Translations under genes and position numbers: made by a program
Part shown: piece after piece, positions 1 to 64,000 of the stretch
How positions within the stretch are numbered: the first letter of the stretch is position 1
How the letters are laid out: every line of letters starts with the position of its first letter
The notes under the pieces: model-generated
What the model was told of the DNA's origin: nothing
Databases searched by the model: none
The model's input: the letters and a program-made list of their open reading frames with translations, nothing else
Source of the DNA: Sphingobacteriaceae bacterium
GTDB taxonomy: Bacteria; Bacteroidota; Bacteroidia; B-17B0; Aurantibacillaceae
Direction of reading: 5' to 3'
DNA: 64,000 nucleotides
Assembly: GCA_002319075.1 (NCBI GenBank)
Contig: NVQB01000001.1
Coordinates: 2,232,001-2,296,000 of the forward strand

Positions 1-92
1 TTTTTAGCGGCTTTACTCTTTTTTGGACGCGTTACACCTGTTGAACCAATATGAATTTTGCCACGTTTAGTTCTTTTATCACCTTTTCCCAT
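1..92 (-). CDS. 30S ribosomal protein THX (partial, runs off window)
   Basis: The first 30 codons of a small, very basic protein are visible on the minus strand, beginning MGKGDKRTKRGKIHIGSTGV and continuing RPKKSKAAKK. The MGKGDK.TKRGKI opening followed by a G..RPKK stretch is the signature of the short THX/bTHX family, which binds the small ribosomal subunit in Thermus and is widespread in Bacteroidota. The 3' end lies beyond position 1, so the length is unknown. A TTTG-N19-TACTTTTA promoter-like pair lies just upstream. It is transcribed divergently from rnpA. Confidence 0.8.
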   Translation of the reverse strand, partial: MGKGDKRTKRGKIHIGSTGVTRPKKSKAAK

Positions 93-112
93 AATAATAA
101 TTTAGTTTTGTG

Positions 113-143
113 TAAAAGTAAAAAATTATCTTTACCAAACAAA
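113..143 (-). promoter_or_regulatory. Bacteroidota-type promoter for the THX gene
   Basis: On the minus strand, TTTG (143-140) is followed after exactly 19 nt by TACTTTTA (120-113). This approximates the Bacteroidota consensus TTTG-N19-TAnnTTTG with one mismatch at the last base. It lies about 20 nt upstream of the THX start codon. Assigned by motif only. Confidence 0.4.
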
Positions 144-197
144 AAATTAGAAAAGCGCGAAGCCTTTCTGTAAGCACCTCACTTAAGTATACAAAAA

Positions 198-581
198 ATC
201 AAAAATACCTTTCATAAACAGGAACGCTTATGCAGCAGAAAGCAAATGGAACTTCTGTTTAGCAAAGGAAAATCGCTAACCTCTTACCCGGTGAAATTGG
301 TGTACACTGAAACTCCAGTGGAACTCATATTTCCGGCGCAGGCCATGTTTGTAGCTCCTAAGAGAAGTTTTAAGCGTGCACACGACCGCAATAAACTCAA
401 ACGCCGTATGCGGGAGGTTTATCGCTTGCATAAAGGTCCCTTTTACGAAAACCTAAAATTAAATAGCAAAAAACTCTTAGTAGCGTTTATTTATATAGGC
501 AAAAAGCAGGAAGAATATCCTGCTATTGAAAAATCAATTTTAAAATTAATTTCGGGAATAGGTAAGCCTAAGATAAGCTGA
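198..581 (+). CDS. rnpA: Ribonuclease P protein component, probable AUC start
   Basis: Protein subunit of RNase P, which removes 5' leaders from pre-tRNAs together with the catalytic RNA. The family signature is visible as KRAHDRNKLKRRMREVYR, the RNR motif that contacts the RNA. The first ATG is at 246, giving 111 residues that begin MELLFSKGKSL. The family normally has about 15-20 residues before that point, with an F.K.ERLCS.K motif. In frame upstream the DNA encodes KNTFHKQERLCSRKQ, which matches. The frame is open back to TAA at 171 and contains no ATG, GTG or TTG. Candidate initiators are ATC at 198 (chosen, since (M)KNTF fits the family) or ATA at 189. The gene ends at 581, directly abutting the convergent hemD stop codon. 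Product identity is firm; the start is inferred. Confidence 0.88.
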   Translation: MKNTFHKQERLCSRKQMELLFSKGKSLTSYPVKLVYTETPVELIFPAQAMFVAPKRSFKRAHDRNKLKRRMREVYRLHKGPFYENLKLNSKKLLVAFIYIGKKQEEYPAIEKSILKLISGIGKPKIS

Positions 582-1697
582 TTACTTTTTATTAGCTTCT
601 TTTATATAATTGTCTAATGCTCCCGTCATACTAGGATTCTGAGGATTAGGAGCAAAAATATCCAGGCGAAAACCAAGATTTTTTACCATTTGAGCAGTTG
701 CATGTCCAAAGGCAGCAATTCTTGTATTAGCTTGTTTAAAGTTTGGAAAGTTATGTTTTAAAGATCGGATTCCTACCGGTGTGAAAAACACAAGAATGTC
801 ATAATCGGCCAGAGACTTCATATCACTAAGGTCGGCGCTGACAGTTTTGTAGAAAGTGGCTTTTGTAAAAGTTATTTTCACTTCATCTAAAAAATCAACA
901 ATCTGCTCTTTGTGAACGTCACTTGCAGGAAGAAGAAACTTCTCTGCCTTGTTTTTACGGATTACATCCACAAGATCAATGATGGTGCCGTGTCCGAAAA
1001 ATATTTTACGTTTACGGTATTGGATATACTTCTGTAAATAATAGGCAGTTTGCTCGTTAATGCAGAAATATTTCATGCTTTCCGGAACAGTTATGCGCAT
1101 TTCATTACAAATTCTGAAGTAATGATCTACTGCTAATTTGCTGGTTAAAATTACTGCACCATGTTCTAAAATATCAATGCGTTGAGCTCTGAATTCCTGA
1201 GAAGTAAGGCCTTCCACTTTAATAAACTGCCTGAATGTTACACCCAAATTATGCTTTTTAGCAAGATCCAAATAAGGGTTTTTATCATTTTCAGCCGGCT
1301 TTGGTTGAGAAACAAGAAGGTTGCGAACTTTGGTTTTAGGATGATTACTTATTTCAATTGCAGGAGGAGATGGTAAAGTAATAACTTGTTTTTTTGAAGA
1401 TTTTCTAACTCTTTTTACGGCCTGAGCCTTTTCAATACTCTCTTTATCTTCAGAATTGGTTATTAGCTTTTTCTCTTTTAGGGGTTTAACTGCCGTTTTA
1501 AGCTCTTTTTTAGAAGGCTTTGCTATCACAGGTTTTACTGCTTTAGCCGGCGCTTTCTTAACTGCTGCTTTAGATTTTTTTGCAGGAGGCCTGGCTGCTT
1601 TATTCTTCTTAGCCAAAGATGTTTTTACACTCTTTGTCGACTTTTTAACTTCCTTTTTTGCCTCTTTTTTTTTGGCTGGGCTTCTCTTTGCTGACAT
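582..1697 (-). CDS. hemD: Uroporphyrinogen-III synthase with histone-H1-like N-terminal tail
   Basis: Cyclises hydroxymethylbilane to uroporphyrinogen III in tetrapyrrole synthesis. Residues about 121-371 match the Bacteroidota HemD-like family, with conserved stretches NLLVSQPKP, FIKVEGL, AVILTSKLAVDHYF, KYFCINEQTAYYLQKY and RKRKIFFGHGT. The first ~120 residues are a lysine/alanine/proline tail (AKK, PAKK, KAPAK repeats) like histone H1 or bacterial Hc-type tails, with no relation to the enzyme. The usual enzyme is about 250 residues, so the tail adds nearly half. It is the last gene of a minus-strand run after DUF4271, with a 14-nt gap. HemD sequences diverge strongly, so the enzymatic assignment rests on the Bacteroidota subfamily. 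The role of the tail is unknown. Confidence 0.8.
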   Translation of the reverse strand: MSAKRSPAKKKEAKKEVKKSTKSVKTSLAKKNKAARPPAKKSKAAVKKAPAKAVKPVIAKPSKKELKTAVKPLKEKKLITNSEDKESIEKAQAVKRVRKSSKKQVITLPSPPAIEISNHPKTKVRNLLVSQPKPAENDKNPYLDLAKKHNLGVTFRQFIKVEGLTSQEFRAQRIDILEHGAVILTSKLAVDHYFRICNEMRITVPESMKYFCINEQTAYYLQKYIQYRKRKIFFGHGTIIDLVDVIRKNKAEKFLLPASDVHKEQIVDFLDEVKITFTKATFYKTVSADLSDMKSLADYDILVFFTPVGIRSLKHNFPNFKQANTRIAAFGHATAQMVKNLGFRLDIFAPNPQNPSMTGALDNYIKEANKK

Positions 1698-1711
1698 TAA
1701 TTGTCCTGTGT

Positions 1712-2473
1712 TTAAAAAGTTTCAATTATATATTTTACCAAAACAAAAATTGGCAAAATTTCCAAACCGCAAAAGTAAGAGAAAATCTGCAATAATCCTA
1801 TTCTTTCTTCAACCAGTCCCATTATTATTCCCCTATACCACTTAAGCAAGATGGCGCCAATAAGTACAAGCAGAGCGCCGATCACAAAAATACCAGGATT
1901 AAAGGGGCTAAATTCAATGAGAACTATTAAGGGGAAAAGGAAGAGTCCGAAACTCTGATTAATTAAGGTAGAACTTGTTACGTATTCAGAGATGACTTTT
2001 TTTTGCTCGGTAAAAAAAGCCAGTACCACATTCACAAAAGCTTTTAAAAGAAAAACCAGCGCAACAATAAAAAAGAAAAAACAAAACTGAGCAAATTGAC
2101 TAGCGTCAACGAGTACATATTTATTCAGACTGTTTATTTTGTAGGCAAGAAAAGAAACATTCAGAATAAAAATGGCATTGAGAGCTATAGAATAAAACTT
2201 ATAAGGATTAAACTCTTCGCGCTCAAGTTGCTGCAGCATCTGCGAGCTAAAGGTAGATTGTACGATTCTTACCACCTTTGGAAAAGCGTTTAATTTTATT
2301 ACAACCAGCAAATACAAACAAACGAGCACGAAAATAGAAGGCCACACCTGTTCCGTACTAATTCTTAATACGGGTAATGGATTATGCGTTTGTAAAAGGT
2401 GTGCGTAAAATATATTATCGGTTGCTGAAGGGATCACATTATAATGCGAAAGTACGTGAAATACAGAATCCAA
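1712..2473 (-). CDS. DUF4271 integral membrane protein
   Basis: A 253-residue membrane protein of the Bacteroidota DUF4271 family, recognised by the C-terminal GLLQIFSYFCGLEILPIFVL block and a multi-spanning hydrophobic pattern of roughly six to seven helices. The function is not established. Members are regularly found next to the uroporphyrinogen-III synthase gene, as here, where hemD follows after 14 nt. Its start overlaps the 3' end of the upstream DUF5777 gene by 35 nt, which suggests translational coupling. Possible links to envelope or haem-related processes are inference from neighbourhood only. Confidence 0.75.
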   Translation of the reverse strand: MDSVFHVLSHYNVIPSATDNIFYAHLLQTHNPLPVLRISTEQVWPSIFVLVCLYLLVVIKLNAFPKVVRIVQSTFSSQMLQQLEREEFNPYKFYSIALNAIFILNVSFLAYKINSLNKYVLVDASQFAQFCFFFFIVALVFLLKAFVNVVLAFFTEQKKVISEYVTSSTLINQSFGLFLFPLIVLIEFSPFNPGIFVIGALLVLIGAILLKWYRGIIMGLVEERIGLLQIFSYFCGLEILPIFVLVKYIIETF

Positions 2474-3392
2474 ATTTTACCTGCCCCTTAGCCCAACTAT
2501 CTGTAGTGTAAGGAATGTAGTTGTTTTCTATAAGTCCGCTTGCATTGGTGTAAAATAAACTGAATACATGGCCCCCCGTTTCGATTTCAATACCAAGTGA
2601 TAATGGATTAAAAACCTTATCATTTTTTTGATAGAAAGCTGGCGTATTATAAAAGTAGTCTCCAATTAAACTTAAGCGTTTGGTTAACTTAACCCTACCA
2701 CCTATTCCCATGCTAAAAAAACCATTTACATCTGCTGCGTTTCCATTTTTAGTGTTTACGTTTTCTTTGATGAAATTACGATACATGTAACTCGGCAATA
2801 ACTCTACCGACAACCAGTCACTCACTTTACTTGCAATAATAAACTGGCTGAAGTAATTAAACCGGTGTGCTTCCTTAGTTGGAAAATCTTTTACGATGCC
2901 GTTGTAGATAGCAGACGTTGGCGCGTGAGAATATCCCATACTTGTAAAAAAAGCAAGTGAAATGGGCATATGAAAATCTGTGGTTTGCTCAAGGATTTTC
3001 CATTTTACATTGGCGTCTGCCAACTTGTTCAGCTTGCTTCTCCCAATACCAACACTTAGATTGTCAAGTATTCCGTAATCAAAACTTAATCGTATATCGG
3101 AGGCATTATCAAATCCTAAAGACGTTTGAAAGGTTTCGTTAATTGGATTTTTGTTGTTAGAGTCGTAAACATTTCCAAACCGGTGACTAATACGAAAGTC
3201 GAGGTGCTTTTTCTTCACCGTTTCAATAGTTTGAGCATTCCCTATTCTAACTGTTTTAAAGGTTGCGTAAACCTTTTTATGTCCTTCTTCTTTTTTATCA
3301 TCTACAAGGCTAAGCAAGTCTTCCTGACCGAAACTCAGTTGTGAGTAAACGCTTAGGGTGAAAAGAAAAATTGATTTTTGTACTAAATTCAT
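2439..3392 (-). CDS. DUF5777 family beta-barrel protein
   Basis: A 317-residue exported protein with signal peptide (MNLVQKSIFLFTLSVYSQLSFGQ). The mature N-terminus KVYATFKTVRIGNAQTIETV followed by LDFRISHRFG is the DUF5777 hallmark. The alternating hydrophobic pattern and aromatic-rich strands to a terminal Phe-Ala-Leu suggest an outer-membrane beta-barrel. It follows YceI after 15 nt. YceI and DUF5777 proteins are often neighbours in Bacteroidota, sometimes beside cytochrome or peroxide-related genes. No substrate is known. Confidence 0.75.
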   Translation of the reverse strand: MNLVQKSIFLFTLSVYSQLSFGQEDLLSLVDDKKEEGHKKVYATFKTVRIGNAQTIETVKKKHLDFRISHRFGNVYDSNNKNPINETFQTSLGFDNASDIRLSFDYGILDNLSVGIGRSKLNKLADANVKWKILEQTTDFHMPISLAFFTSMGYSHAPTSAIYNGIVKDFPTKEAHRFNYFSQFIIASKVSDWLSVELLPSYMYRNFIKENVNTKNGNAADVNGFFSMGIGGRVKLTKRLSLIGDYFYNTPAFYQKNDKVFNPLSLGIEIETGGHVFSLFYTNASGLIENNYIPYTTDSWAKGQVKFGFCISRTFAL

Positions 3393-3407
3393 ATGTGTGA
3401 ATGCTGA

Positions 3408-4046
3408 TTATTTTTTTTGAAGGGGTTCCAGAGTGCTGCTAACTGTAACATCTACTTCTTCCGCAATGTTTTTTACATACATAGAAGGGACCTTAATATT
3501 ATAATCTGCTACTTTAACTCTGAACTTACTATAGATAATTACCTCTGTGCCTTTTTTTGTAACTGTGCCATTAAGCGTCACATCTTTGGTAACACCGTGC
3601 ATAGTGAGTTTTCCTGTAATTGTTACTTTAGTTTCGCCGTCTTTGGAATAATCAACAGGTTCATTTATTTTACCTTTAAATTCTCCATTACGGTTGGGAT
3701 AGGCTCCATCCACTTTCTTCTCAGTTTCCATGTAGTTTTCGTTAAAATGCTCTTCCATAAGTGCATTTTTAAACTTAAAATTTTGCATGGTAACTCTTAT
3801 TTGAATTTCATTTGAAGACGCTTTTAAAACAATTATCGCCCCTTTATTGAGAGCTTCAATATTTTCCATTGGCGCTTCAGAATAAAAAGTAATAGCTGTG
3901 GCACCGGTCTTAGCTGTGTATATCTGAGCGTAAGTGCTTAGACTGAATACAACAGCCAAGAGAATAAGAATTTTCTTATTTAGCCTTTGTGGCGTTAAAT
4001 TTAAAGCTTCGTGATTCTTTGATTTCATGGGGTTAATTTTAATCAA
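3408..4046 (-). CDS. YceI family periplasmic lipid-binding protein
   Basis: A 212-residue exported protein of the YceI lipocalin-like family, which binds isoprenoid or other amphipathic ligands in the periplasm. Visible support is the signal peptide (KKILILLAVVFSLSTYAQ), the F.N..M.EHFNENYMET block, and KVTITGKLTMHGVTKDVTL, the most conserved YceI stretch. The first ATG (4046) is 2 nt beyond the mutY stop. A second in-frame ATG at 4028 (MKSKNHEA) would also leave an intact signal peptide. It forms the second gene of the mutY-YceI-DUF5777-DUF4271-hemD run. The ligand is unknown. Confidence 0.82.
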   Translation of the reverse strand: MIKINPMKSKNHEALNLTPQRLNKKILILLAVVFSLSTYAQIYTAKTGATAITFYSEAPMENIEALNKGAIIVLKASSNEIQIRVTMQNFKFKNALMEEHFNENYMETEKKVDGAYPNRNGEFKGKINEPVDYSKDGETKVTITGKLTMHGVTKDVTLNGTVTKKGTEVIIYSKFRVKVADYNIKVPSMYVKNIAEEVDVTVSSTLEPLQKK

Positions 4047-4048
4047 AT

Positions 4049-5134
4049 TTATACTATTTCTTTTAAATCACAATCATCTAAAAATTTTCCGGTTAAACGT
4101 GGAAAGGCAAAGTCATTTAATTTGTCGATATTGGTAAGAATAGAGCTTCCACTACCTGTTTTTATGGAAGATTTTTTAAATACCTCCGATATCATTAAAA
4201 CATAAAACTTTGCGTACAAATGTTGGTGACTCAAAATGTGTTTGTATTCAACCGATGTGTACTTAACGGTAAATGTACTTTTAAGGCCCTCTTTAAATTG
4301 TTTGGTTTTAAAAAGCTGTTGCTGAGTTAAGGCAGTATCCGTTTCTATAAGCGTAAACTCATACAAACCCTGCCAAATGTCGCCTGCCTGCCTTTTATGA
4401 ATCACAAGATTTCCTTTCTTATCTATAGGTACGAGGTAATTAAAATGGCGCTTCCTGATTTTGACTTTTTTTGCCTTGATAGGAAGCTCAGCTACCAAAC
4501 CATGTTTGAATGCGTAACACTTATCATTTAAAACACAACTTTCACAATCCGGATTCGAGGGTTTACAATACTGCGACCCAAATTCCATAATTGCCTGGTT
4601 ATACCGAGCCGGATTTTTTTTATCCAGAAGCTGGTCTGCAAGTTCCTGAAATTCTTTTTTTGCCTTTGAGGCGTCGATAGGTGTTTTAATTCCAAACACC
4701 CTGCTTAAAACTCTGTAAACATTTCCATCCACTACGGCATGCGGCAAATCGTACGCAAAACTGGCAATAGCCGAAGCAGTATAATCGCCAACACCCTTTA
4801 ACTCTTTAATTTGCGAATACGAGGACGGAAAAATACCTTTAAAATTCGCATGAATCAGCTTTGCCGAAGCGTGCAGATTGCGAGCGCGCGAATAATAACC
4901 TAAGCCCTGCCACAGTCTAAGCACCTCGTCTTCGGGCGCCATAGCAAGATCTTTTACGGTTGGATACTTTTGAGTAAACTTTAAATAGTAATTAAGGCCC
5001 TGAACAACCTGGGTCTGCTGAAGAATTATCTCAGAAAGCCAGATCTTATAAGCATCTTTTTCTTGTCGCCACGGCAAATCTCTCTTGTTTTTAAGATACC
5101 AGCCGGTAATATGCGTTCCAAACCAATTTTCCAT
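4049..5134 (-). CDS. mutY: A/G-specific adenine DNA glycosylase
   Basis: Removes adenine mispaired with 8-oxoguanine in base-excision repair. Counting from an upstream ATG at 5197, Glu56 (SEIILQQTQV) and Asp157 (VVDGNVYRV) are the catalytic pair, with the 101-residue spacing of the E. coli enzyme. The helix-hairpin-helix LKGVGDYTASAIA precedes the Asp, and Cys211/218/221/227 form the C-x6-C-x2-C-x5-C iron-sulfur ligand set. A C-terminal NUDIX-like domain begins near KRHFNYLV. I prefer the start at 5134 (MENWFGTHITGWY), which aligns with the family N-terminus. The upstream ATG would add 21 residues of non-family sequence. Divergent from the HU gene. Confidence 0.93.
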   Translation of the reverse strand: MENWFGTHITGWYLKNKRDLPWRQEKDAYKIWLSEIILQQTQVVQGLNYYLKFTQKYPTVKDLAMAPEDEVLRLWQGLGYYSRARNLHASAKLIHANFKGIFPSSYSQIKELKGVGDYTASAIASFAYDLPHAVVDGNVYRVLSRVFGIKTPIDASKAKKEFQELADQLLDKKNPARYNQAIMEFGSQYCKPSNPDCESCVLNDKCYAFKHGLVAELPIKAKKVKIRKRHFNYLVPIDKKGNLVIHKRQAGDIWQGLYEFTLIETDTALTQQQLFKTKQFKEGLKSTFTVKYTSVEYKHILSHQHLYAKFYVLMISEVFKKSSIKTGSGSSILTNIDKLNDFAFPRLTGKFLDDCDLKEIV

Positions 5135-5226
5135 CCCTTGAAGCCCTAAAAATACTGCATTTACAGATGGTTTTGGGCTTAATTTTGTAAAAACCAAAAA
5201 AAATTTTCAATTGATAATAATAGTAG

Positions 5227-5234
5227 TATCTTTG
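5227..5234 (+). promoter_or_regulatory. -7 box upstream of the HU gene
   Basis: TATCTTTG matches the Bacteroidota -7 consensus TAnnTTTG exactly and lies 47 nt before the HU start codon. No TTTG or TTG is found at the expected 17-23 nt spacing upstream, so the -33 part is weak or missing. Supported by motif and position only. Confidence 0.45.
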
Positions 5235-5281
5235 CTGCCCGTTTTAAAATACAATTAATTGATTTTAAATAGTTTGTAAAA

Positions 5282-5596
5282 ATGACCAAGGCAGATATAG
5301 TTAATGAAATTTCAGAAAAAACCGGCATAGAAAAGATGGCTGTGCAGGCTACCGTAGAAGCGTTTATGAAAACCATACGCAACTCGATGGTAGAAGGTAA
5401 AAATGTTTATTTAAGAGGTTTCGGGACGTTTGTTGTAAAAAAACGTGCTGAAAAAATTGGCCGTAATATTTCCAAAAATACTACAGTTGTTATCCCCGCA
5501 CATTATATACCAGCTTTTAAAGCTGCTAAAACATTCTCAGACAGAGTTAAGCGTAATGTGAAAACCGCTGAACCTTTGCCAAAAAACCTTGATTAA
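5282..5596 (+). CDS. HU/IHF family nucleoid-associated DNA-binding protein
   Basis: A 104-residue histone-like DNA-bending protein. The whole length follows the HU/IHF fold: helix pair MTKADIVNEISEKTGIEKMAVQATVEAFM, then the conserved YLRGFGTFVVKKRAEKIGRNI strand, then the DNA-inserting arm region with IPA.Y.PAFKAAKTF. A short C-terminal extension (KRNVKTAEPLPKNLD) is common in Bacteroidota homologs. It starts 148 nt from the divergent mutY start and is followed after 8 nt by the TPR gene, so the two are probably cotranscribed. I cannot separate HU from IHF by sequence alone. Confidence 0.92.
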   Translation: MTKADIVNEISEKTGIEKMAVQATVEAFMKTIRNSMVEGKNVYLRGFGTFVVKKRAEKIGRNISKNTTVVIPAHYIPAFKAAKTFSDRVKRNVKTAEPLPKNLD

Positions 5597-5604
5597 CAAA
5601 AAAA

Positions 5605-6429
5605 ATGAGCGCTAAAAAAACTCAGTTACTCTTAATAGTTGGCGCTCTTGTTCTATTCGTTCTTTTATTTATTGCTCCTAAAATAGCCCTCCAACATTCA
5701 GACGATGACGGTCATGATCATGCGGTTGAATCGCCGGCAGTATCGTCAGATGCAAATCTGGATGTGTATTTAAGCATGGCAATCAAAGTGGCAAATGCCG
5801 ATCAAAAAGTAATTTTTGAAAAGTTAATTGCAGCCAAGAACTATGATAGTTTAACCGTAAGCTGGAACAAACTTAAACGCCCTGATCTAGCTGCCCATTA
5901 TGCAGAAGAGTCTGCAAAAGTGAAAAATACGGCAGAAAGTTGGTTTAACGCCGGTAACCGCTACTATTATTCTGTTCAATTTACCCAGGATAAATCAGAA
6001 GTTCCGGTACTTTATCAAAGCTCAATGCGCTGTTTTGAAAAAGGCCTAAAACTTGATCCGAAAAATGTTGACGCACGCATTATGCTTGCTTCTTGTTATG
6101 TAGAAGGTTCGTCAGATCCAATGCAAGGCGTGAGCAAACTCAGAGAAATTGAAAAAACGGACAGTAACAATGTAAAATTGCAGTTAACCTTTGCTTTTTT
6201 CTCTGTAAAAAGTCAGCAGTTAGATAAAGCTATTGTGAGGTTTAAAAAAGTAATCCGTATTGATAGTAATTACGTGGAAGCGTATTTACATCTTGCAGAT
6301 GCTTATGAGCAACAGGGAGAGACAGGTAAAACAATTGAAATGCTGGAAAAATATGCTGCAAAAACAAAGGATATAACAGCAAAGGTTGAAATTGAGAAGT
6401 ACATACAACAATTAAAGCAGTCTAAGTAG
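5605..6429 (+). CDS. Membrane-anchored TPR-repeat protein
   Basis: A 274-residue protein with one N-terminal transmembrane helix (LLLIVGALVLFVLLFIAPKIA), a short His/Asp-rich linker (HSDDDGHDHA), and then TPR helices. The clearest TPRs are around SSMRCFEKGLKLDPKNVDARIM and AIVRFKKVIRIDSNYVEAYLHLADAY, with the W-LG-Y-A-F-A-P pattern partly kept. It is probably an inner-membrane scaffold facing the periplasm. It sits 8 nt after the HU gene and before RNase G, an arrangement that recurs in Bacteroidota. No specific function can be assigned. The His/Asp linker could bind metal, but that is speculation. Confidence 0.78.
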   Translation: MSAKKTQLLLIVGALVLFVLLFIAPKIALQHSDDDGHDHAVESPAVSSDANLDVYLSMAIKVANADQKVIFEKLIAAKNYDSLTVSWNKLKRPDLAAHYAEESAKVKNTAESWFNAGNRYYYSVQFTQDKSEVPVLYQSSMRCFEKGLKLDPKNVDARIMLASCYVEGSSDPMQGVSKLREIEKTDSNNVKLQLTFAFFSVKSQQLDKAIVRFKKVIRIDSNYVEAYLHLADAYEQQGETGKTIEMLEKYAAKTKDITAKVEIEKYIQQLKQSK

Positions 6430-6497
6430 AATGCTTTTAGTTTAATGAAACAGAAGAAAATTAATAAATTAAATAATAACAATTAAAATTTAGCATT

Positions 6498-6587
6498 ATG
6501 CCAAGCGGAAAGAAAAGAAAAAGACATAAAATGGCAACTCACAAACGCAAAAAACGTTTGAGGAAGAATCGCCATAAAAAGAAATAA
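6498..6587 (+). CDS. 29-residue AURKAIP1/COX24-domain (mS38-like) basic protein
   Basis: A very short ORF, ATG at 6498 and TAA at 6585-6587, encodes MPSGKKRKRHKMATHKRKKR followed by LRKNRHKKK. Twenty of the 29 residues are Lys, Arg or His. This closely matches the tiny proteins annotated in Bacteroidota as AURKAIP1/COX24-domain proteins, related to mitochondrial ribosomal protein mS38 and thought to be small-subunit components. It lies between the TPR gene and RNase G, with a hairpin terminator downstream. Small-gene callers often drop it. The ribosomal role is inferred from the family. Confidence 0.8.
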   Translation: MPSGKKRKRHKMATHKRKKRLRKNRHKKK

Positions 6588-6645
6588 TCTGATTCTCTCT
6601 TAATTCACTTTTAGTGGATAGAGATGATTATTTAAAACTACTATT

Positions 6646-6674
6646 ACGGAAGAGCCGATGGCTTATTCCGTTTT
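6646..6674 (+). terminator. Probable terminator after the mS38-like gene
   Basis: ACGGAA.AGCC (6646-6656) can pair with GGCT..TTCCGT (6660-6671) around a GAT loop with a small internal bulge, followed by TTTT. It lies about 60 nt after the small basic gene and before RNase G. Imperfect stem, so moderate confidence. Confidence 0.45.
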
Positions 6675-6794
6675 AGTTATTTACCGTAATAAACAATTTT
6701 GTGTTTCTGAGCTTGCGAATCATACGCATTAGCGTGCCTTAAACACTGCTTGTTATCGGCTTTTAAGATTTTATAAATTAAAAATATTGAGCGC

Positions 6795-8351
6795 GTGAAT
6801 CAAGAATTAATAATTAATTCCACGCCTAACGAGGTTGTAATAGCTTTACTACACGATAAACGTCTGGTAGAGCTTCACCGCGAGAAAAATAATTCAAAAT
6901 TTTCGGTAGGCGATATTTATCTGGGAAGGGCTAAAAAGGTTATGACCGGCCTTAATGCTGCTTTTGTGGATGTTGGATATGAAAAAGATGCTTTTTTACA
7001 TTACCTGGATCTTGGCCCTCAGGCCAATTCATTAATAAAATATGTTGAGACTACTCAAAACGGAAAACAAAACGTGAGTAACCTGATGTATTTTAAGAAT
7101 GAGCCGGAAATTAAAAAGGACGGAAAAATTAATGAAATTGTAAAATCCGGTCAGAATTTATTGGTTCAGGTTGCTAAAGAACCTATCAGCGCTAAAGGAC
7201 CTCGTATCACCACTGAAATTAGTCTTGCTGGTCGTTACCTTGTTTTAATTCCTTTTTCTGATAAGATTTCTGTTTCTTCAAAACTCAGAAATTTTGAAGA
7301 GAAAGCCCGTTTAAAAGACTTGATGCAAAAGATTAAACCAAAGAATTTTGGTGTAATTGTACGCACAGTAGCTGAAGGAAAATCTGTTTCAGATCTTGAA
7401 GGCGATTTAAATGATCTTATTGCCCGTTGGGACGAATGTTACAATGCTATTAAAACTTCTCAACCACCCATGCGTGTGTTGGGTGAAGTAGACAGAAGTA
7501 ATGCTATTCTTCGCGACTTCTTAAATGCCTCTTTTAATGCCATTCACGTTAACGATGCAACTGTGTTTGAAGACCTTAAGGGATATATCAAAACTATTGC
7601 GCCGGATAAAGTTGACATCCTGAAATTATATAGCGGAAAACTTCCCATTTTTGACGGATTAGGTATTGAAAAACAAATTAAGAGTTTGTTTGGTAAAACC
7701 GTTCACATGAAAAGTGGCGCTTACCTGGTTATAGAGCATACAGAAGCTTTACACGTGTTTGATGTAAATAGCGGAAATCGCGCAAAGAGCGATAATACAC
7801 AAGAACAAAATGCACTCGATGTAAACCTCGAAGCAGCAGTAGAAGTAGCGCGCCAATTGAAGTTACGCGATATGGGTGGAATTATTGTTGTGGATTTTAT
7901 CGACATGCATAGCCCCGAAAATCGCAAATTACTCTTTGATAAATTAAAAGAGGAAATGAAAAGCGATCGTGCAAAACACAATATTCTTCCTCCAAGTAAA
8001 TTTGGTTTAATTCAGATTACCCGTCAGCGTTTACGTCCTGAAGTAAACATTGAAGTATTGGAAACCTGCCCTAGTTGTGGTGGAACAGGACAGGTGCAAC
8101 CAAGTGTTTTATTTGTAGATCAAATTGACAATACTTTACGTTTTATTGCGAAAGAGCAAAATCAAAAAAACATTACACTCCATACACATCCTTATGTAGA
8201 AGCTTACATTAAAAAAGGTGGTTTTTTAAGAAGTCACCAATGGAAATGGTACTTCGAGCACAAACAATGGATTAAAGTTGAAGGAATGGCAAGCCAGGGA
8301 ATGTTGGAATTTAAGTTCTTCAATAAAGACATGGACGAAATCGTCGTATAA
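6795..8351 (+). CDS. rng: Ribonuclease G/E family endoribonuclease
   Basis: A 518-residue Rne/Rng family enzyme that cuts single-stranded AU-rich RNA in rRNA maturation and mRNA decay. The order of parts is: N-terminal RNase H-like/S1 region (NEVVIALLHDKRLVELHREK, with the embedded S1 domain VGDIYLGRAKKVMTGLNAAFVDVGYEKDAFLH), the DNase I-like catalytic core with metal-binding Asp residues in VFDVNSGN and IVVDFIDM, then the Zn-link CPSCGGTG near residue 425. Length and the lack of a long C-terminal scaffold match RNase G rather than RNase E. The start is GTG at 6795; MNQELIINSTPNEVVIAL matches family N-termini. Confidence 0.93.
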   Translation: MNQELIINSTPNEVVIALLHDKRLVELHREKNNSKFSVGDIYLGRAKKVMTGLNAAFVDVGYEKDAFLHYLDLGPQANSLIKYVETTQNGKQNVSNLMYFKNEPEIKKDGKINEIVKSGQNLLVQVAKEPISAKGPRITTEISLAGRYLVLIPFSDKISVSSKLRNFEEKARLKDLMQKIKPKNFGVIVRTVAEGKSVSDLEGDLNDLIARWDECYNAIKTSQPPMRVLGEVDRSNAILRDFLNASFNAIHVNDATVFEDLKGYIKTIAPDKVDILKLYSGKLPIFDGLGIEKQIKSLFGKTVHMKSGAYLVIEHTEALHVFDVNSGNRAKSDNTQEQNALDVNLEAAVEVARQLKLRDMGGIIVVDFIDMHSPENRKLLFDKLKEEMKSDRAKHNILPPSKFGLIQITRQRLRPEVNIEVLETCPSCGGTGQVQPSVLFVDQIDNTLRFIAKEQNQKNITLHTHPYVEAYIKKGGFLRSHQWKWYFEHKQWIKVEGMASQGMLEFKFFNKDMDEIVV

Positions 8352-8369
8352 TCCCTCATCAGTTTTTTA

Positions 8370-8413
8370 AAAACCTCTTCATCCTGATAAACATTGGAAG
8401 AAGGGGTTTTTTT
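8370..8413 (+). terminator. Rho-independent terminator of rng
   Basis: AAAACCTCTTC (8370-8380) pairs with GAAGGGGTTTT (8400-8410), an 11-bp stem with one G-U pair, followed by a T-run to 8413. It begins 19 nt after the RNase G stop codon. The T-run end coincides with the 3' end of the convergent small ORF at 8412. Confidence 0.75.
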
Positions 8414-8645
8414 ATGCCACTTCCGAAAAATGCAAAACCAATTGCGTATGCTTACCCAGGCGTCGAAATATGGCTGGCTCTTCTACTTTTGAAAATTGTT
8501 TTTCAAGATGCATCACAATACGTTTTGCCGAATCTGTATTTTTTAAAAGAGGCGTTTCGTTATTTTTAGAGCCATTCAAGACATTTAAAAAACTTGCCCA
8601 CTCTTGTAATGTTGAGGTTTTACCTGATGCTATCTGACTATTCAT
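8412..8645 (-). CDS. Hypothetical 77-residue protein
   Basis: A small ORF of 77 residues that I do not recognise. It begins MNSQIASGKTSTLQEWASFL and ends LGKHTQLVLHFSEVA. No signal peptide, membrane helix or cysteine motif is visible. The composition is plausible for a small soluble helical protein (LQEWASFLNVL, SAKRIVMHLEKQFSKV). It lies in a 500-nt space between RNase G and the PaaY-like gene, convergent with RNase G, and its stop overlaps the RNase G terminator T-run. No other ORF competes on this stretch. It may be a real small gene or a chance ORF. Confidence 0.4.
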   Translation of the reverse strand: MNSQIASGKTSTLQEWASFLNVLNGSKNNETPLLKNTDSAKRIVMHLEKQFSKVEEPAIFRRLGKHTQLVLHFSEVA

Positions 8646-8849
8646 TTTTTAGTGTTTATAATTTCATAACAAAATTACTACGATTAGTAGCTATTTCTTG
8701 CTACGGTTTATAGCATTGTGCATAATAGCTGTATTTACAGGGGTTTTAATAGCTTCATTTCGGTTAAAAACTATAGCTTTATTTAAAAACTGCAAGTTTG
8801 ATTTTAGGTATTTAATGCCTTATTTTGAACGTGAGCGAACATCACTACC

Positions 8850-9452
8850 ATGGCTAATATTTTTGAATTCAACGGTTATAAACCGATTATAGACCGAAGT
8901 GCTTTTATTCATCCGAATGCTACTGTTACAGGGAATGTAATTATCGGTAAAAACGTTTATGTAGGGCCGGGAGCTGCTATACGAGGCGATTGGGGACAAA
9001 TAATCATTGAAGACGGCTGTAATGTGCAGGAGAATTGCACAATACATATGTTTCCAGGCACAACAGTACTTTTAAAAGAAGCTGCACATGTAGGGCACGG
9101 AGCCATTATTCACGGAGCCACGCTTGGAAAAAACTGCTTAATAGGGATGAATTCTGTGATTATGGATAACGCAGTTATTGGCGATGAGTGTATTATTGGC
9201 GCCCTAAGCATGGTTCCTGCAGAAATGGTTATTGAAAAAAGAAAAATAGCTGTAGGAAATCCTGCAAAAGTAATTAAGGATGTAAGCGACGATATGATTG
9301 CCTGGAAAACCAAGGGCACACAACTTTATCAACAATTGCCGGCTGACTGTCATGCTACATTAAAAGCTTGCGAACCACTGCGAAGAATGCCTGCTTACAG
9401 ACCCCAACAACAGGACGAATATAAAACCTGGCAAAAAGAGAAAAAAAAGTAA
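8850..9452 (+). CDS. PaaY-like hexapeptide-repeat protein (gamma carbonic anhydrase superfamily)
   Basis: A 200-residue left-handed beta-helix protein with hexapeptide repeats from NATVTGNVIIGKNVYVGPGA to about residue 130, followed by a C-terminal helix. The stretch RGDWGQIIIEDGCNVQENCTIHMFPG and the HVGHGAIIHG block give His residues at the metal-binding positions of gamma carbonic anhydrases. The subfamily resembles PaaY/CaiE, which in some bacteria act as thioesterases or carbonic-anhydrase-like enzymes linked to phenylacetate or carnitine catabolism. No paa or cai genes are near, so a general hydrolase or carbonic anhydrase role is as likely. Start MANIFEFNGYKP fits the family. Confidence 0.82.
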   Translation: MANIFEFNGYKPIIDRSAFIHPNATVTGNVIIGKNVYVGPGAAIRGDWGQIIIEDGCNVQENCTIHMFPGTTVLLKEAAHVGHGAIIHGATLGKNCLIGMNSVIMDNAVIGDECIIGALSMVPAEMVIEKRKIAVGNPAKVIKDVSDDMIAWKTKGTQLYQQLPADCHATLKACEPLRRMPAYRPQQQDEYKTWQKEKKK

Positions 9453-9616
9453 ATTTTTCTTGTAACTTTTGAATAGAATTACCGGAAAAAACATTTGCAG
9501 TACTCTCTGTAAACGGCGATCAGGATAGCTATGGGGAGTGGCTTTTATCACGAAAATCTACTTTCAGAATTCATTTTTTTTACGTTAATTTAAAGTTCTT
9601 AAATAGTTAATTTTTT

Positions 9617-10708
9617 ATGGCAAAAACCAAATCCATTATAACCGCAAACGCTACCAAATTTCTCTACGAATACCTTAATAATCCTTCTCCAACAGGTTTT
9701 GAAAGCAGCGGTCAAAAAATATGGCTCAATTATATAAAACCTTACATTGATGAGTATTTTGTTGATACCTATGGTACGGCAGTTGGGGTTATAAATCCAA
9801 AAGCAGAATATAAAGTGGTGATCGAAGCCCATGCAGATGAAATAAGCTGGTTTGTGCATTACATTACCAAGGACGGATTTATATACCTCCGTCGCAACGG
9901 TGGATCAGATCATCAAATTGCACCTTCCATGCGCGTAAACATTCACACCGATAAGGGAATTGTAAAAGGTGTATTTGGCTGGCCTGCAATACACGTGCGT
10001 GATGCAGCAAAAGAAGAAACGCCAAGTTTAAAAAATATTTTTTTAGACCTTGGTTGTAAATCAGACAAAGAAGTGGAAGACCTGGGTGTACATGTAGGCT
10101 GCGTAGTAACTTACCAGGATGAGTTAATGGAACTAAATGACCGTTACTACACGGGACGCGCTTTGGATAACCGCATCGGAGGTTTTATGATTGCTGAAGT
10201 TGCGCGGATGTTAAAAGAAAATAAAGACAAATTACCTTTTGGTTTATACATTGTAAATTCTGTTCAGGAAGAAGTTGGCCTCAATGGTGCCACTATGATT
10301 GCACGCAAAATAAATCCAAATGTGGCTATTGTTACCGACGTATGTCACGATACACAAAGCCCTATGATGAGTAAAATCACGAGCGGTGACCTGGCGTGTG
10401 GAAAAGGCCCGGTATTGAGCTATGCTCCGGCTGTTCAAAACAATCTTTTGAAACTGATTGTAGATGCTGCGAAGAAAAATAAAATAGATTTTCAGCGCCA
10501 GGCAGCTTCCAGGGCTACAGGCACAGATACGGATGCTTTTGCTTATGCAACAGATGGCATTGCTTCTGCGTTAATCTCTTTGCCTTTGCGTTACATGCAC
10601 ACAACTGTTGAAACAGTGAACAAGCAAGACGTGGAAGAAGTCATTAAACTTATTTATCACTCGTTAAAAAGCTTAAAAAACAACCACGATTTCAGATACA
10701 TAAAATAG
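9617..10708 (+). CDS. M42 family metallopeptidase
   Basis: A 363-residue di-metal aminopeptidase of the M42 family (TET-type glutamyl/deblocking aminopeptidases, once called CelM/FrvX). Visible metal and catalytic residues are the His-Asp in VVIEAHADEISWF, Asp in ALDNRIGGFM, Glu-Glu in VQEEVGLNGA, Asp in IVTDVCHDT, and the final His in LRYMHTTVETV. The DTDAFAYATDG segment near the C-terminus is also typical. It is probably cytoplasmic and degrades short peptides. It lies alone on the plus strand, 47 nt before GH3. A functional link to GH3 is not evident. Confidence 0.9.
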   Translation: MAKTKSIITANATKFLYEYLNNPSPTGFESSGQKIWLNYIKPYIDEYFVDTYGTAVGVINPKAEYKVVIEAHADEISWFVHYITKDGFIYLRRNGGSDHQIAPSMRVNIHTDKGIVKGVFGWPAIHVRDAAKEETPSLKNIFLDLGCKSDKEVEDLGVHVGCVVTYQDELMELNDRYYTGRALDNRIGGFMIAEVARMLKENKDKLPFGLYIVNSVQEEVGLNGATMIARKINPNVAIVTDVCHDTQSPMMSKITSGDLACGKGPVLSYAPAVQNNLLKLIVDAAKKNKIDFQRQAASRATGTDTDAFAYATDGIASALISLPLRYMHTTVETVNKQDVEEVIKLIYHSLKSLKNNHDFRYIK

Positions 10709-10755
10709 TTGCGCTCTTTTTAAAGCTATTCATTATCTAAAAATTATAACTACTA

Positions 10756-12285
10756 ATGCCAATACTTGGTTCCATAATTAAAGGTGCTATCGACATCCGG
10801 TCCAGAATACCTGGAAGAAAAAATGTTTATAAGCAGCAGGTAAAACAACTTCACAAGCTTATTACCAAAGCAATGTTTACCGATTTTGGCACGGAGTTTA
10901 AATTCAGTGAACTTGCTTTACAAGAAGACCCAGTTAAGACTTTTCAAAACACGGTACCAATCTACGATTACCAGAGTATTTTCGATGCGTGGTGGCACAG
11001 GGCCTTAAAGGGCGAACGAAATGTTTGCTGGCCCGGCAAAATTAATTACTTTGCCCTAAGCTCCGGAACATCAGAATCGTCAAGTAAACATATTCCTGTA
11101 ACGAAAGACATGATCAAGTCTATTCAAAAAGGAACCATTAAACAAATTCTTTCTACCAAACATTTTAACTTCACAAAAGAACAATACGAAACGGAAGTTT
11201 TATTTGTGGGAGGGAGCACAAATTTAAATTTTAATGGGACGTATTTTAGTGGCGACCTCAGCGGAATAACTACAGGCACTCAACCCCGTTGGTTTCAGAA
11301 TTTCAGTTTACCAGGCCCTGATATTCGTTCATTGACGAACTGGGAAAATAAACTTCAGGAAATTGTGGATAACGCCAAGCAATGGAATGTCGGTTTTATT
11401 TGCGGTGTGCCGGCATGGATACAAATTTTGTTTGAACGTATCATTGAGCATTACAAAGTCAAAACCATACATGATGTTTGGCCGAATCTTGCCATTTTCG
11501 TGCATGGTGGCGTTGCAATTCATCCGTATAAAACAAGTATAGAGGCTTTGTGTGCTAAACCGTTGATTTATCTTGATACTTACATGGCATCGGAGGGGTT
11601 TCTTGCCTACCAGGAAAGGCCTAACGCACAACAAGGCATGAAGCTTATTACGGACAATAAAATGTTCTTCGAGTTTATACCATTTACTGAAGAATATTTT
11701 GATGCTGATGGAAATGTAAAGCCGGATGCGCACCCTCTTAACATAACGGAAGTGGAACTGAATAAAGATTACGCGGTTCTTATTACAAACTGTGCAGGTG
11801 CATGGCGTTATATGATAGGTGATACCATAAAATTCACAGATCTTAAACGTTGCGAAGTAATAGTTACAGGCCGCACTAAGCACTTCCTTAGCCTTTGCGG
11901 CGAACACTTAAGCGTTGATAATATGAACCAGGCGGTTAAGCTTACTTCCAATGATCTCGGTATTCATATTAATGAGTACGCTGTTGTTGGAACTCCCTAT
12001 CAGGGATTGTTTGCCCACCATTGGTATGTAGGAATTGACAAGTCTGTAGATGAGAACGAATTAAAGGAAAAGCTCGATCATTATTTGAAGACTTTGAATG
12101 ATGATTATGCCGTAGAAAGAAAACACGCTTTAAAAGAAGTTCTTATCACCGTTCTTCCTAACCAGGCATTTATTGATTTTCTTGCGAGCAAAAATAAACT
12201 TGGCGGCCAAAGTAAATTTCCGCGCGTACTAAAAGGTAAACAACTCAATGAATGGCTTGCCTTTTTAAAAACTTATAAAAGCTAA
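10756..12285 (+). CDS. GH3 auxin-responsive-promoter family protein
   Basis: A 509-residue member of the GH3 family, which in plants consists of acyl-adenylate-forming enzymes that conjugate jasmonate, auxin or benzoates to amino acids. The ATP-binding motif region is visible as FALSSGTSESSSKHIPV. The conserved YMASEGF and the Y-[MT]-GDTIKF motif (MIGDTIKFTDL) follow, then VTGRTKHFLSLCGEHL. Bacterial members are common in Bacteroidota but have no established substrate. It is followed by a LysE-type exporter after only 5 nt, which suggests cotranscription and possibly coupled synthesis and export of an amino-acid conjugate. That coupling is inference. Confidence 0.85.
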   Translation: MPILGSIIKGAIDIRSRIPGRKNVYKQQVKQLHKLITKAMFTDFGTEFKFSELALQEDPVKTFQNTVPIYDYQSIFDAWWHRALKGERNVCWPGKINYFALSSGTSESSSKHIPVTKDMIKSIQKGTIKQILSTKHFNFTKEQYETEVLFVGGSTNLNFNGTYFSGDLSGITTGTQPRWFQNFSLPGPDIRSLTNWENKLQEIVDNAKQWNVGFICGVPAWIQILFERIIEHYKVKTIHDVWPNLAIFVHGGVAIHPYKTSIEALCAKPLIYLDTYMASEGFLAYQERPNAQQGMKLITDNKMFFEFIPFTEEYFDADGNVKPDAHPLNITEVELNKDYAVLITNCAGAWRYMIGDTIKFTDLKRCEVIVTGRTKHFLSLCGEHLSVDNMNQAVKLTSNDLGIHINEYAVVGTPYQGLFAHHWYVGIDKSVDENELKEKLDHYLKTLNDDYAVERKHALKEVLITVLPNQAFIDFLASKNKLGGQSKFPRVLKGKQLNEWLAFLKTYKS

Positions 12286-12290
12286 TTTTT

Positions 12291-12929
12291 TTGATCTTAA
12301 GTTTAATATATCAAACGGTTGTAATTGTTTTGTTGCTGACTTTTTCTTTTGGTCCGGCCTTTTTTGCTCTTATAAATACGGGTATAACGCATGGCTACAA
12401 AACCGGCTCTCTACTTGCTATAGGGGTAGTAGCCAGTGATTTCCTGGTATCCATTCTCATTATTTTTCTGATCCATTTTGGGGCCAGTAACTTTATTCAG
12501 GACGAAAAAAGCCAAAGATTTATGGGCATCCTGGCCGGAATTATTTTAATTGTATTTGGTGTATTACACTTCAAACAACCTGCCCCAAAAGAAAACAATA
12601 CTATTCAAATTGTTGCGCCCTCTGCACAAGCAATGATTTTAAAGGGCTTTCTGCTTAACTGCCTTAATCCGGCGGTATGGCTTTTATGGCTCGGCAATGT
12701 AACAGCCGTTAGTAAAACACTGGATTATAAAATTTTAAACATGATTGTTTATTTCAGCATAACGCTTGGCCTTGTTCTTCTTGTAGAGTTCGGCAAAGTA
12801 GCTGCTGCAGGGAAATTAAAGCAAATTTTAACTCCTAAAACCATGTACATTGTAAATGTAATAACCGGCGGATTATTGGTTATTTTTGGCCTTGTACTTA
12901 TTTACAATCATTTTTTTGATACAAAATGA
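12291..12929 (+). CDS. LysE family translocator
   Basis: A 212-residue inner-membrane protein of the LysE/RhtB superfamily, exporters of amino acids and related small molecules. Six hydrophobic segments are seen. The family marker near the start is FSFGPAFFALINTGITHGYKTG, matching the usual G.....P.....G...G; a second block is GFLLNCLNPAVWLLWLG. The start is a TTG at 12291, 5 nt after the GH3 stop codon, and the stop overlaps the next gene (ATG at 12926) by 4 nt. The substrate is unknown; the GH3 neighbour makes an amino-acid conjugate a candidate. Confidence 0.85.
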   Translation: MILSLIYQTVVIVLLLTFSFGPAFFALINTGITHGYKTGSLLAIGVVASDFLVSILIIFLIHFGASNFIQDEKSQRFMGILAGIILIVFGVLHFKQPAPKENNTIQIVAPSAQAMILKGFLLNCLNPAVWLLWLGNVTAVSKTLDYKILNMIVYFSITLGLVLLVEFGKVAAAGKLKQILTPKTMYIVNVITGGLLVIFGLVLIYNHFFDTK

Positions 12930-13198
12930 CAGAAGAAGATCTAGAAAAACTCAGACTAAAACTTGTTGAAACGACCACCTTTCCAAGTGTATATATGTTT
13001 AAACTTATTGTTCCCAGCGACAACCGAACAATTGCCCTCGTTGAAAATATTTTCGAAGCCGAAACCGATATTCATACTAAAGAAAGCGACAAGGGAAAGT
13101 ATACCAGCATTACCGCAAAACAAGTAGTTATGACTGCTGAAGAGATTATTGAAGTCTATAAAAAAGCAGGCGCCATAAAAGGGGTAATGATGCTTTAA
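12926..13198 (+). CDS. DUF493 (YbeD-like) family protein
   Basis: A 90-residue small cytoplasmic protein of the DUF493/YbeD family. The FPSVYMFKLIVPSDN opening and the beta-alpha-beta pattern ending KGKYTSITAKQVVMTAEEIIEVYKK agree with the ACT-like fold of YbeD. In E. coli ybeD sits between lipB and dacA; its role is unclear and may be allosteric or regulatory. Here it overlaps the LysE stop codon by 4 nt and is followed after 5 nt by an epimerase-like gene, so the four genes from GH3 onward are probably one transcription unit. Confidence 0.85.
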   Translation: MTEEDLEKLRLKLVETTTFPSVYMFKLIVPSDNRTIALVENIFEAETDIHTKESDKGKYTSITAKQVVMTAEEIIEVYKKAGAIKGVMML

Positions 13199-13203
13199 GA
13201 AAG

Positions 13204-14070
13204 ATGAAACATTTTCTTTCCTCAGAGTCGCTTGATGTATGCCTGCTTTTTTCAGGTGCTGAACTTTGCAGTGTAAAAAATAAAAACGGAGTGGAGTTCA
13301 TCTGGCAAGCAGACAAAGACGTCTGGCCAAGACATGCCCCGGTTCTATTTCCTATTGTAGGAAAGTTAAAAGATAATTTTTTTATTTTCAAAGACCAACG
13401 CTACGAACTAGGTCAGCATGGCTTTGCGAGGGATCGCCACTTTCAACTTATTTCCAGCGGCAAAGATCACGCGACATTTGAGTTAGTATCTGATGAAAAA
13501 AGTAAGACAATTTTTCCTTTTGATTTCATTTTTCAGATAAAATATAATTTGATAGGGAATACATTAACAACAGAATATAAACTATTAAATTTCTCAGAAA
13601 ACAAGCTTCTATTTAGCGTAGGAGCACATCCCGGCTTTAAATGTCCTTTATCAAACTCTGAACAATTTGATGACTATTACCTGGAATTTGAATCTTCTCA
13701 TTATCAGGTTACCGCATTAAACAATGGACTTCGTAAATCAACCAAAGCCGATCTGGAATTGAAGGGCAAAAGACTTCAGCTTTCAAAAACGTTATTTGAC
13801 AGAGACGCGCTGGTTTTTGAAAACAACCAGATCAACAGCATTTCCTTAAAATCTGATAAGTCTTCTCACAACATAACGATGGAATGCAAGAATTGGCCTT
13901 ATTTCGGAATCTGGGCCAAAAAAGGCAGTGAGGAATTTATTTGCCTCGAACCCTGGTACGGCATTGCTGACCGTGAAAACAGTACACAAGATCTCGAACA
14001 AAAAGACGGGATCATTTCACTTGATGCGAAAAAAGAGTTTGCATGTAGCTTTTCCGTATCATTTCTTTGA
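13204..14070 (+). CDS. Aldose 1-epimerase family protein
   Basis: A 288-residue galactose-mutarotase-like beta-sandwich protein. The blocks FIWQADKDVWPRHAPVLFPIVGKLKD, YELGQHGFARDRHFQL and SVGAHPGFKCPL fit the LacX/YeaD-type subfamily, which handles aldoses or hexose-6-phosphates. The expected catalytic pair is a His in the AHPGF motif and a late Glu near ICLEPWYG. It is the last gene of the GH3-LysE-DUF493 run, 5 nt after DUF493. The sugar substrate cannot be read from sequence. Confidence 0.85.
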   Translation: MKHFLSSESLDVCLLFSGAELCSVKNKNGVEFIWQADKDVWPRHAPVLFPIVGKLKDNFFIFKDQRYELGQHGFARDRHFQLISSGKDHATFELVSDEKSKTIFPFDFIFQIKYNLIGNTLTTEYKLLNFSENKLLFSVGAHPGFKCPLSNSEQFDDYYLEFESSHYQVTALNNGLRKSTKADLELKGKRLQLSKTLFDRDALVFENNQINSISLKSDKSSHNITMECKNWPYFGIWAKKGSEEFICLEPWYGIADRENSTQDLEQKDGIISLDAKKEFACSFSVSFL

Positions 14071-14130
14071 ATTTTGTTAATTTTCTCTTTTTCAACGGGT
14101 TAAAAGGCCAAATAAATAAAGAAAATTCCT

Positions 14131-14138
14131 TATTTTTG
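14131..14138 (+). promoter_or_regulatory. -7 box upstream of trigger factor
   Basis: TATTTTTG fits TAnnTTTG and lies 22 nt before the trigger factor ATG. The stretch upstream has no clear TTTG at the right spacing. Motif-based only. Confidence 0.4.
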
Positions 14139-14159
14139 CCCTCCTAAAAATTTACTACT

Positions 14160-15494
14160 ATGAATATTACAAAGCACGATATTGACAATTTAAATGCTGA
14201 GATAACAATTTCTGTAACACCTCCAGATTACGAAAATCGCGTGAGTGAAGGCATTAAAAAAGTGCAAAGACAAGCAAATATGCCAGGTTTCAGACCAGGT
14301 AAAGTGCCAACAGGTTTAATTAAAAAACAATATGGCACTCAAATTTTGGTTGACGAGATTAATAAATTATTGAACGACACCATTAATAAATACATTGAAG
14401 AAAACAAAATCGAGATTCTTGGAAATCCCTTACCAAAAGATCAGACTTCTGTTGACTTTAACAACCAAAAAGATTTTGAATTTGTTTATCAATTAGGGCT
14501 TGCGCCTGATTTTAAAATAAACTTAGACACCAAAAATACTTTTACTTACAAAACGGTAAAAGTAGACGATGAATTAATAGAAAAATATCTGAAAGACATT
14601 CGCCGTAATTATGGCAAGCCAACAACGCCGGATGTTGCGGGAGAGAAAGATGTAGTGTTTGTTGACATCAACGAGTTAGATGAAACCGGAGCTATTAAGC
14701 CAGGCGGAATTTTTAAGAGTACGACTGTAAGTTACGAGCGTACTAAAAATGAATCGGCAAAAGCAAAACTAGTAGGCCTTAAAAAAGATGATAAGGTGGT
14801 AATTAACATCAACGATCTTTATGAAAGTGCTTTAGATAAAAGTGTTTCATTAGGAATTGATAAAGACTCTGCTGAAACCGTAAATTGTGATTTACAATTA
14901 ACTGTAAAAAACATTTCCCGCTTAGAAGACGCTGAACTTAATCAAGATCTTTTTGACAAAGTTTATGGTGAAGGAAAAATTACGAGTGAAGAAGAATTCA
15001 AAAACAAAATTCGCGAAGAGTTAGGATTAATGTTTAGCGCGGATTCAGAAAAATTTTTGAGAACGGAAGTGGAAAATAAACTGGTAGAAAAAACCAATCT
15101 TCAGTTGCCCGATACTTTCCTGAAAAAATGGTTGGCAGTTGCAAACGAAAAACCAATTACCCAGGAAGAAATTGAAAGTGATTATCCGAATTACTCTAAA
15201 GCCATGCAATGGCGTTTGATTGAAAATAAAATTATTAAGGATAATAACATTCAGGTAACTGGTGATGAGGCTAAGGAAGAAGCTAAAAACTTTATTAAAA
15301 GTGAATATGCCCGTTACGGACAAGTACCAACCGAAGATGATTTGGAAAAAATTTCTAAAGATCTTTTAAGCAAAGAAAAAGAAGCGCAACGTATCTTCGA
15401 AAACCTTTACAGCAAAAAAGTTTTAGGTTTGATTAAAGAAAAATGTACACTCGACACTAAAGAAGTTAGCTACGAAGAGTTCTTCAAAAACTAA
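14160..15494 (+). CDS. tig: Trigger factor (ribosome-associated chaperone)
   Basis: A 444-residue chaperone that binds the ribosome exit tunnel. The N-terminal ribosome-binding domain shows the signature NMPGFRPGKVPTGLIKKQYG (a GFRxGK variant) at about residues 40-60. The middle region (about 150-245) corresponds to the PPIase-like domain, though it is divergent, as is usual in Bacteroidota. The C-terminal helical arms occupy the rest. Upstream is the -7 box at 14131. A strong bidirectional terminator follows at 15510. Monocistronic by context. Confidence 0.93.
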   Translation: MNITKHDIDNLNAEITISVTPPDYENRVSEGIKKVQRQANMPGFRPGKVPTGLIKKQYGTQILVDEINKLLNDTINKYIEENKIEILGNPLPKDQTSVDFNNQKDFEFVYQLGLAPDFKINLDTKNTFTYKTVKVDDELIEKYLKDIRRNYGKPTTPDVAGEKDVVFVDINELDETGAIKPGGIFKSTTVSYERTKNESAKAKLVGLKKDDKVVININDLYESALDKSVSLGIDKDSAETVNCDLQLTVKNISRLEDAELNQDLFDKVYGEGKITSEEEFKNKIREELGLMFSADSEKFLRTEVENKLVEKTNLQLPDTFLKKWLAVANEKPITQEEIESDYPNYSKAMQWRLIENKIIKDNNIQVTGDEAKEEAKNFIKSEYARYGQVPTEDDLEKISKDLLSKEKEAQRIFENLYSKKVLGLIKEKCTLDTKEVSYEEFFKN

Positions 15495-15509
15495 TTTCAT
15501 ATTAAAAAT

Positions 15510-15546
15510 AAAACCCCGTTCTGAAATCAGGACGGGGTTTTTTATT
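15510..15546. terminator. Bidirectional terminator between tig and the EnvC-like gene
   Basis: AAACCCCGTTCTGA (15511-15524) pairs with TCAGGACGGGGTTT (15527-15540), with one G-U pair and a tiny central loop, and T-runs occur on both sides. It serves convergent genes ending at 15494 and 15567. Confidence 0.85.
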
Positions 15547-15566
15547 TCTGAGAAGTTTTTTATTGT

Positions 15567-16976
15567 TTATCGCGCATTAAATAACCAGCCACCTGGATCC
15601 ATTGTTTTCTGACCCTTCCAAATCTGGAGATTCATTGAAGTTTTATCTTCATCTTCATTGTACATCACTGTTCCTATAACCTGTTTCACACTTACCTTCT
15701 GCCCTGTTTTTACAAGAATATCTCCCAGGTTACAATACACGCTTAAATATTCGCCATGCCTGATAATTACGAGTTTTCCTCCTGTGGGTGAGACTGCGAT
15801 ACTAGTAACTTCGCCCTCAAACACTGCACGCGCCTGGGTACCTTTAGTGGCGCATATTTCGAGGCCGTTATTAAACATCATAAATCCTTTTATAGCTGGA
15901 TGCTCGTGTTCGCCATAAGTTTCGCAAATAACGCCTTTTGCTACCGGCCAGGGAAGTTTACCGCGGTTGTTTGAGAAGTCAGCGCTTAAAGCAACTGCTT
16001 CCTCGCTGAGTTCAGGTACAGAAGGGTTTGACTTTTCGGGTTTTTCAACCTTTTCAGGTTTAACAGGAACTTCCGGCTTCACGTCTTTAGTATCGGGATG
16101 TGTTTTCTGACCCGCCTGCTTTTTCTTCTTCTCCTCTCTTTCCTTGTCTTCCCTCTTCTTTATTGCGGCCGCCTCGCGCGCTTTTTCTGCACGCACAGCC
16201 TCTTCCATTTTACGTTTTATCTCTGCTTCGATAAGTCGCTTAATTTCACGCTGCAATTCGGTAGCATCTTCTTTTTTCTTTTCAAGCTCTGTCTTTAATT
16301 CTTTCTCCTTTTTTTGAAGATCTGTAAGCACTTGTTCTTGTTCTGATTTTTCGCCACTGAGTTGTAATTTCTCTTCTTGTTCGTTTCCAAGCAGCACATT
16401 TTTTTGATGACGCTGCTCTTTTAATTCGCTAAGCTTTGCAAGTAAACTTGTTTGTGTATTTATGATTTCAATCGCCTGCTTTTTCCTGAATTCGGAATAC
16501 TGTTGTAAATATTTTAAACGTGAATAGGCCTGATTAAAATTTTCGGCGGCAAAAATATACATCAGCACACTGTATGAATCCTGATTTCTTTGGGCAAATA
16601 CAATCATTTGTGCGTATTCTACTTTTAACTTCTCAAGATTGTTTTTTAACTGAAGACTCTCGGTCTCATTGCGCTTAATATCACGGTTAACCTCAGCGAG
16701 CTGCAAATTAATGGTATTAATAAGCTCCTGGCGTTTTTCCAGTTTCATATTAATGTTTACGAGTGCTCCTATCGACGACTTTTTATTTGCTTTAGTCTCC
16801 GTTAAAATGGCATTGATCTCCTTAATCTCTGCATCGATCCGGCGACGTTTAGCTTGTAAATCCTGCTTCGAATTTTTAGAAGAGTGTTGGGCACGACCAG
16901 GAAAAGCAAATACAATAAAACAAACAAATGCTGTAACCAGCACCCACTTATTTTTTTTGTATTTGTATTGGATCAT
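15567..16976 (-). CDS. EnvC-like murein hydrolase activator (coiled coil + degenerate LytM)
   Basis: A 469-residue exported protein. After a signal peptide (ending FPGRAQ) there is a long coiled coil (about residues 30-260), a Lys/Glu/Pro linker (about 265-330) and a C-terminal LytM/M23-like domain from GLEICATKGTQARAVFEGEV to PGGWLF. The active M23 Zn ligands are not visible: the usual N-x-G-x-D is NNGLEI, the HxH segment reads MNLQIW, and only HGEYLSVYCNL is retained. This is the EnvC pattern, in which a dead LytM domain activates cell-wall amidases during division. The gene is the last of a four-gene minus-strand group with 29-nt overlap to DUF4292. Amidase partner not in this window. Confidence 0.85.
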   Translation of the reverse strand: MIQYKYKKNKWVLVTAFVCFIVFAFPGRAQHSSKNSKQDLQAKRRRIDAEIKEINAILTETKANKKSSIGALVNINMKLEKRQELINTINLQLAEVNRDIKRNETESLQLKNNLEKLKVEYAQMIVFAQRNQDSYSVLMYIFAAENFNQAYSRLKYLQQYSEFRKKQAIEIINTQTSLLAKLSELKEQRHQKNVLLGNEQEEKLQLSGEKSEQEQVLTDLQKKEKELKTELEKKKEDATELQREIKRLIEAEIKRKMEEAVRAEKAREAAAIKKREDKEREEKKKKQAGQKTHPDTKDVKPEVPVKPEKVEKPEKSNPSVPELSEEAVALSADFSNNRGKLPWPVAKGVICETYGEHEHPAIKGFMMFNNGLEICATKGTQARAVFEGEVTSIAVSPTGGKLVIIRHGEYLSVYCNLGDILVKTGQKVSVKQVIGTVMYNEDEDKTSMNLQIWKGQKTMDPGGWLFNAR

Positions 16977-17835
16977 ACTTTGATGGAATATTTAGAGTCA
17001 GTTTTTGAGGTGTATTTTTCTCCATGCGAACATAGTCAATTTTTATGTTTGCTTTCTTTTGCGCCACTATATCAATATCAACATGGTATGGTGCATAAAC
17101 ACTGTCCTTCTGCGTGAAGTTGGAGTAGTTTGCAATGAAAATCCTGTTGGTGGTTGACTCTATAAATTCATTTTTTAATATTTTATAATTATCAGGGTTA
17201 AGTGTTAATGTTTGCAGTGAGTTTTTAACGTCTGAGGCTCCTGTTTGAATTCTTTTTAAGCGGCGTTTACGCTCAGTACTAAGCAAATAATGACAATTCT
17301 GCCTATCGGTTACAGGTTTTAACTTTGTTTCGTCTTCCTGAAATTCGGCACTGTTTCCAAAAAGCACAGCTTGCAAAAGGTCAAAGTCCAGGTCGGCATT
17401 TAAAAGTTCGTTAATATATTTAAAGTCCCCCACAAAATATTGCTTCTTAATATCGATGCGCATTTTAACAGAATCTCTTGTAATCAAGATTTTCGCAATA
17501 TCGATCGAGAGTTTTTCTATGGTAATAAAGATTGCACTGTCTTTTTTGCACTTCACTCTTACATCAAAACTTTCTTCATTGCCATCAACATTCGATTCTA
17601 CATTGGCCTTGGCATTAATCCATTCAAACTTAAACTCGTTTTCTTTTACGTAACGGCTTAATGCCCTTGCATTTTTATAGTCTAAACGGCATTTGATATT
17701 GGATGTATCTTCTGTAACCACAACAGGAGCCTCTACAGTTTGCAGTTTCTTTTTGCTTTTACATGATGTGATAACAAGTATTAAAATGGAAGTACAAACA
17801 AGAATTGAAATATATTTAACGAAGGAACTAGTCAT
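16948..17835 (-). CDS. DUF4292 lipoprotein
   Basis: A 295-residue predicted lipoprotein: signal peptide with lipobox LVITSCKSKKKL, then a soluble domain of the DUF4292 family, a LolA/LolB-like fold found in Bacteroidota. The motif block IFITIEKLSIDIAKILITRDSVKM and the DLDFDLLQAVLFGN segment fit the family. It overlaps the upstream TPR gene by 8 nt and the downstream EnvC-like gene by 29 nt, so the set is tightly coupled. The order nucleotidyltransferase-TPR-DUF4292-EnvC recurs in Bacteroidota and points to an envelope function. The exact role is unknown. Confidence 0.8.
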   Translation of the reverse strand: MTSSFVKYISILVCTSILILVITSCKSKKKLQTVEAPVVVTEDTSNIKCRLDYKNARALSRYVKENEFKFEWINAKANVESNVDGNEESFDVRVKCKKDSAIFITIEKLSIDIAKILITRDSVKMRIDIKKQYFVGDFKYINELLNADLDFDLLQAVLFGNSAEFQEDETKLKPVTDRQNCHYLLSTERKRRLKRIQTGASDVKNSLQTLTLNPDNYKILKNEFIESTTNRIFIANYSNFTQKDSVYAPYHVDIDIVAQKKANIKIDYVRMEKNTPQKLTLNIPSKYDPIQIQKK

Positions 17836-19582
17836 TTAATTTTTTACTTTTTATTTTATTCAGGAGGCTTTCTGAATTACCACCATTTTGTTTTGCTATC
17901 TCCCATTGCTTAACCGCCTCTGTAACTTTGTTCACTTTATAAAGGGCATCGCCGTAGTGTTCAAGAATTGTTGGATTCTTAGGGCCAATAGCAGCCGCTT
18001 TTGCTAAGAACTCTTCGGCCTCGGTATATTTTTTTTGCTGAAATAAAATCCAACCATAGGTATCGAGATAACTTCGATCATTTGGCCTGAGATCATTTGC
18101 ACGTTTCGATAATTTTTCTGCTCTCTCAAGGTTTTCTGAGCGCAACGAGAGATAATAAGCATAATTATTAAGAACGTAGGTATTGTCGGCATTTATTTTT
18201 AATGCTTCTTCAAAACTGGTATCTGATTTTTGATAGTCTTTGTTATAATAGTATGCATCACCTAATAAACTTAGAAAATCAAGTCTCTGTGTATTATCAG
18301 ATGCGAATTCCATGCCGTCTTTTAATGATTGAATTGCTTTTATGTAATTCTTTAACTCTGAGTTGGCTATGCCGTTGTATTTGTAATTGGAAGGCAGGCT
18401 GGGGAAAAGTTCCAGGGCTTTAGCACTGTGATGCTCAAGCGAATCGAACTGATGCAATTGATAGTCTATGTACAATAAATTATCCCAGATTCTAAAATCT
18501 TTTCTTTCGTTGAGGGCTGCTTTGTAGTAATAGATAGAAGCTTCTTTTATTTTTTTATCAAATCGCAAAAAATCGCCGTACATGGCATTTGCCTGAGTTG
18601 ACTGAGGATGAGCTTCCAACATAATCACGGCTAATTCTACACCACGTTCAAAGGCACCTTTCTCTCCCGATTCAGCCCTTGTGTAAAAAGAAGATAAAAT
18701 ACTAGTTTTAGTTTCAATATCAAGATCAGGATTTAGAAAAGCTTTTTTTAAATTTTCATATGCCAATTCTTCATTTCCTTTTGCGCTGTAATAATTATGC
18801 AGTGCTAAATTAATTTCAGGATTTGCAGGATCAAGAAGTTGAATCTTATCATACATCAGTTTTGCATTCTCCAGATCATTTTGTTCCTGGTAAAACTCTG
18901 CCAAATAGCCATAATAAAGGGGTTCAGATGGGTTAGAAGAAACCAGCTTTTTTAATTCTGCTTCTGCTTCTTTCGTTTTTTTCTGGCTCTTTAATAATTT
19001 TACTTTATTGAGGATAATTTGTTCGTTGATGCCATATGTTTTTTCAAGCTCTTCATAAATTTTATAAGACTTGTCGTACATGCCCATTACAGCGTACTCG
19101 ATAGCAAGATCCTCTTTAAACTCTGTTTTTTCAGGAAACTTTTTTATCAGCGCTTCTCTTATTTTTACTGCCTGTGAATATTGTTTGGTGGCATTGTAAC
19201 AATCAATAAGCAATAGCTGATACCATTCGTTACCTGGGTTGGCTTCAGCACTATACTTGGCGTAAGCAAGGGCTTGTTCATTTGATCCCAGTAATTTGTA
19301 AAGCGTGGCCAATTCGTAATAAATAGCAGGATCTTTAGGTTCAATTTTTCTGCACTCCTCAAACATGCGAAGCGCTTCTTGTAAATTCCCTTTTTTTCTT
19401 TGCAGGCAGGCCTCTACATACAAATATCCCATGCGGGCATAATTGAGCTCCGTTCCCGCCTGATCGTTTCCTTTAATGGCAGGATCTTTTACGGCTTCTT
19501 TCTTTGTCTTACAGGCTACAAAAACCGTAAGGAGAATAACAAGTGCAAGACTAAGAAGGCTATGGTTTTTTGTTTTATACAA
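17828..19582 (-). CDS. TPR-repeat lipoprotein
   Basis: A 584-residue protein with a lipobox signal peptide (LTVFVACKTKKEA) and TPR repeats through most of its length, for example EALRMFEECRKIEPKDPAIYYELA, QALAYAKYSAEANPGNEWY, and SDTSFEEALKINADNTYVLNNYAYYL. It probably acts as an outer-membrane-anchored scaffold. The start overlaps the end of the nucleotidyltransferase gene by 8 nt, and its own end overlaps DUF4292 by 8 nt, so translation is probably coupled. No specific partner is shown by the sequence. Confidence 0.82.
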   Translation of the reverse strand: MYKTKNHSLLSLALVILLTVFVACKTKKEAVKDPAIKGNDQAGTELNYARMGYLYVEACLQRKKGNLQEALRMFEECRKIEPKDPAIYYELATLYKLLGSNEQALAYAKYSAEANPGNEWYQLLLIDCYNATKQYSQAVKIREALIKKFPEKTEFKEDLAIEYAVMGMYDKSYKIYEELEKTYGINEQIILNKVKLLKSQKKTKEAEAELKKLVSSNPSEPLYYGYLAEFYQEQNDLENAKLMYDKIQLLDPANPEINLALHNYYSAKGNEELAYENLKKAFLNPDLDIETKTSILSSFYTRAESGEKGAFERGVELAVIMLEAHPQSTQANAMYGDFLRFDKKIKEASIYYYKAALNERKDFRIWDNLLYIDYQLHQFDSLEHHSAKALELFPSLPSNYKYNGIANSELKNYIKAIQSLKDGMEFASDNTQRLDFLSLLGDAYYYNKDYQKSDTSFEEALKINADNTYVLNNYAYYLSLRSENLERAEKLSKRANDLRPNDRSYLDTYGWILFQQKKYTEAEEFLAKAAAIGPKNPTILEHYGDALYKVNKVTEAVKQWEIAKQNGGNSESLLNKIKSKKLND

Positions 19583-20585
19583 AGAGTTGAGTGTAGTCGC
19601 TAATGCTTATGTCTATTGGCTTACCATTTACTTCAGCACCAATACCCAGCATACTGTTGCTGATATTTGCGTTATTTATTTTAGCGTCTGATTGAATGAT
19701 TGAATTTTTTAAAATACTGTTGCTAACCTTAGTGTTAGGGCCAATACTTGCGTGCGGACCAACGATTGAATCTTTTAATTCAACATTGTCGCCTATAAAA
19801 CATGGTTCTATTATAATGCTGTTTGTGTTTTTTATGTTTTTACCTTTTAAATGTGCTTTTCCCTTGTCAAATTCAAGCACGCGTTGATTGGTGTATACCG
19901 TTGCGTTTTTATTTCCACAATCAAGCCATTCGGTTACCTGACCCGGCATAAACCTTGTGCCTTTGGTCTTCATATTTTCCAAAGCGTTGGTCAATTGAAA
20001 TTCTCCTTTTTCAGTAATGTTATTATCGAGCAGATATTGTAGTTCGCTTTTCAGATAGTCGCCATCTTTAAAATAGTAAATGCCAATAATTGCGAGGTCA
20101 CTTACAAAGGTTTCAGGTTTCTCAACAAAATCTGTAATCATCCCCTTTGCATCTAACTTCACTACACCAAACTGGCTAGGGTCCTCGATCTTTTGAACCC
20201 AGATCACACCTTCCTGCTCAGTATCCATCACAAAATCTGCTTTGAATAAAGTATCGGCAAAAGCTACAACTGTTTTACCTTTTATTGCATCTTTGGCACA
20301 CATAATTGCATGGGCTGTTCCAAGGGCTTTATCCTGGTAATAAATGCTTCCTTTAGCGCCCTGACTTTCTGCCACTTTAATAAGATTCTGCTCAACATCT
20401 GCACCAAAATCCGGACCAATTACAAACGCTATCTCATTTACCTTTTGGCCACAAACCTGTGTAATATCTTCTACAAGACGTTGAACGATTGCTTTGCCTC
20501 CAACTGGAATTAAAGGTTTTGCGGTAGTTAGCGTATGCGGACGCATTCGTTTACCTTTGCCCGCCATTGGAATAATAATTTGCAT
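19575..20585 (-). CDS. Sugar-phosphate nucleotidyltransferase
   Basis: A 336-residue NTP-transferase that activates a sugar 1-phosphate. The N-terminal nucleotide-binding loop is MAGKGKRMRPHTLTTAKPLIPVGGKA (the G-x-G-x-R...KP signature). The catalytic region includes VVAFADTLF and GVVKLDAKGMITDFVEKPE, and the C-terminal left-handed beta-helix shows hexapeptide repeats (IGDNVELKDSIVGPHASIGPNTKVSNS). The fold is that of glucose-1-phosphate thymidylyltransferase or mannose-1-phosphate guanylyltransferase-like enzymes. The sugar is not determinable. First gene of the minus-strand group, divergent from the 2H phosphoesterase gene. Confidence 0.85.
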   Translation of the reverse strand: MQIIIPMAGKGKRMRPHTLTTAKPLIPVGGKAIVQRLVEDITQVCGQKVNEIAFVIGPDFGADVEQNLIKVAESQGAKGSIYYQDKALGTAHAIMCAKDAIKGKTVVAFADTLFKADFVMDTEQEGVIWVQKIEDPSQFGVVKLDAKGMITDFVEKPETFVSDLAIIGIYYFKDGDYLKSELQYLLDNNITEKGEFQLTNALENMKTKGTRFMPGQVTEWLDCGNKNATVYTNQRVLEFDKGKAHLKGKNIKNTNSIIIEPCFIGDNVELKDSIVGPHASIGPNTKVSNSILKNSIIQSDAKINNANISNSMLGIGAEVNGKPIDISISDYTQLFV

Positions 20586-20637
20586 AAAATTTTATTGTCA
20601 CGCAAAAATAGCATATTTACCGGATGTTTCCTTCAAA

Positions 20638-21174
20638 ATGACGCCAAAAAAGTACTTTCTTGCTATTGTAATTCCTGAGCCTCTGTTCTCTGAGATCGAG
20701 GCTATTAAACAAAACTTGTTTGAAGAACACCATTTAAAAGGAGCCTTAAGAAGTCCGGCCCATATTACGCTTCACCGGCCCTTTGAATGGAAAGAAGAGA
20801 GGGAATCAGAGCTCATTCAAAAGGTTTCTGATTTCAAGTTTTCAGTTCCTTTCCCCTTGCAAATTAAAAACTTTGCCTTTTTTGAACCACGGGTTATTTA
20901 TGCAGACGTTCTTAAAAACGAGTTGCTTTACCAGTTGCATGCTGAACTCACACTTTACGCAAAAAAAGAATTAAAATTATTTAATGAATCTGAAGATATG
21001 AGGGGCTTTCATCCGCATATAACAGTGGCTTTCAGAGATCTTAAAAAGCCGAAATTCTATGAACTTCAAAAGACGTTTGAAAGTAAAAAACTGGAAGGGA
21101 CTTTGGAATATACTGGTTTTAGTTTGTTGAAATTGGAGAAGAGATGGGAAGAGATTAAGTATTTTAAGCTGTAG
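20638..21174 (+). CDS. 2'-5' RNA ligase / 2H phosphoesterase family protein
   Basis: A 178-residue protein with the two HxT motifs of the 2H phosphoesterase superfamily: PAHITLHRPF and FHPHITVAF, at the spacing expected for LigT/ThpR-like enzymes that open 2',3'-cyclic phosphates. The frame is open upstream to 20494, but that portion overlaps the divergent nucleotidyltransferase gene and has no family similarity. I therefore start at ATG 20638 (MTPKKYFLAIVIP). It stands alone before the sdh operon. The substrate is unknown. Confidence 0.83.
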   Translation: MTPKKYFLAIVIPEPLFSEIEAIKQNLFEEHHLKGALRSPAHITLHRPFEWKEERESELIQKVSDFKFSVPFPLQIKNFAFFEPRVIYADVLKNELLYQLHAELTLYAKKELKLFNESEDMRGFHPHITVAFRDLKKPKFYELQKTFESKKLEGTLEYTGFSLLKLEKRWEEIKYFKL

Positions 21175-21431
21175 TGGTTCTCCCTTATTGCCTTTTCAGA
21201 AAAACAAATTCAATTGTCCATTTCGATTCAAATTATTCTTGCATTACTAAGAACCAATCGAAAGAAAAATTTATTGTCTTCAAAATACTAAAACAACAGT
21301 GTCTACTGCTTTAAAGCGCAATTCTAATATTTAAATCTATTCTAAATAAGGAGTCTGAGCCTAAAAGCATCAGTTTCAGGCTGTTTTAGACTTTATGAGT
21401 TTACGGGGGTTCAAATCATTTCCAGCAAAAC
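21175..21431. other. Intergenic region upstream of the sdh promoter
   Basis: About 325 nt separate the 2H phosphoesterase gene from sdhC. Apart from the promoter at 21432-21462 I see no gene. A weak inverted repeat, GAGCCTAAAAG ... CAGGCTGTTTTAGAC near 21350-21400, could form a small hairpin, but it lacks a convincing stem. No coding or RNA feature is supported. Confidence 0.4.
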
Positions 21432-21462
21432 TTGATTGTGTAGCTTTTGCTTAATACATTTG
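21432..21462 (+). promoter_or_regulatory. Promoter of the sdhCAB operon
   Basis: TTG (21432-21434) and TACATTTG (21455-21462) are separated by 20 nt, a good match to the Bacteroidota consensus TTG/TTTG-N17-23-TAnnTTTG. The -7 box ends 39 nt before the sdhC ATG. Best promoter match in the window. Confidence 0.65.
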
Positions 21463-21501
21463 CCTAGCATATTTTTCACGCAACATTAAGTCAAAAGCAT
21501 T

Positions 21502-22182
21502 ATGAGTAAAAAATCAGGTTTTCTATATTCTTCTATTGGAAAAAAAGTAATTATGGGCTTAACCGGCCTTTTTTTAATTTCCTTTCTCGTTGTTCACTGT
21601 TTTTTAAACTCTTTTATATTCTTCAATGACGGGGGAGTAATGTTTAATGAAGGAGCTCACTTTATGGCCACTAACTGGATAATCAGGGCTTTTGAAGTAG
21701 TTTTAATGGGTGGGCTTTTACTTCACATCATCCAGGCGCTTTTATTAACGATTGAAAATAAAAAAGCGCGTCCGATTGGTTATGCCAAATACAATGGCGC
21801 TGCCAACTCAAGCTGGTACAGTCGCTCTATGGGACTTTTAGGGACTTTATTATTGATCTTCCTTATCATCCACCTTGCACATTTCTGGGTTAAATCACGT
21901 TTTACGGGTCTGCCAATCGACGAAAACACTGGTCATGACAACCTATATATTATAATGGTAGAAACATTCAAATACTCCTGGGTAGTTATTGTTTATTGTC
22001 TTGCTATGGTTTCATTAGCTTATCACTTAATGCATGGTTTTCAATCAGCGTTCCAGACTTTAGGATTAAATCATAAAAAATACACCCCGCTTATTAAAAC
22101 CGTAGGGATGGCATTTTCAATCATTGTTCCTCTGATTTTCGCTGCAATGCCTATCGCAATGCATTTCGGAATGATCAAATAA
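21502..22182 (+). CDS. sdhC: Succinate dehydrogenase cytochrome b subunit
   Basis: A 226-residue membrane anchor of complex II of the Bacteroidota/epsilon B-type (five helices, di-haem). It begins MSKKSGFLYSSIGKKVIMGLTGLFLISFLVVHCFLN. Likely haem-ligand His residues are in VVHCFLNS, LLLHIIQAL, LIIHLAHFW and LAYHLMHGFQSAF. It hands electrons from succinate to menaquinone. First gene of sdhC-A-B, with 29 nt before sdhA. A clear promoter lies upstream. Confidence 0.93.
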   Translation: MSKKSGFLYSSIGKKVIMGLTGLFLISFLVVHCFLNSFIFFNDGGVMFNEGAHFMATNWIIRAFEVVLMGGLLLHIIQALLLTIENKKARPIGYAKYNGAANSSWYSRSMGLLGTLLLIFLIIHLAHFWVKSRFTGLPIDENTGHDNLYIIMVETFKYSWVVIVYCLAMVSLAYHLMHGFQSAFQTLGLNHKKYTPLIKTVGMAFSIIVPLIFAAMPIAMHFGMIK

Positions 22183-22211
22183 TTTTTAAAATCAAATTGT
22201 AATATTCTAAT

Positions 22212-24200
22212 ATGGCTTCATCACCAAAATTAAACGCAAAAATACCGGAAGGAACTATTGAGAACAAATGGACCAAATACCGTTCTACTGTTCACTTAGT
22301 AAACCCTGCCAACAAACGTAGCCTTGAAGTTATTGTTGTAGGTTCAGGATTAGCAGGATCTTCTGCCGCTGCTACTTTAGCTGAAATGGGCTACAAAGTA
22401 AAAGTTCTTTGTTTCCAGGATTCACCGCGCCGCGCGCACAGTATTGCTGCACAAGGTGGTGTTAATGCTGCAAAAAATTATCAAAACGATGGTGACAGTG
22501 TTTACCGTTTATTCTACGATACAATTAAAGGTGGCGATTACCGTGCCCGCGAAGCTAACGTACACCGTCTTGCCGAAGTGTCGGGAAACATTATTGACCA
22601 ATGTGTGGCACAAGGTGTTCCATTTGCACGTGAATACGGCGGAACTTTAAGTAACCGTTCTTTTGGTGGAACTCAGGTACAACGTACTTTTTATGCTGCA
22701 GGACAAACAGGTCAGCAATTGTTGTTAGGTGCTTATAGCGCGCTTCAACGCCAGGTTGGAATGGGTGCAGTGCAATTATTAACCCGTCATGAAATGATGG
22801 ACGTTGTGAATATCGATGGCAAGTGCCGCGGTATTATTGCGCGCGATTTGGTGACTGGTAAATTAGAGCGTCATTTTGGACATGCAGTTTTATTATGCAC
22901 GGGTGGTTACGGAAACGTATTCTATTTATCTACCAATGCCATGGGAAGCAATGTTACAGCGGCCTGGAAAGCTCACAAAAAAGGGGCTTTTTTTGGTAAC
23001 CCTTGTTATACACAAATTCACCCTACTTGTATTCCTGTGTCAGGAGATCACCAGTCAAAATTAACTTTGATGTCAGAGTCTTTACGTAATGACGGAAGAA
23101 TCTGGGTTCCAAAGAAAAAAGACGATAACCGCAAGGCTACAGATATTCCTGAAGAAGAAAGAGATTATTATTTGGAACGCAGATATCCGGCTTTCGGTAA
23201 CTTAGTGCCACGTGACGTTGCGAGTCGTGCTGCGAAAGAGCGGTGTGATGCAGGTTATGGTGTAGGAGCCAGCAAAATGGCTGTCTATCTTGATTTTGCT
23301 GCTAACACAGAACGTTATGGAAAAATTGAAGCTACCAAATTGAATCTTCACAATCCAAGCAAAGAAGAGATTATGCGTTTGGGTAAAGATGTTGTGAAGG
23401 AAAAATACGGTAACTTATTTGACATGTACGCACAAATCACAGGAGAAAATCCTTACGAAGTGCCAATGCGTATTTATCCTGCTGTTCACTATACCATGGG
23501 CGGACTTTGGGTAGATTATAACTTAATGACTACCGTTCCAGGCTTATATGCTATGGGCGAGGCTAACTTCAGTGATCACGGAGCTAACCGTTTGGGAGCT
23601 TCCGCGTTAATGCAAGGTTTAGCAGATGGTTATTTTGTTATTCCCTATACTATCGGAGATTATTTATCTGAAGAAATTCGTACCAAAGCAATTCCTACCG
23701 ACAACGAAGCATTTGTAAAAGCAGAAGCGGAAGTTCAGGAGCGTATTACCAAATTGATGACAATTAAAGGAAGTAAGTCGGTAGATAATTTCCATAAACG
23801 TCTTGGTAAAATTATGTGGGACAAGTGTGGTATGGCCCGTAACAAGGAAGGTTTAACCTGGGCAATTGCAGAGATTAGGAAACTAAAAGAAGAGTTTTGG
23901 AAAGATGTTCGCGTGCCAGGCGAAGCTAATGAATTTAATCCCGAACTGGAAAAGGCTCACCGCGTTGCCGATTTTATTGAATTAGGAGAACTTATGTGTA
24001 TTGACGCCTTAGACAGAAATGAAAGCTGTGGCGGTCACTTTCGTGAAGAGTTTCAAACCGAAGAAGGAGAAGCTTTACGTGATGACGAAAATTACGCTTA
24101 CGTTGCTGCCTGGGAATATAAATCTGATAGCAACTTCGAGTTACACAAAGAGGAATTAAAATACGAGAACATTAAAATAGCTGCGAGAAGTTATAAATAA
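22212..24200 (+). CDS. sdhA: Succinate dehydrogenase/fumarate reductase flavoprotein subunit
   Basis: A 662-residue FAD-containing catalytic subunit. The dinucleotide fold is [20 protein letters not shown]. The histidyl-FAD attachment region is [18 protein letters not shown]. Dicarboxylate-site residues are in [29 protein letters not shown], then [14 protein letters not shown], and the C-terminal block CGGHFREEF. The length matches the Bacteroidota/epsilon type. It interconverts succinate and fumarate in the TCA cycle and respiration. Second gene of the operon; 80 nt with hairpin-forming repeats precede sdhB. Confidence 0.95.
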
Positions 24201-24216
24201 TTTGAAGCAGGAGGCG

Positions 24217-24268
24217 AGAATCAAGACACAAGTAGTCTTGACTCTTTACTCTTGATTCTTGAATCAAA
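24217..24268. repeat. Inverted-repeat element between sdhA and sdhB
   Basis: AGAATCAAG (24217-24225) is complementary to CTTGATTCT (24251-24259). Inside it, TCAAGAC (24221-24227) pairs with GTCTTGA (24235-24241), and further on TTGATT pairs with AATCAA. These stems share bases, so they exclude one another. The word TCTTGA/TCAAGA occurs five times in 50 nt. It could be a small REP-like element, an mRNA-stability hairpin, or a differential-expression element between sdhA and sdhB. Confidence 0.55.
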
Positions 24269-24280
24269 AAATAAAAGACT

Positions 24281-25036
24281 ATGAGTCACGGAAATATGAA
24301 TCTAACCTTAAAGGTTTGGAAACAAAAAAATAAAAACGAAAAAGGTCGCTTCGAAACTATGGAAGCTAAAGGCATTTCGCCTGACATGAGTTTTTTGGAG
24401 ATGTTTGACGTAGTGAACGAACAATTAATCAGCAGCGGTAAAGAGCCTGTTGCATTCGACCACGATTGTCGCGAAGGCATTTGCGGGATGTGCAGTATGT
24501 ACATCAATGGTCGTCCGCACGGGCCAAAGCAAGGTGTTACTACATGTCAGTTACACATGCGTAGCTTTAAAGATGGCGATACTATTGTTGTAGAACCTTG
24601 GAGAAGCGCTGCTTTCCCTGTTATCAAAGATCTTGCGGTTGACCGTTCTTCTTTTGACAGAATAATGGCTTCCGGTGGATTCGTTTCTGTGAACACGGGT
24701 AACGCTAAAGACGCTAATAATATTTTAATTAATAAAGACGATGCGGATACTGCTTTTAATGCAGCAGCTTGTATCGGTTGTGGGGCCTGCGTTGCAGCTT
24801 GTAAAAATTCAAGCGCCATGTTATTTGTTTCTGCAAAAGTTTCTCAATTATCTTTGTTACCACAAGGTCAAATTGAAAAGAGAGACCGTGTATTAAACAT
24901 GGTAAAACAAATGGATGAAGAAGGGTTTGGAAACTGCACTAACACCGGAGCCTGCGAAGCTGAATGTCCTAAAGGAATTTCTCTGGAGAATATTGCCCGC
25001 ATGAATCGCGAATATATTGGATCCAGCTTAAAATAA
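24281..25036 (+). CDS. sdhB: Succinate dehydrogenase iron-sulfur subunit
   Basis: A 251-residue electron-transfer subunit of complex II. The [2Fe-2S] ligands are in [18 protein letters not shown] with the fourth Cys in TTCQLHM. The [4Fe-4S] set is [17 protein letters not shown]. The [3Fe-4S] ligands combine [17 protein letters not shown]. The N-terminus ([17 protein letters not shown]) is of the B-type family. It starts 80 nt after sdhA, across the inverted-repeat element, and ends before two consecutive terminators. Confidence 0.95.
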
Positions 25037-25058
25037 AAGATAATTTTTTGAGATGAGT

Positions 25059-25088
25059 GAACCGTTCTTCGAAAGAGGAACGGTTTTT
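25059..25088 (+). terminator. Terminator of the sdhCAB operon
   Basis: AACCGTTC (25060-25067) pairs with GAACGGTT (25078-25085) around a TTCGAAAGAG loop, followed by a T-run. It lies 23 nt after the sdhB stop. Confidence 0.85.
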
Positions 25089-25112
25089 TTAGTGCTTTGA
25101 ATGAGGCTAAAC

Positions 25113-25145
25113 AAAAAGCCCCGCGGATAAACATCGCGGGGCTTT
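25113..25145 (-). terminator. Terminator of the first T9SS paralog
   Basis: AAAGCCCCGCG (25115-25125) and CGCGGGGCTTT (25135-25145) form a perfect 11-bp stem; in the minus direction it is followed by a T-rich run. It lies 17 nt after the stop of the minus-strand gene that ends at 25162. Confidence 0.85.
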
Positions 25146-25161
25146 AGAACTTAAGATTAAA

Positions 25162-27801
25162 TTATTTCGTCACAATAACTTTTTGATTTATTTTTCCATT
25201 AGTATTTTGTCCCACGAGGAAATAAACGCCGCCCGCTAAATTTGTTACTAAAGCTTTAAAGTTATTTTCTGACGTAAGAGAGAGTGTTCTTACTTCTTGT
25301 CCTAGTTCATTGATAACTTTTAAAGTAATTTCTGAATCGGTGCTCACATTAAAGTCACCGTTGCTAGGATTAGGATAAACGATTACACTATTTCCTATAC
25401 CTTTTAACTCTTCGATGCCCGTGCAGGTTCTCACGTTTATGGTTACCGAGCCCGAGTTGATACAGCCATTTGCATTCATACCTGTAACAGAGTAAATGTT
25501 ATTGTTTAAGGTTGTAGGGTGTACACTCACATTGCTTGCCGTTGTACTTGCGCTATTCGTGTTCGCACTCCAGCTATAAGTTACACCACCAGAAGCCGTT
25601 AATGTAATGTTAGCATCCGTTCTGCACACTACAGTTTTTGTAGCAATAACTGTAATTGTAGGGTTACTGTTAACCGTAATAGAAATGTTTGTTGTGCTTG
25701 GACAACTTAATCCCGTAACGGTTGTACTAGCAGTTACAGTATAGACAGTAGTTGTAGCAGGACTAACCATTGCAACCCCTTGTGAAGATGGAATGCCTGT
25801 CCATGTATAAGTATTTGCGCCACTTGCCGTTAGAGTTGTGCTTAAACCCTGACAAATGCCTGTCGTTGAGGCGCTCACAGATAAATTAGTAGCAAGCGTA
25901 TTGATAGTAATCATATACTCGGCACTAGTGCAACCGTTTGTGCCAGTACCCACAACCGAATAAGTTGTTAACCCCGCAGGATTAACAAGGTTTCCCGCTG
26001 TTAAAGGTCCATTCACCCAGGCATAACTACTTGCGCCGTTCGCCGTAAGATTTACTGACCCTCCAACACAAACCAAAGTTTTTGTAGCCGCAACGGTTAA
26101 TACCGGAGCTGCTTTCGTTAATATGATTTGTCCACCATTTGCAGAACAGCCAAATGAATTAGATCCGGAAACCTGGTAATTCGTTGCTCCAACCGGTGTT
26201 ACAGAAATCACCGCACTATTAGAACCTTGACCCGTCCAGGTAAATGTGGACGCTCCACTCGCTGTTAGGGTTACTACCGAGCCGTCGCAAACTAAGCTGT
26301 TACTGGCAACCACGTTAATTGTTGGAACCGGATTTGTGTTTACCGCCACTGTTGCCGTTCCAATACAAGTGCCATCAGAGGCCGTAACCGTATATATTGT
26401 GTTAGCCTGAGGGGCTAAAGTCAGAGGGTTTGTAGCAACATTCTGAGGTGCCCAGGTATACCCGTTCACGGCAGAAACTGCTGTAAGCACTACGGTACTT
26501 CCTTGACAAACCAATGAAGAAGTTGTACTTGCTGTTACCACTAAAGGAGCAATTGTGATAGTAGCGTTAGCAGTGCTTGATCCACAACCATTTGTTCCTG
26601 TTACCGTATAAATTGTTGTTGCTATTGGAAAAAACCCAACACCATTTGTAACTGTTGTTGCTCCACCAGCCCATGAATAGGCAAGAGCTCCAGATGCAGT
26701 TAATGTAGCTGACTTTCCTACACAAATTCCGCTAGTAGCACTCGCTGTATTAACAATAGACAAAGATGGTACAGCGCCGTTTACAGTAATGCTTACGGAT
26801 GCAGAAGAATTGCATCCAGCTGTACTTGTACCCGTTACTGAATAGATGCCACTTGCACTAGGTGAAACAACAATAGATTGTGTTGTGGCTCCTGTACTCC
26901 AGGAATAATTACTTATTGCATTTGTAGTTAAAGTTACAGAGTTACCGCTGCAAAGAGAATTATTTGCCATTAACCCGGTAGCACTTAATGTAACACTGCA
27001 GAGTTCGTTAATAATCACCAAACCGTCTGCCGTGCTGGTAGGACTTGACACAAAACCTGTCTGACCGAATGCTACGGTCGTGCCATTAGCCACCCCACCA
27101 ATGTAACCTGAGCCTCCACTTTCACAACCGCCGCCGTACCAACCGCCGCCGCCGCCGCCATAGCTACCTCCACTTGAACTAGCATCCCAACCCTGGCCAA
27201 AACTAGCGCTTCCACCTGTAATAGCTGAAGTTCCTGCTGAACTCTGCGTTCCACCGGTGCAACCACTTCTGGTACTATTTCCTCCGGTTAATGCTCCACC
27301 GTCTCCAGGAGTTATACCTGTGCAACCACCTGCGCCGCCACCTGCAACTATAATAACAGCAGATGTGTTACTCGATAAGGCACTCAGAACTCCCGTTAAA
27401 GTGGCAACGTGTGAAGCCCCACCTCCGCCATTAAAGGCATAAGTGTAATATTTTCCGGGACCACCACCATTCCAACCACCTGGAACACTATTACTCGTTT
27501 GAGCCCCACCTGATCCACCAACTGATATGTAAAGAGTTGTAGTGGCAGTTAATGAGAGGGTTCCTTTTGAATATCCCCCTTTTCCTCTATACGAATTTGC
27601 ATCATTGTTGTGCCAGCCCCCAATTGCTCCCCAACAGCTTATGGAATAGTTCCCTGCCGGAAGGCTCACAGTTTGTGTACTTCCCGTGTAATTAAATGTG
27701 TAGGTTGCCTGTGAGTACACTGTACTCGAAAATAAGATCAATGCCAGTGTACATATCACTTTAATTGTTCCTGATAAGAATTTGTAGATATTTACTTTCA
27801 T
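25162..27801 (-). CDS. T9SS-sorted surface protein, Gly-rich domain plus seven Ig-like repeats (paralog 1)
   Basis: An 879-residue secreted protein. The order is: signal peptide ending STVYSQ; a glycine-rich domain (about residues 32-265) beginning TYTFNYTGSTQTVSLPAGNY and containing ISCWGAIGG, YISVGGSGG, GGGGASHV and IIVAGGGAGG, resembling the Gly_rich domain of metazoan ALK/LTK receptors; seven Ig-like repeats of about 80 residues, each with a C.G..V.LTA.GA..Y.W core; and a T9SS type A sorting domain (VIVYPNPSNGDFNV to KVIVTK). The final domain directs export and surface attachment by the type IX system. Probably an adhesin or matrix protein. The 3' two thirds are nearly identical to the next two genes. 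Confidence 0.85.
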   Translation of the reverse strand: MKVNIYKFLSGTIKVICTLALILFSSTVYSQATYTFNYTGSTQTVSLPAGNYSISCWGAIGGWHNNDANSYRGKGGYSKGTLSLTATTTLYISVGGSGGAQTSNSVPGGWNGGGPGKYYTYAFNGGGGASHVATLTGVLSALSSNTSAVIIVAGGGAGGCTGITPGDGGALTGGNSTRSGCTGGTQSSAGTSAITGGSASFGQGWDASSSGGSYGGGGGGWYGGGCESGGSGYIGGVANGTTVAFGQTGFVSSPTSTADGLVIINELCSVTLSATGLMANNSLCSGNSVTLTTNAISNYSWSTGATTQSIVVSPSASGIYSVTGTSTAGCNSSASVSITVNGAVPSLSIVNTASATSGICVGKSATLTASGALAYSWAGGATTVTNGVGFFPIATTIYTVTGTNGCGSSTANATITIAPLVVTASTTSSLVCQGSTVVLTAVSAVNGYTWAPQNVATNPLTLAPQANTIYTVTASDGTCIGTATVAVNTNPVPTINVVASNSLVCDGSVVTLTASGASTFTWTGQGSNSAVISVTPVGATNYQVSGSNSFGCSANGGQIILTKAAPVLTVAATKTLVCVGGSVNLTANGASSYAWVNGPLTAGNLVNPAGLTTYSVVGTGTNGCTSAEYMITINTLATNLSVSASTTGICQGLSTTLTASGANTYTWTGIPSSQGVAMVSPATTTVYTVTASTTVTGLSCPSTTNISITVNSNPTITVIATKTVVCRTDANITLTASGGVTYSWSANTNSASTTASNVSVHPTTLNNNIYSVTGMNANGCINSGSVTINVRTCTGIEELKGIGNSVIVYPNPSNGDFNVSTDSEITLKVINELGQEVRTLSLTSENNFKALVTNLAGGVYFLVGQNTNGKINQKVIVTK

Positions 27802-27842
27802 AGTTTCGTGGGTTATATTGTTTTTATTTTAAAGCGTTTGTT

Positions 27843-27887
27843 CTACAAATCTAATCTCTTTTAGAACTAAAAAAAGAGATTTAACAC
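27843..27887 (-). promoter_or_regulatory. Shared 45-bp promoter element, copy 1
   Basis: On the minus strand TGTTAAA-N2-TCTTTTTTTA-N6-AAAAGAG-N-TTAGATTTGT. It contains TAGATTTG (27853-27846), an exact -7 box, 44 nt before the start codon. The other two paralogs carry the same element without gaps at 30930-30974 and 33899-33943. Confidence 0.6.
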
Positions 27888-27970
27888 AGCTTTTTGATTT
27901 TATGAATTCTGGTGCTATTTATTTTTTAACTTATCCAAGGACATAGGCAAACACTTTGTCACTTATTCCA

Positions 27971-28006
27971 AAAAAAAGCCCTGCTGAAATATTTCAGCAG
28001 GGCTTT
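27971..28006 (-). terminator. Terminator of the second T9SS paralog
   Basis: A perfect 32-bp palindrome, AAAGCCCTGCTGAAAT (27975-27990) with its exact complement at 27991-28006, with seven T on the minus strand after it. It lies 15 nt after the stop codon of the gene ending at 28022. Confidence 0.88.
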
Positions 28007-28021
28007 CTTAATTAAGAAAAT

Positions 28022-30781
28022 CTATTTTGTCACAATAACCTTCTGATTTATTTTTCCAGAAGCATTTTGTCCAACAAGGAAATAAACGCCGCCTGCCAGA
28101 TTTGTTACTGAAGCTTTAAAGTTGTTTTCTTTTGTAAGAGAAAGTACTCTCACCTCTTGTCCCAGTTCATTTATAACTTTTAAAGTGATTTCTGAATCGG
28201 TACTCACATTAAACTCACCATGACTTGGATTTGGATAAACCATTACGCTGTTTCCAATACCTTTTAACTCTTCGATGCCGGTGCAGGTTTTCACGTTAAT
28301 GGTCACTGAACCAGTATTAACGCAACCATTTGCATTCATCCCTGTAACAGAGTAGATGTTGTTATTTAAGGTGGTAGGATGTACACTTACATTTCCGGAA
28401 GTTGTACTTGCACTATTTGTATTTGCACTCCAGCTATAAGTTACACCTCCAGAAGCCGTTAATGTAATGTTAGCATCGGTTCTGCACACTACAGTTTTTG
28501 TAGCAATAACTGTAATAGTGGGATTACTATTAACCGTGATAGAAATATTTGTAGTGCTTGGACAACTCAATCCTGTAACCGTTGTACTAGCCGTAACTGT
28601 GTATACGGTGGTAGTAGCAGGGCTTACCATTGCAACCCCTTGTGATGATGGAATGCCTGTCCATGTATAACTATTCGCTCCGGTAGCTGTAAGGGTTGTA
28701 CTTCCTCCTTCACAAATAGCAGTTGTTGCTGCGCTCACCGATAAATTGGTTGATAGTGTATTAATAGTAATCATATATTCTGGGCTCGGGCAACCATTTG
28801 TGCCAGTACCCACCACCGAATAAGTTGTTTGTGAAGTAGGATTAACTAGGTTGCCAGGTGTAGCTGGTCCATTTACCCAGGCGTAAGTACTTGCACCGTT
28901 AGCTGTAATGTTTACAGAGCCACCAACGCAAACTAAGGTTTTGGTTGCGGTTACCGTTAATACCGGAGCAGCTTTGGTTAATACAATCTGACCTCCATTT
29001 GAGGAGCAGCCGAAAGAATTACTCCCCGAAACCTGGTAATTCGTTGCGCCAATAGGTGTTACAGAAATCACAGCACTATTAGAACTTTGACCAGTCCACG
29101 TAAATGTTGAAGCACCACTGGCTGTTAATGTTACCACTGAGCCATCACACACTAAAGAACTGCTCGCTACAACGTTAATAGTTGGGATTGGATTAGTATT
29201 TACCGCAACCGTTGCTGTTCCAATACAGGTGCCATCCGAAGCAGTAACTGTATAAATTGTATTTGCCTGAGGCGCTAAAGTAATAGGATTGTTTGATGAA
29301 ACGATAGGAGCCCAGGTATAACCATTCACGGCAGAAGTCGCTGTGAGCACCACGGTACTTCCTTGACAAACCAATGAAGAAGTTGTACTTGCTGTTACCA
29401 CTAAAGGAGCAATTGTGATAGTAGCGTTAGCAGTGCTTGGTCCACAACCATTTGTTCCTGTTACCGTATAAATTGTTGTTGCTGTTGGAAAAAACCCAAC
29501 ACCATTTGTTACCGTTGTTGCTCCACCTGCCCAGGAATAAAATAGTGCTCCACTAGCAGTTAATGTTGCCGACTTGCCAAGACAGATCCCGGTTGTTGAA
29601 CTTGTCGTATTTGCAATAGTTAATGATGGCGCAGCTCCATTTACTGTAATACTTACGGATGCGGAAGAGTTACAGCCAGCTGTACTTGTACCGGTTACCG
29701 AATAAATGCCGCTTGAACTAGGGGAAACAACAATAGATTGAGTTGTGGCTCCGTTACTCCAGGAATAATTACTTGCGGCATTTGTAGTTAGGGTTACAGA
29801 GTTGCCACTACATAAAGAATTTCCTGCATTAAGACCTGTAGCGGATAAGCTGATACTACAAAGTTCTGTAATTAATATATAACCGTTGCCTGCAGTAACA
29901 GGATTGGTAATGAAACCGCTTTGACCAAACATGATAGTTGTAGCACTGGTTACACCACCGATGTAGGAAGAACCGCCGCCGCCGGCACCACCATCACCAC
30001 GACCGCCTCCACCACCATAATATCCGGCACCACCGCCTCCAGCATGGTCATTTCCTCCGGTAAAAGTACAGCCGCCACCGCCACCATTCCATCCACCATT
30101 GCCACCATTGCCACCCGAACCACCTCCAGCATGCATAGTTCCTGATGGTGAAGCTGCATTGGAAGTTCCATTTGCTGAACCGCCACCAAATCCATATCCA
30201 CCTGGACTTCCTCCTCCATAACTGCCTGCTGTTGCAGACCCGCCGGCACTTTGTGATCCGCCGGTAGCTGCTGATCCTGTTGAAACCTGTGAACCATCTG
30301 TGGCAGTGGCTCCAGTTAAACCTCCTCCGTCTCCGCCAGTGCTTTCTTCTCCAGAAACACTACCTGAAGTGCTACCACCTCCGCCTCCGGCTGCAATTAT
30401 AATTAAAGTGGAGTTAGATGCAGGTGCTATGTCGGACATTCCACCGCCACCGCCGCCAAGATTAGAAGCACCGGAAGCATTCCCTCCATGTCCACCAACG
30501 TAGATGTTAAATGTTGTAGTAGTTGCATTCGAATAAGTGCCTCTTGCATAGCCACCTATTCCGCCCGTTGTGGAATTTGTTCCACCAGTGGCATCTCCTC
30601 CATTAGCTCCCCAGCATTGGATTGAATAATTACCAGCAGGTAGGCTAATGGTTTGCGTACTTCCCGTATAATTAAAAGTATAAGTTGCTTGTGAATGCAT
30701 AGTAAAAGAAAATAGAGTCAATACAAGTGCGAACAATCCCTGTTTCGAACCCGATAAGAATTTGTTTAGTTTTGTTTTCAT
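28022..30781 (-). CDS. T9SS-sorted surface protein, Gly-rich domain plus seven Ig-like repeats (paralog 2)
   Basis: A 919-residue protein of the same architecture as paralog 1: signal peptide from MKTKLNKFLSGSKQ to MHSQ, glycine-rich domain (TYTFNYTGSTQTISLPAGNY, IQCWGANGGD, IYVGGHGGNA, IIIAAGGGGG), seven Ig-like repeats and a T9SS type A tail (VMVYPNPSHGEFNV). The frame is open further to an ATG at 30859, but that adds 26 residues with no signal-peptide character, and MKTKLNKFLSG aligns with the paralog 1 start. The Gly-rich part is longer than in paralog 1, with extensive GGGG runs. Expression is likely driven by the element at 30930-30974, leaving a 5' leader of roughly 140 nt, longer than in the paralogs. 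Confidence 0.85.
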   Translation of the reverse strand: MKTKLNKFLSGSKQGLFALVLTLFSFTMHSQATYTFNYTGSTQTISLPAGNYSIQCWGANGGDATGGTNSTTGGIGGYARGTYSNATTTTFNIYVGGHGGNASGASNLGGGGGGMSDIAPASNSTLIIIAAGGGGGSTSGSVSGEESTGGDGGGLTGATATDGSQVSTGSAATGGSQSAGGSATAGSYGGGSPGGYGFGGGSANGTSNAASPSGTMHAGGGSGGNGGNGGWNGGGGGCTFTGGNDHAGGGGAGYYGGGGGRGDGGAGGGGSSYIGGVTSATTIMFGQSGFITNPVTAGNGYILITELCSISLSATGLNAGNSLCSGNSVTLTTNAASNYSWSNGATTQSIVVSPSSSGIYSVTGTSTAGCNSSASVSITVNGAAPSLTIANTTSSTTGICLGKSATLTASGALFYSWAGGATTVTNGVGFFPTATTIYTVTGTNGCGPSTANATITIAPLVVTASTTSSLVCQGSTVVLTATSAVNGYTWAPIVSSNNPITLAPQANTIYTVTASDGTCIGTATVAVNTNPIPTINVVASSSLVCDGSVVTLTASGASTFTWTGQSSNSAVISVTPIGATNYQVSGSNSFGCSSNGGQIVLTKAAPVLTVTATKTLVCVGGSVNITANGASTYAWVNGPATPGNLVNPTSQTTYSVVGTGTNGCPSPEYMITINTLSTNLSVSAATTAICEGGSTTLTATGANSYTWTGIPSSQGVAMVSPATTTVYTVTASTTVTGLSCPSTTNISITVNSNPTITVIATKTVVCRTDANITLTASGGVTYSWSANTNSASTTSGNVSVHPTTLNNNIYSVTGMNANGCVNTGSVTINVKTCTGIEELKGIGNSVMVYPNPSHGEFNVSTDSEITLKVINELGQEVRVLSLTKENNFKASVTNLAGGVYFLVGQNASGKINQKVIVTK

Positions 30782-30929
30782 AGAGTAGTAGTGTTTATGA
30801 TTAATACTATTGATAGAACAAATGTCGTCGCCTAAAACAAGTAAGTTTTGGTTGTCCATTTTTCTACAGATTTTGTGTGTGTCAGGTAGTTTTGTTTCAT
30901 GTTGTAGGATTTTTGTATGTGTTAATTAT

Positions 30930-30974
30930 ATACAAATCTAAACTCTTTTCATTTTAAAAAAAGACTTTTAACAT
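30930..30974 (-). promoter_or_regulatory. Shared 45-bp promoter element, copy 2
   Basis: Same ungapped element as at 27843-27887, with the -7 box TAGATTTG at 30940-30933. It is about 150 nt upstream of the proposed start, against about 40 nt in the two other copies. Confidence 0.6.
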
Positions 30975-30999
30975 TCATGTTCGGATTTGGAGTAGAATA

Positions 31000-31031
31000 A
31001 AAAAGCCCACACAATACTATGCGCGGGCTTT
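31000..31031 (-). terminator. Terminator of the third T9SS paralog
   Basis: AAAGCCC (31002-31008) pairs with GGGCTTT (31025-31031), and the stem continues imperfectly into the loop. A T-run follows on the minus strand. It lies 21 nt after the stop of the gene that ends at 31052. Confidence 0.75.
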
Positions 31032-31051
31032 CATTATTTAAAAAACAGATC

Positions 31052-33862
31052 TTATTTCGTCACAATAACTTTCTGATTTATTTTTCCAGAAGCATTTTGT
31101 CCGGTGAGGAAATAAACACCGTTAGGTAGATTTGTTACTGAGCCTTTAAAGTTATTTTCTTTTGTAAGAGAAAGTACTCTCACTTCTTGTCCAAGTTCGT
31201 TAACAACCTTTAAAGTGATTTCTGAATCATTACTCACATTAAACTCACCATGACTTGGATTTGGATAAACCATCACGCTGTTGCCAATACCTTTTAACTC
31301 TTCGATGCCGGTGCAGGTTTTCACGTTAATGGTTACTGAACCAGTATTAATACAACCATTTGCATTCATCCCGGTAACAGAGTAGATGTTGTTGTTTAAG
31401 GTGGTAGGATGTACGCTTACATTTCCGGAAGTTGTACTTGCACTATTTGTATTTGCACTCCAGCTATAAGTCACACCACCAGAAGCCGTTAATGTAATGT
31501 TAGCATCCGTTCTGCAAACAACAGTTTTTGTAGCAATAACTGTAATTGTAGGATTACTGTTAACGGTAATAGAAATATTTGTGGTACTTGGGCAGCTTAA
31601 TCCTGTAACCGTTGTACTAGCGGTAACTGTGTAAACAGTAGTCGTAGCAGGACTTACCATTGCAACCCCTTGTGAAGATGGGATGCCTGTCCATGTATAA
31701 GTATTTGCTCCAGTAGCTGTAAGAGTTGTACTTCCCCCTTCACAAATAGCAGTTGTTGCTGCGCTCACAGATAAATTGGTTGATAGTGTATTAATAGTAA
31801 TCATATATTCTGGGCTCGGACAACCATTTGTCCCAGTACCCACCACCGAATAAGTTGTTAGCCCTGTAGGATTAACTAGGTTGCCAGGTGTAGCTGGTCC
31901 ATTTACCCAGGCGTAAGTACTTGCACCGTTAGCTGTAATGTTTACAGAGCCACCAACGCAAACTAAGGTTTTGGTTGCGGTTACCGTTAATACCGGAGCA
32001 GCTTTGGTAATTACTATTTGTGCACCATTCGAAGAACAACCAAAAGAATTACTCCCCGAAACCTGGTAATTGGTAGAACCAACAGGTGTTACAGAAATAA
32101 CAGCACTATTAGAGCTTTGACCAGTCCACGTAAATGTTGATGCACCACTGGCTGTTAATGTTACCACTGAGCCGTCACAAACCAAAGTACTGCTCGCTAC
32201 AACGTTAATAGTTGGGATTGGATTAGTATTTACCGCAACCGTTGCTGTTCCAATACAGGTGCCATCCGAAGCAGTAACTGTATAAATTGTATTTGCCTGA
32301 GGCGCTAAAGTAACAGGATTGTTTGATGAAACGATAGGAGCCCAGGTATAACCATTCACGGCAGAAGTCGCTGTAAGCACCACGGTACTTCCTTGACAAA
32401 CCAATGAAGAAGTTGTACTTGCTGTTACTACTAAAGGAGCAATTGTGATAGTTGTGCTGGCGGTACTTTGACCGCAACCATTGGTACCTGTAACTGTATA
32501 AACAGTTGTGGCTGTTGGAAAAAATCCAACACCATTGGTAACCGTTGTTGCTCCACCAGCCCAGGAATAACTAAGAGCTCCCGATGCTGTCAACGTAACA
32601 GATTTACCTACACAAATTGCAGTACTCGGTGTATTGGTGATAGCAAGCACAGGCAACCCCCCACTGACAGTTACAGTCATACTTCTTGAAGCTGTGCAGT
32701 TAGAAGCTGTTAATGCAGATACCGTATAAACAGTAGTTGCTGAAGGAGAAACAACTATCACAGAACTTGTAGTATTACCATTACTCCATGAAAAACTACT
32801 TACCCCGTTGGTTGTTAAGGTTACACTTTGACCCGAACAAATAGAAGGAGCAACGCTGCTGCTAGATCCTGAAGCCACTAAACTCATGTTACATAATTCC
32901 TGGATAATTACTGTGCCATTCCCAACACTAAAAGAAGCTGTGTTTACGGGGTTAGTACCGGCATTAAATGATCCCGCTCCACCGCCTCCTGATGCATATC
33001 CGTTAGCGCCAGATTGACCAACTCCGCCGGAATATCCGCCACCACCACCAGCTCCAAACGAACTAGAGCAATAACCATTACCACCGCTTGCTCCCCCGAA
33101 ACCTCCATCACCGGTAACATCGGTACCAGCACATCCATGATAAACAACAATTGCAGTATGAGATGCCCCACCTGTTGTAACACCGCCCACATTCCCTGAA
33201 CATTTTGCAGTGCAGCTTACTCCCGAAACAAAATCCACACCGTCTGAATACCATCCGGCTCCACCTGGATTTGCTCCGTTCCCTCCGGTTCCTGGCGTGC
33301 CATTGCCGTAAGATCCTACAGTTCCGCTTGTAGTAATAACAGCATGAGATCCATCAAATCCTGCGCCAGCTCCGCCGCCGCCGCCAGCAACGATGAGCGG
33401 TGTTGATTGTCCGTTTATCCAGACAAAACTGCCACCACCACCGCCGGTGTTATATCCGGAGGACAAATCTTCTCCTTGTTGACCAACAATAATATTAAGG
33501 ACGGATGTTCCATTTATTTGAAAATCCCCCTGCATACTCACTCCCTTTCCTCCCAAATATCCAGTAGTATTACCACCTCTGGCACCAATAGCAGTAATTC
33601 TATATAAACCTCCATTGACAGTAAATGATTGGATTCCATTACTTGCAGTAACCAAGCCCATTAAATTTGTATTAGTGTAAGAAGTATTTACCTGCGTTTG
33701 CGTTGGCCCGTACCTGCCGGTTGCACCCGCAACGTTAAAAGTATAAGTGCTTTGAGACTTGGTAGCCCCTGATAAAAAAATAGTGACTATCAAAAACAAA
33801 AATGTTTTGACTGTTATTTTTTTACCCAATCGCTGTGTGTGTGTTTGGTAATTTTTTTCCAT
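31052..33862 (-). CDS. T9SS-sorted surface protein, Gly-rich domain plus seven Ig-like repeats (paralog 3)
   Basis: A 936-residue protein, the upstream member of the tandem triplet. Its signal peptide and N-terminal domain diverge most (start MEKNYQTHTQRLG, mature start STYTFNVAGATGRYGPTQ), and its glycine-rich domain contains VNGGLYRITAIGARGG, IIVGQQGED, GGGGGSFVW and LIVAGGGGGAGAGFDG. It is followed by seven Ig-like repeats and a T9SS tail (VMVYPNPSHGEFNVSNDSEI) almost identical to paralog 2. An ATG 27 codons upstream (33943) opens the same frame, but the preferred start 33862 precedes the signal peptide and lies after the promoter element. Confidence 0.84.
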   Translation of the reverse strand: MEKNYQTHTQRLGKKITVKTFLFLIVTIFLSGATKSQSTYTFNVAGATGRYGPTQTQVNTSYTNTNLMGLVTASNGIQSFTVNGGLYRITAIGARGGNTTGYLGGKGVSMQGDFQINGTSVLNIIVGQQGEDLSSGYNTGGGGGSFVWINGQSTPLIVAGGGGGAGAGFDGSHAVITTSGTVGSYGNGTPGTGGNGANPGGAGWYSDGVDFVSGVSCTAKCSGNVGGVTTGGASHTAIVVYHGCAGTDVTGDGGFGGASGGNGYCSSSFGAGGGGGYSGGVGQSGANGYASGGGGAGSFNAGTNPVNTASFSVGNGTVIIQELCNMSLVASGSSSSVAPSICSGQSVTLTTNGVSSFSWSNGNTTSSVIVVSPSATTVYTVSALTASNCTASRSMTVTVSGGLPVLAITNTPSTAICVGKSVTLTASGALSYSWAGGATTVTNGVGFFPTATTVYTVTGTNGCGQSTASTTITIAPLVVTASTTSSLVCQGSTVVLTATSAVNGYTWAPIVSSNNPVTLAPQANTIYTVTASDGTCIGTATVAVNTNPIPTINVVASSTLVCDGSVVTLTASGASTFTWTGQSSNSAVISVTPVGSTNYQVSGSNSFGCSSNGAQIVITKAAPVLTVTATKTLVCVGGSVNITANGASTYAWVNGPATPGNLVNPTGLTTYSVVGTGTNGCPSPEYMITINTLSTNLSVSAATTAICEGGSTTLTATGANTYTWTGIPSSQGVAMVSPATTTVYTVTASTTVTGLSCPSTTNISITVNSNPTITVIATKTVVCRTDANITLTASGGVTYSWSANTNSASTTSGNVSVHPTTLNNNIYSVTGMNANGCINTGSVTINVKTCTGIEELKGIGNSVMVYPNPSHGEFNVSNDSEITLKVVNELGQEVRVLSLTKENNFKGSVTNLPNGVYFLTGQNASGKINQKVIVTK

Positions 33863-33898
33863 AAGTTTAAATTTTGTGATTTTGTGGGTGTTATTCGC

Positions 33899-33943
33899 TA
33901 ACAAATCTAACCTCTTTTCTTTCTTAAAAAAGATATTTAACAA
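33899..33943 (-). promoter_or_regulatory. Shared 45-bp promoter element, copy 3
   Basis: Third ungapped copy of the element with the -7 box TAGATTTG at 33909-33902, 40 nt before the preferred start codon at 33862. Confidence 0.6.
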
Positions 33944-34103
33944 AAAGCACTCACTATTTTATTTGCGAAAATCAAGCGACATTAAATTAATGGTAAACTT
34001 TTTTGCCTTAGGTACGGCGGGACGTGAACTTGGCGCTAACTAAAATTTTAAGGAATTAACTTATTAAATAACTATTTTATTTAGTAAGTATTCTTTCGCG
34101 GTA

Positions 34104-34784
34104 TTACACAAGATCAAAAGCCCGGGCATATTCAGAAAGTTCGAATGAAGACTTGATATTGAGTTTCTGATAAATGTTTTTGCGATGGGTTTTAACTGTC
34201 TCTGTGGTAATGTGAAGTTTCTCTGCGATCTTAACTGCGGTTAAACCCGTGGCAAGATTTTTCATTACCTCACGTTCTCTGTCTGACAATTTGCTGTAGT
34301 GCTTTATATTGGCGCGCAGAAAATTATTTTCTTCAAGTAAACGTGAAACTTTATGAGTAACATGATGCAATGGATCTATAGGAACAGCAAAAGTAATAGA
34401 GAGTAAAGGAAGGTTGTCTTCATCACGCAATAAAATTTTAGAAGAGCTAAGGTGCCATTCCCATTCGTGTTTGTCGGAGGGCCTTACCTGTTGAAAGAAA
34501 GAAAATATTTCATCCTCTTCGTTCTTCTGAATAAGGTCGTACATCTTTGGCACATAGTCTTTGGCGTCTTCTTCATTAAAAAATTTCTTGTGATAGTCGG
34601 CCCCAAGATTTTTGATTTTTTCAATACTCAAGCCAAGGCTTTTTACACCTCTTTCTGAAATGTATTCCACGCGTCCAAACTGGTCGCGTACATTGTGAAT
34701 AATGACTACTCCGGGAAATTGATCGGCAACTGCGCTTATTTCTGAAATCTTGTTTTCTATCTTTTTGAGCTCCATAAATACCAA
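34104..34784 (-). CDS. LuxR-type transcriptional regulator with PAS-like sensor domain
   Basis: A 226-residue regulator. The C-terminal GerE/LuxR helix-turn-helix is clear: LSDREREVMKNLATGLTAVKIAEKLHITTETVKTHRKNIYQKLNIKSSFEL (about residues 165-215). The N-terminal ~150 residues look PAS-like (GVVIIHNVRDQFGRVEYISERGVKSLG and a late strand pattern), with no receiver domain. A second ATG three codons in (MELKKIENK) is an equally good start. It lies 241 nt beyond the promoter side of the paralog array and 18 nt after the SBBP protein gene. Regulation of the surface array is possible but unproven. Confidence 0.8.
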   Translation of the reverse strand: MVFMELKKIENKISEISAVADQFPGVVIIHNVRDQFGRVEYISERGVKSLGLSIEKIKNLGADYHKKFFNEEDAKDYVPKMYDLIQKNEEDEIFSFFQQVRPSDKHEWEWHLSSSKILLRDEDNLPLLSITFAVPIDPLHHVTHKVSRLLEENNFLRANIKHYSKLSDREREVMKNLATGLTAVKIAEKLHITTETVKTHRKNIYQKLNIKSSFELSEYARAFDLV

Positions 34785-34802
34785 TCTATTTCCGACTTAA
34801 AA

Positions 34803-37178
34803 TTATTGCTTTATTAATTTTACAACTAAATTTTGGCTGCCATTAATTTTAAGATAGTATAATCCGTTAGCATAAGTAGTCAGGTCAATTTCTTCATAAT
34901 ACAGATCGTGGCTTTTAGATAAAACTAGTTTTCCGGTCGCATTGTAAATCTCCAGATTAATTTTTTCAGCAGAAGAAGATAGTTCAACATAAAAAATTCC
35001 CGAGCCTGGATTTGGAAATAGCTTAAAGTTAGTAGCATTATATGCGGTGTTTAAACCGGTGCAGTTATCTACAGTTTGTGTAAAAAAAGCCGTGGTCTTG
35101 CATCCATTGATATCACTGGCAACTACAGAATAGGTTGCATTTGTTATCGGAGCAATTTGTAGGGTAGTGCTGGTTGACAAGTCGTTCCATACGTAGAAAT
35201 CTGCTCCGCTAGCTGTGAGGCTTACATTTTCACCAGTACAAATTACGGATGATGTACTAACAATATTCACCACTGGCAAAAGATTAACAAAAATGTTCAC
35301 ACTCGATGTATTTATGCAACCATTAAGGTCTTCACCCATAAGCGAATAATTGACTGAAGCAACTGGATTTACTAAAACAGAATTTCCAACTGATCCGGTA
35401 TTCCATGTAAATGAGTTGGCTCCATAACTATTAAGCTGAATTTGATCGCCAGAACAAATTGTATCCTTGTCAGCAATTATAGTTAAAGTGGGTTGTGCAT
35501 ATACGGTAATCGTAACTGGTGTTTTTAAATTACTGGCCTCACATGTCCAAGCTTCAGCATAGTAAGTGTATATGCCCGGACTTAAATTAGCTAAATGCAA
35601 ATTCCCTCCTGTGAAAAGGACTTGTGCTCCCGTTGTATCGTACCATACTATCTCGCTTAGTCCTCCCGAAGCGGAAAGGGTTGTACTGTTTGGAAAGCAA
35701 ATAAAAGAATTGATAAGGCCAGTCGTATTGGTTGCTGATAAAGGTTTACTGCAGGATCCACCCCACTTTGTAATAAACGCATCAGTCTTTACCCCAGAGC
35801 TCAAAGAGTATACTGAAGGAAAGGGATTAAAATCGCCTGTACCCCGAAAGGCTCCTGTTGTATAAATATTTAAATGTCTATCTACCTGAATTGCTCTGGA
35901 AAATGAACTGTCTGAAAATGTTCGGGCCCATAGAAACTGCCCTGTAGAGTCAAGTTTAGCAACATATGCTCCTTCGGTGGCCGAGGCAGTATAGCTAGCA
36001 GGACCTGGATCAAAATCTGTAAGTCCGAAGAACGGACCAGTTAAATACACGTTTCCGTAATAATCAGAATCAATTATTTTATTACCCCAATAGGTGTTCC
36101 AGTTGAATACAAAATTTTTTGCCCATTTAAAATTTCCTGCTGTGTCTAACTTTAAAACAAAAAATGCTGCCCCTGAATCAGGCGATAAAGTATAAGTATT
36201 GGGCCCCGGATCAAAATCAGTAGTTCCACCAAAACTTCCATGCATATATATGTTTCCAAAGTCATCTGATTCTATTGCGTTTGAATACTCCAACCCAGAA
36301 GAAGAACCAATTTTGTGAATCCATGAAACCACACCTTGTTGACTTAATTTACATACAAAGAAATCCGTTCCTCCCTGTGCATTTAATGTATAAGAAGTTG
36401 AGCCCTGATGATATATTGTGCCGAACAAGTTGCCAGTAATGTAAACGTTACCGGAAGCCGAAAGGCTAATTGCCGTCGCATACTGAGAGCCTGGTCCGCC
36501 TATCCTGGTTGCCCAGCCAAAGTTTCCTGATGAATCTAACTTACAAACAAAAACATCATCTGAATTAGCTGATGAAAGCATGTATGTGTTAAGGTCCGGA
36601 TCAAAATCTGCTGTTGACTGAAAAGAGCCGGTAAGATAAATGTCGCCATAAGAATTAACTTCCATATAGTAGGCAGCATCATCTAATGCTCCGCCCAACC
36701 TCTTAATCCAGATAAAATTACCATTTGCATCTAGTTTACAAACAAAGGCATCAAAATACCCCGCAGAGTGAGAAGTAATAGAAAATGTACTATTACCCAT
36801 ATTAACATATGCCTGAACAAAATACCCTGCCACATAAATATTTCCAATCGCATCAAGCTTAATGGAAGAGGGATACACGTTAAAACCTTTAATTGCTTTA
36901 GCCCAAACATATGCTCCATTGGAGTCTAGTTTACTAATAAAAACATTCGACGTAGAATTATATCCAATCACATTAGCAACGCCCGGACCTGGATCACAAT
37001 CCACAGAATCTTCAAACGCTCCAAGAGTAAAAATATTTCCTACGGAGTCTGTCGTTATGGAAATCCCGGAGGCATCAGATGGCCCTCCCATACTTTTAGC
37101 CCAACGAAATGAAGGGCCTTGACTAAAAAGTTGTTGGCTCGAAATGATAATCAGAATGTAAATAATAAGCTTATTCAT
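34803..37178 (-). CDS. SBBP-repeat T9SS-sorted secreted protein
   Basis: A 791-residue exported protein. After a signal peptide (SSQQLFSQ) come about eight beta-propeller SBBP repeats of roughly 55 residues, each with a FxWAKxxGG...GNIYxTGxF pattern and a recurrent DFDPGP acidic motif that could bind Ca2+. Next are a surface-domain segment and two Ig-like repeats (DTICSGDQIQLNSYGANSFTW; SSVICTGENVSLTASGADFYVW), related to those of the paralog array. The T9SS tail is FKLFPNPGSGIFYV to LVVKLIKQ. The LuxR-type gene follows after 18 nt. Function unknown; probably surface associated. Confidence 0.83.
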   Translation of the reverse strand: MNKLIIYILIIISSQQLFSQGPSFRWAKSMGGPSDASGISITTDSVGNIFTLGAFEDSVDCDPGPGVANVIGYNSTSNVFISKLDSNGAYVWAKAIKGFNVYPSSIKLDAIGNIYVAGYFVQAYVNMGNSTFSITSHSAGYFDAFVCKLDANGNFIWIKRLGGALDDAAYYMEVNSYGDIYLTGSFQSTADFDPDLNTYMLSSANSDDVFVCKLDSSGNFGWATRIGGPGSQYATAISLSASGNVYITGNLFGTIYHQGSTSYTLNAQGGTDFFVCKLSQQGVVSWIHKIGSSSGLEYSNAIESDDFGNIYMHGSFGGTTDFDPGPNTYTLSPDSGAAFFVLKLDTAGNFKWAKNFVFNWNTYWGNKIIDSDYYGNVYLTGPFFGLTDFDPGPASYTASATEGAYVAKLDSTGQFLWARTFSDSSFSRAIQVDRHLNIYTTGAFRGTGDFNPFPSVYSLSSGVKTDAFITKWGGSCSKPLSATNTTGLINSFICFPNSTTLSASGGLSEIVWYDTTGAQVLFTGGNLHLANLSPGIYTYYAEAWTCEASNLKTPVTITVYAQPTLTIIADKDTICSGDQIQLNSYGANSFTWNTGSVGNSVLVNPVASVNYSLMGEDLNGCINTSSVNIFVNLLPVVNIVSTSSVICTGENVSLTASGADFYVWNDLSTSTTLQIAPITNATYSVVASDINGCKTTAFFTQTVDNCTGLNTAYNATNFKLFPNPGSGIFYVELSSSAEKINLEIYNATGKLVLSKSHDLYYEEIDLTTYANGLYYLKINGSQNLVVKLIKQ

Positions 37179-37224
37179 GTATTTGGGTATTAAAAAAAGC
37201 TAAGATACTCTATTTATAATTTAC

Positions 37225-38730
37225 TTAATCTCTATCTAACTCTATCCTGAAAGTTGTTCCTTTATTAGGTTCGCTGTTAAGCACGTAAATTTTTCCTTTG
37301 TGATAAATTTCTATGATGCGTTTACAAAGACTTAATCCTAAACCCCAGCCACGGCTCTTGGTAGTAAAGCCAGGTTCGAACACAGTGGTGAATTTAGATT
37401 TAGGAATACCTTTTCCGCTATCTGTAATATCAATAATAAGGGTCTCGGGTATTTCTGTAAGACTTATATGTAGCGTGCCTTTGCCTTCCATAGCATCAAT
37501 GGCATTTTTACAAATATTCTCTATTACCCATTCAAATAAAGGCTTGCTGAGATGCGCATGCATTATTTCGTCAGGAAGCTCAAGGGTGTATGCTACATTT
37601 CTTGATGTTCGTTTTTTTAAATAGTCTACTGCTTCAAATAAAACCTCATTTACGTTTTCTGAAACGAGCGTGGGCTGTGAGCCAATTTTACTAAAGCGAT
37701 CGGTAATGGTATTCAGGCGCTTCACATCCTGCTGCATTTCATGTATTATAGATTCATCAACGCCTTGCGACAACAAATGTTCGTTCCATGCCATCAGTGA
37801 AGATAAAGGCGTTCCTAATTGGTGTGCTGTTTCTTTACTCATTCCCACCCAAACCTGATCCTGTTCTGCTTTACGAGCTGTACTAAATAAAATATAAGCG
37901 ATGATAAGAAATAACCCTATTACCCCAAACTGTATATAAGGGTAGAATTTTAATTTGGTAAGCAATTCTGATTCGGCGTAAAAAATATAATTGGTTTCAC
38001 CCTCTCCCAGATCAATAGCGATTGGCTGATTGGCCTGTGCTAGTTCAAGTAGTGTCGCTCTAAGTTTCTCTGGTGTATTTATTTTATTGGTATCAATTTT
38101 GTCGCTATGGTCAATCACATGGCGTTTACTGGCATCGGTAAAAATTACCTGTACTTCGGAAGTGGTGACGGCAACTTCTTTAAAAGATTTGATGAGATCT
38201 TCAAAAACGGTTTGAATATCCGAAAAAACTTTGCTGTCTTTGTAATAGAGATAAGAATTAAAGTCTTTGTAATAATTAATGACCACGGGATCATATTTTT
38301 TCTTCATCAGGTTTAATTCCTTTCGCAAATAGGCGGTATCCTGAGATTTCAGAGAGTCAAGATTTCTTGAGGTAATCTGGCCATTGTCATTCACCATAAT
38401 TACCGGAACCGTTGTGTTTTCCTGAAGAACTCTTAAAACAAAATTGATATCGGCAGAATTATCATACTGGTTAAGCTGCTTAAAGGCCTCTGCAATGAGT
38501 TCCGCTTTCTTTCTTTCTTCAATTTTCATCTCACTAAAAAGATGATTTTCAGACTTAATAAGTTTTGCACGCCTTTGTACAGCGTCAGCCCATACTTTTG
38601 CCTTTAATTTTTCATCCTGGGCTATACGCTTCACCAAATTATTGGTGTACCAGAAGGAAGCCACAACAATAACAAGCGCCGCAAGAGCAAGCGCTAATTT
38701 CCATCGTTGTTTTTGGGCGTAAATATTCAC
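37225..38730 (-). CDS. Sensor histidine kinase
   Basis: A 501-residue membrane histidine kinase. Two transmembrane segments (about 12-30 and 267-285) flank a periplasmic sensor region. The H-box is MSKETAHQLGTPLSSLMAW with the phospho-acceptor His at about residue 303. ATP-lid motifs are N-box ENICKNAIDAMEGKG, G1 DSGKGIP, and G2 GWGLGLSLCKRIIE. The GTPLSSL variant is common in Bacteroidota kinases. No response regulator is adjacent. The stimulus is unknown. Confidence 0.88.
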   Translation of the reverse strand: MNIYAQKQRWKLALALAALVIVVASFWYTNNLVKRIAQDEKLKAKVWADAVQRRAKLIKSENHLFSEMKIEERKKAELIAEAFKQLNQYDNSADINFVLRVLQENTTVPVIMVNDNGQITSRNLDSLKSQDTAYLRKELNLMKKKYDPVVINYYKDFNSYLYYKDSKVFSDIQTVFEDLIKSFKEVAVTTSEVQVIFTDASKRHVIDHSDKIDTNKINTPEKLRATLLELAQANQPIAIDLGEGETNYIFYAESELLTKLKFYPYIQFGVIGLFLIIAYILFSTARKAEQDQVWVGMSKETAHQLGTPLSSLMAWNEHLLSQGVDESIIHEMQQDVKRLNTITDRFSKIGSQPTLVSENVNEVLFEAVDYLKKRTSRNVAYTLELPDEIMHAHLSKPLFEWVIENICKNAIDAMEGKGTLHISLTEIPETLIIDITDSGKGIPKSKFTTVFEPGFTTKSRGWGLGLSLCKRIIEIYHKGKIYVLNSEPNKGTTFRIELDRD

Positions 38731-38773
38731 TTAAAAGCGATTTTCAAATTTGGTATTTATAAATGTAGCGTTT

Positions 38774-41374
38774 TTAAAAGTCCTCGTCGTCCTCTTTTTT
38801 CTTTTTTAACTCAAGCCCTTTTTTAGGCACACTGCTTTCAGGCTTTTCTAACTCAAACGTAGTTTCTTCTTTTTTAGTCTTTTTAAGTGTAGAATCTTTT
38901 TTAAATAACTTAAATTCTTCTTTAAAAAGTTGTTTCATGTTAGTTTTCTCCTGACTCATGTCACTTTTAATCTTTTCTTTGAGTCCTTTTTTATCAAATT
39001 TTATTTTCGGATTATCGAGCGTTCCTGTCATCAAAATAAAGGCGCTCCGCTTGTTGTCTGGATCATTTTCTATTGGCCCGAATTCTGAATCCTGTACTTT
39101 TCTTTTCTTAGCTAATAAATGATTGATCAAAAGCTGAATGTGATAATCAATTCTATTGTCGAACGTGTGTGTGCCCCAAACTTCAATATCTAATGCTGAG
39201 TTTTTTATGGACGTTTTTGGAATGGTGATGGTACTGTTCTTGATTTCTACAGCACTTTGAAGTGAAGAGAACTTAACGCGTTTTAATTCTTCCACATCCA
39301 CAAATTTTGAAAGGCTTAGTAAAGGTTTAAAATCATTGAGTTCTCCTTGCTCAATAGTTAAGTTACAAGTTGCCTGGATAGATCTTGGATCTGACACCAA
39401 ATTATTATCCCATCGGCCTGAAAACTCTATGGCTGCCCCTGCAGAACCTTTAATGTTTTTTTCAGTTAAAGTAGTTTGCCCGAAACTGTTTAATTGCTGA
39501 AAGAGCTCAGAAATATTAATGTTCTTAAGATTACTTTGTAAAACAACATCTAATCTATTTTTTGAGTTGTCCGCAAAGGCATTGATCTCCGCTTCGCCTT
39601 GCATAGTTTGCAATTTCACGTCGCTCACCATGGCTTTTTGGTTTTTAATTTCTATTTCTCCTGTGATAGATCCTGCCTCAAATTTTCCAAAATTAAATTT
39701 AAGGATGCTTGCGTTTAATTTAAAATTAACATTGGATGGAATGAGTGAAGCATTAGAATTACTTGTGCCGGACTTTTTTCCTTCAGACATAAAATCCTCC
39801 AACAGCAATTTACTGGAATACAAATTCCCACTTATTATTAAAGGTGATTTTCTATCCAAAATATAATTAAAGACTCCCGGAATTTTTCCATTTAAAGTGA
39901 TGTCAGAACTTCCTCTTTTTAATTTAAGATCTTGAACTTCAATTTCCCGTTCTCTGGCCTTGATCAAACAATTTTCAATGGCGTAAATTTTCGCATCGCC
40001 TTTGAATTGCGCTTCCAGAGCTGAAACCTTTGCCTCTAATTGAAGCTTTACTTTTTCTGTAAAAGTTTGATCTTTTAATGCGCTCAATAAGCCTTCTACT
40101 TCTGTATCAATTTGTAAATTTCCTTTTAACAGGCTAAGGGTATCAATAGGCCAGAAATTAATAATATTCTCCAGCTTGGTAGAAGCTTGCGCCGTGAACT
40201 TAATATAAGGATCGGAAAAATTATTAATAAGGCAATTTCCTTTTAATTCATCACTGTTAAGATTGAGGTGAATATTCTTTAAGTTTAAAACAGACGCCAA
40301 ATTCGAATAATTCAAATAGCCTTCCAAGTTAACATTACTGGCGCTTGCAGACGTGGGTTTATATGAAATTTGCCCGTTTTTGATTCCAAAATCACTGATA
40401 AAACTATAAGTGTTTTTATCCAGGTAACGCATGGTTCCGGATGCGTAAAAATTTCCAGAACTTTTATAGTCGCTGATTTTGCCCTTATAATTTTCGGGTA
40501 ACAACGACAAAAGAGAAGAAATATCAAGATTAGGCGCGTTGTATTTTATATCGGCCCGCTCAAGGCTATCGCTGAAATTAAATTGTCCGCTTAATTCTAA
40601 CCCTAATTTATTGAGATTGATGTCAGCTTTCTTTAAGGTATAAGAATTGTCGCTAACATCAAGACTTATAGAAAAATCGCAATTTTTAGCCTGCAGATAA
40701 TTGGTTTTGCCTTGCACTATTTCTTCAATATAGAGTCTTGCGTCACTGGCCATTTCGAAGTTTTCTTCCATGAAATGTCCTTTAAAGCTTAAGCTCTTAA
40801 TGTTCAATGAGGTTTTAAATACAGTTTTCCTGTTTTTATAGCTCAGTTTACAATCTTCGATGCTTATTAGCTTTAAATCAAATTGTGTACTTGCATTGTC
40901 TTGAGCAGATTTCGTTTCAGTCTTTTTCCAAAAAATGTAATTAGGTTTTCCGTCTTTAAGGACGCGTAATTTTACAACTGCATCTTTTAATTTTATTTTT
41001 TCAATCTGGTAATTTTTATTCCAAAGGTCTTTGATATTAAAATGCAGATTTAATTGCCCGGCAAACAATAGCGTGTCCCTGTTCTTTATCGGTAAGGCCT
41101 CCAGCATCAACAAATTTTTAAACTGTATTGAACAATCGGGAAAAGTTTTGATTATTGTAAGATCAATATTTTTAGGATCTATCTTTACCTCAGCCTTCAA
41201 ATGTTTATTGAGTTCGCCAACGATGGCTGATTTTACTTCATCTTCATAAATAAAAAGTAAGGCAATAAGTGACATGCAAAAAATTACAGCTATTGAAAAA
41301 ATCCAAAGCAGAATTTTACGGATCCTTTTTAGAATCGGGGTTTTCGGTTTATTAAAGCTATTCGTCTCTTCCAA
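38774..41374 (-). CDS. AsmA family inner-membrane/periplasmic protein
   Basis: An 866-residue protein with one N-terminal transmembrane helix (ILLWIFSIAVIFCMSLIALLFIY) followed by a long periplasmic region with the AsmA N-terminal (EVKIDPKNIDLTIIKTFPDCSIQFKNLLM) and C-terminal (GEAEINAFADNSKNRLDVVLQSNLKNINISELF) domains. AsmA-like proteins form bridge-like structures for phospholipid transport or outer-membrane homeostasis. The C-terminus is a long Lys/Glu-rich tail. It stands 43 nt upstream of the histidine kinase on the same strand. Confidence 0.82.
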   Translation of the reverse strand: MEETNSFNKPKTPILKRIRKILLWIFSIAVIFCMSLIALLFIYEDEVKSAIVGELNKHLKAEVKIDPKNIDLTIIKTFPDCSIQFKNLLMLEALPIKNRDTLLFAGQLNLHFNIKDLWNKNYQIEKIKLKDAVVKLRVLKDGKPNYIFWKKTETKSAQDNASTQFDLKLISIEDCKLSYKNRKTVFKTSLNIKSLSFKGHFMEENFEMASDARLYIEEIVQGKTNYLQAKNCDFSISLDVSDNSYTLKKADINLNKLGLELSGQFNFSDSLERADIKYNAPNLDISSLLSLLPENYKGKISDYKSSGNFYASGTMRYLDKNTYSFISDFGIKNGQISYKPTSASASNVNLEGYLNYSNLASVLNLKNIHLNLNSDELKGNCLINNFSDPYIKFTAQASTKLENIINFWPIDTLSLLKGNLQIDTEVEGLLSALKDQTFTEKVKLQLEAKVSALEAQFKGDAKIYAIENCLIKAREREIEVQDLKLKRGSSDITLNGKIPGVFNYILDRKSPLIISGNLYSSKLLLEDFMSEGKKSGTSNSNASLIPSNVNFKLNASILKFNFGKFEAGSITGEIEIKNQKAMVSDVKLQTMQGEAEINAFADNSKNRLDVVLQSNLKNINISELFQQLNSFGQTTLTEKNIKGSAGAAIEFSGRWDNNLVSDPRSIQATCNLTIEQGELNDFKPLLSLSKFVDVEELKRVKFSSLQSAVEIKNSTITIPKTSIKNSALDIEVWGTHTFDNRIDYHIQLLINHLLAKKRKVQDSEFGPIENDPDNKRSAFILMTGTLDNPKIKFDKKGLKEKIKSDMSQEKTNMKQLFKEEFKLFKKDSTLKKTKKEETTFELEKPESSVPKKGLELKKKKEDDEDF

Positions 41375-41503
41375 CAGTATAAAAATGCGTAATTCTTTGC
41401 CTGCATTTATAACACTTTCAGGGAAAAATAAACAATTGGGTTTTTATAATTTTAGTTAAATAAGTAAAGTTGCTTTTTTTACTTTGAGATTTAAACTTGA
41501 CAC

Positions 41504-42259
41504 TTACTCTAACTGTACAGCCCTTCCCCGATAGTTTTCCGAACTATTACCAACGTTTTTTATTTCGTCGGGTTTGTTGGTGTAATAGATATTACCGTCC
41601 GATTTGATGTGGTATTCCATTTTTTTTAAGTTGGTAGCGTTAATGAAGCAGTCGCCAATAGTAAGGGTTTCAACAAATACATAGTCTTTTACCAATAAGT
41701 TTTGCGCGCGGATGTAATTTGTGCCATTAGTATATACGAAAAGACTATTTGTTTTGCCGCTGAAGTAAAAATCGCCGTTTCCGTGTGTACTTGTTCTTAT
41801 TTGGTTAAATGTGCCGTTTACATAAGTATCCCCTGAATTTTCAATTCTTAACACTAGTGTATCCTGGTAAAAATCTTCCGCGAACCTTAGAGGAGCTACG
41901 CTGATGTTGGAAACCAATTCTATGTAGGGAACGGTTACGTTTACATAAATTTCGTGTTTATATCCTCTTACAAAATTACATTTGTTGTTGTTATCTAATT
42001 TTAAAGTGCCATTCGTTACTTTGGTAGAAATATTCCTGATAATATTTTCACCGGCTATTACTTCAACCTTAAACTGTGTGCCTTTGTAAATGGTGACATT
42101 AATTTTATCGTTCACCTCGATTTTTTTGAAGCTGCCCGTTTCGCGTATCACAGAAATCGATTTCCCGGTAGATTTAAAACAATCAAGGGCATTTTCCTTT
42201 CTGCAGGAAATTAAAATAACAATCACTAAAAAATATAATGAAGTAGCCCTTTTGCGCAT
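41504..42259 (-). CDS. DUF2807 (head GIN) lipoprotein
   Basis: A 251-residue predicted lipoprotein: signal with lipobox VIVILISCRKEN, then a right-handed beta-helix-like DUF2807 domain marked by FKKIEVNDKINVTIYKG, VTVPYIELVSNISVAPL, and repeated short strands (SGDTYVNGTFNQIRTSTHGNGDFYF). Such head GIN proteins are abundant in Bacteroidota and exposed on the envelope. Function unknown. It is monocistronic; the divergent gene begins at 42431. Confidence 0.8.
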   Translation of the reverse strand: MRKRATSLYFLVIVILISCRKENALDCFKSTGKSISVIRETGSFKKIEVNDKINVTIYKGTQFKVEVIAGENIIRNISTKVTNGTLKLDNNNKCNFVRGYKHEIYVNVTVPYIELVSNISVAPLRFAEDFYQDTLVLRIENSGDTYVNGTFNQIRTSTHGNGDFYFSGKTNSLFVYTNGTNYIRAQNLLVKDYVFVETLTIGDCFINATNLKKMEYHIKSDGNIYYTNKPDEIKNVGNSSENYRGRAVQLE

Positions 42260-42430
42260 TAGAATATCAGCTTCTAAATTACAAAATTTAGTATGGTCTC
42301 GCTATTATTGGCAGAAATAATATAGTTAGTGGTATATGTTGGAAATTAAAACTGTGTCAGTCCTCCGCAAGTTCAGTCGAAAACCTTATTCAGAATTTAT
42401 ATATTCGTTTTTTAAATAAAGACTTTCAGA

Positions 42431-43813
42431 TTGATGAAACTAGTTTCTTTACTAAGAAAGAGATTTACATTAAATTACTTACTAATTAGCGTATTTATTG
42501 CGGTGACCTGGGTAAATTTTAACCAGGAACGCTGGAAAAGAAAGGACGTTATTGCCAGTGACGTTGCGCACTATTATTCCTATTTGCCTGCAGCGTTCTA
42601 TGAAAAAGATCTGTCGCTTTCTTTTTTATCGGATAGTATAAATCAGTGGCAGGAAGTTTACTTCTATTCGCCTAACTACACTTCAGAACACAAAGCTGTT
42701 ATCAAAATGAGCATGGGAATGTCACTAAGTTACCTTCCGTTTTTTGCTTTAGCTCATTTTTATGCACATTTATTTGATTATCCCGTAAATGGCTTCTCAG
42801 AGCCTTATCAGTTTGCCATACAATTCGCGAGTTTATTTTATTACCTCATCGGTATTTTCTTTTTATGGAAAGTATTGCGTTTCTATTTTTCACAGGAAGT
42901 GGCGTTCATTACACTCTTTTGTATAAGTTTTGGAACAAACGCCTTCTATTATCTTACACTGGGGGCGGGTATGGCTCATGTTACAGACTTTGGATGCATG
43001 AGTGCGTTTTTGCTGTTAACCCTGCAATGGCATAAGGAACCGCGTTTGAGCAAGGCTATACTACTAGGTTGTCTTGGCGGTTTTTTAGTTTTATTACGTC
43101 CAATAAACGTTTTGGTAGTTCTTTTCTTCTTCTTTTACCGTATTAGTTCAATTGGCAATTTCCGCTCTAAAATAAATTTTTTTCTCTCCTACAAGCTTCA
43201 GATAGTTGCAGTTATTTTCTTTTCCATTCTCGTCTTTATACCACAAATGCTATATTGGAAATTTGTGACAGGCCATTTCCTTTTTAATTCTTATGTAGGA
43301 GAACATTTCTTTTTTGATAATCCTCACATTTTTAAAGCTCTTTTCGGTTTTAGAAAAGGCTGGTTTATTTATACGCCCATAATGCTGGCGGCTGTAGTTG
43401 GTTTCTTTTTTCTTAGGGAAAAACTTAAGGAATTTTCGCTTGCTTTACCGGTATTTTTTATAGTATATCTGTATGTCGCCTTCTCCTGGTGGTGCTGGTG
43501 GTATGGCGGCTCATTCAGTCAAAGGGTTTTAATAGATATTTATCCTTTTCTGGCTATTCCTTTTGCTGCAGTTATAAAGTCCGTTCAAAATTTTAAAAAA
43601 ACAAAGATGATACTTTACACCTTACTTATCTGTTTCATACTTCTCAATCTTTTTCAAACTATACAGGCAAAATATAACATCATTCATTACGACGCCATGA
43701 CTCGGCAAAATTATTTCAAAGTATTTTTTACAATCACAAAACAAGAAGGCCGCGAAAAGTATCTCGATCATCCAGATTACGATAAAGCAAAACGCGGCGA
43801 AGAGGAGGATTAA
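42431..43813 (+). CDS. Multi-spanning membrane protein, glycosyltransferase-like (GT-C)
   Basis: A 460-residue protein with about ten hydrophobic helices. An early acidic loop after helix 1 (VIASDVAHYYSYLPAAFYEKDLSL) resembles the acceptor/donor loop of GT-C glycosyltransferases, and YGGSFSQRVLIDIYPFLAIPFAA is a conserved block in Bacteroidota members annotated as hypothetical or PMT-like. The second codon is also ATG (42434) and is an equally good start. It ends before the tandem-repeat array. Glycosyltransferase activity is inferred from architecture. Confidence 0.65.
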   Translation: MMKLVSLLRKRFTLNYLLISVFIAVTWVNFNQERWKRKDVIASDVAHYYSYLPAAFYEKDLSLSFLSDSINQWQEVYFYSPNYTSEHKAVIKMSMGMSLSYLPFFALAHFYAHLFDYPVNGFSEPYQFAIQFASLFYYLIGIFFLWKVLRFYFSQEVAFITLFCISFGTNAFYYLTLGAGMAHVTDFGCMSAFLLLTLQWHKEPRLSKAILLGCLGGFLVLLRPINVLVVLFFFFYRISSIGNFRSKINFFLSYKLQIVAVIFFSILVFIPQMLYWKFVTGHFLFNSYVGEHFFFDNPHIFKALFGFRKGWFIYTPIMLAAVVGFFFLREKLKEFSLALPVFFIVYLYVAFSWWCWWYGGSFSQRVLIDIYPFLAIPFAAVIKSVQNFKKTKMILYTLLICFILLNLFQTIQAKYNIIHYDAMTRQNYFKVFFTITKQEGREKYLDHPDYDKAKRGEEED

Positions 43814-43853
43814 GAATTAAAGGTTTTATTTTCTCAAAAAAGGTTTAACCCTT

Positions 43854-44217
43854 TTGAAAGCGAGCTTTACTATTTCCTTCTGGATTAGCTGCGCTGATCC
43901 AAAATAGAACCCCTCTTGATATAACAAAACTCCCTCTTTCAGAGGGTTTTTTATTTTCATGCCAATCTTGTTGAAAGCGAGCTTACTATTTCCTTCTGGA
44001 TTAGCTGCGCTGATCCAAAATAGAACCCCTCTTGATATAACAAAACTCCCTCTTTCAGAGGGTTTTTTATTTTCATGCCAATCTTGTTGAAAGCGAGCTT
44101 ACTATTTCCTTCTGGATTAGCTGCGCTGATCCAAAATAGAACCCCTCTTGATATAACAAAACTCCCTCTTTCAGAGGGTTTTTTATTTTCATGCCAATCT
44201 TGTTGAAAGCGAGCTTT
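43854..44217. repeat. Three perfect 116-bp tandem repeats plus partial fourth
   Basis: The unit beginning TTGAAAGCGAGCTT occurs at 43854, 43971, 44087 and (first 15 nt) 44203. Copies 2 and 3 are identical, copy 1 has one extra T. Each unit holds two hairpins: GGATTAGC-TGC-GCTGATCC (8 bp, one G-U) and CCCTCT-TTC-AGAGGG followed by TTTTTTATTTTCATGC, a terminator-like structure. The 116-nt period is not a multiple of three, so coding is unlikely. Upstream, a degenerate half-copy (TTTTATTTTC...TTGAAAGC) precedes copy 1. The array fills the space between a membrane-protein gene and tRNA-Arg. Confidence 0.9.
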
Positions 44218-44241
44218 CAAAAGCTTTGCATGAAAATAAAA
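44203..44241. repeat. Inverted repeat at the array/tRNA-terminator junction
   Basis: The array end and the tRNA trailer mirror each other: TTTTTATTTTCATGC in the third repeat (about 44180-44195) is the exact complement of GCATGAAAATAAAAA (44228-44242). Between them TTGAAAG-CGAG-CTTTCAA (44203-44220) is itself a perfect 7-bp hairpin. Confidence 0.6.
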
Positions 44242-44260
44242 ACGCCGCATAAATGCGGCG
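44238..44260 (-). terminator. Terminator of tRNA-Arg
   Basis: CGCCGCA (44243-44249) pairs with TGCGGCG (44254-44260) around TAAA; on the minus strand this is followed by TTTTTATTTT. It lies 17 nt past the tRNA 3' end. Confidence 0.85.
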
Positions 44261-44276
44261 AGTTTTGTTCTTATTG

Positions 44277-44350
44277 TAGTCCCACTTGGATTCGAACCAA
44301 GGGCCGCCGGTTTAGAAAACCGGTGCTCTATCCAACTGAGCTATGGAACC
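44277..44350 (-). tRNA. tRNA-Arg (anticodon UCU)
   Basis: A 74-nt cloverleaf on the minus strand: acceptor GGTTCCA/TGGGACT, D-arm GCTC-loop-GAGC, anticodon stem CCGGT/ACCGG with loop TTTCTAA (anticodon TCT), five-base variable region, T-arm CTTGG-TTCGAAT-CCAAG, discriminator A. The acceptor contains a G1-U72 and a U4-G69 wobble. CCA is not encoded. It decodes AGA/AGG. Confidence 0.93.
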
Positions 44351-44450
44351 ATTTTCCTCCAAATTGATGGTGAAACCAATTTTTTGAGAATGCAAAGGTA
44401 AAAAAAGAAATTATTTAAACAATTATAATTATTTTAGTGCGTTAAGCCAC

Positions 44451-46406
44451 ATCCTGCAACTATCGGTCATTATAGTCAATTACAATGTAAAACACTTCCT
44501 AGAACAGTGTCTTTTTTCTGTATTTAAAGCTTTAAAAAACATTGAGGCTGAAGTGTTTGTAGTGGACAACAACTCCGTAGACGGCTCTATTACACTTATC
44601 CGCGAAAAATTTCCCAATGTAATCCTGATTCAAAATAAAAATAATGCCGGTTTTTCTGTAGCTAATAATCAGGCTATTAAAGTTGCTAAGGGTAAATATG
44701 TGTTATTACTAAATCCCGATACGGTTGTTCAGGAAGATGTCTTTGAGAAGACATTGGCCTTTATGGACGCTCATCCTGATGCGGGTGGCCTGGGAATTAA
44801 AATGCTGGATGGCAAAGGAACTTTTTTGCCGGAAAGTAAACGCGGTCTCCCTACCCCTGCCGTGGCCTTTTATAAAATTTTCGGACTGGCAAGACTTTTT
44901 CCCAAGTCGCAAAAATTTGGTCAATACCATTTAACTTACCTTGATAAAACAAAAAATCACCAGGTAGATGTACTGAGCGGAGCTTTTATGCTCATGAGAA
45001 AAGAAGCCCTGGATAAGGTTGGGCTGCTAGACGAAACTTTTTTTATGTACGGAGAGGACATTGACCTTTCTTACCGCATTACACAGGGCGGATACAAAAA
45101 TTACTATTTCGCTGAGAGCAGCATCATTCACTACAAAGGGGAAAGTACAAAAAAGAGCAGCGTTAATTACGTGATTGTGTTTTACAAGGCCATGGCAATC
45201 TTCGCACAAAAACACTTTAGCCAGAATAACGCGCGCCTGTTCAATATTCTAATTCATTTCGCGATCTATTTGAGAGCCGCCCTGGCTATTGCTGTACGTT
45301 TTGTAAAACAATTATTTTTTCCGGCCATCGATTTTATTATTATTTTGATCGGACTTTATTATTGCAAAACAATTTATGAAATCCGGTATAAGCTTTATCC
45401 CAATTTTTATTCGCGGGAAATGCTGGATCTCTTTTTTCCCATATATACGCTCATTTGGATGCTTTTCGTTTATCTCAGTGGCGGTTATGATGTGCCTACA
45501 AGTCTGAGAAAAATTGCCCGGGGTGTTTTAACGGGGTCTGCTTTCATCCTGATTATCTATTCTTTACTTCCTGAACATTACCGTTTTTCAAGAGCATTGA
45601 TTTTGATAGGATCAATTTACACGCTATTAATTTACATGGTAACGCGTCTTATTTACCACTTTCTCAAAATTAAACGCTTCAAATTAGGAGCGAGTCGCGC
45701 TAATGCCCGCATAGCTATCATTGGCAGCGAACAAGAATTTAATCGCGTTAACGAACTTTTAAAAGAAACGAATATAAACTCTGAATTTATTGGCTTTATA
45801 AGCACCGAGACAAATGGTGTAAAAAATGAAGCTTATATAGGCCAGTTCAGCCAAATTGACGAGGCAATTGATATTCACGCGCTTAATGAAATTATTTTTT
45901 GCGCGCGCGACATTTCTTCCCGTGAAATTATTGATCAGATGATAAGCCTTGTAACAAAAGGTGTGGAGTTTAAAATAGCTCCTCCTGAAAGCCTTTCCAT
46001 CATTGGAAGTAACAGCATTGATACTGCGGGCGATCTGTATGTAATAGATGTAAATAATGTGGGACGTGCCGAAAACAAAAGGAATAAACGTTTCCTGGAT
46101 ATACTTGTTAGTCTTTTCCTGCTATTGTTTTTCTGGGTATTTATCTGGTTTCAAAAACATAAATTGAATTTCATAGCCAATATCTTTAAAGTGCTATTTG
46201 GTTTTTATTCGTGGGTAGGTTATGGAAAAGGAATGCGAAAAGATTTGCCTTCCTTGCGTCCTTCTGTTTTAACTCCTGCCGACGGTCTCAAAGGAAAACT
46301 CAACAACGACCGCATTCACAAGTCACTTCTGAATTATTCTAAAGATTATAAAACTGAAAACGATCTGCAAATTATTTTCCTTGGAATTTCAAAATTAGGG
46401 CGATAA
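44451..46406 (+). CDS. GT2 glycosyltransferase fused to WcaJ-like membrane scaffold, probable AUC start
   Basis: About 651 residues. The N-terminal GT-A domain contains LSVIIVNYNVKHFLEQCL, VVDNNSVDGS, LLLNPDTVVQED and MYGEDIDLSYRI. The C-terminal half has five or so helices, a CoA-binding-like Rossmann segment (ARIAIIGSEQEFNRVNELL) and a KRFLDILVSLFLLLFFWVF helix as in polyprenyl-P glycosylphosphotransferases, but the KFRSM and Asp-Glu catalytic elements of WcaJ/PglC are not visible. The first canonical start, GTG 44553, would remove the conserved N-terminal strand. The frame is open back to TGA at 44385 without ATG/GTG/TTG; ATC 44451 or CTG 44454 fits best. Role in surface polysaccharide assembly inferred. 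Confidence 0.85.
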   Translation: MLQLSVIIVNYNVKHFLEQCLFSVFKALKNIEAEVFVVDNNSVDGSITLIREKFPNVILIQNKNNAGFSVANNQAIKVAKGKYVLLLNPDTVVQEDVFEKTLAFMDAHPDAGGLGIKMLDGKGTFLPESKRGLPTPAVAFYKIFGLARLFPKSQKFGQYHLTYLDKTKNHQVDVLSGAFMLMRKEALDKVGLLDETFFMYGEDIDLSYRITQGGYKNYYFAESSIIHYKGESTKKSSVNYVIVFYKAMAIFAQKHFSQNNARLFNILIHFAIYLRAALAIAVRFVKQLFFPAIDFIIILIGLYYCKTIYEIRYKLYPNFYSREMLDLFFPIYTLIWMLFVYLSGGYDVPTSLRKIARGVLTGSAFILIIYSLLPEHYRFSRALILIGSIYTLLIYMVTRLIYHFLKIKRFKLGASRANARIAIIGSEQEFNRVNELLKETNINSEFIGFISTETNGVKNEAYIGQFSQIDEAIDIHALNEIIFCARDISSREIIDQMISLVTKGVEFKIAPPESLSIIGSNSIDTAGDLYVIDVNNVGRAENKRNKRFLDILVSLFLLLFFWVFIWFQKHKLNFIANIFKVLFGFYSWVGYGKGMRKDLPSLRPSVLTPADGLKGKLNNDRIHKSLLNYSKDYKTENDLQIIFLGISKLGR

Positions 46407-46477
46407 ATGTTAAACTTTGTTTAGCCTTTTGCTGAACTAAAATAATAAGTTCATCTTAGATTCATCAATCTGAAACC

Positions 46478-46930
46478 ATGACCAAAAAATTTCTTGCGCT
46501 TTGCCTATCCCTCTTTACTTTCCTATGTTCATTTTCACAAGCAAAAGATCCTGTAAAATGGACTGCAAGTTATAAAGCTATTTCGGCCACAGAGGGAGAA
46601 ATTACTGTAGTAGCTACGATTGAAAAAACATGGCACACCTATTCACAAAAGGCAACACCGGATGGTCCGGTTCCTACGTCTTTTAATTTTACCGCAGGCA
46701 AACATTACCAATTGGTGGGTAAAACGGAAGAGAGCGAGGCGCATGAAGAATTTGACAATGCCTTTGGAGCTAAAACCTCTGTCTTTTCTGATAAAGCAGA
46801 ATTCAAACAAAAAGTGAAAATCCTGGCTAAGGGTCCGCAAACTATTTCGTTTAAAGTGGAATATATGTGTTGCGACGATAAAATGTGTTTACCTCCTAAA
46901 ACTATAGATCTTAGCGTTAAGACCTTATAA
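46478..46930 (+). CDS. Secreted stand-alone nDsbD-like protein 1
   Basis: A 150-residue exported protein (signal peptide to SFSQA) made of just the N-terminal DsbD domain fold (DsbD-alpha): VKWTASYKAISATEGEITVVATIEKTWHTYSQ, FNFTAG...LVGKTEE, and EYMCCDDKMCLPPKTIDLSV. The C-x4-C (second Cys of CC to MC) is the pair that receives electrons from the DsbD transmembrane domain in nDsbD. No transmembrane or thioredoxin part follows. Immediately upstream of a close paralog and full DsbD on the same strand, so probably cotranscribed. Function as an auxiliary reductant carrier is inferred. Confidence 0.8.
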   Translation: MTKKFLALCLSLFTFLCSFSQAKDPVKWTASYKAISATEGEITVVATIEKTWHTYSQKATPDGPVPTSFNFTAGKHYQLVGKTEESEAHEEFDNAFGAKTSVFSDKAEFKQKVKILAKGPQTISFKVEYMCCDDKMCLPPKTIDLSVKTL

Positions 46931-46941
46931 CAAACTTCTTC

Positions 46942-47412
46942 ATGACATTCCCTCTAAATAATTCTGCTATCAAAACACTACTTCTTTGCATTAGCCTTTT
47001 CGTTTTTTCTAAGATCTCTTCACAGAATAATCACATTAGCTGGACGGCCAGTTACAAAACAATCTCTGCTACAGAAGGCGAAGTTTTAATTAGCGGAACA
47101 GTAGATAAAGGCTGGCACACATACTCTCAAGAGAAAAACGATGCCGTTCCCTTTCCAACTTTAATTAGCTTTAAAGAAACCAAAAAATTTAAATTGGTGG
47201 GTAAAGCTGAAGAGACTAACGCGCACGAAGAATTTGACGCGGCTTTAAATGAAAAACTAATGGTGTTTACCGAGAAAGCATCTTTTAAGCAAAAGGTTGT
47301 TTTAACCGGAAAAGGACCTCAAACTATTGCCTTTAAAGTAGAGTACATTTGTTGCGACAATACCATGTGTTTGCCGCCTACAACGATTGACCTCAGCGTA
47401 AAGACACAGTAA
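46942..47412 (+). CDS. Secreted stand-alone nDsbD-like protein 2
   Basis: A 156-residue paralog of the preceding protein, with signal peptide (FSKISSQ), ISWTASYKTISATEGEVLISGTVDKGWHTYSQ and the redox block EYICCDNTMCLPPTTIDLSVKT. The two proteins share most residues, so they are a recent duplication, separated by 11 nt. The full dsbD gene starts 39 nt later. A possible division of labour between the two carriers is unknown. Confidence 0.8.
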   Translation: MTFPLNNSAIKTLLLCISLFVFSKISSQNNHISWTASYKTISATEGEVLISGTVDKGWHTYSQEKNDAVPFPTLISFKETKKFKLVGKAEETNAHEEFDAALNEKLMVFTEKASFKQKVVLTGKGPQTIAFKVEYICCDNTMCLPPTTIDLSVKTQ

Positions 47413-47451
47413 AAAATTAATAGTACTTTTACCGTCCATTCACACACAGCT

Positions 47452-49524
47452 ATGAAAAAGTTAATACTTCTCTTTCTATTTAGTTTTATCTACTTTGCTA
47501 GTGCTTTTTCGCAAGGCAAACAATATGTTACCTGGACTGTTTCCCAGAAAAAAATCAGTGCAGACGAATTTGAATTAATTTTTAAGGCAAAAATTGAACC
47601 TACATGGCATCTTTACTCACAAATTGAGTCTAAAGGCGCTGATGTACCTCTTCCAACATTATTTGAATTTGAAAAATCTAAAAATTACAAACTTGTAGGT
47701 AAGACCATAGAACCTTTACCTATTGAGCATTCTGAACCCGTTTGGGATGGTGCCGTTTTGCGTTATTTTGAGAATAGTGCAGTTTTTACACAAAAAATAA
47801 AGGCACTAACAGATAAACCTTTTACCATAAAAGGATTTATAGATGGAATGGCTTGCAACGATCAACAGTGCCAAAAATTTTCTCCGCCTTTTGATTTTAG
47901 TTTTAAGATAGAAGGCGTTACTCTTGCAGCTTCTGTAACTGCAAGCATAGCCGTTGAAGAAAAAACTGATTCTATTGACGTTGATAGCGTCCAAATTTCA
48001 GAAGCGAAACAAGATCAAATCGCCGTTACTGAAACGAATGCTAAAGACGAGAAATTAAAAGAAGCTCCACAAGAAAAAAATAATAAAACTTACTGGGGTT
48101 TATTTATCGCAGGATTCCTTGGAGGTCTGTTCGCTCTACTTACTCCTTGTGTATTCCCCATGATTCCTATGACCGTAAGTTTTTTTACAAAGCAAAGTAA
48201 AACTAAAGTGGCAGGAATTCGTAATGCTTTAATTTATTCTATCTCGATTATCGTAATTTACATTGCATTAGGTTTAGGAGTCACACTTATTTTCGGCGCC
48301 GATGCTATGAATAATCTGGCAACTAATGTATGGTTTAACCTCGCATTTTTTGTCCTACTAGTTGTATTCGCAATTTCATTTTTAGGTGCATTTGAAATAA
48401 CACTTCCTTCAGGATTCGTAAATAAGATGGATGCCAAATCAGATAAGGGCGGTTTAATTGGAATCTTTTTCATGGCTTTCACTTTAGGCCTTGTTTCTTT
48501 TTCCTGCACAGGACCCATCATTGGAACTCTTCTTGTACAGGCAGCTTCTACAGGTGCTTTAGCCGGGCCATTCTTCGGTATGTTTGGTTTCTCGCTGGCT
48601 CTTGCTTTACCGTTCGGTTTGTTTGCCGCTTTCCCCGGTTGGCTGAATTCACTTCCTAAATCGGGGGGCTGGTTAAATTCTGTAAAGGTAGTTTTGGGCT
48701 TTTTAGAGTTAGCGTTGGCTATGAAGTTTCTATCTAATGCAGATCTTGTTGTTCAGGCACACATCATAACAAGAGAAATTTTTATCGTTATATGGATTGT
48801 AATCTTTGCACTGCTTGGAGCTTACTTAATGGGTTGGTTCAAGTTGTCACACGACAGCGATATCAAGCATGTATCTGTAGGGCGATTAATGCTTGCAATA
48901 GTTGCATTCTCCTTCACCTTTTATCTCGTTCCAGGTATGTGGGGCGCGCCTCTTAAACTTATTAGCGGTTTCCCTCCTGCTGACTTCTATGCGGAATCTC
49001 CCGATGGTGTTGGGAGAAAAAACGTTGGATCAGGGAGTGATAGTCAGGTGGATTTACCAGAACATGCTCATAAAGGGCCAAACGGAATTCCCTCTTTTGA
49101 CGATTACTATGTGGCACTCGCCTATGCTAAAAAAGTTAACAAGCCCCTAATGCTTGATTTTACAGGTTGGGCCTGTGTTAATTGCCGTAAAATGGAAGGC
49201 CAGGTTTGGAGCGATCCATCAGTAAAAAGAAGGCTTAGCGAAGATTTTGTGCTTGTTTCCCTTTACGTGGATGATAAAAAAAGCCTCCCCGCTGAACTGC
49301 AAAAAGAAGTTGTCTGGAGTGGTTCCAATCGCAAGTTAAGCACTGTTGGAAGCAGATGGAGTTATCTTCAAAACACCAAATACCAGTCGAGTACACAACC
49401 TCAATATTGGATCATTGATAGTGAGGAAAATCATTTCAGCGATTCAACCAGTTACAATCCGGATATTGAAAAATATATTCAATGGTTGGACAGAGGGCTT
49501 GAAAAGTTTAAGGCGAAAAAATAA
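47452..49524 (+). CDS. dsbD: Thiol:disulfide interchange protein DsbD
   Basis: A 690-residue inner-membrane electron carrier that moves reducing equivalents from cytoplasmic thioredoxin to periplasmic proteins. The order: signal peptide; periplasmic alpha domain with Cys pair CNDQQC (about residue 142); an acidic/Lys linker; eight or so transmembrane helices with redox cysteines in LTPCVFPMIPMTVSFF and FSCTGPIIGTLLVQ; and a C-terminal thioredoxin-like gamma domain with FTGWACVNCRKME. Linked with two stand-alone alpha-domain proteins upstream. Partners in cytochrome c maturation or disulfide isomerisation are not in the window. Confidence 0.92.
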   Translation: MKKLILLFLFSFIYFASAFSQGKQYVTWTVSQKKISADEFELIFKAKIEPTWHLYSQIESKGADVPLPTLFEFEKSKNYKLVGKTIEPLPIEHSEPVWDGAVLRYFENSAVFTQKIKALTDKPFTIKGFIDGMACNDQQCQKFSPPFDFSFKIEGVTLAASVTASIAVEEKTDSIDVDSVQISEAKQDQIAVTETNAKDEKLKEAPQEKNNKTYWGLFIAGFLGGLFALLTPCVFPMIPMTVSFFTKQSKTKVAGIRNALIYSISIIVIYIALGLGVTLIFGADAMNNLATNVWFNLAFFVLLVVFAISFLGAFEITLPSGFVNKMDAKSDKGGLIGIFFMAFTLGLVSFSCTGPIIGTLLVQAASTGALAGPFFGMFGFSLALALPFGLFAAFPGWLNSLPKSGGWLNSVKVVLGFLELALAMKFLSNADLVVQAHIITREIFIVIWIVIFALLGAYLMGWFKLSHDSDIKHVSVGRLMLAIVAFSFTFYLVPGMWGAPLKLISGFPPADFYAESPDGVGRKNVGSGSDSQVDLPEHAHKGPNGIPSFDDYYVALAYAKKVNKPLMLDFTGWACVNCRKMEGQVWSDPSVKRRLSEDFVLVSLYVDDKKSLPAELQKEVVWSGSNRKLSTVGSRWSYLQNTKYQSSTQPQYWIIDSEENHFSDSTSYNPDIEKYIQWLDRGLEKFKAKK

Positions 49525-49565
49525 AGACTTGAACTTTCTGTTTCTCATGCAGAATTATATTTATT

Positions 49566-49573
49566 TATATTTG
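49566..49573 (+). promoter_or_regulatory. -7 box upstream of ferritin
   Basis: TATATTTG matches TAnnTTTG and lies 15 nt before the ferritin ATG. The -33 side is only partly matched (TTTC). Assigned by motif. Confidence 0.4.
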
Positions 49574-49587
49574 TAAAAAATATTCCT

Positions 49588-50118
49588 ATGTTATCTCCAA
49601 AGGTTAGTAAGGCTCTAAACAAGCAAATAGAAGTAGAAGGGTTTTCTTCTCAGTATTATCTTTCAATGGCTAGCTGGGCCGAGACTCAAGGCTTAAATGG
49701 TGTTTCTACATTTTTATACCACCATGCTGACGAAGAACGTCTTCACATGCTTAAGCTTATTAAGTTTGTAAACGAACGTGGCGGACACGGTGTTGTTCCT
49801 GCATTAAAACAACCTCCGGTAACTTTTAAATCGGTGAAATCTGTTTTTGAAGAAATTCTGAAACATGAAATGATGGTAACAGGCGACATCAATGGATTGG
49901 TAGATGCTACTTTACAGGAAAAAGATTATACAACTCACAACTTCCTTCAGTGGTACGTAAGCGAACAAATTGAAGAGGAAGCTTTAGCAAGACAAATCGT
50001 TGATAAACTAAAATTGATTGGCGACGATAAGGGAGGGTTATACTTCTTTGACAGAGATCTTGAAAGTATGGCCAGTGAAGTTGCGGCTAAGGATACAGAT
50101 ATCAGAAAAAAACCTTAA
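49588..50118 (+). CDS. ftnA: Ferritin (bacterial non-haem iron storage)
   Basis: A 176-residue four-helix ferritin that oxidises and stores iron. Ferroxidase ligands are visible: Glu in KQIEVEGFSSQYY, Glu-x-x-His in HADEERLHMLKL, and Glu in EQIEEEALARQIVD. The start MLSPKVSKALNKQIE is as in bacterial ferritins. No haem-binding Met of bacterioferritin stands out. It is followed by a terminator buried in the 3' end of the convergent DivIC gene. A -7 box lies 15 nt upstream. Confidence 0.93.
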   Translation: MLSPKVSKALNKQIEVEGFSSQYYLSMASWAETQGLNGVSTFLYHHADEERLHMLKLIKFVNERGGHGVVPALKQPPVTFKSVKSVFEEILKHEMMVTGDINGLVDATLQEKDYTTHNFLQWYVSEQIEEEALARQIVDKLKLIGDDKGGLYFFDRDLESMASEVAAKDTDIRKKP

Positions 50119-50131
50119 AACGAGTTTTACT

Positions 50132-50416
50132 TTATTTGGTAACGAAGACGAAAACGTCTTCGTTTTCTTTTTTCATTAAGTACTTCTCTCTCGAAAAAGT
50201 CTCAAGACTTTTTTTATTGGTTCTCAACTCATTAAGATTTTCCTTATTATTCTCAATTTCAGCGAGGTAATAATTTTTGTCTTTCTCGAGCTTGTGACAT
50301 TTTTGAATTAACTCGTATTGTGTAAATACATCGTTCTTGTCAAAAAAAACAATCCACACAATGAGCGCAACCACCGTTAAAAAATATTTATTTTTGAGGA
50401 CTTTAAATAAAAACAT
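50132..50416 (-). CDS. Septum formation initiator (DivIC/FtsB family)
   Basis: A 94-residue bitopic membrane protein: cytoplasmic N-terminus, one transmembrane helix (FLTVVALIVWIVFF), then a periplasmic coiled coil (KCHKLEKDKNYYLAEIENNKENLNEL), ending KYLMKKENEDVFVFVTK. The length, single helix plus coil, and REKYLMKKENE ending are typical of the DivIC/FtsB family that forms the FtsQLB divisome complex. Convergent with ferritin; its last codons coincide with the ferritin terminator stem. Confidence 0.85.
   Translation of the reverse strand: MFLFKVLKNKYFLTVVALIVWIVFFDKNDVFTQYELIQKCHKLEKDKNYYLAEIENNKENLNELRTNKKSLETFSREKYLMKKENEDVFVFVTK
50140..50175 (+). terminator. Ferritin terminator inside the DivIC coding end
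   Basis: AACGAAGACG (50141-50150) and CGTCTTCGTT (50155-50164) form a perfect 10-bp stem with an AAAA loop, followed by TTTCTTTTTT. It lies 22 nt past the ferritin stop and entirely within the last codons of the opposite gene. Confidence 0.8.
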
Positions 50417-50462
50417 GGTAATTTCAATAATCTTCTAAATCTAATAATTTCCTTAACCCCGT

Positions 50463-51218
50463 ATGATTTTCTTTAAAAAGATTATTAAGACCTGCCTGTT
50501 AGCTAGTATTGGCTTCCTTTTAGCTTTCCAGGGATCTTTTAAAGCTTCGCAAGTAAAACACAGCCGGGTTAACACAGCATACACGAAACACTGGAGCGAT
50601 TTGAAGGGCCTTCTGGCCTCAAAAAACATAAATAAAGATCAATTCGGTGTTTATATCCGCGTTTTTAAGGAGGAAGGGATTCTGGAGGTCTGGGCTAAAA
50701 ACAAGAACCAGGATACATTCACGTTTTTGAAATCCTTTGCTATTTGCGCAAGCAGCGGAACAATTGGTCCGAAAAGAAAGCAAGGTGACGGTCAGGTTCC
50801 TGAAGGATTTTACGAGATCTCTGCTTTTCAACCTCAAAGCAGTTATCACCTGGCTTTAAAAGTGGGTTACCCAAACAAAAGTGATCGTTTAAAAACAACT
50901 TCCAAAGATCCCGGCGGCGATATTATGATTCATGGCAATTGCGTTACTATTGGTTGTATTCCCCTAAAAGACGAACCTATTGAGGAGCTTTATGTTTTAG
51001 CGGTGGAAGCAAAAAACCAGGGGTCGACAATTTATGCCGATATTTATCCTTTCAAATTCAACACAAAGAATACAGGCAGAATACAAAACATTTCAGACAT
51101 GGAATTAAAGAACTTTTGGTTGGGTTTAAAAAAAGCCTGTGATTATTTTGATTTTGCAAAGAAACGAGCTTCTATTACTACAGACACAAAAGGTAACTAC
51201 ATTGTTAACGGAAAATAA
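50463..51218 (+). CDS. L,D-transpeptidase (YkuD/YafK-like)
   Basis: A 251-residue exported cell-wall enzyme. A signal peptide (SIGFLLAFQG) is followed by the L,D-transpeptidase catalytic domain: TIGPKRKQGDGQVPEGFYEIS, HLALKVGYPNKSDR, and the catalytic block MIHGNCVTIGCIPL with His157 and Cys165 in the HG..-C arrangement. The IHG.CVT.GCIP form is that of the YafK family, which cuts or forms links between peptidoglycan and outer-membrane proteins. The DUF4296 gene starts 3 nt later, so they are probably cotranscribed. Confidence 0.85.
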   Translation: MIFFKKIIKTCLLASIGFLLAFQGSFKASQVKHSRVNTAYTKHWSDLKGLLASKNINKDQFGVYIRVFKEEGILEVWAKNKNQDTFTFLKSFAICASSGTIGPKRKQGDGQVPEGFYEISAFQPQSSYHLALKVGYPNKSDRLKTTSKDPGGDIMIHGNCVTIGCIPLKDEPIEELYVLAVEAKNQGSTIYADIYPFKFNTKNTGRIQNISDMELKNFWLGLKKACDYFDFAKKRASITTDTKGNYIVNGK

Positions 51219-51220
51219 CC

Positions 51221-51613
51221 ATGCATTATTCCAAATTTATAAAAGGACTTTTTATTTTTTCTTGCGCCCTGTTATTTTCTAATTGCGGGAAAAACCCGGA
51301 AGAAGAAAAAAACACTGTTCCGAAACACATTATGAGTGAAGAAACTTTTACCCGGGTGCTCACCGATTTTGCATTGGCTGAAAGTGCGGCTAACATGAAC
51401 ATTAAAAATGCAGACCTTCAGAAACTGGATTCCATTTATAACTTTAATCCTTTGTTGGATAATGGTGTAACACAGGTAGAATACGATTCAGCCGTAGCTT
51501 TCTATGCGCGGCATCAGGTTATCTATAAAAGAATTTACGAAAATGTACTGGCTGCATTAAACGATTTGCAGGCAAAAAGAAACCCAATAGTTAAGGATTC
51601 AATTTCAAAATAG
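51221..51613 (+). CDS. DUF4296 lipoprotein
   Basis: A 130-residue small lipoprotein with lipobox LLFSNCGKN and a helical DUF4296 domain marked by MSEETFTRVLTDFALAESAANM, LDSIYNFNPLLDNGVTQVEYDSAVAFY. The family occurs only in Bacteroidota and has no known function. It starts 3 nt after the L,D-transpeptidase stop codon. Its 3' end overlaps by 23 nt the convergent gene on the minus strand. Confidence 0.8.
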   Translation: MHYSKFIKGLFIFSCALLFSNCGKNPEEEKNTVPKHIMSEETFTRVLTDFALAESAANMNIKNADLQKLDSIYNFNPLLDNGVTQVEYDSAVAFYARHQVIYKRIYENVLAALNDLQAKRNPIVKDSISK

Positions 51614-53102
51614 CGAACTTTTCAGACCCATCACTGTTGAAATATAAAATCATGTCTTTTTGACTTTCTGAATAATATTTTAAAGGAATAAGCTCAAAAC
51701 CCTCGTTTTTATAAATTAATTTTTTCTCAAAATCACCGGTAGACTTTAATGTATAAGCCACAATGTTTGCGCCACCCGGACCACTTGCCCTTTTAAAAGA
51801 TTTGTAATGATAGTTTGCGGCATTACGTTTTAAGTTTCCAGCATTTTCCATAAGCAAAACAGTAAGGCTGCCTTGGTAATGACATACCATGGGTTCGGCA
51901 ACATTTTTATAGCGGGTGCGGTTTGGGAAAAAAAATATTTTTCTGGGAATTATTTTCTGTGAAACAACTGCTCCCGTTCTAAGATTGGTCTTTCTAAAAA
52001 GTAATTCTTTATAATAGTTCAATCCTGCTCTTTCTGACAACGTATACATAAAATCGCCATGTGTGTAAGTGTTTAAAATAAAGTGCTGTTTGTGGTAAGA
52101 TTCTTTATCGTCAGGTCCGTCGTAAAAAGTAAGCTGTTCCCTTATAGACTCTTCATAAAATGTTGTGGTATTTAGTAACTCCTTTCCTGAGTTGTAATCA
52201 AGCATAATATTTCTGAAAAGCTCCTTTGAATGGCGGGTAAGAGTATCGTCCAGCAATCCTTTAATAGAAATAAAAACACTGTGAGTATCAGCTACAACTG
52301 AAGTCTGTTGCATATGATCAAGCCCTGAAACATTCAGTTGAATTTCCCCTGGAGCTTTCGCATCCGGTTTCCATCTCCATAACAATAAAGAATCGAAACG
52401 CGTTATTCTTCTGGTAAAACCATTATATGTTTCTGTACCTATTATAGAATAAAGCGATTGAAAATAATACAATTCCCCATTGTTGTCACATGAGTATGAA
52501 TACGTAGAATTAATGTCATTCTCTAAGGGTATTTTTTTCATCCACACCCATTCCCTTTTCTTTACAGAATAAAGCATCGCCACTTTACGCGTAATGCCAC
52601 CAATTGCAATTTTTGTCGCCACAATTAAAATGTCACCGTTAGTTGTCGGTGTATATGAAAAATAGAAGTCCTCTGTATTCCTGTCGCTTTCAAGATTCGC
52701 AAGCTCTATAAAACCTGTTGATCTGCCAGTTGTATCAATAATTTTCAGGTAGAGCGTCTTCTTGGTATTAAGAACTTTCTCAAATAAAAAACACAATTTA
52801 GTGTTAACCTCAAAAGTAATGTAATCCAGATTTTCGTAGTCGAACCAAACGTTGTTAACGCTATCTAGTTTTAGAGGCGTAAAATTTAAAATCTCTGCAT
52901 TGGGTTTAGCCCTGCGCTCTATAGTAATATCATGCACCGCTTTGTTTTGACGCAGCACATAAAAATAAGAAGAATGTGTGTTGATGATCTGTACAGCCAG
53001 ATTCTTTTTAGGGGAGTCGAAAATCTTGCTAAAATGCAGATCTTGTCCAACTAAAAAAGCGCAGTAATTAACCAGAAAGATAATTACTGCGCTTCGAATC
53101 AT
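51591..53102 (-). CDS. Exported protein of unknown function
   Basis: A 503-residue protein that I do not recognise. A signal peptide (MIRSAVIIFLVNYCAFLVGQ) is followed by a beta-rich region with repeated short strands such as GDILIVATKIAIGG, GELYYFQSLY and DFMYTLSERAGLNYY, which suggests a beta-propeller, with no sorting domain at the end (EKFAILKLNP). It is transcribed in the same direction as glmS, 13 nt downstream of it, so it may be cotranscribed. The tail overlaps the convergent DUF4296 gene by 23 nt. Probably periplasmic or secreted. Confidence 0.6.
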   Translation of the reverse strand: MIRSAVIIFLVNYCAFLVGQDLHFSKIFDSPKKNLAVQIINTHSSYFYVLRQNKAVHDITIERRAKPNAEILNFTPLKLDSVNNVWFDYENLDYITFEVNTKLCFLFEKVLNTKKTLYLKIIDTTGRSTGFIELANLESDRNTEDFYFSYTPTTNGDILIVATKIAIGGITRKVAMLYSVKKREWVWMKKIPLENDINSTYSYSCDNNGELYYFQSLYSIIGTETYNGFTRRITRFDSLLLWRWKPDAKAPGEIQLNVSGLDHMQQTSVVADTHSVFISIKGLLDDTLTRHSKELFRNIMLDYNSGKELLNTTTFYEESIREQLTFYDGPDDKESYHKQHFILNTYTHGDFMYTLSERAGLNYYKELLFRKTNLRTGAVVSQKIIPRKIFFFPNRTRYKNVAEPMVCHYQGSLTVLLMENAGNLKRNAANYHYKSFKRASGPGGANIVAYTLKSTGDFEKKLIYKNEGFELIPLKYYSESQKDMILYFNSDGSEKFAILKLNP

Positions 53103-53114
53103 AGTACCAGGTTT

Positions 53115-54959
53115 TTATTCAACCGTTACACTTTTCGCCAAATTTCTAGGCTGATCCACGTTGCAGCCTCGCATAACAGCTATATGATAAGATAATAACT
53201 GAAGAGGGATTACAGAAATTAAAGGCACAAGGAATTCGTCGGTTTCAGGAATTTCAATGACATAATCTGCCATCGCTTTCACTTCCTTATCACCAGAAGT
53301 TACAATAGCTGTAATCTTTCCTTTACGCGCTTTTACCTCCTGAATATTACTCACAACCTTCTCGTAGTTGCTTCCTTTGGTTGCAATAACAAAAACCGGC
53401 ATTTCATCATCTATCAAAGCAATAGGGCCATGTTTCATTTCGGCAGCCGGATAGCCTTCTGCGTGGATGTAAGAGATCTCTTTTAATTTTAACGCGCCTT
53501 CAAGTGCCACTGGAAAAGAAACTCCGCGACCTAAATATAAAGCATTGCGACTGTCTTTGTATACATAAGCAATCTCACGCAACTTGTCGTTCAACTTTAG
53601 TACTTCTTCGATCTTTGCAGGAATCGCATCCATCTCATACAACAATTGTCTGTAACGGCTTTCTGTAAGTGTGCCTCTGATTTTGCCCATTTGCAAAGCC
53701 ATACAAGTTAACACAGTTACCTGCGCTGTAAATGCTTTAGTAGATGCAACACCAATTTCCGGACCAGCATGAGTATAGCTACCACCATGTGTAGCACGGG
53801 CAATAGAAGAACCTACCACATTACAAATTCCCAATACAGTTGCTCCTTTTGATTTAGCAAGCTCTACAGCCGCCAGTGTATCTGCCGTTTCACCACTTTG
53901 CGATATAGCTATGACGATATCATCTTCATAAATGATCGGGTTCCGGTACCTGAACTCAGAAGCATATTCTACTTCAACAGGAACACGCGCAAATTCTTCA
54001 AATAAATATTCCGCTACCAAGCCGGCATGCCATGAAGTTCCGCAAGCAATGAAAATGATACGTTTTGCTTTTTCAAACTTCTTTTCATGATCATCTATAC
54101 CACCCATTCTCACTTCACCCAGATCTGCCATTAAACGCCCTCTCATACTATCCAAAACTGAACGTGGCTGTTCGTAGATTTCTTTTAGCATGAAGTGATC
54201 ATATCCGCCTTTTTCAATAGATTCTAACTCTACAGTCAACTCCTGAACGTAAGGCGTAATTTCTTTGTCTTTTAAATTCCGTATTTTTAATTCCTGGCCT
54301 CTGCGAATAATAGCTACTTGTTCGTCATCCAGGTAAACTACATTTTTTGTGTATTCGATAATTGGAGAGGCGTCTGAAGCGATAAAAAATTCATCACTGC
54401 CAATACCTATTACCATAGGACTTCCCTTTTTAGCCGCTACAATTGTGTCCGGATCGTTTTTATCTAAAACTGCAATCGCATAAGCCCCAATAACCTGTTT
54501 TAATGCTGCTTGTACAGCATGTCCCATTTTTACACCTTCATGTTTTTGAATATCTTCTATTAAATGGATTAATACTTCGGTGTCTGTTTGCGACTCGAAT
54601 GTATGTCCACGTTTTGTGAGACGTTCTTTTATCGCTGCATAATTCTCAATGATACCATTGTGAATCATAACCAGGTTCTTACTTTGGGAATAATGTGGGT
54701 GAGAATTCACATCGTTTGGTTCACCGTGCGTAGCCCAGCGGGTGTGGCCAATTCCAATTGTACCACTAATATCTTTATCTTTTGCAAAAGCTATTAATTC
54801 ACTTACTTTTCCTTTTCGTTTGTAAACATTCAAGTCTCCGCCTTTGTCAATTAGCGCCACTCCGGCACTGTCGTATCCACGATATTCCAATCTTGATAAG
54901 CCTTTTATCAAAATGGGATACGCTTCTCTTTTACCAATGTATGCTACTATTCCGCACAT
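53115..54959 (-). CDS. glmS: Glutamine-fructose-6-phosphate transaminase (isomerizing)
   Basis: A 614-residue enzyme that makes glucosamine-6-phosphate for peptidoglycan and LPS. The catalytic Cys2 is in the N-terminal MCGIVAYIG of the glutaminase domain (about 1-230), with GHTRWATHG and NSHPH. Two SIS sugar isomerase domains follow (IACGTSWHAGL; YLGRGVSFPVALEGALKLKE) and the C-terminal tail DQPRNLAKSVTVE. The -7 box TACCTTTG lies upstream. A hypothetical exported protein follows after 12 nt. No glmS ribozyme-like structure is evident in the short 5' region. Confidence 0.96.
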   Translation of the reverse strand: MCGIVAYIGKREAYPILIKGLSRLEYRGYDSAGVALIDKGGDLNVYKRKGKVSELIAFAKDKDISGTIGIGHTRWATHGEPNDVNSHPHYSQSKNLVMIHNGIIENYAAIKERLTKRGHTFESQTDTEVLIHLIEDIQKHEGVKMGHAVQAALKQVIGAYAIAVLDKNDPDTIVAAKKGSPMVIGIGSDEFFIASDASPIIEYTKNVVYLDDEQVAIIRRGQELKIRNLKDKEITPYVQELTVELESIEKGGYDHFMLKEIYEQPRSVLDSMRGRLMADLGEVRMGGIDDHEKKFEKAKRIIFIACGTSWHAGLVAEYLFEEFARVPVEVEYASEFRYRNPIIYEDDIVIAISQSGETADTLAAVELAKSKGATVLGICNVVGSSIARATHGGSYTHAGPEIGVASTKAFTAQVTVLTCMALQMGKIRGTLTESRYRQLLYEMDAIPAKIEEVLKLNDKLREIAYVYKDSRNALYLGRGVSFPVALEGALKLKEISYIHAEGYPAAEMKHGPIALIDDEMPVFVIATKGSNYEKVVSNIQEVKARKGKITAIVTSGDKEVKAMADYVIEIPETDEFLVPLISVIPLQLLSYHIAVMRGCNVDQPRNLAKSVTVE

Positions 54960-54994
54960 AGTTTATAGTTTAGATGTTGTAATTTTTAATCCGT

Positions 54995-55002
54995 CAAAGG
55001 TA
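54995..55002 (-). promoter_or_regulatory. -7 box upstream of glmS
   Basis: TACCTTTG on the minus strand, an exact TAnnTTTG, 36 nt before the glmS start codon. No -33 TTTG at proper spacing. Motif only. Confidence 0.45.
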
Positions 55003-55076
55003 CGTTTTTTTGGGCGTTCTCTTAAATAGCAGGTGTTTTTTGATTAATGTCAAATCGTGCACTAACGCCTCATAGT

Positions 55077-56711
55077 TTATCCAATCATTTGTAAAAAGCT
55101 GATCTCTTTAGCCGTTAAAAAGCGGTGCTTTCCGCGGGGAAGATCCTTTTTTGTAAGTCCGGCAAAAACAACCCGGTCAAGCTTCAAAACATCATAACCA
55201 AGGTGTTCGAAAATTCGTCTTACAATACGGTTTCTGCCGCTGTGAATTTCAATACCAACTTCTTTTTTTCCTTCTCCTACAAAAGCTAAATCATCTGCTT
55301 TTACGATCCCGTCTTCCAATTCCAATCCTTCTGAGATCATTTTAAAATCTTCAGGTTTAAGCCCTTTATTTAAGCTTACCTGATATATTTTTTTGACACC
55401 ATGTTTGGGATGCGTCAATTTCGTTGTCATCTCACCATCATTTGTAAACAATAAAAGACCCGTTGTGTTGCGGTCTAAGCGACCAACCGGGTATATTCGC
55501 TCTCTGCAGGCGCCTTTTACCAACTCCATTACCGTTTTACGTTCTTTAGGATCGTCAACGGTTGTGATGTAATCTTTCGGTTTGTTCAGAAGCAAATAAA
55601 CTTTACGCTCTGCTCTAACAGCGGCATCGCCATAGGTAATTTTATCAGTCGGACTTACTTTTGTTCCTACTTGATCTACTACCACACCATTTACTTTAAC
55701 TGCGCCACTGATAATTAAATTATCTGCATCGCGACGGGAAGCTACCCCTGCATTGGATAAATATTTATTTAATCGGATTAATCCATCTGCCCCCGTTTGT
55801 TTTGCAACAGGCGCTGGTTTCTTAGAACGTTTGTCTCCGAATTTTTCGCGTGAAGCTTGCGGCGTAAATGCTTTTCCCTCTTCAAATTCATCGTGTTTTA
55901 CGCGTTTGGTAAATTCGCCTTCGTCTGCTTTGCGGGGTTTCGTTAATCGTCTCTTTACAGGTTTATCGCCTCGGTCAGATCTATCGGGAGAGTTAGCATA
56001 CTTACCTGTTGCTTTTTTAAAGCCTGCAAACTTATCGTCTTTTGTTTTAATGGTTTTTTTGTAAGATTTTTTATCGCTTACATCTTCTGACTTTCTTCGC
56101 GGGCGAACATCTTCACTGCGTGATGATCTTTCGTCAAAGTCTCTTCTTGGTCTTTCATCTCCATCACGGGAAGATTTGCGTTCGTCTCTCTCTTTAAAAT
56201 CACGACGTGGCCGTTCACTAAATTGGTCCTTCCCGAAAGAACCTTTATCATCTCTGTCATTAAAAGATTTTCTTTCTTTAAATTCTCTTTTTGGTTTTTC
56301 GCTGTAACTATCTTTTCCGAAGGATTTTTTGTCATCACGATCCCCGAAAGATTTTTTAGGCCTTTCGTCTTTATCACCAAAAACTCTTTTAGGTTTGTCG
56401 CTATAGCGTTCTTTTCCGAAAGACTTTTTATCGTCCCGGTCTCCGAAAGACCTTTTAGGTTTATCACCATAAGATTTTTCACCGCCAAAATCCTTTTTAA
56501 AAGGCTTGCGCTCGTCGCTTCCTGAAAATGATTTACGCGGTCTGTCGCCGCCTGCGTCTTTAGTATCTCTGAAGCTTTTGTTCTTGGTAAAAGAACGTTT
56601 TGCTTTATATTCTTTTTTTTCTTCCGTATCTGTTGTTCTACGTGGTCTTTTATCGCTACGGGAGCCGGATCTTCCTTTTCCCGAATCGGGTCTGCTACTG
56701 AATTTACTCAT
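55077..56711 (-). CDS. RluB-type rRNA pseudouridine synthase with long basic low-complexity N-terminus
   Basis: A 544-residue protein. Residues 1-305 are low-complexity Arg/Lys/Asp/Ser/Phe-rich with imperfect repeats of KPKRSFGDRDDKKSFGK type. Residues about 311-365 are an S4 RNA-binding domain (LIRLNKYLSNAGVASRRDAD). The catalytic domain follows with KVYLLLNKPKDYITT and the active-site Asp413 in PVGRLDRNTTGLLLFTNDGE. It isomerises a uridine in large-subunit rRNA (RluB-like). The usual enzyme is about 240-290 residues; such long disordered tails are seen in other Bacteroidota. It follows YraN after 14 nt. Confidence 0.88.
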   Translation of the reverse strand: MSKFSSRPDSGKGRSGSRSDKRPRRTTDTEEKKEYKAKRSFTKNKSFRDTKDAGGDRPRKSFSGSDERKPFKKDFGGEKSYGDKPKRSFGDRDDKKSFGKERYSDKPKRVFGDKDERPKKSFGDRDDKKSFGKDSYSEKPKREFKERKSFNDRDDKGSFGKDQFSERPRRDFKERDERKSSRDGDERPRRDFDERSSRSEDVRPRRKSEDVSDKKSYKKTIKTKDDKFAGFKKATGKYANSPDRSDRGDKPVKRRLTKPRKADEGEFTKRVKHDEFEEGKAFTPQASREKFGDKRSKKPAPVAKQTGADGLIRLNKYLSNAGVASRRDADNLIISGAVKVNGVVVDQVGTKVSPTDKITYGDAAVRAERKVYLLLNKPKDYITTVDDPKERKTVMELVKGACRERIYPVGRLDRNTTGLLLFTNDGEMTTKLTHPKHGVKKIYQVSLNKGLKPEDFKMISEGLELEDGIVKADDLAFVGEGKKEVGIEIHSGRNRIVRRIFEHLGYDVLKLDRVVFAGLTKKDLPRGKHRFLTAKEISFLQMIG

Positions 56712-56725
56712 ACTACAAATTTAAT

Positions 56726-57094
56726 TTACTTAATTAGCGGATAAAAAGCTCCCTCCAAATGTTTTACAGTTTTATTGTTATTAAGCTGAATAACCGCAAT
56801 TATATCGAATCTTGACTCTAGGTCAATATTTTTTTCGACAAGATATTGATTGGCGGCGCTTATTATAAAGTTCTGTTTTTGTTTGGTAACAAACAATTCC
56901 GGCTCACCAAAGGTATTGTTTTTCCTGGTCTTAACCTCAACAAACACGATGGTTTCTTCTTTTTTGGCGATGATATCTATTTCAAGTTTTTTATACCGCC
57001 AGTTTAATTCCAACACATCGTACCCCTGTTTGAGAAGATAGTTTCTGGCCAGAATTTCGCCCTCCCGCCCCTGCTTTTGAGATTTATTTTCCAT
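56726..57094 (-). CDS. YraN family (UPF0102) nuclease-like protein
   Basis: A 122-residue protein of the UPF0102/YraN family with a restriction-endonuclease-like fold. The PD-(D/E)xK core is visible as NWRYKKLEIDIIAKKEETIVFVEVKTRKNN, with the Asp, Glu and Lys of the nuclease triad. The GREGEILARNYLLKQGYDVLE opening is conserved. Its exact role is unknown; proposed in recombination or competence-like processes. It precedes the pseudouridine synthase gene by 14 nt on the same strand and is divergent from the DUF4412-like gene. Confidence 0.9.
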   Translation of the reverse strand: MENKSQKQGREGEILARNYLLKQGYDVLELNWRYKKLEIDIIAKKEETIVFVEVKTRKNNTFGEPELFVTKQKQNFIISAANQYLVEKNIDLESRFDIIAVIQLNNNKTVKHLEGAFYPLIK

Positions 57095-57150
57095 TTATTC
57101 CTCTCTTTATACTAAAATACATAAATTAGTAACCTAAAATCACACATCTA

Positions 57151-57783
57151 ATGAGAAAGCTCTTAATTTTAGTCACGCTACTTTTCAGTGCAAGCTTTTT
57201 AAAAGCCCAATTCAGCGGCACTATCGAATTCAGATATGCCAATCAAAAAGATACCTCCTTGAATATCTACTCTGTAAAAAATAAGTTAGTTAAACTGGAC
57301 CAGTATGGTAAAAAAGGAAATATTGAGGGTAGTTTTCTTTTCGATCTTGCTGCCAACGAAATGAAATTCTTAAATCCCAAACGTAAATTATGGGGCATTC
57401 AAAAAAGTGAAACACCACAAGTGATTCGCGGAACGTGCGTTACAAAAAAAGGCCCGGCTACTAAAACAATTGCGGGTGTAAAATGCACAGAATACACTGT
57501 TTCAAATACAGAGGAAAATATCTCTATTACCTATTGGATCGCTGAAGGAAAATATCCTTTTTTCGCACCCATGGTAAAACTCTGGAACAAAAAAGATAAA
57601 CAAAGTATCTATTTCGGACAGATTAAAAATTTACCAGAAGGCAGCATGCCTTTGTTGAGTGAAGAAAAACAGTTAAATGACGGCACCATTCTGACAAAAC
57701 TTGAAGTTATTAAGATCGTAAATACACCGCCTGCTGATGCTGCTTTTGTTATCCCTGAAGGGTATTCAAAGTTTAATCAGTAG
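57151..57783 (+). CDS. DUF4412-like exported protein
   Basis: A 210-residue exported protein with signal peptide to FLKAQ. The pattern FSGTIEFRYANQ..., NKLVKLDQYGKKGNIEGSFLFDLAANEMKFLNPKRKLW, then TKTIAGVKCTEYTVSN and ITYWIAEGKYPFF resembles DUF4412 domain proteins of Bacteroidota. Function unknown. Single gene, followed by a strong terminator. Assignment to the family is by pattern and moderately confident. Confidence 0.6.
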   Translation: MRKLLILVTLLFSASFLKAQFSGTIEFRYANQKDTSLNIYSVKNKLVKLDQYGKKGNIEGSFLFDLAANEMKFLNPKRKLWGIQKSETPQVIRGTCVTKKGPATKTIAGVKCTEYTVSNTEENISITYWIAEGKYPFFAPMVKLWNKKDKQSIYFGQIKNLPEGSMPLLSEEKQLNDGTILTKLEVIKIVNTPPADAAFVIPEGYSKFNQ

Positions 57784-57796
57784 TAAGAAGAAACTA

Positions 57797-57830
57797 AAAA
57801 CGCCGGGCAAAATGTCCGGCGTTTTTTTTT
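57797..57830 (+). terminator. Terminator of the DUF4412-like gene
   Basis: AAAACGCCGGGC (57797-57808) pairs with GTCCGGCGTTTT (57814-57825), one G-U pair, with a short loop and a nine-T run. Lies 14 nt after the stop codon. Confidence 0.88.
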
Positions 57831-57841
57831 AACTAATTTCT

Positions 57842-58201
57842 TTAATCTTCTTCTTCTTTAGAATTAACACCAAACAACATGTTTAAGATGCCGGTGCAAA
57901 GAGAAAGAACGAGGCTGAAAAGCAGGGCAGAAAAAAACGAATTCACGTGAAAACCATTCACCAGCCGTCCGGCGAATATAATAATCAGGGCATTTATTAC
58001 AAGCAGAAATAACCCAAGCGTAACAATCGTTATGGGAATTGTAAGAATAGTAAGAACAGGCTTCACAATTGTATTTAAAAATGCCAATACAACTGCAACC
58101 ATTATAGCCGATAAATAATCATCTACAGTGATGCCTGGTAAAATTCTGGCAACAATAAAAACTGCCAGCGCCGAGACAAATATTTTTAATAGAAAATTGA
58201 T
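57842..58201 (-). CDS. Phage-holin-fold (PF04020-like) membrane protein, probable AUC start
   Basis: A small four-helix membrane protein of the family annotated as phage holin family protein, found in many non-phage bacteria, with unknown cellular role. The first ATG (58102) gives only 86 residues and three helices. In-frame DNA upstream encodes NFLLKIFVSALAVFIVARIL followed by PGITVDDYLSAI, the usual family N-terminus with helix 1 and the PG...D loop. The frame is closed by TAG at 58205-58207; between it and this sequence are only CAC and ATC. I therefore start at ATC 58201, giving 119 residues, the normal family length. No phage genes are near. Confidence 0.8.
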   Translation of the reverse strand: MNFLLKIFVSALAVFIVARILPGITVDDYLSAIMVAVVLAFLNTIVKPVLTILTIPITIVTLGLFLLVINALIIIFAGRLVNGFHVNSFFSALLFSLVLSLCTGILNMLFGVNSKEEED

Positions 58202-58210
58202 GTGCTAAAA

Positions 58211-59476
58211 TTACGTTTTTTGTTTCTTTTTCTTAGCGGCAGGAAATAAAATATTATTCAAAATCAACCTGTATCCTGGAGAGTTTGGATGCAGTGACAA
58301 GTCTGTAGGCGGCTCTTCTACCCTGTGTTGATAGTCTTCAGGGTCATGACCACTGTAAAAGGTCCAGGTGCCTTTGCCTAGATCTCCATGAATATATCTT
58401 GCCTCATTATAGGCCTTTGTTTCGCCCATAATCAGAACGTTCTTCTTAATGTATTGTTTGTTGAAGGCCGCAGTTTGTCCCCAGAACCCTTGAATCGTAG
58501 TTGCATGATTCTGGCAAAGCATTGTAGGAACAGGATCCCATTTTGCAGAAAATTCAAACAAGGTAAAAAGGTCGGTTTTTTGTGTAGGCCCATATTGATT
58601 TCTTGAGGAATAAGTATCAATAGTGGAGTATTCATACTCCATTGGATTCATACTTAACTTATAATCTTCAAAGGCAAAACCTTTGCTGTAATCTAATTTG
58701 CTGTTTGCATTTTTATCGGCAGGATCGTGGTCGAAAATACTTTCGCAAATATCAATTCCTTCTGCGGCTAGGGCTATATCGTAGCTATCGGTAGCACTGC
58801 ACATCGCAAATAAAAATCCACCGTTAAATACAAAGTCTTTTATGCGCTTTGCACTATGCAATTTCATTAATGAAACTTTAGTAAATCCAAGTTTTTTTGC
58901 CATTGCTTCGTTATCGCTCACCTCAGCTTGATACCAGGCAGCATTGTGAAATGAACCATAAAACTTTCCAAATTGCCCTGTAAAATCTTCGTGATGTAAA
59001 TGCAACCAATCGTAATCTTTTAATTTCTCGAGAAAAATTTCTTCGTCATAAATAACATCGTAAGGAATTTCAGCGTACTTTAAAACCAAGGTTACTGCAT
59101 CGTCCCAGGGTTGCTTACCTTTTGGGGAATACACTGCTATACGTGGAGCCTTCTCTAATTTAACAGCATCCTGATTTATCTCCGGATTTCCAATGTCGGC
59201 TAAAATCGAGCTACTTTGTGCGTCTGAAATTGTTTCGTAGCTAATTCCCCGTATCAAACACTCATTCGCTACTGCCTTCACATTTGGTATCATAAAGCTG
59301 CCGCCGCGATAATTTAAAAGCCAATGGATCTCGAGTTCTCCTTTAAGTGCCCAATAGGCCAAACCATAAGCTTTCAGGTGGTTTTTCTGCGACTCGTCCA
59401 TAGGTATAACTATGTATGAGGCAAAAGCTCTGAGACCGACAACAAAGAATAAAAACAGGAAAAGAATTTTTCTCAT
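58211..59476 (-). CDS. Exported Bacteroidota protein commonly named asparagine synthetase B (doubtful)
   Basis: A 421-residue exported protein (signal peptide to FASY) with blocks YIVIPMDESQKNHLKAYGLAYW, WLLNYRGGSFMIPN, DYDWLHLHHEDFTGQFGKFYG and HGDLGKGTWTFYSGHDPEDYQHRVEEPPTDL. Homologs across the phylum carry the label asparagine synthetase B, but I see neither an N-terminal catalytic Cys glutaminase nor a PP-loop ATP site, so that name is not supported. The His/Asp-rich blocks could form a metal site; the ThuA/GATase-like fold is a possibility. Function unknown. Confidence 0.7.
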   Translation of the reverse strand: MRKILFLFLFFVVGLRAFASYIVIPMDESQKNHLKAYGLAYWALKGELEIHWLLNYRGGSFMIPNVKAVANECLIRGISYETISDAQSSSILADIGNPEINQDAVKLEKAPRIAVYSPKGKQPWDDAVTLVLKYAEIPYDVIYDEEIFLEKLKDYDWLHLHHEDFTGQFGKFYGSFHNAAWYQAEVSDNEAMAKKLGFTKVSLMKLHSAKRIKDFVFNGGFLFAMCSATDSYDIALAAEGIDICESIFDHDPADKNANSKLDYSKGFAFEDYKLSMNPMEYEYSTIDTYSSRNQYGPTQKTDLFTLFEFSAKWDPVPTMLCQNHATTIQGFWGQTAAFNKQYIKKNVLIMGETKAYNEARYIHGDLGKGTWTFYSGHDPEDYQHRVEEPPTDLSLHPNSPGYRLILNNILFPAAKKKKQKT

Positions 59477-59539
59477 GATAGTGAAGTACTAAGATAATGA
59501 TTCTTCATCTAAAGCACCTGCGACGCTTAAGAAAAAAAG

Positions 59540-60412
59540 TTAAAAGGATTTTTCGACCGCACTCGTTGAGGCATTAGCAACCTCACCAGTGGTATTGGTG
59601 ATCTTATTCCGAAGTTCGGATATTTTATTGGTAATGCCCTCTATAGCCTTCCTATCAAAGGTTTTAGTGGTTTCTGCGATAGTATAGGTTTTATACAATT
59701 CTCTGAGCTCCTCTAAAACAAATTTTGCATTATCTTCTAATGTTACCCCTTCAAGCATAATGATGAGGTTTTTTAAAGACTCTTTTTGTTGCACAATTGC
59801 TTTGATAGAACTTTCTGCATTAGCATCCTGCGCGAGTTGACAAGAAACGTACAAACCTTCAACCCAGCATCCGGAAAGAATTATGGCGGATGTTGCAGGA
59901 CGGTTATTGTATTTTAAAATTTCGTCTACCTTTTTAAATGCTCCGGTAACAATCTCAAGAATAGAATCTTTATTGTTTTCATTAGCATCTATGCGTTCAA
60001 ACATACGCTGATCAAAAGCGCTATTAACTCCCAAATAACCGGCAAGAACATTTACGCACTTTAAAAAAACCATACTCTCTTGTGTCTGATCAAAAGAGCT
60101 GGCAATGCTTAAATCTGCTCCATAAATTCCTAAGTTTATAGCTTTTGAAAATTCTATAGAGTATTTGTTTGCTTTAGTGGGATCGTTTAAAAGATCGGGA
60201 TTGTACTCAATTTTATTCTCTTCAATCAACCGCATAACCAGCTTTCTGTCTGGTAATGTATTAAACACATTTTGCGCGTTAAATTTACTTTCCTGTACAT
60301 CAGGTTTACTACGTTCATCGTCAGTAATGATGTCTTCTGACTTTTCGCCGCCGCAAGAAAAAATAAAGAGTAGGGTAAATAAAAAGAGTGCTGTATGGAT
60401 AATTTTGTTCAT
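59540..60412 (-). CDS. Lipoprotein of unknown function
   Basis: A predicted lipoprotein of 290 residues: lipobox LLFIFSCGGEK, then an all-helical soluble region (for example KLVMRLIEENKIEYNPDLLNDP, AINLGIYGADLSIASSFDQTQESM). The ATG at 60424 would add four residues; 60412 (MNKIIHTALFLF) gives a cleaner signal peptide. The ending (NKISELRNKITNTTGEVANASTSAVEKSF) is low-complexity. Similar lipoproteins are conserved in Bacteroidota, but I do not know a function. It is 33 nt from the MORN gene, same strand. Confidence 0.7.
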   Translation of the reverse strand: MNKIIHTALFLFTLLFIFSCGGEKSEDIITDDERSKPDVQESKFNAQNVFNTLPDRKLVMRLIEENKIEYNPDLLNDPTKANKYSIEFSKAINLGIYGADLSIASSFDQTQESMVFLKCVNVLAGYLGVNSAFDQRMFERIDANENNKDSILEIVTGAFKKVDEILKYNNRPATSAIILSGCWVEGLYVSCQLAQDANAESSIKAIVQQKESLKNLIIMLEGVTLEDNAKFVLEELRELYKTYTIAETTKTFDRKAIEGITNKISELRNKITNTTGEVANASTSAVEKSF

Positions 60413-60456
60413 GGTTTCCGTCAATCCGTTAAAACAAATATAACAAAATATTCTAG

Positions 60457-62205
60457 TTACTTGCGGACACCATCCTCATAATTCATACGATTTATCTCTT
60501 TTCCATTTTTATCGTAAAAAATCCACTCCCCGTCGGGCACACTCTGTACTTTACCCTTACGGCGATCGTTAACTATTTTGTAATTGCACACACTTTGTAT
60601 GTTTGAATTTGAGTAATAACTTACACTTTTACCACTTAATTTGCCATCCTTAAAGTTTTGCGTTCGGCTCACCCCACCTGTCTCAAAGTGATAAGTCCAT
60701 TGCCCATTTTGATGGCCCTTTTTGTAAGACCCCTCTGTATCTACAAATCCACCTTTTTCAAACCATTGTATATATGTACCGTGCTTTACACCATTCAAAT
60801 AATTAGTGAGTTCACGTGGCTGACCATTCTCATAAAAATAAGACCACTCACCTTTCTTATAACCTTTGTCGTCGTATTCGCCGGTATAATTTGGTTTACC
60901 GTTATAGTACCAACCTTGCCAGGAACTAATTAGCATAGTGCCTTTAATTGTTCCTTCGTCTTTTTTGGTGCCATTGTCCCACCAGCTTGTCCATAGCCCG
61001 TCTTCTTTTCCGTTCACATAAGGCCCTTCCTGAAGCTTTTGACCGTTTTCCCACCAGGTGGTCCAGGTGCCGGTTTTTATACCATTTTCAAAATTTCCTT
61101 GTTTCCATTTTTCGCTGGTTTTGTAAAAATAGTTCCAGGTGCCCGTTTGTTTATCATTTAAAAATTCTCCTTCGCTTTCTATTTGTTTGTTGGAATAATA
61201 ATATGTCCATTTTTCTTCCCGACTATTATCCTTCAAAGTACCCATCATTTCCAGAGTTCCGGCAGATGTATAAAATTTCCATACACCGTTCTTTTTATTT
61301 GCTGTAAAATTACCTTCACTTTTAATGTTATGGTTTTGAAAGTAAGAAGAGTAATAGCCATTTAACATCCCGGCTTCGTAGGTTGCTTCGTAATTGAGCT
61401 CACCGTTAGGATGAAAAAACCGCCATACGCCATTTTGCAAACCGTCTTTGTACGCGCCCATGGCACTGATAATGCCGTTATCATAGGTGGCCGTTAGTGT
61501 TCCGGTTCCACCTGAAATAATCTTTCTTCCTCTATCGTCCCAAAGATCCATCAAATAGAGCACAGTATCTTTGTATTCTTTTACAGATTTATTTTTTCCG
61601 TTCTCGTAAAAATCTTCCCAACGTCCACAAGGTTCGTCGCTGCAATAAGTGTTGCGCGAGGCCAGTTTTCCAGATTTAAAATAGGTCTCTGCTTTGCCAT
61701 TGCGTCTGTCGCGTTCAAAAGTTCCTTTGCTCTCGGGTAGGCCATTTTCAAAATAATATTCCCATTCACCTTCTTTTTTCCCCATCGCAAATGATTCGCG
61801 ACTTTTTACGTTTCCGTTTTCGTAATAGGAAGTCCACACACTGTCGGCAATATCGTTGTCTCTGGTACCCGGCTGGTATTTCGTAATCTGCGAAAGCTTG
61901 CCCGACTTAAAATAATAATAGTTGGTGCCCGATCTTAATCCGCGTTCATAACGCTCAACTGCTTTTTTGGTTCCATCTTCGTAATAGAAAGTCCACACGC
62001 TATCTTCTTTGCCATAATAATAAGTTCCCTTACGACTGAGCTTTCCAGACTTGTAATATTCCCGATGCAAACCATGGGGCATACCTTTATAATAATCTGT
62101 TTCTGTTTTTACTTTAGTTTGTTGTACATCGTGGTATTCTTTTTTAACCTGCGAAAGCAGAGAAAGACTAAGAAACAGAGAAGAAATAAGGAATAAAAAA
62201 CGCAT
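60457..62205 (-). CDS. YwqK-like MORN-repeat exported protein
   Basis: A 582-residue exported protein (signal peptide to SLLSQ) consisting almost entirely of about twenty-two MORN-type repeats of 22-24 residues, with the pattern G.W.YYYENG....G.Y..GK..G.W (examples: KEGEWEYYFENGLPESKGTF, KTGTWTTWWENGQKLQEGPY, RKGKVQSVPDGEWIFYDKNG). Such proteins are annotated as toxin-antitoxin system YwqK family antitoxin, but no toxin partner is near and a signal peptide is present, so an antitoxin role is not supported here. Probably a surface or periplasmic structural protein. Confidence 0.82.
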   Translation of the reverse strand: MRFLFLISSLFLSLSLLSQVKKEYHDVQQTKVKTETDYYKGMPHGLHREYYKSGKLSRKGTYYYGKEDSVWTFYYEDGTKKAVERYERGLRSGTNYYYFKSGKLSQITKYQPGTRDNDIADSVWTSYYENGNVKSRESFAMGKKEGEWEYYFENGLPESKGTFERDRRNGKAETYFKSGKLASRNTYCSDEPCGRWEDFYENGKNKSVKEYKDTVLYLMDLWDDRGRKIISGGTGTLTATYDNGIISAMGAYKDGLQNGVWRFFHPNGELNYEATYEAGMLNGYYSSYFQNHNIKSEGNFTANKKNGVWKFYTSAGTLEMMGTLKDNSREEKWTYYYSNKQIESEGEFLNDKQTGTWNYFYKTSEKWKQGNFENGIKTGTWTTWWENGQKLQEGPYVNGKEDGLWTSWWDNGTKKDEGTIKGTMLISSWQGWYYNGKPNYTGEYDDKGYKKGEWSYFYENGQPRELTNYLNGVKHGTYIQWFEKGGFVDTEGSYKKGHQNGQWTYHFETGGVSRTQNFKDGKLSGKSVSYYSNSNIQSVCNYKIVNDRRKGKVQSVPDGEWIFYDKNGKEINRMNYEDGVRK

Positions 62206-62343
62206 AGGTTAAAATTACTCAGCATAATGAATAATCGGGCTTTTGGTTACGCGTTTTGTGAACAATTTTTTAGTGAAAAGTGGGGGCCGACATCGATAGA
62301 AAATAATTTGTGTATTTTTAGAAGCCCAAGTGTGTAGAAAGAA

Positions 62344-63588
62344 ATGAAAAAAAACGCGTTAAAAATAAGCATTTCGTTTTTTCTTTTTCTATATCAAATT
62401 GCCGTTTATAGTCAGGCAGCATCCTGCATCCATAGCGGAGGGATTCATTTTCTTTCTGATGCCTACCTAGGTGCATTGGGAGCTTGTGATTGCGTGAGAA
62501 CGGGAGTTTTTTTAACTTCGTTTGCAAAGTGCAATTCCGATCCATATGAACTCGAATTCGAAGATAACTTTGATGGTGATTCAATTGATCTTTTGAAGTG
62601 GCAACTTTCTCCGTCCACACAGGGCAATTATAAAGGCGGGCAAAGTCTTGAATTAAGAACCCTAAATAATGTGAGTGTTTCAAACGGGACGTGTCACATT
62701 GTTGCTAAAAAAGAAACAGTTGTAAGCAGACTCATCAATTATAAACCGGATGCTGAAATTCTACAGGATGGAAAACAAAATCTAAGAACATTCGAATATA
62801 CATCCTCACTTCTCGTCACAAGAAAGGATTTTTTCCATGGTAAATATGAGATCAGATGCAGGATGCCAGAAGGAAAAGGGCTATGGCCTGCTTTTTGGAC
62901 ATTTGGAGGTAAACGATACAATGAAATAGATATTTTTGATTCATATTCAGGAACTAAAGAGTTAATAAACTGTATCTATCACGACTATGATGGAGATGGT
63001 AAGCCTTCCGGATGCAATGCGTCGTTTAAAAATTTCGATCTTTCACAGTGGCACACCTATAGCTGTATTTTTGAAACGGATCAAATAACCTTTTTAGTTG
63101 ACGATCGCCCTGTGAACAATATTTACCGCGTGATGTCTTCAGCAAAAGAACCAATTGTGTGTAACGACAACATTGGTAATGGAACATTTTTTCAATTAGA
63201 ATCTTATCCTTTAGAGCCAATGAAAATAATCTTTAACCTTGCTGTTACATCTAAAAAAGGTCCCGGCGGATCTTTTCCTGTGGATAACACAACACCTTTC
63301 CCAAGCTCTTTTGATGTGGATTACATTAAATTCTGGAAAAGGACGGAGAACACCTTTTATGTTTATCCAAATCCTTCTCATGAAAAAATTACCATTAAAA
63401 GTTCGAACAGCGCTATAACAGAACTTAAAATTTGTAATTTGCAGGGACTTAAACTTTATGATGCAGAGGTCAACACTTCTGACGTTGTATTAGACGTATC
63501 AGGACTTTCAGAAGGAGTTTACTTAATTGAGATTTTTTATGAGGGCGGGTCGCAAAGAAAAAAAATTGTGAAATTTAATTTACGCTAA
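62344..63588 (+). CDS. GH16 family glycoside hydrolase with T9SS sorting domain, catalytic motif variant
   Basis: A 414-residue secreted enzyme: signal peptide to AVYSQ, an unusual Cys-rich segment (residues 28-63), the GH16 jelly-roll (about 68-330) and a T9SS type A tail (FYVYPNPSHEKITIKSS to KIVKFNLR). GH16 markers are FEDNFDGDSIDLLKWQ, KYEIRCRMPEGKGLWPAFWTFGG and the catalytic stretch NEIDIFDSY. The usual motif is E-I-D-I-x-E: here Glu194 and Asp196 are kept, but the acid/base Glu is replaced by Asp199. Activity on beta-glucans such as laminarin, or a lost activity, are both possible. Confidence 0.85.
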   Translation: MKKNALKISISFFLFLYQIAVYSQAASCIHSGGIHFLSDAYLGALGACDCVRTGVFLTSFAKCNSDPYELEFEDNFDGDSIDLLKWQLSPSTQGNYKGGQSLELRTLNNVSVSNGTCHIVAKKETVVSRLINYKPDAEILQDGKQNLRTFEYTSSLLVTRKDFFHGKYEIRCRMPEGKGLWPAFWTFGGKRYNEIDIFDSYSGTKELINCIYHDYDGDGKPSGCNASFKNFDLSQWHTYSCIFETDQITFLVDDRPVNNIYRVMSSAKEPIVCNDNIGNGTFFQLESYPLEPMKIIFNLAVTSKKGPGGSFPVDNTTPFPSSFDVDYIKFWKRTENTFYVYPNPSHEKITIKSSNSAITELKICNLQGLKLYDAEVNTSDVVLDVSGLSEGVYLIEIFYEGGSQRKKIVKFNLR

Positions 63589-63633
63589 CATTATTCAGAA
63601 ATACCGATATAATTGATAATTTGAATCCGGTTT

Positions 63634-64000
63634 ATGATAGATAAAATAAATAGGCTGTTATTTAAACTGAATAGCCAGAAACAATTGCTGTTACTTACCC
63701 TTATACTTCTGGTTTTAATACTTTCTATTGTGAATAAAGGCACCCACAATCTGCAAGAATGGGACGAGTCGCGAAACGGAGTTAATGCCTACGAAATGTT
63801 ACATAACAACGATTGCATTAATCTTTATTATAACAACAAGCTTGACACCTGGAATGCTAAACCTCCCCTAATGATCTGGCTCATTGCTGCCTCTTACAAA
63901 GTGTTTGGATTTAATGAATTCGCGCTGAGATTTCCATCCACTATTGCTGCATTTTTATTTTTTATTATTTGTTTCTACACTGTATTATTATTAGATACAA
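63634..64000 (+). CDS. GT39/ArnT-like glycosyltransferase (partial, runs off window)
   Basis: The first 122 codons of a membrane protein: an N-terminal helix (LLLLTLILLVLILSIV), then the GT-C marker HNLQEWDESRNGVNAYEMLHNND, where EWDE(A/S)R is the conserved periplasmic acidic loop of the ArnT/PMT family, then LDTWNAKPPLMIWLIAASYKVFGFNEFALRFPS, a classic KPPL motif. Such proteins transfer a sugar from a lipid carrier to surface acceptors. The 3' end is beyond 64000. Confidence 0.85.
   Translation, partial: MIDKINRLLFKLNSQKQLLLLTLILLVLILSIVNKGTHNLQEWDESRNGVNAYEMLHNNDCINLYYNNKLDTWNAKPPLMIWLIAASYKVFGFNEFALRFPSTIAAFLFFIICFYTVLLLDT

Follow-up and report, generated by a model that had tools for sequence, protein, structure and literature searches.

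Three adjoining genes carry closely alike C-terminal halves behind strongly different glycine-rich N-terminal domains. The question was how this contrast arose and whether it marks a system of antigenic or phase variation. The genes lie in the window, which denotes the whole stretch of 64,000 nt that was analysed. The initial annotation attributed the pattern to recent duplication with gene conversion of the constant part and diversification of the variable part, which might allow variation by recombination between direct repeats. Genes A, B and C are three minus-strand open reading frames in tandem, with sdhCAB on one side and a LuxR-type regulator gene on the other, and all three frames are intact. 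In each, a leader is followed by a glycine-rich head of ~270–330 residues, which ends close to an ELC motif, then by Ig-like repeats that form the stalk and by a T9SS type A sorting domain (CTD). All array features given below are on the minus strand. Gene A (31052–33862) encodes 936 aa from the ATG at 33862 and was divided into an A-type head to the ELC motif (32900–33862) and a tail (31052–32899). Gene B (28022–30859) encodes 945 aa from its first ATG, although a start near 30781 is more likely; its B-type head spans 29867–30781 and its tail 28022–29866. Gene C (25162–27801), which also has a B-type head, encodes 879 aa, with the head at 27007–27801 and the tail at 25162–27006. Copies of a recurring 300-nt repeat were spaced by 2860 and 3030 nt across the array.

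The heads of B and C matched the Pfam family ALK_LTK_GRD (E=1.9e-28 for C), and the head of A alone gave no such match. This glycine-rich domain (GRD) was matched by 17 of 33 family heads, and PF12810 was present in 16 of the 25 genomes searched in the genus and in 1 of 16 others. A head profile compared with human ALK gave E=1e-38. The AlphaFold model of the B head with the first Ig domain had a mean pLDDT of 75.6. The predicted fold of this head matched the LTK/ALK glycine-rich domains with Z ~18 over 214 residues at 28% identity, and the next fold, that of phage tail and fibre proteins, reached Z ~10. The bacterial heads are therefore alike to the ALK/LTK glycine-rich domain (PDB 7nx0, 9g5i and 7mzw) in sequence profile and predicted fold. 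However, the ALK/LTK domain is borne on a receptor kinase, whereas the bacterial heads are borne on Ig repeats and a T9SS CTD.

The tails, that of B included, have Ig-like repeats that matched those of the Aureispira grappling hook protein A (GhpA), with E=3e-150 summed over 13 stretches. An Ig fold of the tails is predicted from the Pfam Ig_7 match, the sequence match to GhpA and the beta pattern of the model. GhpA (PDB 9flp and others) has Ig-like repeats in common with the tails, but it is 5898 aa long, whereas the array proteins have ~900 aa and a GRD head. A giant Ig-repeat hook of the GhpA type was rejected as a description of the array, since only the repeats are common and both length and heads differ. 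In every tail, the C-terminal T9SS type A sorting domain (Por_Secre_tail) scored above its curated threshold. The T9SS machinery was present in the same genome, with SprA at 2339 bits and a PorU-type sortase at 1196 bits, both over their cut-offs. Furthermore, ~60 relatives of the same build were found in congeneric genomes. A, B and C thus appear to be members of a genus-wide family of putative type IX-secreted surface proteins with a C-terminal sorting or anchoring domain. Judged from this architecture, the proteins are likely to serve as a repertoire of adhesins or receptors on a secreted stalk that they have in common.

The tails of A, B and C were 83–90% identical at the amino acid level, and the heads only 33–50%, which agrees with the initial description of tandem genes with alike tails and differing heads. 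In 150-nt bins, nucleotide identity of the tails was ~75–98%. The tail DNA had been called almost identical. This was overstated for C, whose tail was ~75–90% identical to those of A and B and was clearly more diverged from these two than they were from each other. The synonymous sites of the heads were near saturation (pS 0.72–0.79), and tail dS was 0.41 for A–B, 0.81 for B–C and 0.90 for A–C. Identity plotted along the genes was non-uniform, with the heads far below the tails, as the mosaic interpretation had anticipated. Moreover, tail dS was patchy and ranged from 0 to ~1.4 per 60 codons over the part common to the three genes. The onset of similarity was not at one site: B and C were alike from the first Ig domain, and A came to resemble both only at the second. 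Because the boundaries vary from pair to pair, site-specific recombination where head and tail meet was rejected.

Gene conversion of the tails was evaluated on 235 silent variable codons with 10,000 shuffles. Between A and B, 25 consecutive codons of this kind matched (p<1e-4); they lie in a tract at 32192–32371 in A and 29162–29341 in B, with 179 of 180 nt identical. For B and C the run was 14 codons (p<1e-4), in a tract at 29399–29509 in B and 26539–26649 in C, with 109 of 111 nt identical. No significant run was found between A and C in the same shuffle test. A single duplication time would not give both the patchy tail dS and the runs of silent codons, indicating that conversion took place; on this point the earlier claim was confirmed. 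Selection for a uniform stalk could have added to the tail similarity, but alone it cannot yield runs of silent identity.

The heads and tails were compared across 24 congeners of the source genome, with one genome per species. The head of B was 74.5% identical to that of a gene in the congener G001 (C1:887355–890060), and the tails of this pair were ~52.5–53% identical; the tail of B was 88–90% identical to those of its neighbours A and C. All pairs with a tail identity of at least 58% were within one genome, whereas nearly all pairs with a head identity of at least 56% were between genomes. Among the 44 testable genes, namely those in genomes with at least two family members, the nearest tail was in the same genome for 34, but the nearest head for only 7 (~5.6 when shuffled). 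A quick tree of the tails required 13 changes of genome label (minimum 9, shuffled mean 33.3), and that of the heads, which was weakly resolved, required 30 (shuffled 33.4). Three groupings were rejected by the AU test: a clade of all three array heads (p=3.8e-6), a clade joining the B and C heads (p=0.0028) and the tail of B together with that of its head-ortholog (p=5e-4). The identity profiles of seven gene sets, drawn from different species, crossed at the head/stalk junction. Paralogs within one genome were more alike than orthologs between species in the tails and not in the heads, which is the pattern of concerted evolution. For head-orthologous genes between species, dN was 0.18–0.30 in the head and 0.40–0.59 in the tail; hence, the part called constant changed faster between species. 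The heads represent distinct lineages of long standing that recur in other species. The proposed diversification of the variable part was thus contradicted in two respects: the heads predate the similarity of the tails and resemble heads of other species more than those of adjoining genes, and the inter-species head-orthologs show more change in the tail.

The stalk and CTD are homogenised within each genome, and in the window this occurs by short-tract gene conversion. Homogenisation is strongest in tandem arrays and also acts between distant loci; the median tail similarity was 66.7% for tandem genes, 51.9% for dispersed genes and 44.4% between genomes. G001 was an exception, with four dispersed short-type members whose tails were only ~43–55% alike. 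Several of the genomes are draft assemblies with contigs breaking inside tails. In G017, the contigs C5, C38 and C61 terminate within family genes, which suggests that draft assemblies break at the repeats and probably understate the length of arrays.

The history of the locus was explored through its synteny. The gene order of the window was nearly gene for gene that of G001:868000–909500. After sdhB, however, G001 has only the single B-type-head gene at C1:887355–890060, where the window has A, B, C, the LuxR-type regulator gene and a beta-propeller T9SS protein. The last two (34104–34784 and 34803–37178, respectively) adjoin the array and are both missing at the matching G001 site. At a second locus, G018 (contig 45) has an array of four genes, and G020 (contig 40) has a single gene with the same neighbours on both sides. 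The finding of an array and a single gene at each of two syntenic loci indicates that arrays grow locally, and the local duplication assumed for the window is supported by the single gene of G001 at the same site. Synteny was found for these two head-matched sets only. The other head-matched pairs had no conserved flanks in the regions searched, some of which were limited by short contigs.

Remnants of other heads were found upstream of some genes. In G001, a 109-aa open reading frame upstream of the B-type gene 3942454 (region C1:3940000–3948000) represents a truncated A-type head, of which it keeps the beginning (E=1.6e-13, with no match in 230 shuffled sequences; profile E=3e-11). A frameshifted stump 5' of G018C49_52174 gave a weak profile match (E=1.9), and its likeness to the G001 stump was judged by eye. 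Two other upstream candidates, at G009C6_56992 and G018C45_28464, matched the tail of the neighbouring gene and were discarded. Stumps of old heads upstream of genes suggest that heads were probably replaced whole at times.

The flanks of the array genes were alike. The 18-nt promoter-like box AAAAGAGNTTAGATTTGT occurred 5' of A (33901–33918), B (30932–30949) and C (27845–27862), and a genome-wide search allowing up to one mismatch returned these three sites only. Terminator-like hairpins with a T-run were read from the sequence after A (30999–31028), B (27970–28003) and C (25113–25142). The leaders of the B-type and A-type genes were unlike each other. A candidate decayed A-type leader was noted by eye, without a statistic, 5' of B at 30832–30900 (MKQNYLTHTKSVEKWTTKTYLF* versus MEKNYQTHTQRLGKKITVKTFLF in A). 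Different heads between common flanks (box, tail and hairpin) fit duplication together with head replacement. The LuxR-type regulator could control the array via the box.

These results are best explained, with good confidence, by old head lineages carried on stalks that are homogenised in each genome by conversion, with arrays growing locally, heads sometimes replaced and the repertoire remaining stable. A unit of promoter, stalk and terminator would be duplicated locally. The head between two homologous flanks would then be replaced by one of another lineage, with stumps of the old head surviving upstream of some genes. Later conversion would keep the stalks alike, and the heads, too diverged to convert, would persist as separate lineages. 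The products may be co-expressed adhesins or receptors that differ in what they bind but have an exported stalk in common, forming a stable repertoire and not an antigenic switch. One alternative is that a recent threefold copying of one gene was followed by the acquisition of foreign heads, without ongoing conversion, so that tail similarity reflects recent duplication only. The common box and tail flanking unlike heads, the old-head stumps in other species and the different leaders of A-type and B-type genes would all fit this. Nevertheless, it is improbable given the patchy synonymous divergence of the tails, the significant common runs and the boundaries that vary between pairs. Horizontal transfer of heads between species, with capture onto a resident stalk, is compatible with tail conversion and conflicts only with vertical inheritance of the heads, whose cross-species similarity would then reflect exchange and not common descent. 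The pS of the B head against G001 was 0.513, below that of all 23 syntenic neighbour gene pairs (0.573–0.852), and most other head-matched pairs were without synteny in the flanks searched. On the other hand, head-matched genes occupied the same chromosomal site at two loci, and codon bias in glycine-rich sequence may lower pS; the low value may thus denote either head exchange between lineages or codon bias. Overall, horizontal transfer is regarded as a serious but rather unlikely account. A broader scheme, in which ALK-type heads move between loci and perhaps species of Bacteroidota onto a genome-specific stalk kept uniform by conversion, is proposed only tentatively and is doubtful at present. 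If it were true, the stalk would act as a self-specific module in export, packing or anchoring, with the heads as a repertoire shared across species.

In a system of antigenic or phase variation, heads would be lost, fused or exchanged in a population through recombination at the direct repeats, and surface identity would switch as a result. The direct repeats of the array could recombine, being long and identical over as much as 143 nt, and head replacement is evident over evolutionary time. However, a search of the same genome with the heads of A and B returned only parts of long open frames, with no partial or broken donors that could serve as silent head cassettes. In the promoter and 5' coding regions, the search for slippage tracts gave only in-frame triplets and short imperfect repeats. 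A single expression site is also at odds with the sequence, as each of the three intact genes has its own promoter-like box and terminator-like hairpin. Moreover, heads at one chromosomal position have stayed alike across species. The suggested variation thus found no positive support, and this alternative is considered very unlikely.

The pattern was compared with known systems. No description of such a head/tail pattern in T9SS proteins was found in the open-access literature. For concerted evolution of paralogs in prokaryotes, one study reports 26 genes, mostly of important pathways (PMC6053082). As with the array tails, the paralogs within a genome were more alike than orthologs between species, whereas here homogenisation is restricted to the stalk half of surface proteins and the heads escape. 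The gingipain, HagA and related genes of Porphyromonas gingivalis (PMC5266723) likewise encode Bacteroidota surface proteins with a T9SS CTD, with modular adhesin domains common between genes and allele recombination. The diversity described there is among strains of one species, whereas the present comparison is across species and gave stable heads and converted stalks. The bab and hom adhesins of Helicobacter pylori (PMC4552749, PMC2795765) are likewise paralogs on the outer surface, and gene conversion has been discussed for them, but they belong to another protein family and secretion route and are studied for strain variation. The array is a clear case in which the apparently constant half is homogenised within a genome and diverges more between species, and the apparently variable half is conserved. 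Arrays with variable heads and constant tails should not be taken as antigenic variation without outgroups. In addition, the putative ALK/LTK-type glycine-rich heads on T9SS Ig stalks provide cross-species head orthologs as candidates for ligand tests.

The same pattern of diverged heads and alike tails was observed in a second, longer subfamily (~800–1160 aa). In both G001 and the source genome, members of this subfamily, which have longer heads, combine near-identical tails at distant chromosomal sites with diverged heads. The nearest tail was in the same genome for 27 of 31 genes, and the nearest head for 18 of 31. In G001, which is assembled as a single contig, genes of this subfamily 3 Mb apart had tails 98% and heads 71% alike. 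For two adjoining G001 genes of the subfamily, nucleotide identity rose from ~50% in the head to ~100% over more than 1 kb. Outside the compared families, G001 also has tandem open reading frames of ~670–680 aa with a glycine-rich domain at C1:1278351–1283301 and 2525022–2529928.

Follow-up and report, generated by a model that had tools for sequence, protein, structure and literature searches.

The PF04020 gene and its predicted product

The window, by which we mean the whole 64,000-nucleotide stretch of DNA that was analysed, carries on its minus strand a gene for a small membrane protein of Pfam family PF04020. The features of this locus are as follows.

57842 to 58201, minus strand: coding sequence of the PF04020 four-helix membrane protein, 119 amino acids plus stop (Pfam E = 3.7e-31; AlphaFold2 pLDDT 82)
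58199 to 58201, minus strand: AUC (ATC) start codon of the PF04020 gene, the start column of the genus comparison
58205 to 58207, minus strand: in-frame TAG two codons 5' of the ATC, which bounds the choice of start
58100 to 58102, minus strand: first in-frame ATG of the PF04020 gene, codon 34, rejected as start
58211 to 59476, minus strand: upstream gene, 421 amino acids, ending PAAKKKKQKT*, with adjacency kept in 34 of 40 genomes of the genus

Read on the minus strand, positions 58207 to 58199 are TAG CAC ATC, followed by AAT TTT CTA TTA AAA ATA TTT. An earlier, sequence-only reading had described this arrangement with the first ATG far downstream, and its description is exact: the first ATG, GTG or TTG in the frame is the ATG at 58102 to 58100, which is codon 34 when the ATC is counted as codon 1. 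Translated from the ATC, the protein has the N-terminus NFLLKIFVSALAVFIVARILPGITVDDYLSAI and runs onward as INFLLKIFVSALAVFIVARILPGITVDDYLSAIMVAV... The gene is present as a single copy in its genome. The PF04020 profile matches residues 1–104 of the 119 over profile positions 1–104 of 105 (E = 3.7e-31), and the score of 108.3 bits, against a curated cut-off of 28.8, places the protein within the family.

The predicted structure was calculated with AlphaFold2 from an alignment of 57 rows and has a mean pLDDT of 82.4 and a pTM of 0.71. Its elements (H2-20, E24-26, H29-58, H62-80, E84-86 and H89-110) form two helix-strand-helix repeats, the first comprising H2-20, E24-26 and H29-58, and the second H62-80, E84-86 and H89-110. 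The internal repeat is also visible in the sequence, with a local score of 59 compared with 26.4 +/- 4.7 for shuffles, none of 1000 scoring as high. All four transmembrane helices of the family are predicted, and helix 1 is present only if the protein is translated from the ATC. In the model, helix 2-20 and strand 24-26 would be missing from a protein begun at ATG 34, and the repeat fold would be broken, in keeping with the earlier claim that the first ATG would delete helix 1. The predicted fold has no match below E 2.6 in the PDB and none below E 0.17 among the viral structure models searched, and the fold therefore gave no functional lead.

The sequence-only reading had also called this a holin-fold gene. 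Membership of PF04020 stands, but 'holin' (Phage_holin_4_2; 'Mycobacterial 4 TMS phage holin') is only the name of the Pfam family, which we take to be a label. Phage holins make lethal membrane lesions at lysis, and their genes lie beside endolysin genes. The neighbours of the PF04020 gene that were seen are ordinary chromosomal genes, and the gene is present in all 40 genomes of the genus. Further along the minus strand, at 60457 to 62205, lies a gene for a 582-amino-acid protein with multiple MORN_2 repeats (PF07661) and a weak similarity, below the model cut-off, to LIC20035-type adhesins. By analogy with its relatives, the PF04020 protein is more likely to have a role in envelope stress than in lysis: YvlD belongs to the sigma-W regulon of B. 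subtilis (PMC3498285), and yvlD-pspC-yvlB are LiaR-linked envelope-stress genes in Enterococcus (PMC7033496).

Conservation of the start column

We compared 70 distinct PF04020 copies, 40 from the genus (uncultured Bacteroidota) and 30 from outside it. Within the genus, the start column holds ATC in 22 genomes, ATG in 11, ATT in two, and ATA, CTG, GTG and TTG in one each, while in the fortieth genome an ATG sits one codon upstream of the column. The column is therefore ATG or a single-base neighbour of ATG in 39 of 40 genomes. Outside the genus, an ATG is found in 30 of 30 copies, either in the start column or a few codons away. A near-cognate start outside ATG, GTG and TTG is thus kept between species, as ATC in 22 and as ATT, ATA or CTG in four more. 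The first canonical codon of these 26 copies is scattered over positions 8 to 62, and we found no canonical alternative start common to them. The reading frame downstream evolves as coding sequence, with a mean pN of 0.20 and pS of 0.63 over codons 2-33 (pN/pS 0.32) and pS exceeding pN in 210 of 210 pairs. Over codons 2-16 alone, pN/pS is 0.23.

These data bear on two ways in which the ATC might be misleading. The protein could start at an internal codon (ATG 34, ATA 7 or another) with its first residues untranslated. ATG 34 is what gene finders limited to ATG, GTG and TTG would choose, and all 22 ATC copies have ATA at codon 7 (58181 to 58183, minus strand), even though isoleucine is more often encoded by ATT. 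An internal start is nevertheless very unlikely, given the coding-type evolution of codons 2-33 (with the low ratio over codons 2-16), the differing position of the first canonical codon among copies, the ATG that sister copies have in the ATC column, and a repeat fold that is broken without helix 1 and strand 1. Alternatively, since ATC differs from ATG by one base, the codon could be a sequencing error or mark a pseudogene that has lost its start. The identical ATC recurs in separate assemblies from 22 species, with frames intact and under purifying selection, and makes this explanation close to negligible. The start column, the selection on the N-terminus and the scatter of first canonical codons together exclude, or nearly exclude, sequencing error, pseudogene and internal start alike.

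Conservation between species thus shows ATC to be the true start codon of the PF04020 gene, conserved as AUC and restricted to the genus. Judged from the alignment, the ATC column is well beyond chance, being common to 22 species and alternating only with codons capable of starting translation, and ATC is a genus-wide feature rather than an oddity of one genome. What the sequence-only reading proposed for the start is borne out here: ATC as the start, a conserved stretch of 33 N-terminal residues, and methionine at the ATC column of homologues (11 copies in the genus and, in or near the column, all 30 outside it). Neither of the observations that it named as fatal was made, as no set of homologues shares an internal ATG as start and no frameshift occurs in any ATC copy. 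It had not anticipated the conservation of ATC itself throughout the genus, nor similar starts in other genes there.

The upstream gene and the retention of ATC

The upstream gene of 421 amino acids has no Pfam or NCBIfam match. Its product has a likely signal peptide and is 76–90% identical across the genus. In the window, 9 nt separate its stop codon, TAA at 58213 to 58211, from the ATC. Most genomes of the genus have a stop-to-start gap of -1 to 24 nt, and the others one of at least 64 nt. The upstream frame varies in phase relative to the ATC among species and a stop always intervenes, and we therefore rejected a fusion with, or read-through from, the upstream gene. In four genomes (L003, L006, L008 and L051), insertions with CCCCCTTT...AAAGGGGG-like sequence lie between the upstream stop and the kept ATC.

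This arrangement raises the possibility that AUC is merely tolerated under translational coupling, in that ribosomes reinitiating from the upstream gene would make the quality of the start codon a minor matter and an ancestral ATG would have decayed to ATC. The distribution of the copies fits such an account. Of the 40 genus copies, 34 lie beside the 421-amino-acid gene, 28 of them with a codon other than ATG, while the six located elsewhere have ATG in every case. Gaps of -1 to 24 nt are frequent and include a TGATC overlap in L017. Several copies from outside the genus have their own Bacteroidota -33/-7 promoter about 25 nt before an ATG, and no such motif is recognisable upstream of the ATC copies. 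Set against this, ATC is kept in eight relatives within the genus at gaps of 64, 71, 83, 85, 105, 137, 224 and 692 nt, and in four of these (L003, L005, L006 and L031) no ORF ends nearby. In E. coli, reinitiation falls to background by 40 nt (PMC2268962), and coupling can therefore hardly be the general reason for AUC. ATG is also possible only 4-6 nt from the upstream stop, as in L030 and L115.

The codon itself provides a further argument. Mere tolerance predicts drift among ATC, ATT and ATA, whereas the genus copies with an isoleucine codon in the start column have ATC, ATT and ATA in a ratio of 22:2:1. Elsewhere in the ATC copies, the 371 isoleucine codons are ATT in 214 cases, ATA in 118 and ATC in 39, so that ATC makes up only about 10% of the usage. 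Synonymous sites downstream are nearly saturated, yet ATC is invariant in the ATC copies, and its persistence through near-saturation indicates that weak starts can be selected. On a tree of the upstream and PF04020 proteins (33 genomes), at least seven changes between ATC and other states are needed, so the start-column counts are not independent and p-values derived from them are descriptive only. Neighbouring genes start with ATG in 57 of 62 scored cases. We regard tolerance under coupling as possible but rather unlikely. Coupling is not required for the AUC start, and the retention of AUC across 22 species points, from comparative evidence, to deliberately weak translation.

Initiation at AUC and its relation to known systems

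The reading that we prefer, and consider probable, is that an intact PF04020 gene is translated at a low level from the AUC at 58201 to 58199 by weak, IF3-sensitive initiation with the ordinary initiator tRNA. The ordinary fMet initiator tRNA (anticodon CAU) would read AUC with a mismatch at the third position, and the protein would begin with fMet. From this mismatch we infer that initiation would be weak and that IF3 could reject it, as it can for infC. Weak, IF3-sensitive initiation is the most likely effect of the AUC, with low expression and IF3 control carried over by analogy from other organisms. Such a start would keep down the amount of a protein that is membrane-active and probably serves in envelope stress, and would let this amount increase when IF3 is in short supply. 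In the window's species, where the gap is 9 nt, ribosomes finishing the upstream gene probably aid initiation and supply many of the initiating ribosomes. Coupling would then assist initiation without accounting for the AUC, as other species keep AUC without this proximity.

Special decoding, with a dedicated initiator tRNA of anticodon GAU reading AUC, could be imagined from the ATC and ATT starts of several genes in the genus. In a survey with 47 model matches, however, no special initiator tRNA was seen: the sole initiator-type tRNA has a CAU anticodon and the three G:C pairs, and both tRNA-Ile(GAU) genes are of the usual type and lie beside tRNA-Ala. The CTG, TTG and GTG in the start column of relatives also misfit a GAU initiator, and we hold this explanation to be extremely unlikely. 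Outside the window, at G000:C1:5363263-5364069 (+), lies a compact array of seven tRNA genes (Gln, Leu, Ile-UAU, Pro, His, Phe and Tyr), several of them low-scoring, which resembles the arrays of mobile elements.

The PF04020 gene is not the only gene of the genus with a near-cognate start, and two further examples lie in the window.

44454 to 46406, plus strand: family-2 glycosyltransferase with a CTG start, CTG in 24 of 30 genus copies (PF00535, E = 7e-25)
198 to 581, plus strand: rnpA (ribonuclease P protein) with an ATC start, from the genus start column (PF00825, E = 1e-12)

The start column of the glycosyltransferase in 30 genus copies is CTG in 24, TTG in five, GTG in one and ATG in none; in other families the gene has ATG in 13 of 19 copies and CTG in one. 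A conserved AATTATAATTATTTTAG stretch precedes its CTG. For rnpA, 30 genus copies have ATC (9), ATT (5), ATA (2), TTG (8), GTG (3) and ATG (1). We estimated the frequency of such starts from 536 kb of this genome and 400 kb of a congener. Among 245 orthologous pairs, the N-terminus is conserved ahead of any canonical start in both genomes for about five genes, namely the PF04020 gene, rnpA, the glycosyltransferase and the genes for an outer-membrane-like protein and a small membrane protein. No clear case turned up among 164 gene pairs of a control from another genus, a difference that is suggestive only (Fisher p 0.09), and the genus-wide columns carry more weight. Outside the window, two more genes, at G000:C1:2429221-2430003 (-) and 2460558-2461079 (+), have conserved N-termini (signal peptide, membrane helix) that precede any canonical start, with CTG and ATC/ATT as the likely starts. 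Near-cognate starts seem to be unusually frequent in the genus.

The infC gene of the genus itself has an ATC or ATT start, preceded by the SD-like sequence GCGGAGG. Autoregulation of IF3 through a near-cognate infC start is textbook knowledge. It is conceivable, though doubtful, that infC, rnpA, the PF04020 gene, the glycosyltransferase and a few more form a genus-wide, IF3-tuned regulon on near-cognate starts; in the sample, the candidate set accounts for some 2% of genes, and were the regulon real, IF3 that is low relative to ribosomes would make the whole set rise together. Compared with 16 out-group IF3s, the IF3 of the genus differs by A to V in PNADPPVCK, E to D in VKEIRF and N to H in GPNTDDHDF. 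A link between these genus-fixed columns (seen in infC of L116-L120 and others) and the stringency of start-codon choice is only a guess.

To our knowledge, few bacterial genes with conserved starts outside ATG, GTG and TTG have been documented, and we found no report of an AUC start in Bacteroidota in the literature searched. Gene finders that accept only ATG, GTG and TTG shorten or miss near-cognate genes, and here 33 residues and a whole helix would be lost. Ribosomes of Bacteroidota largely ignore Shine-Dalgarno pairing, as is probably true of this genus too, and the gene offers a test bed for start-codon choice in such a phylum. In a survey of 61,358 ancestral AUG starts, resting on annotations that rarely allow starts of the CUG, AUU or AUC type, a change to CUG or AUU was found in only three, and a change to AUC is listed for none (PMC5622118).

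The PF04020 protein resembles YvlD and other small membrane proteins of its family in sequence, length, four helices and chromosomal location. It differs from YvlD in its non-AUG start, and neighbours of the sigma-W or LiaR-type yvlD-pspC-yvlB kind are absent here. On comparative grounds, the gene, which lies outside the translation machinery, has a conserved AUC start and joins infC and Streptomyces sigR in a rare known kind. As in infC (AUU, AUC or AUA), a conserved near-cognate start would be read by the ordinary initiator tRNA. In this genus infC differs in having its SD-like GCGGAGG and in coding for the discriminating factor, which allows autoregulation; the PF04020 gene lacks an SD-like sequence and is not known to be linked to translation. 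The GTC start of Streptomyces sigR is conserved in 32 of 34 species, is repressed by IF3 and is needed for correct low expression (PMC5472188). In contrast to sigR, with its strong conserved ribosome-binding site, the PF04020 gene has an AUC with no SD and follows another gene; like sigR, it has kept a non-canonical start genus-wide in a gene outside the translation machinery.
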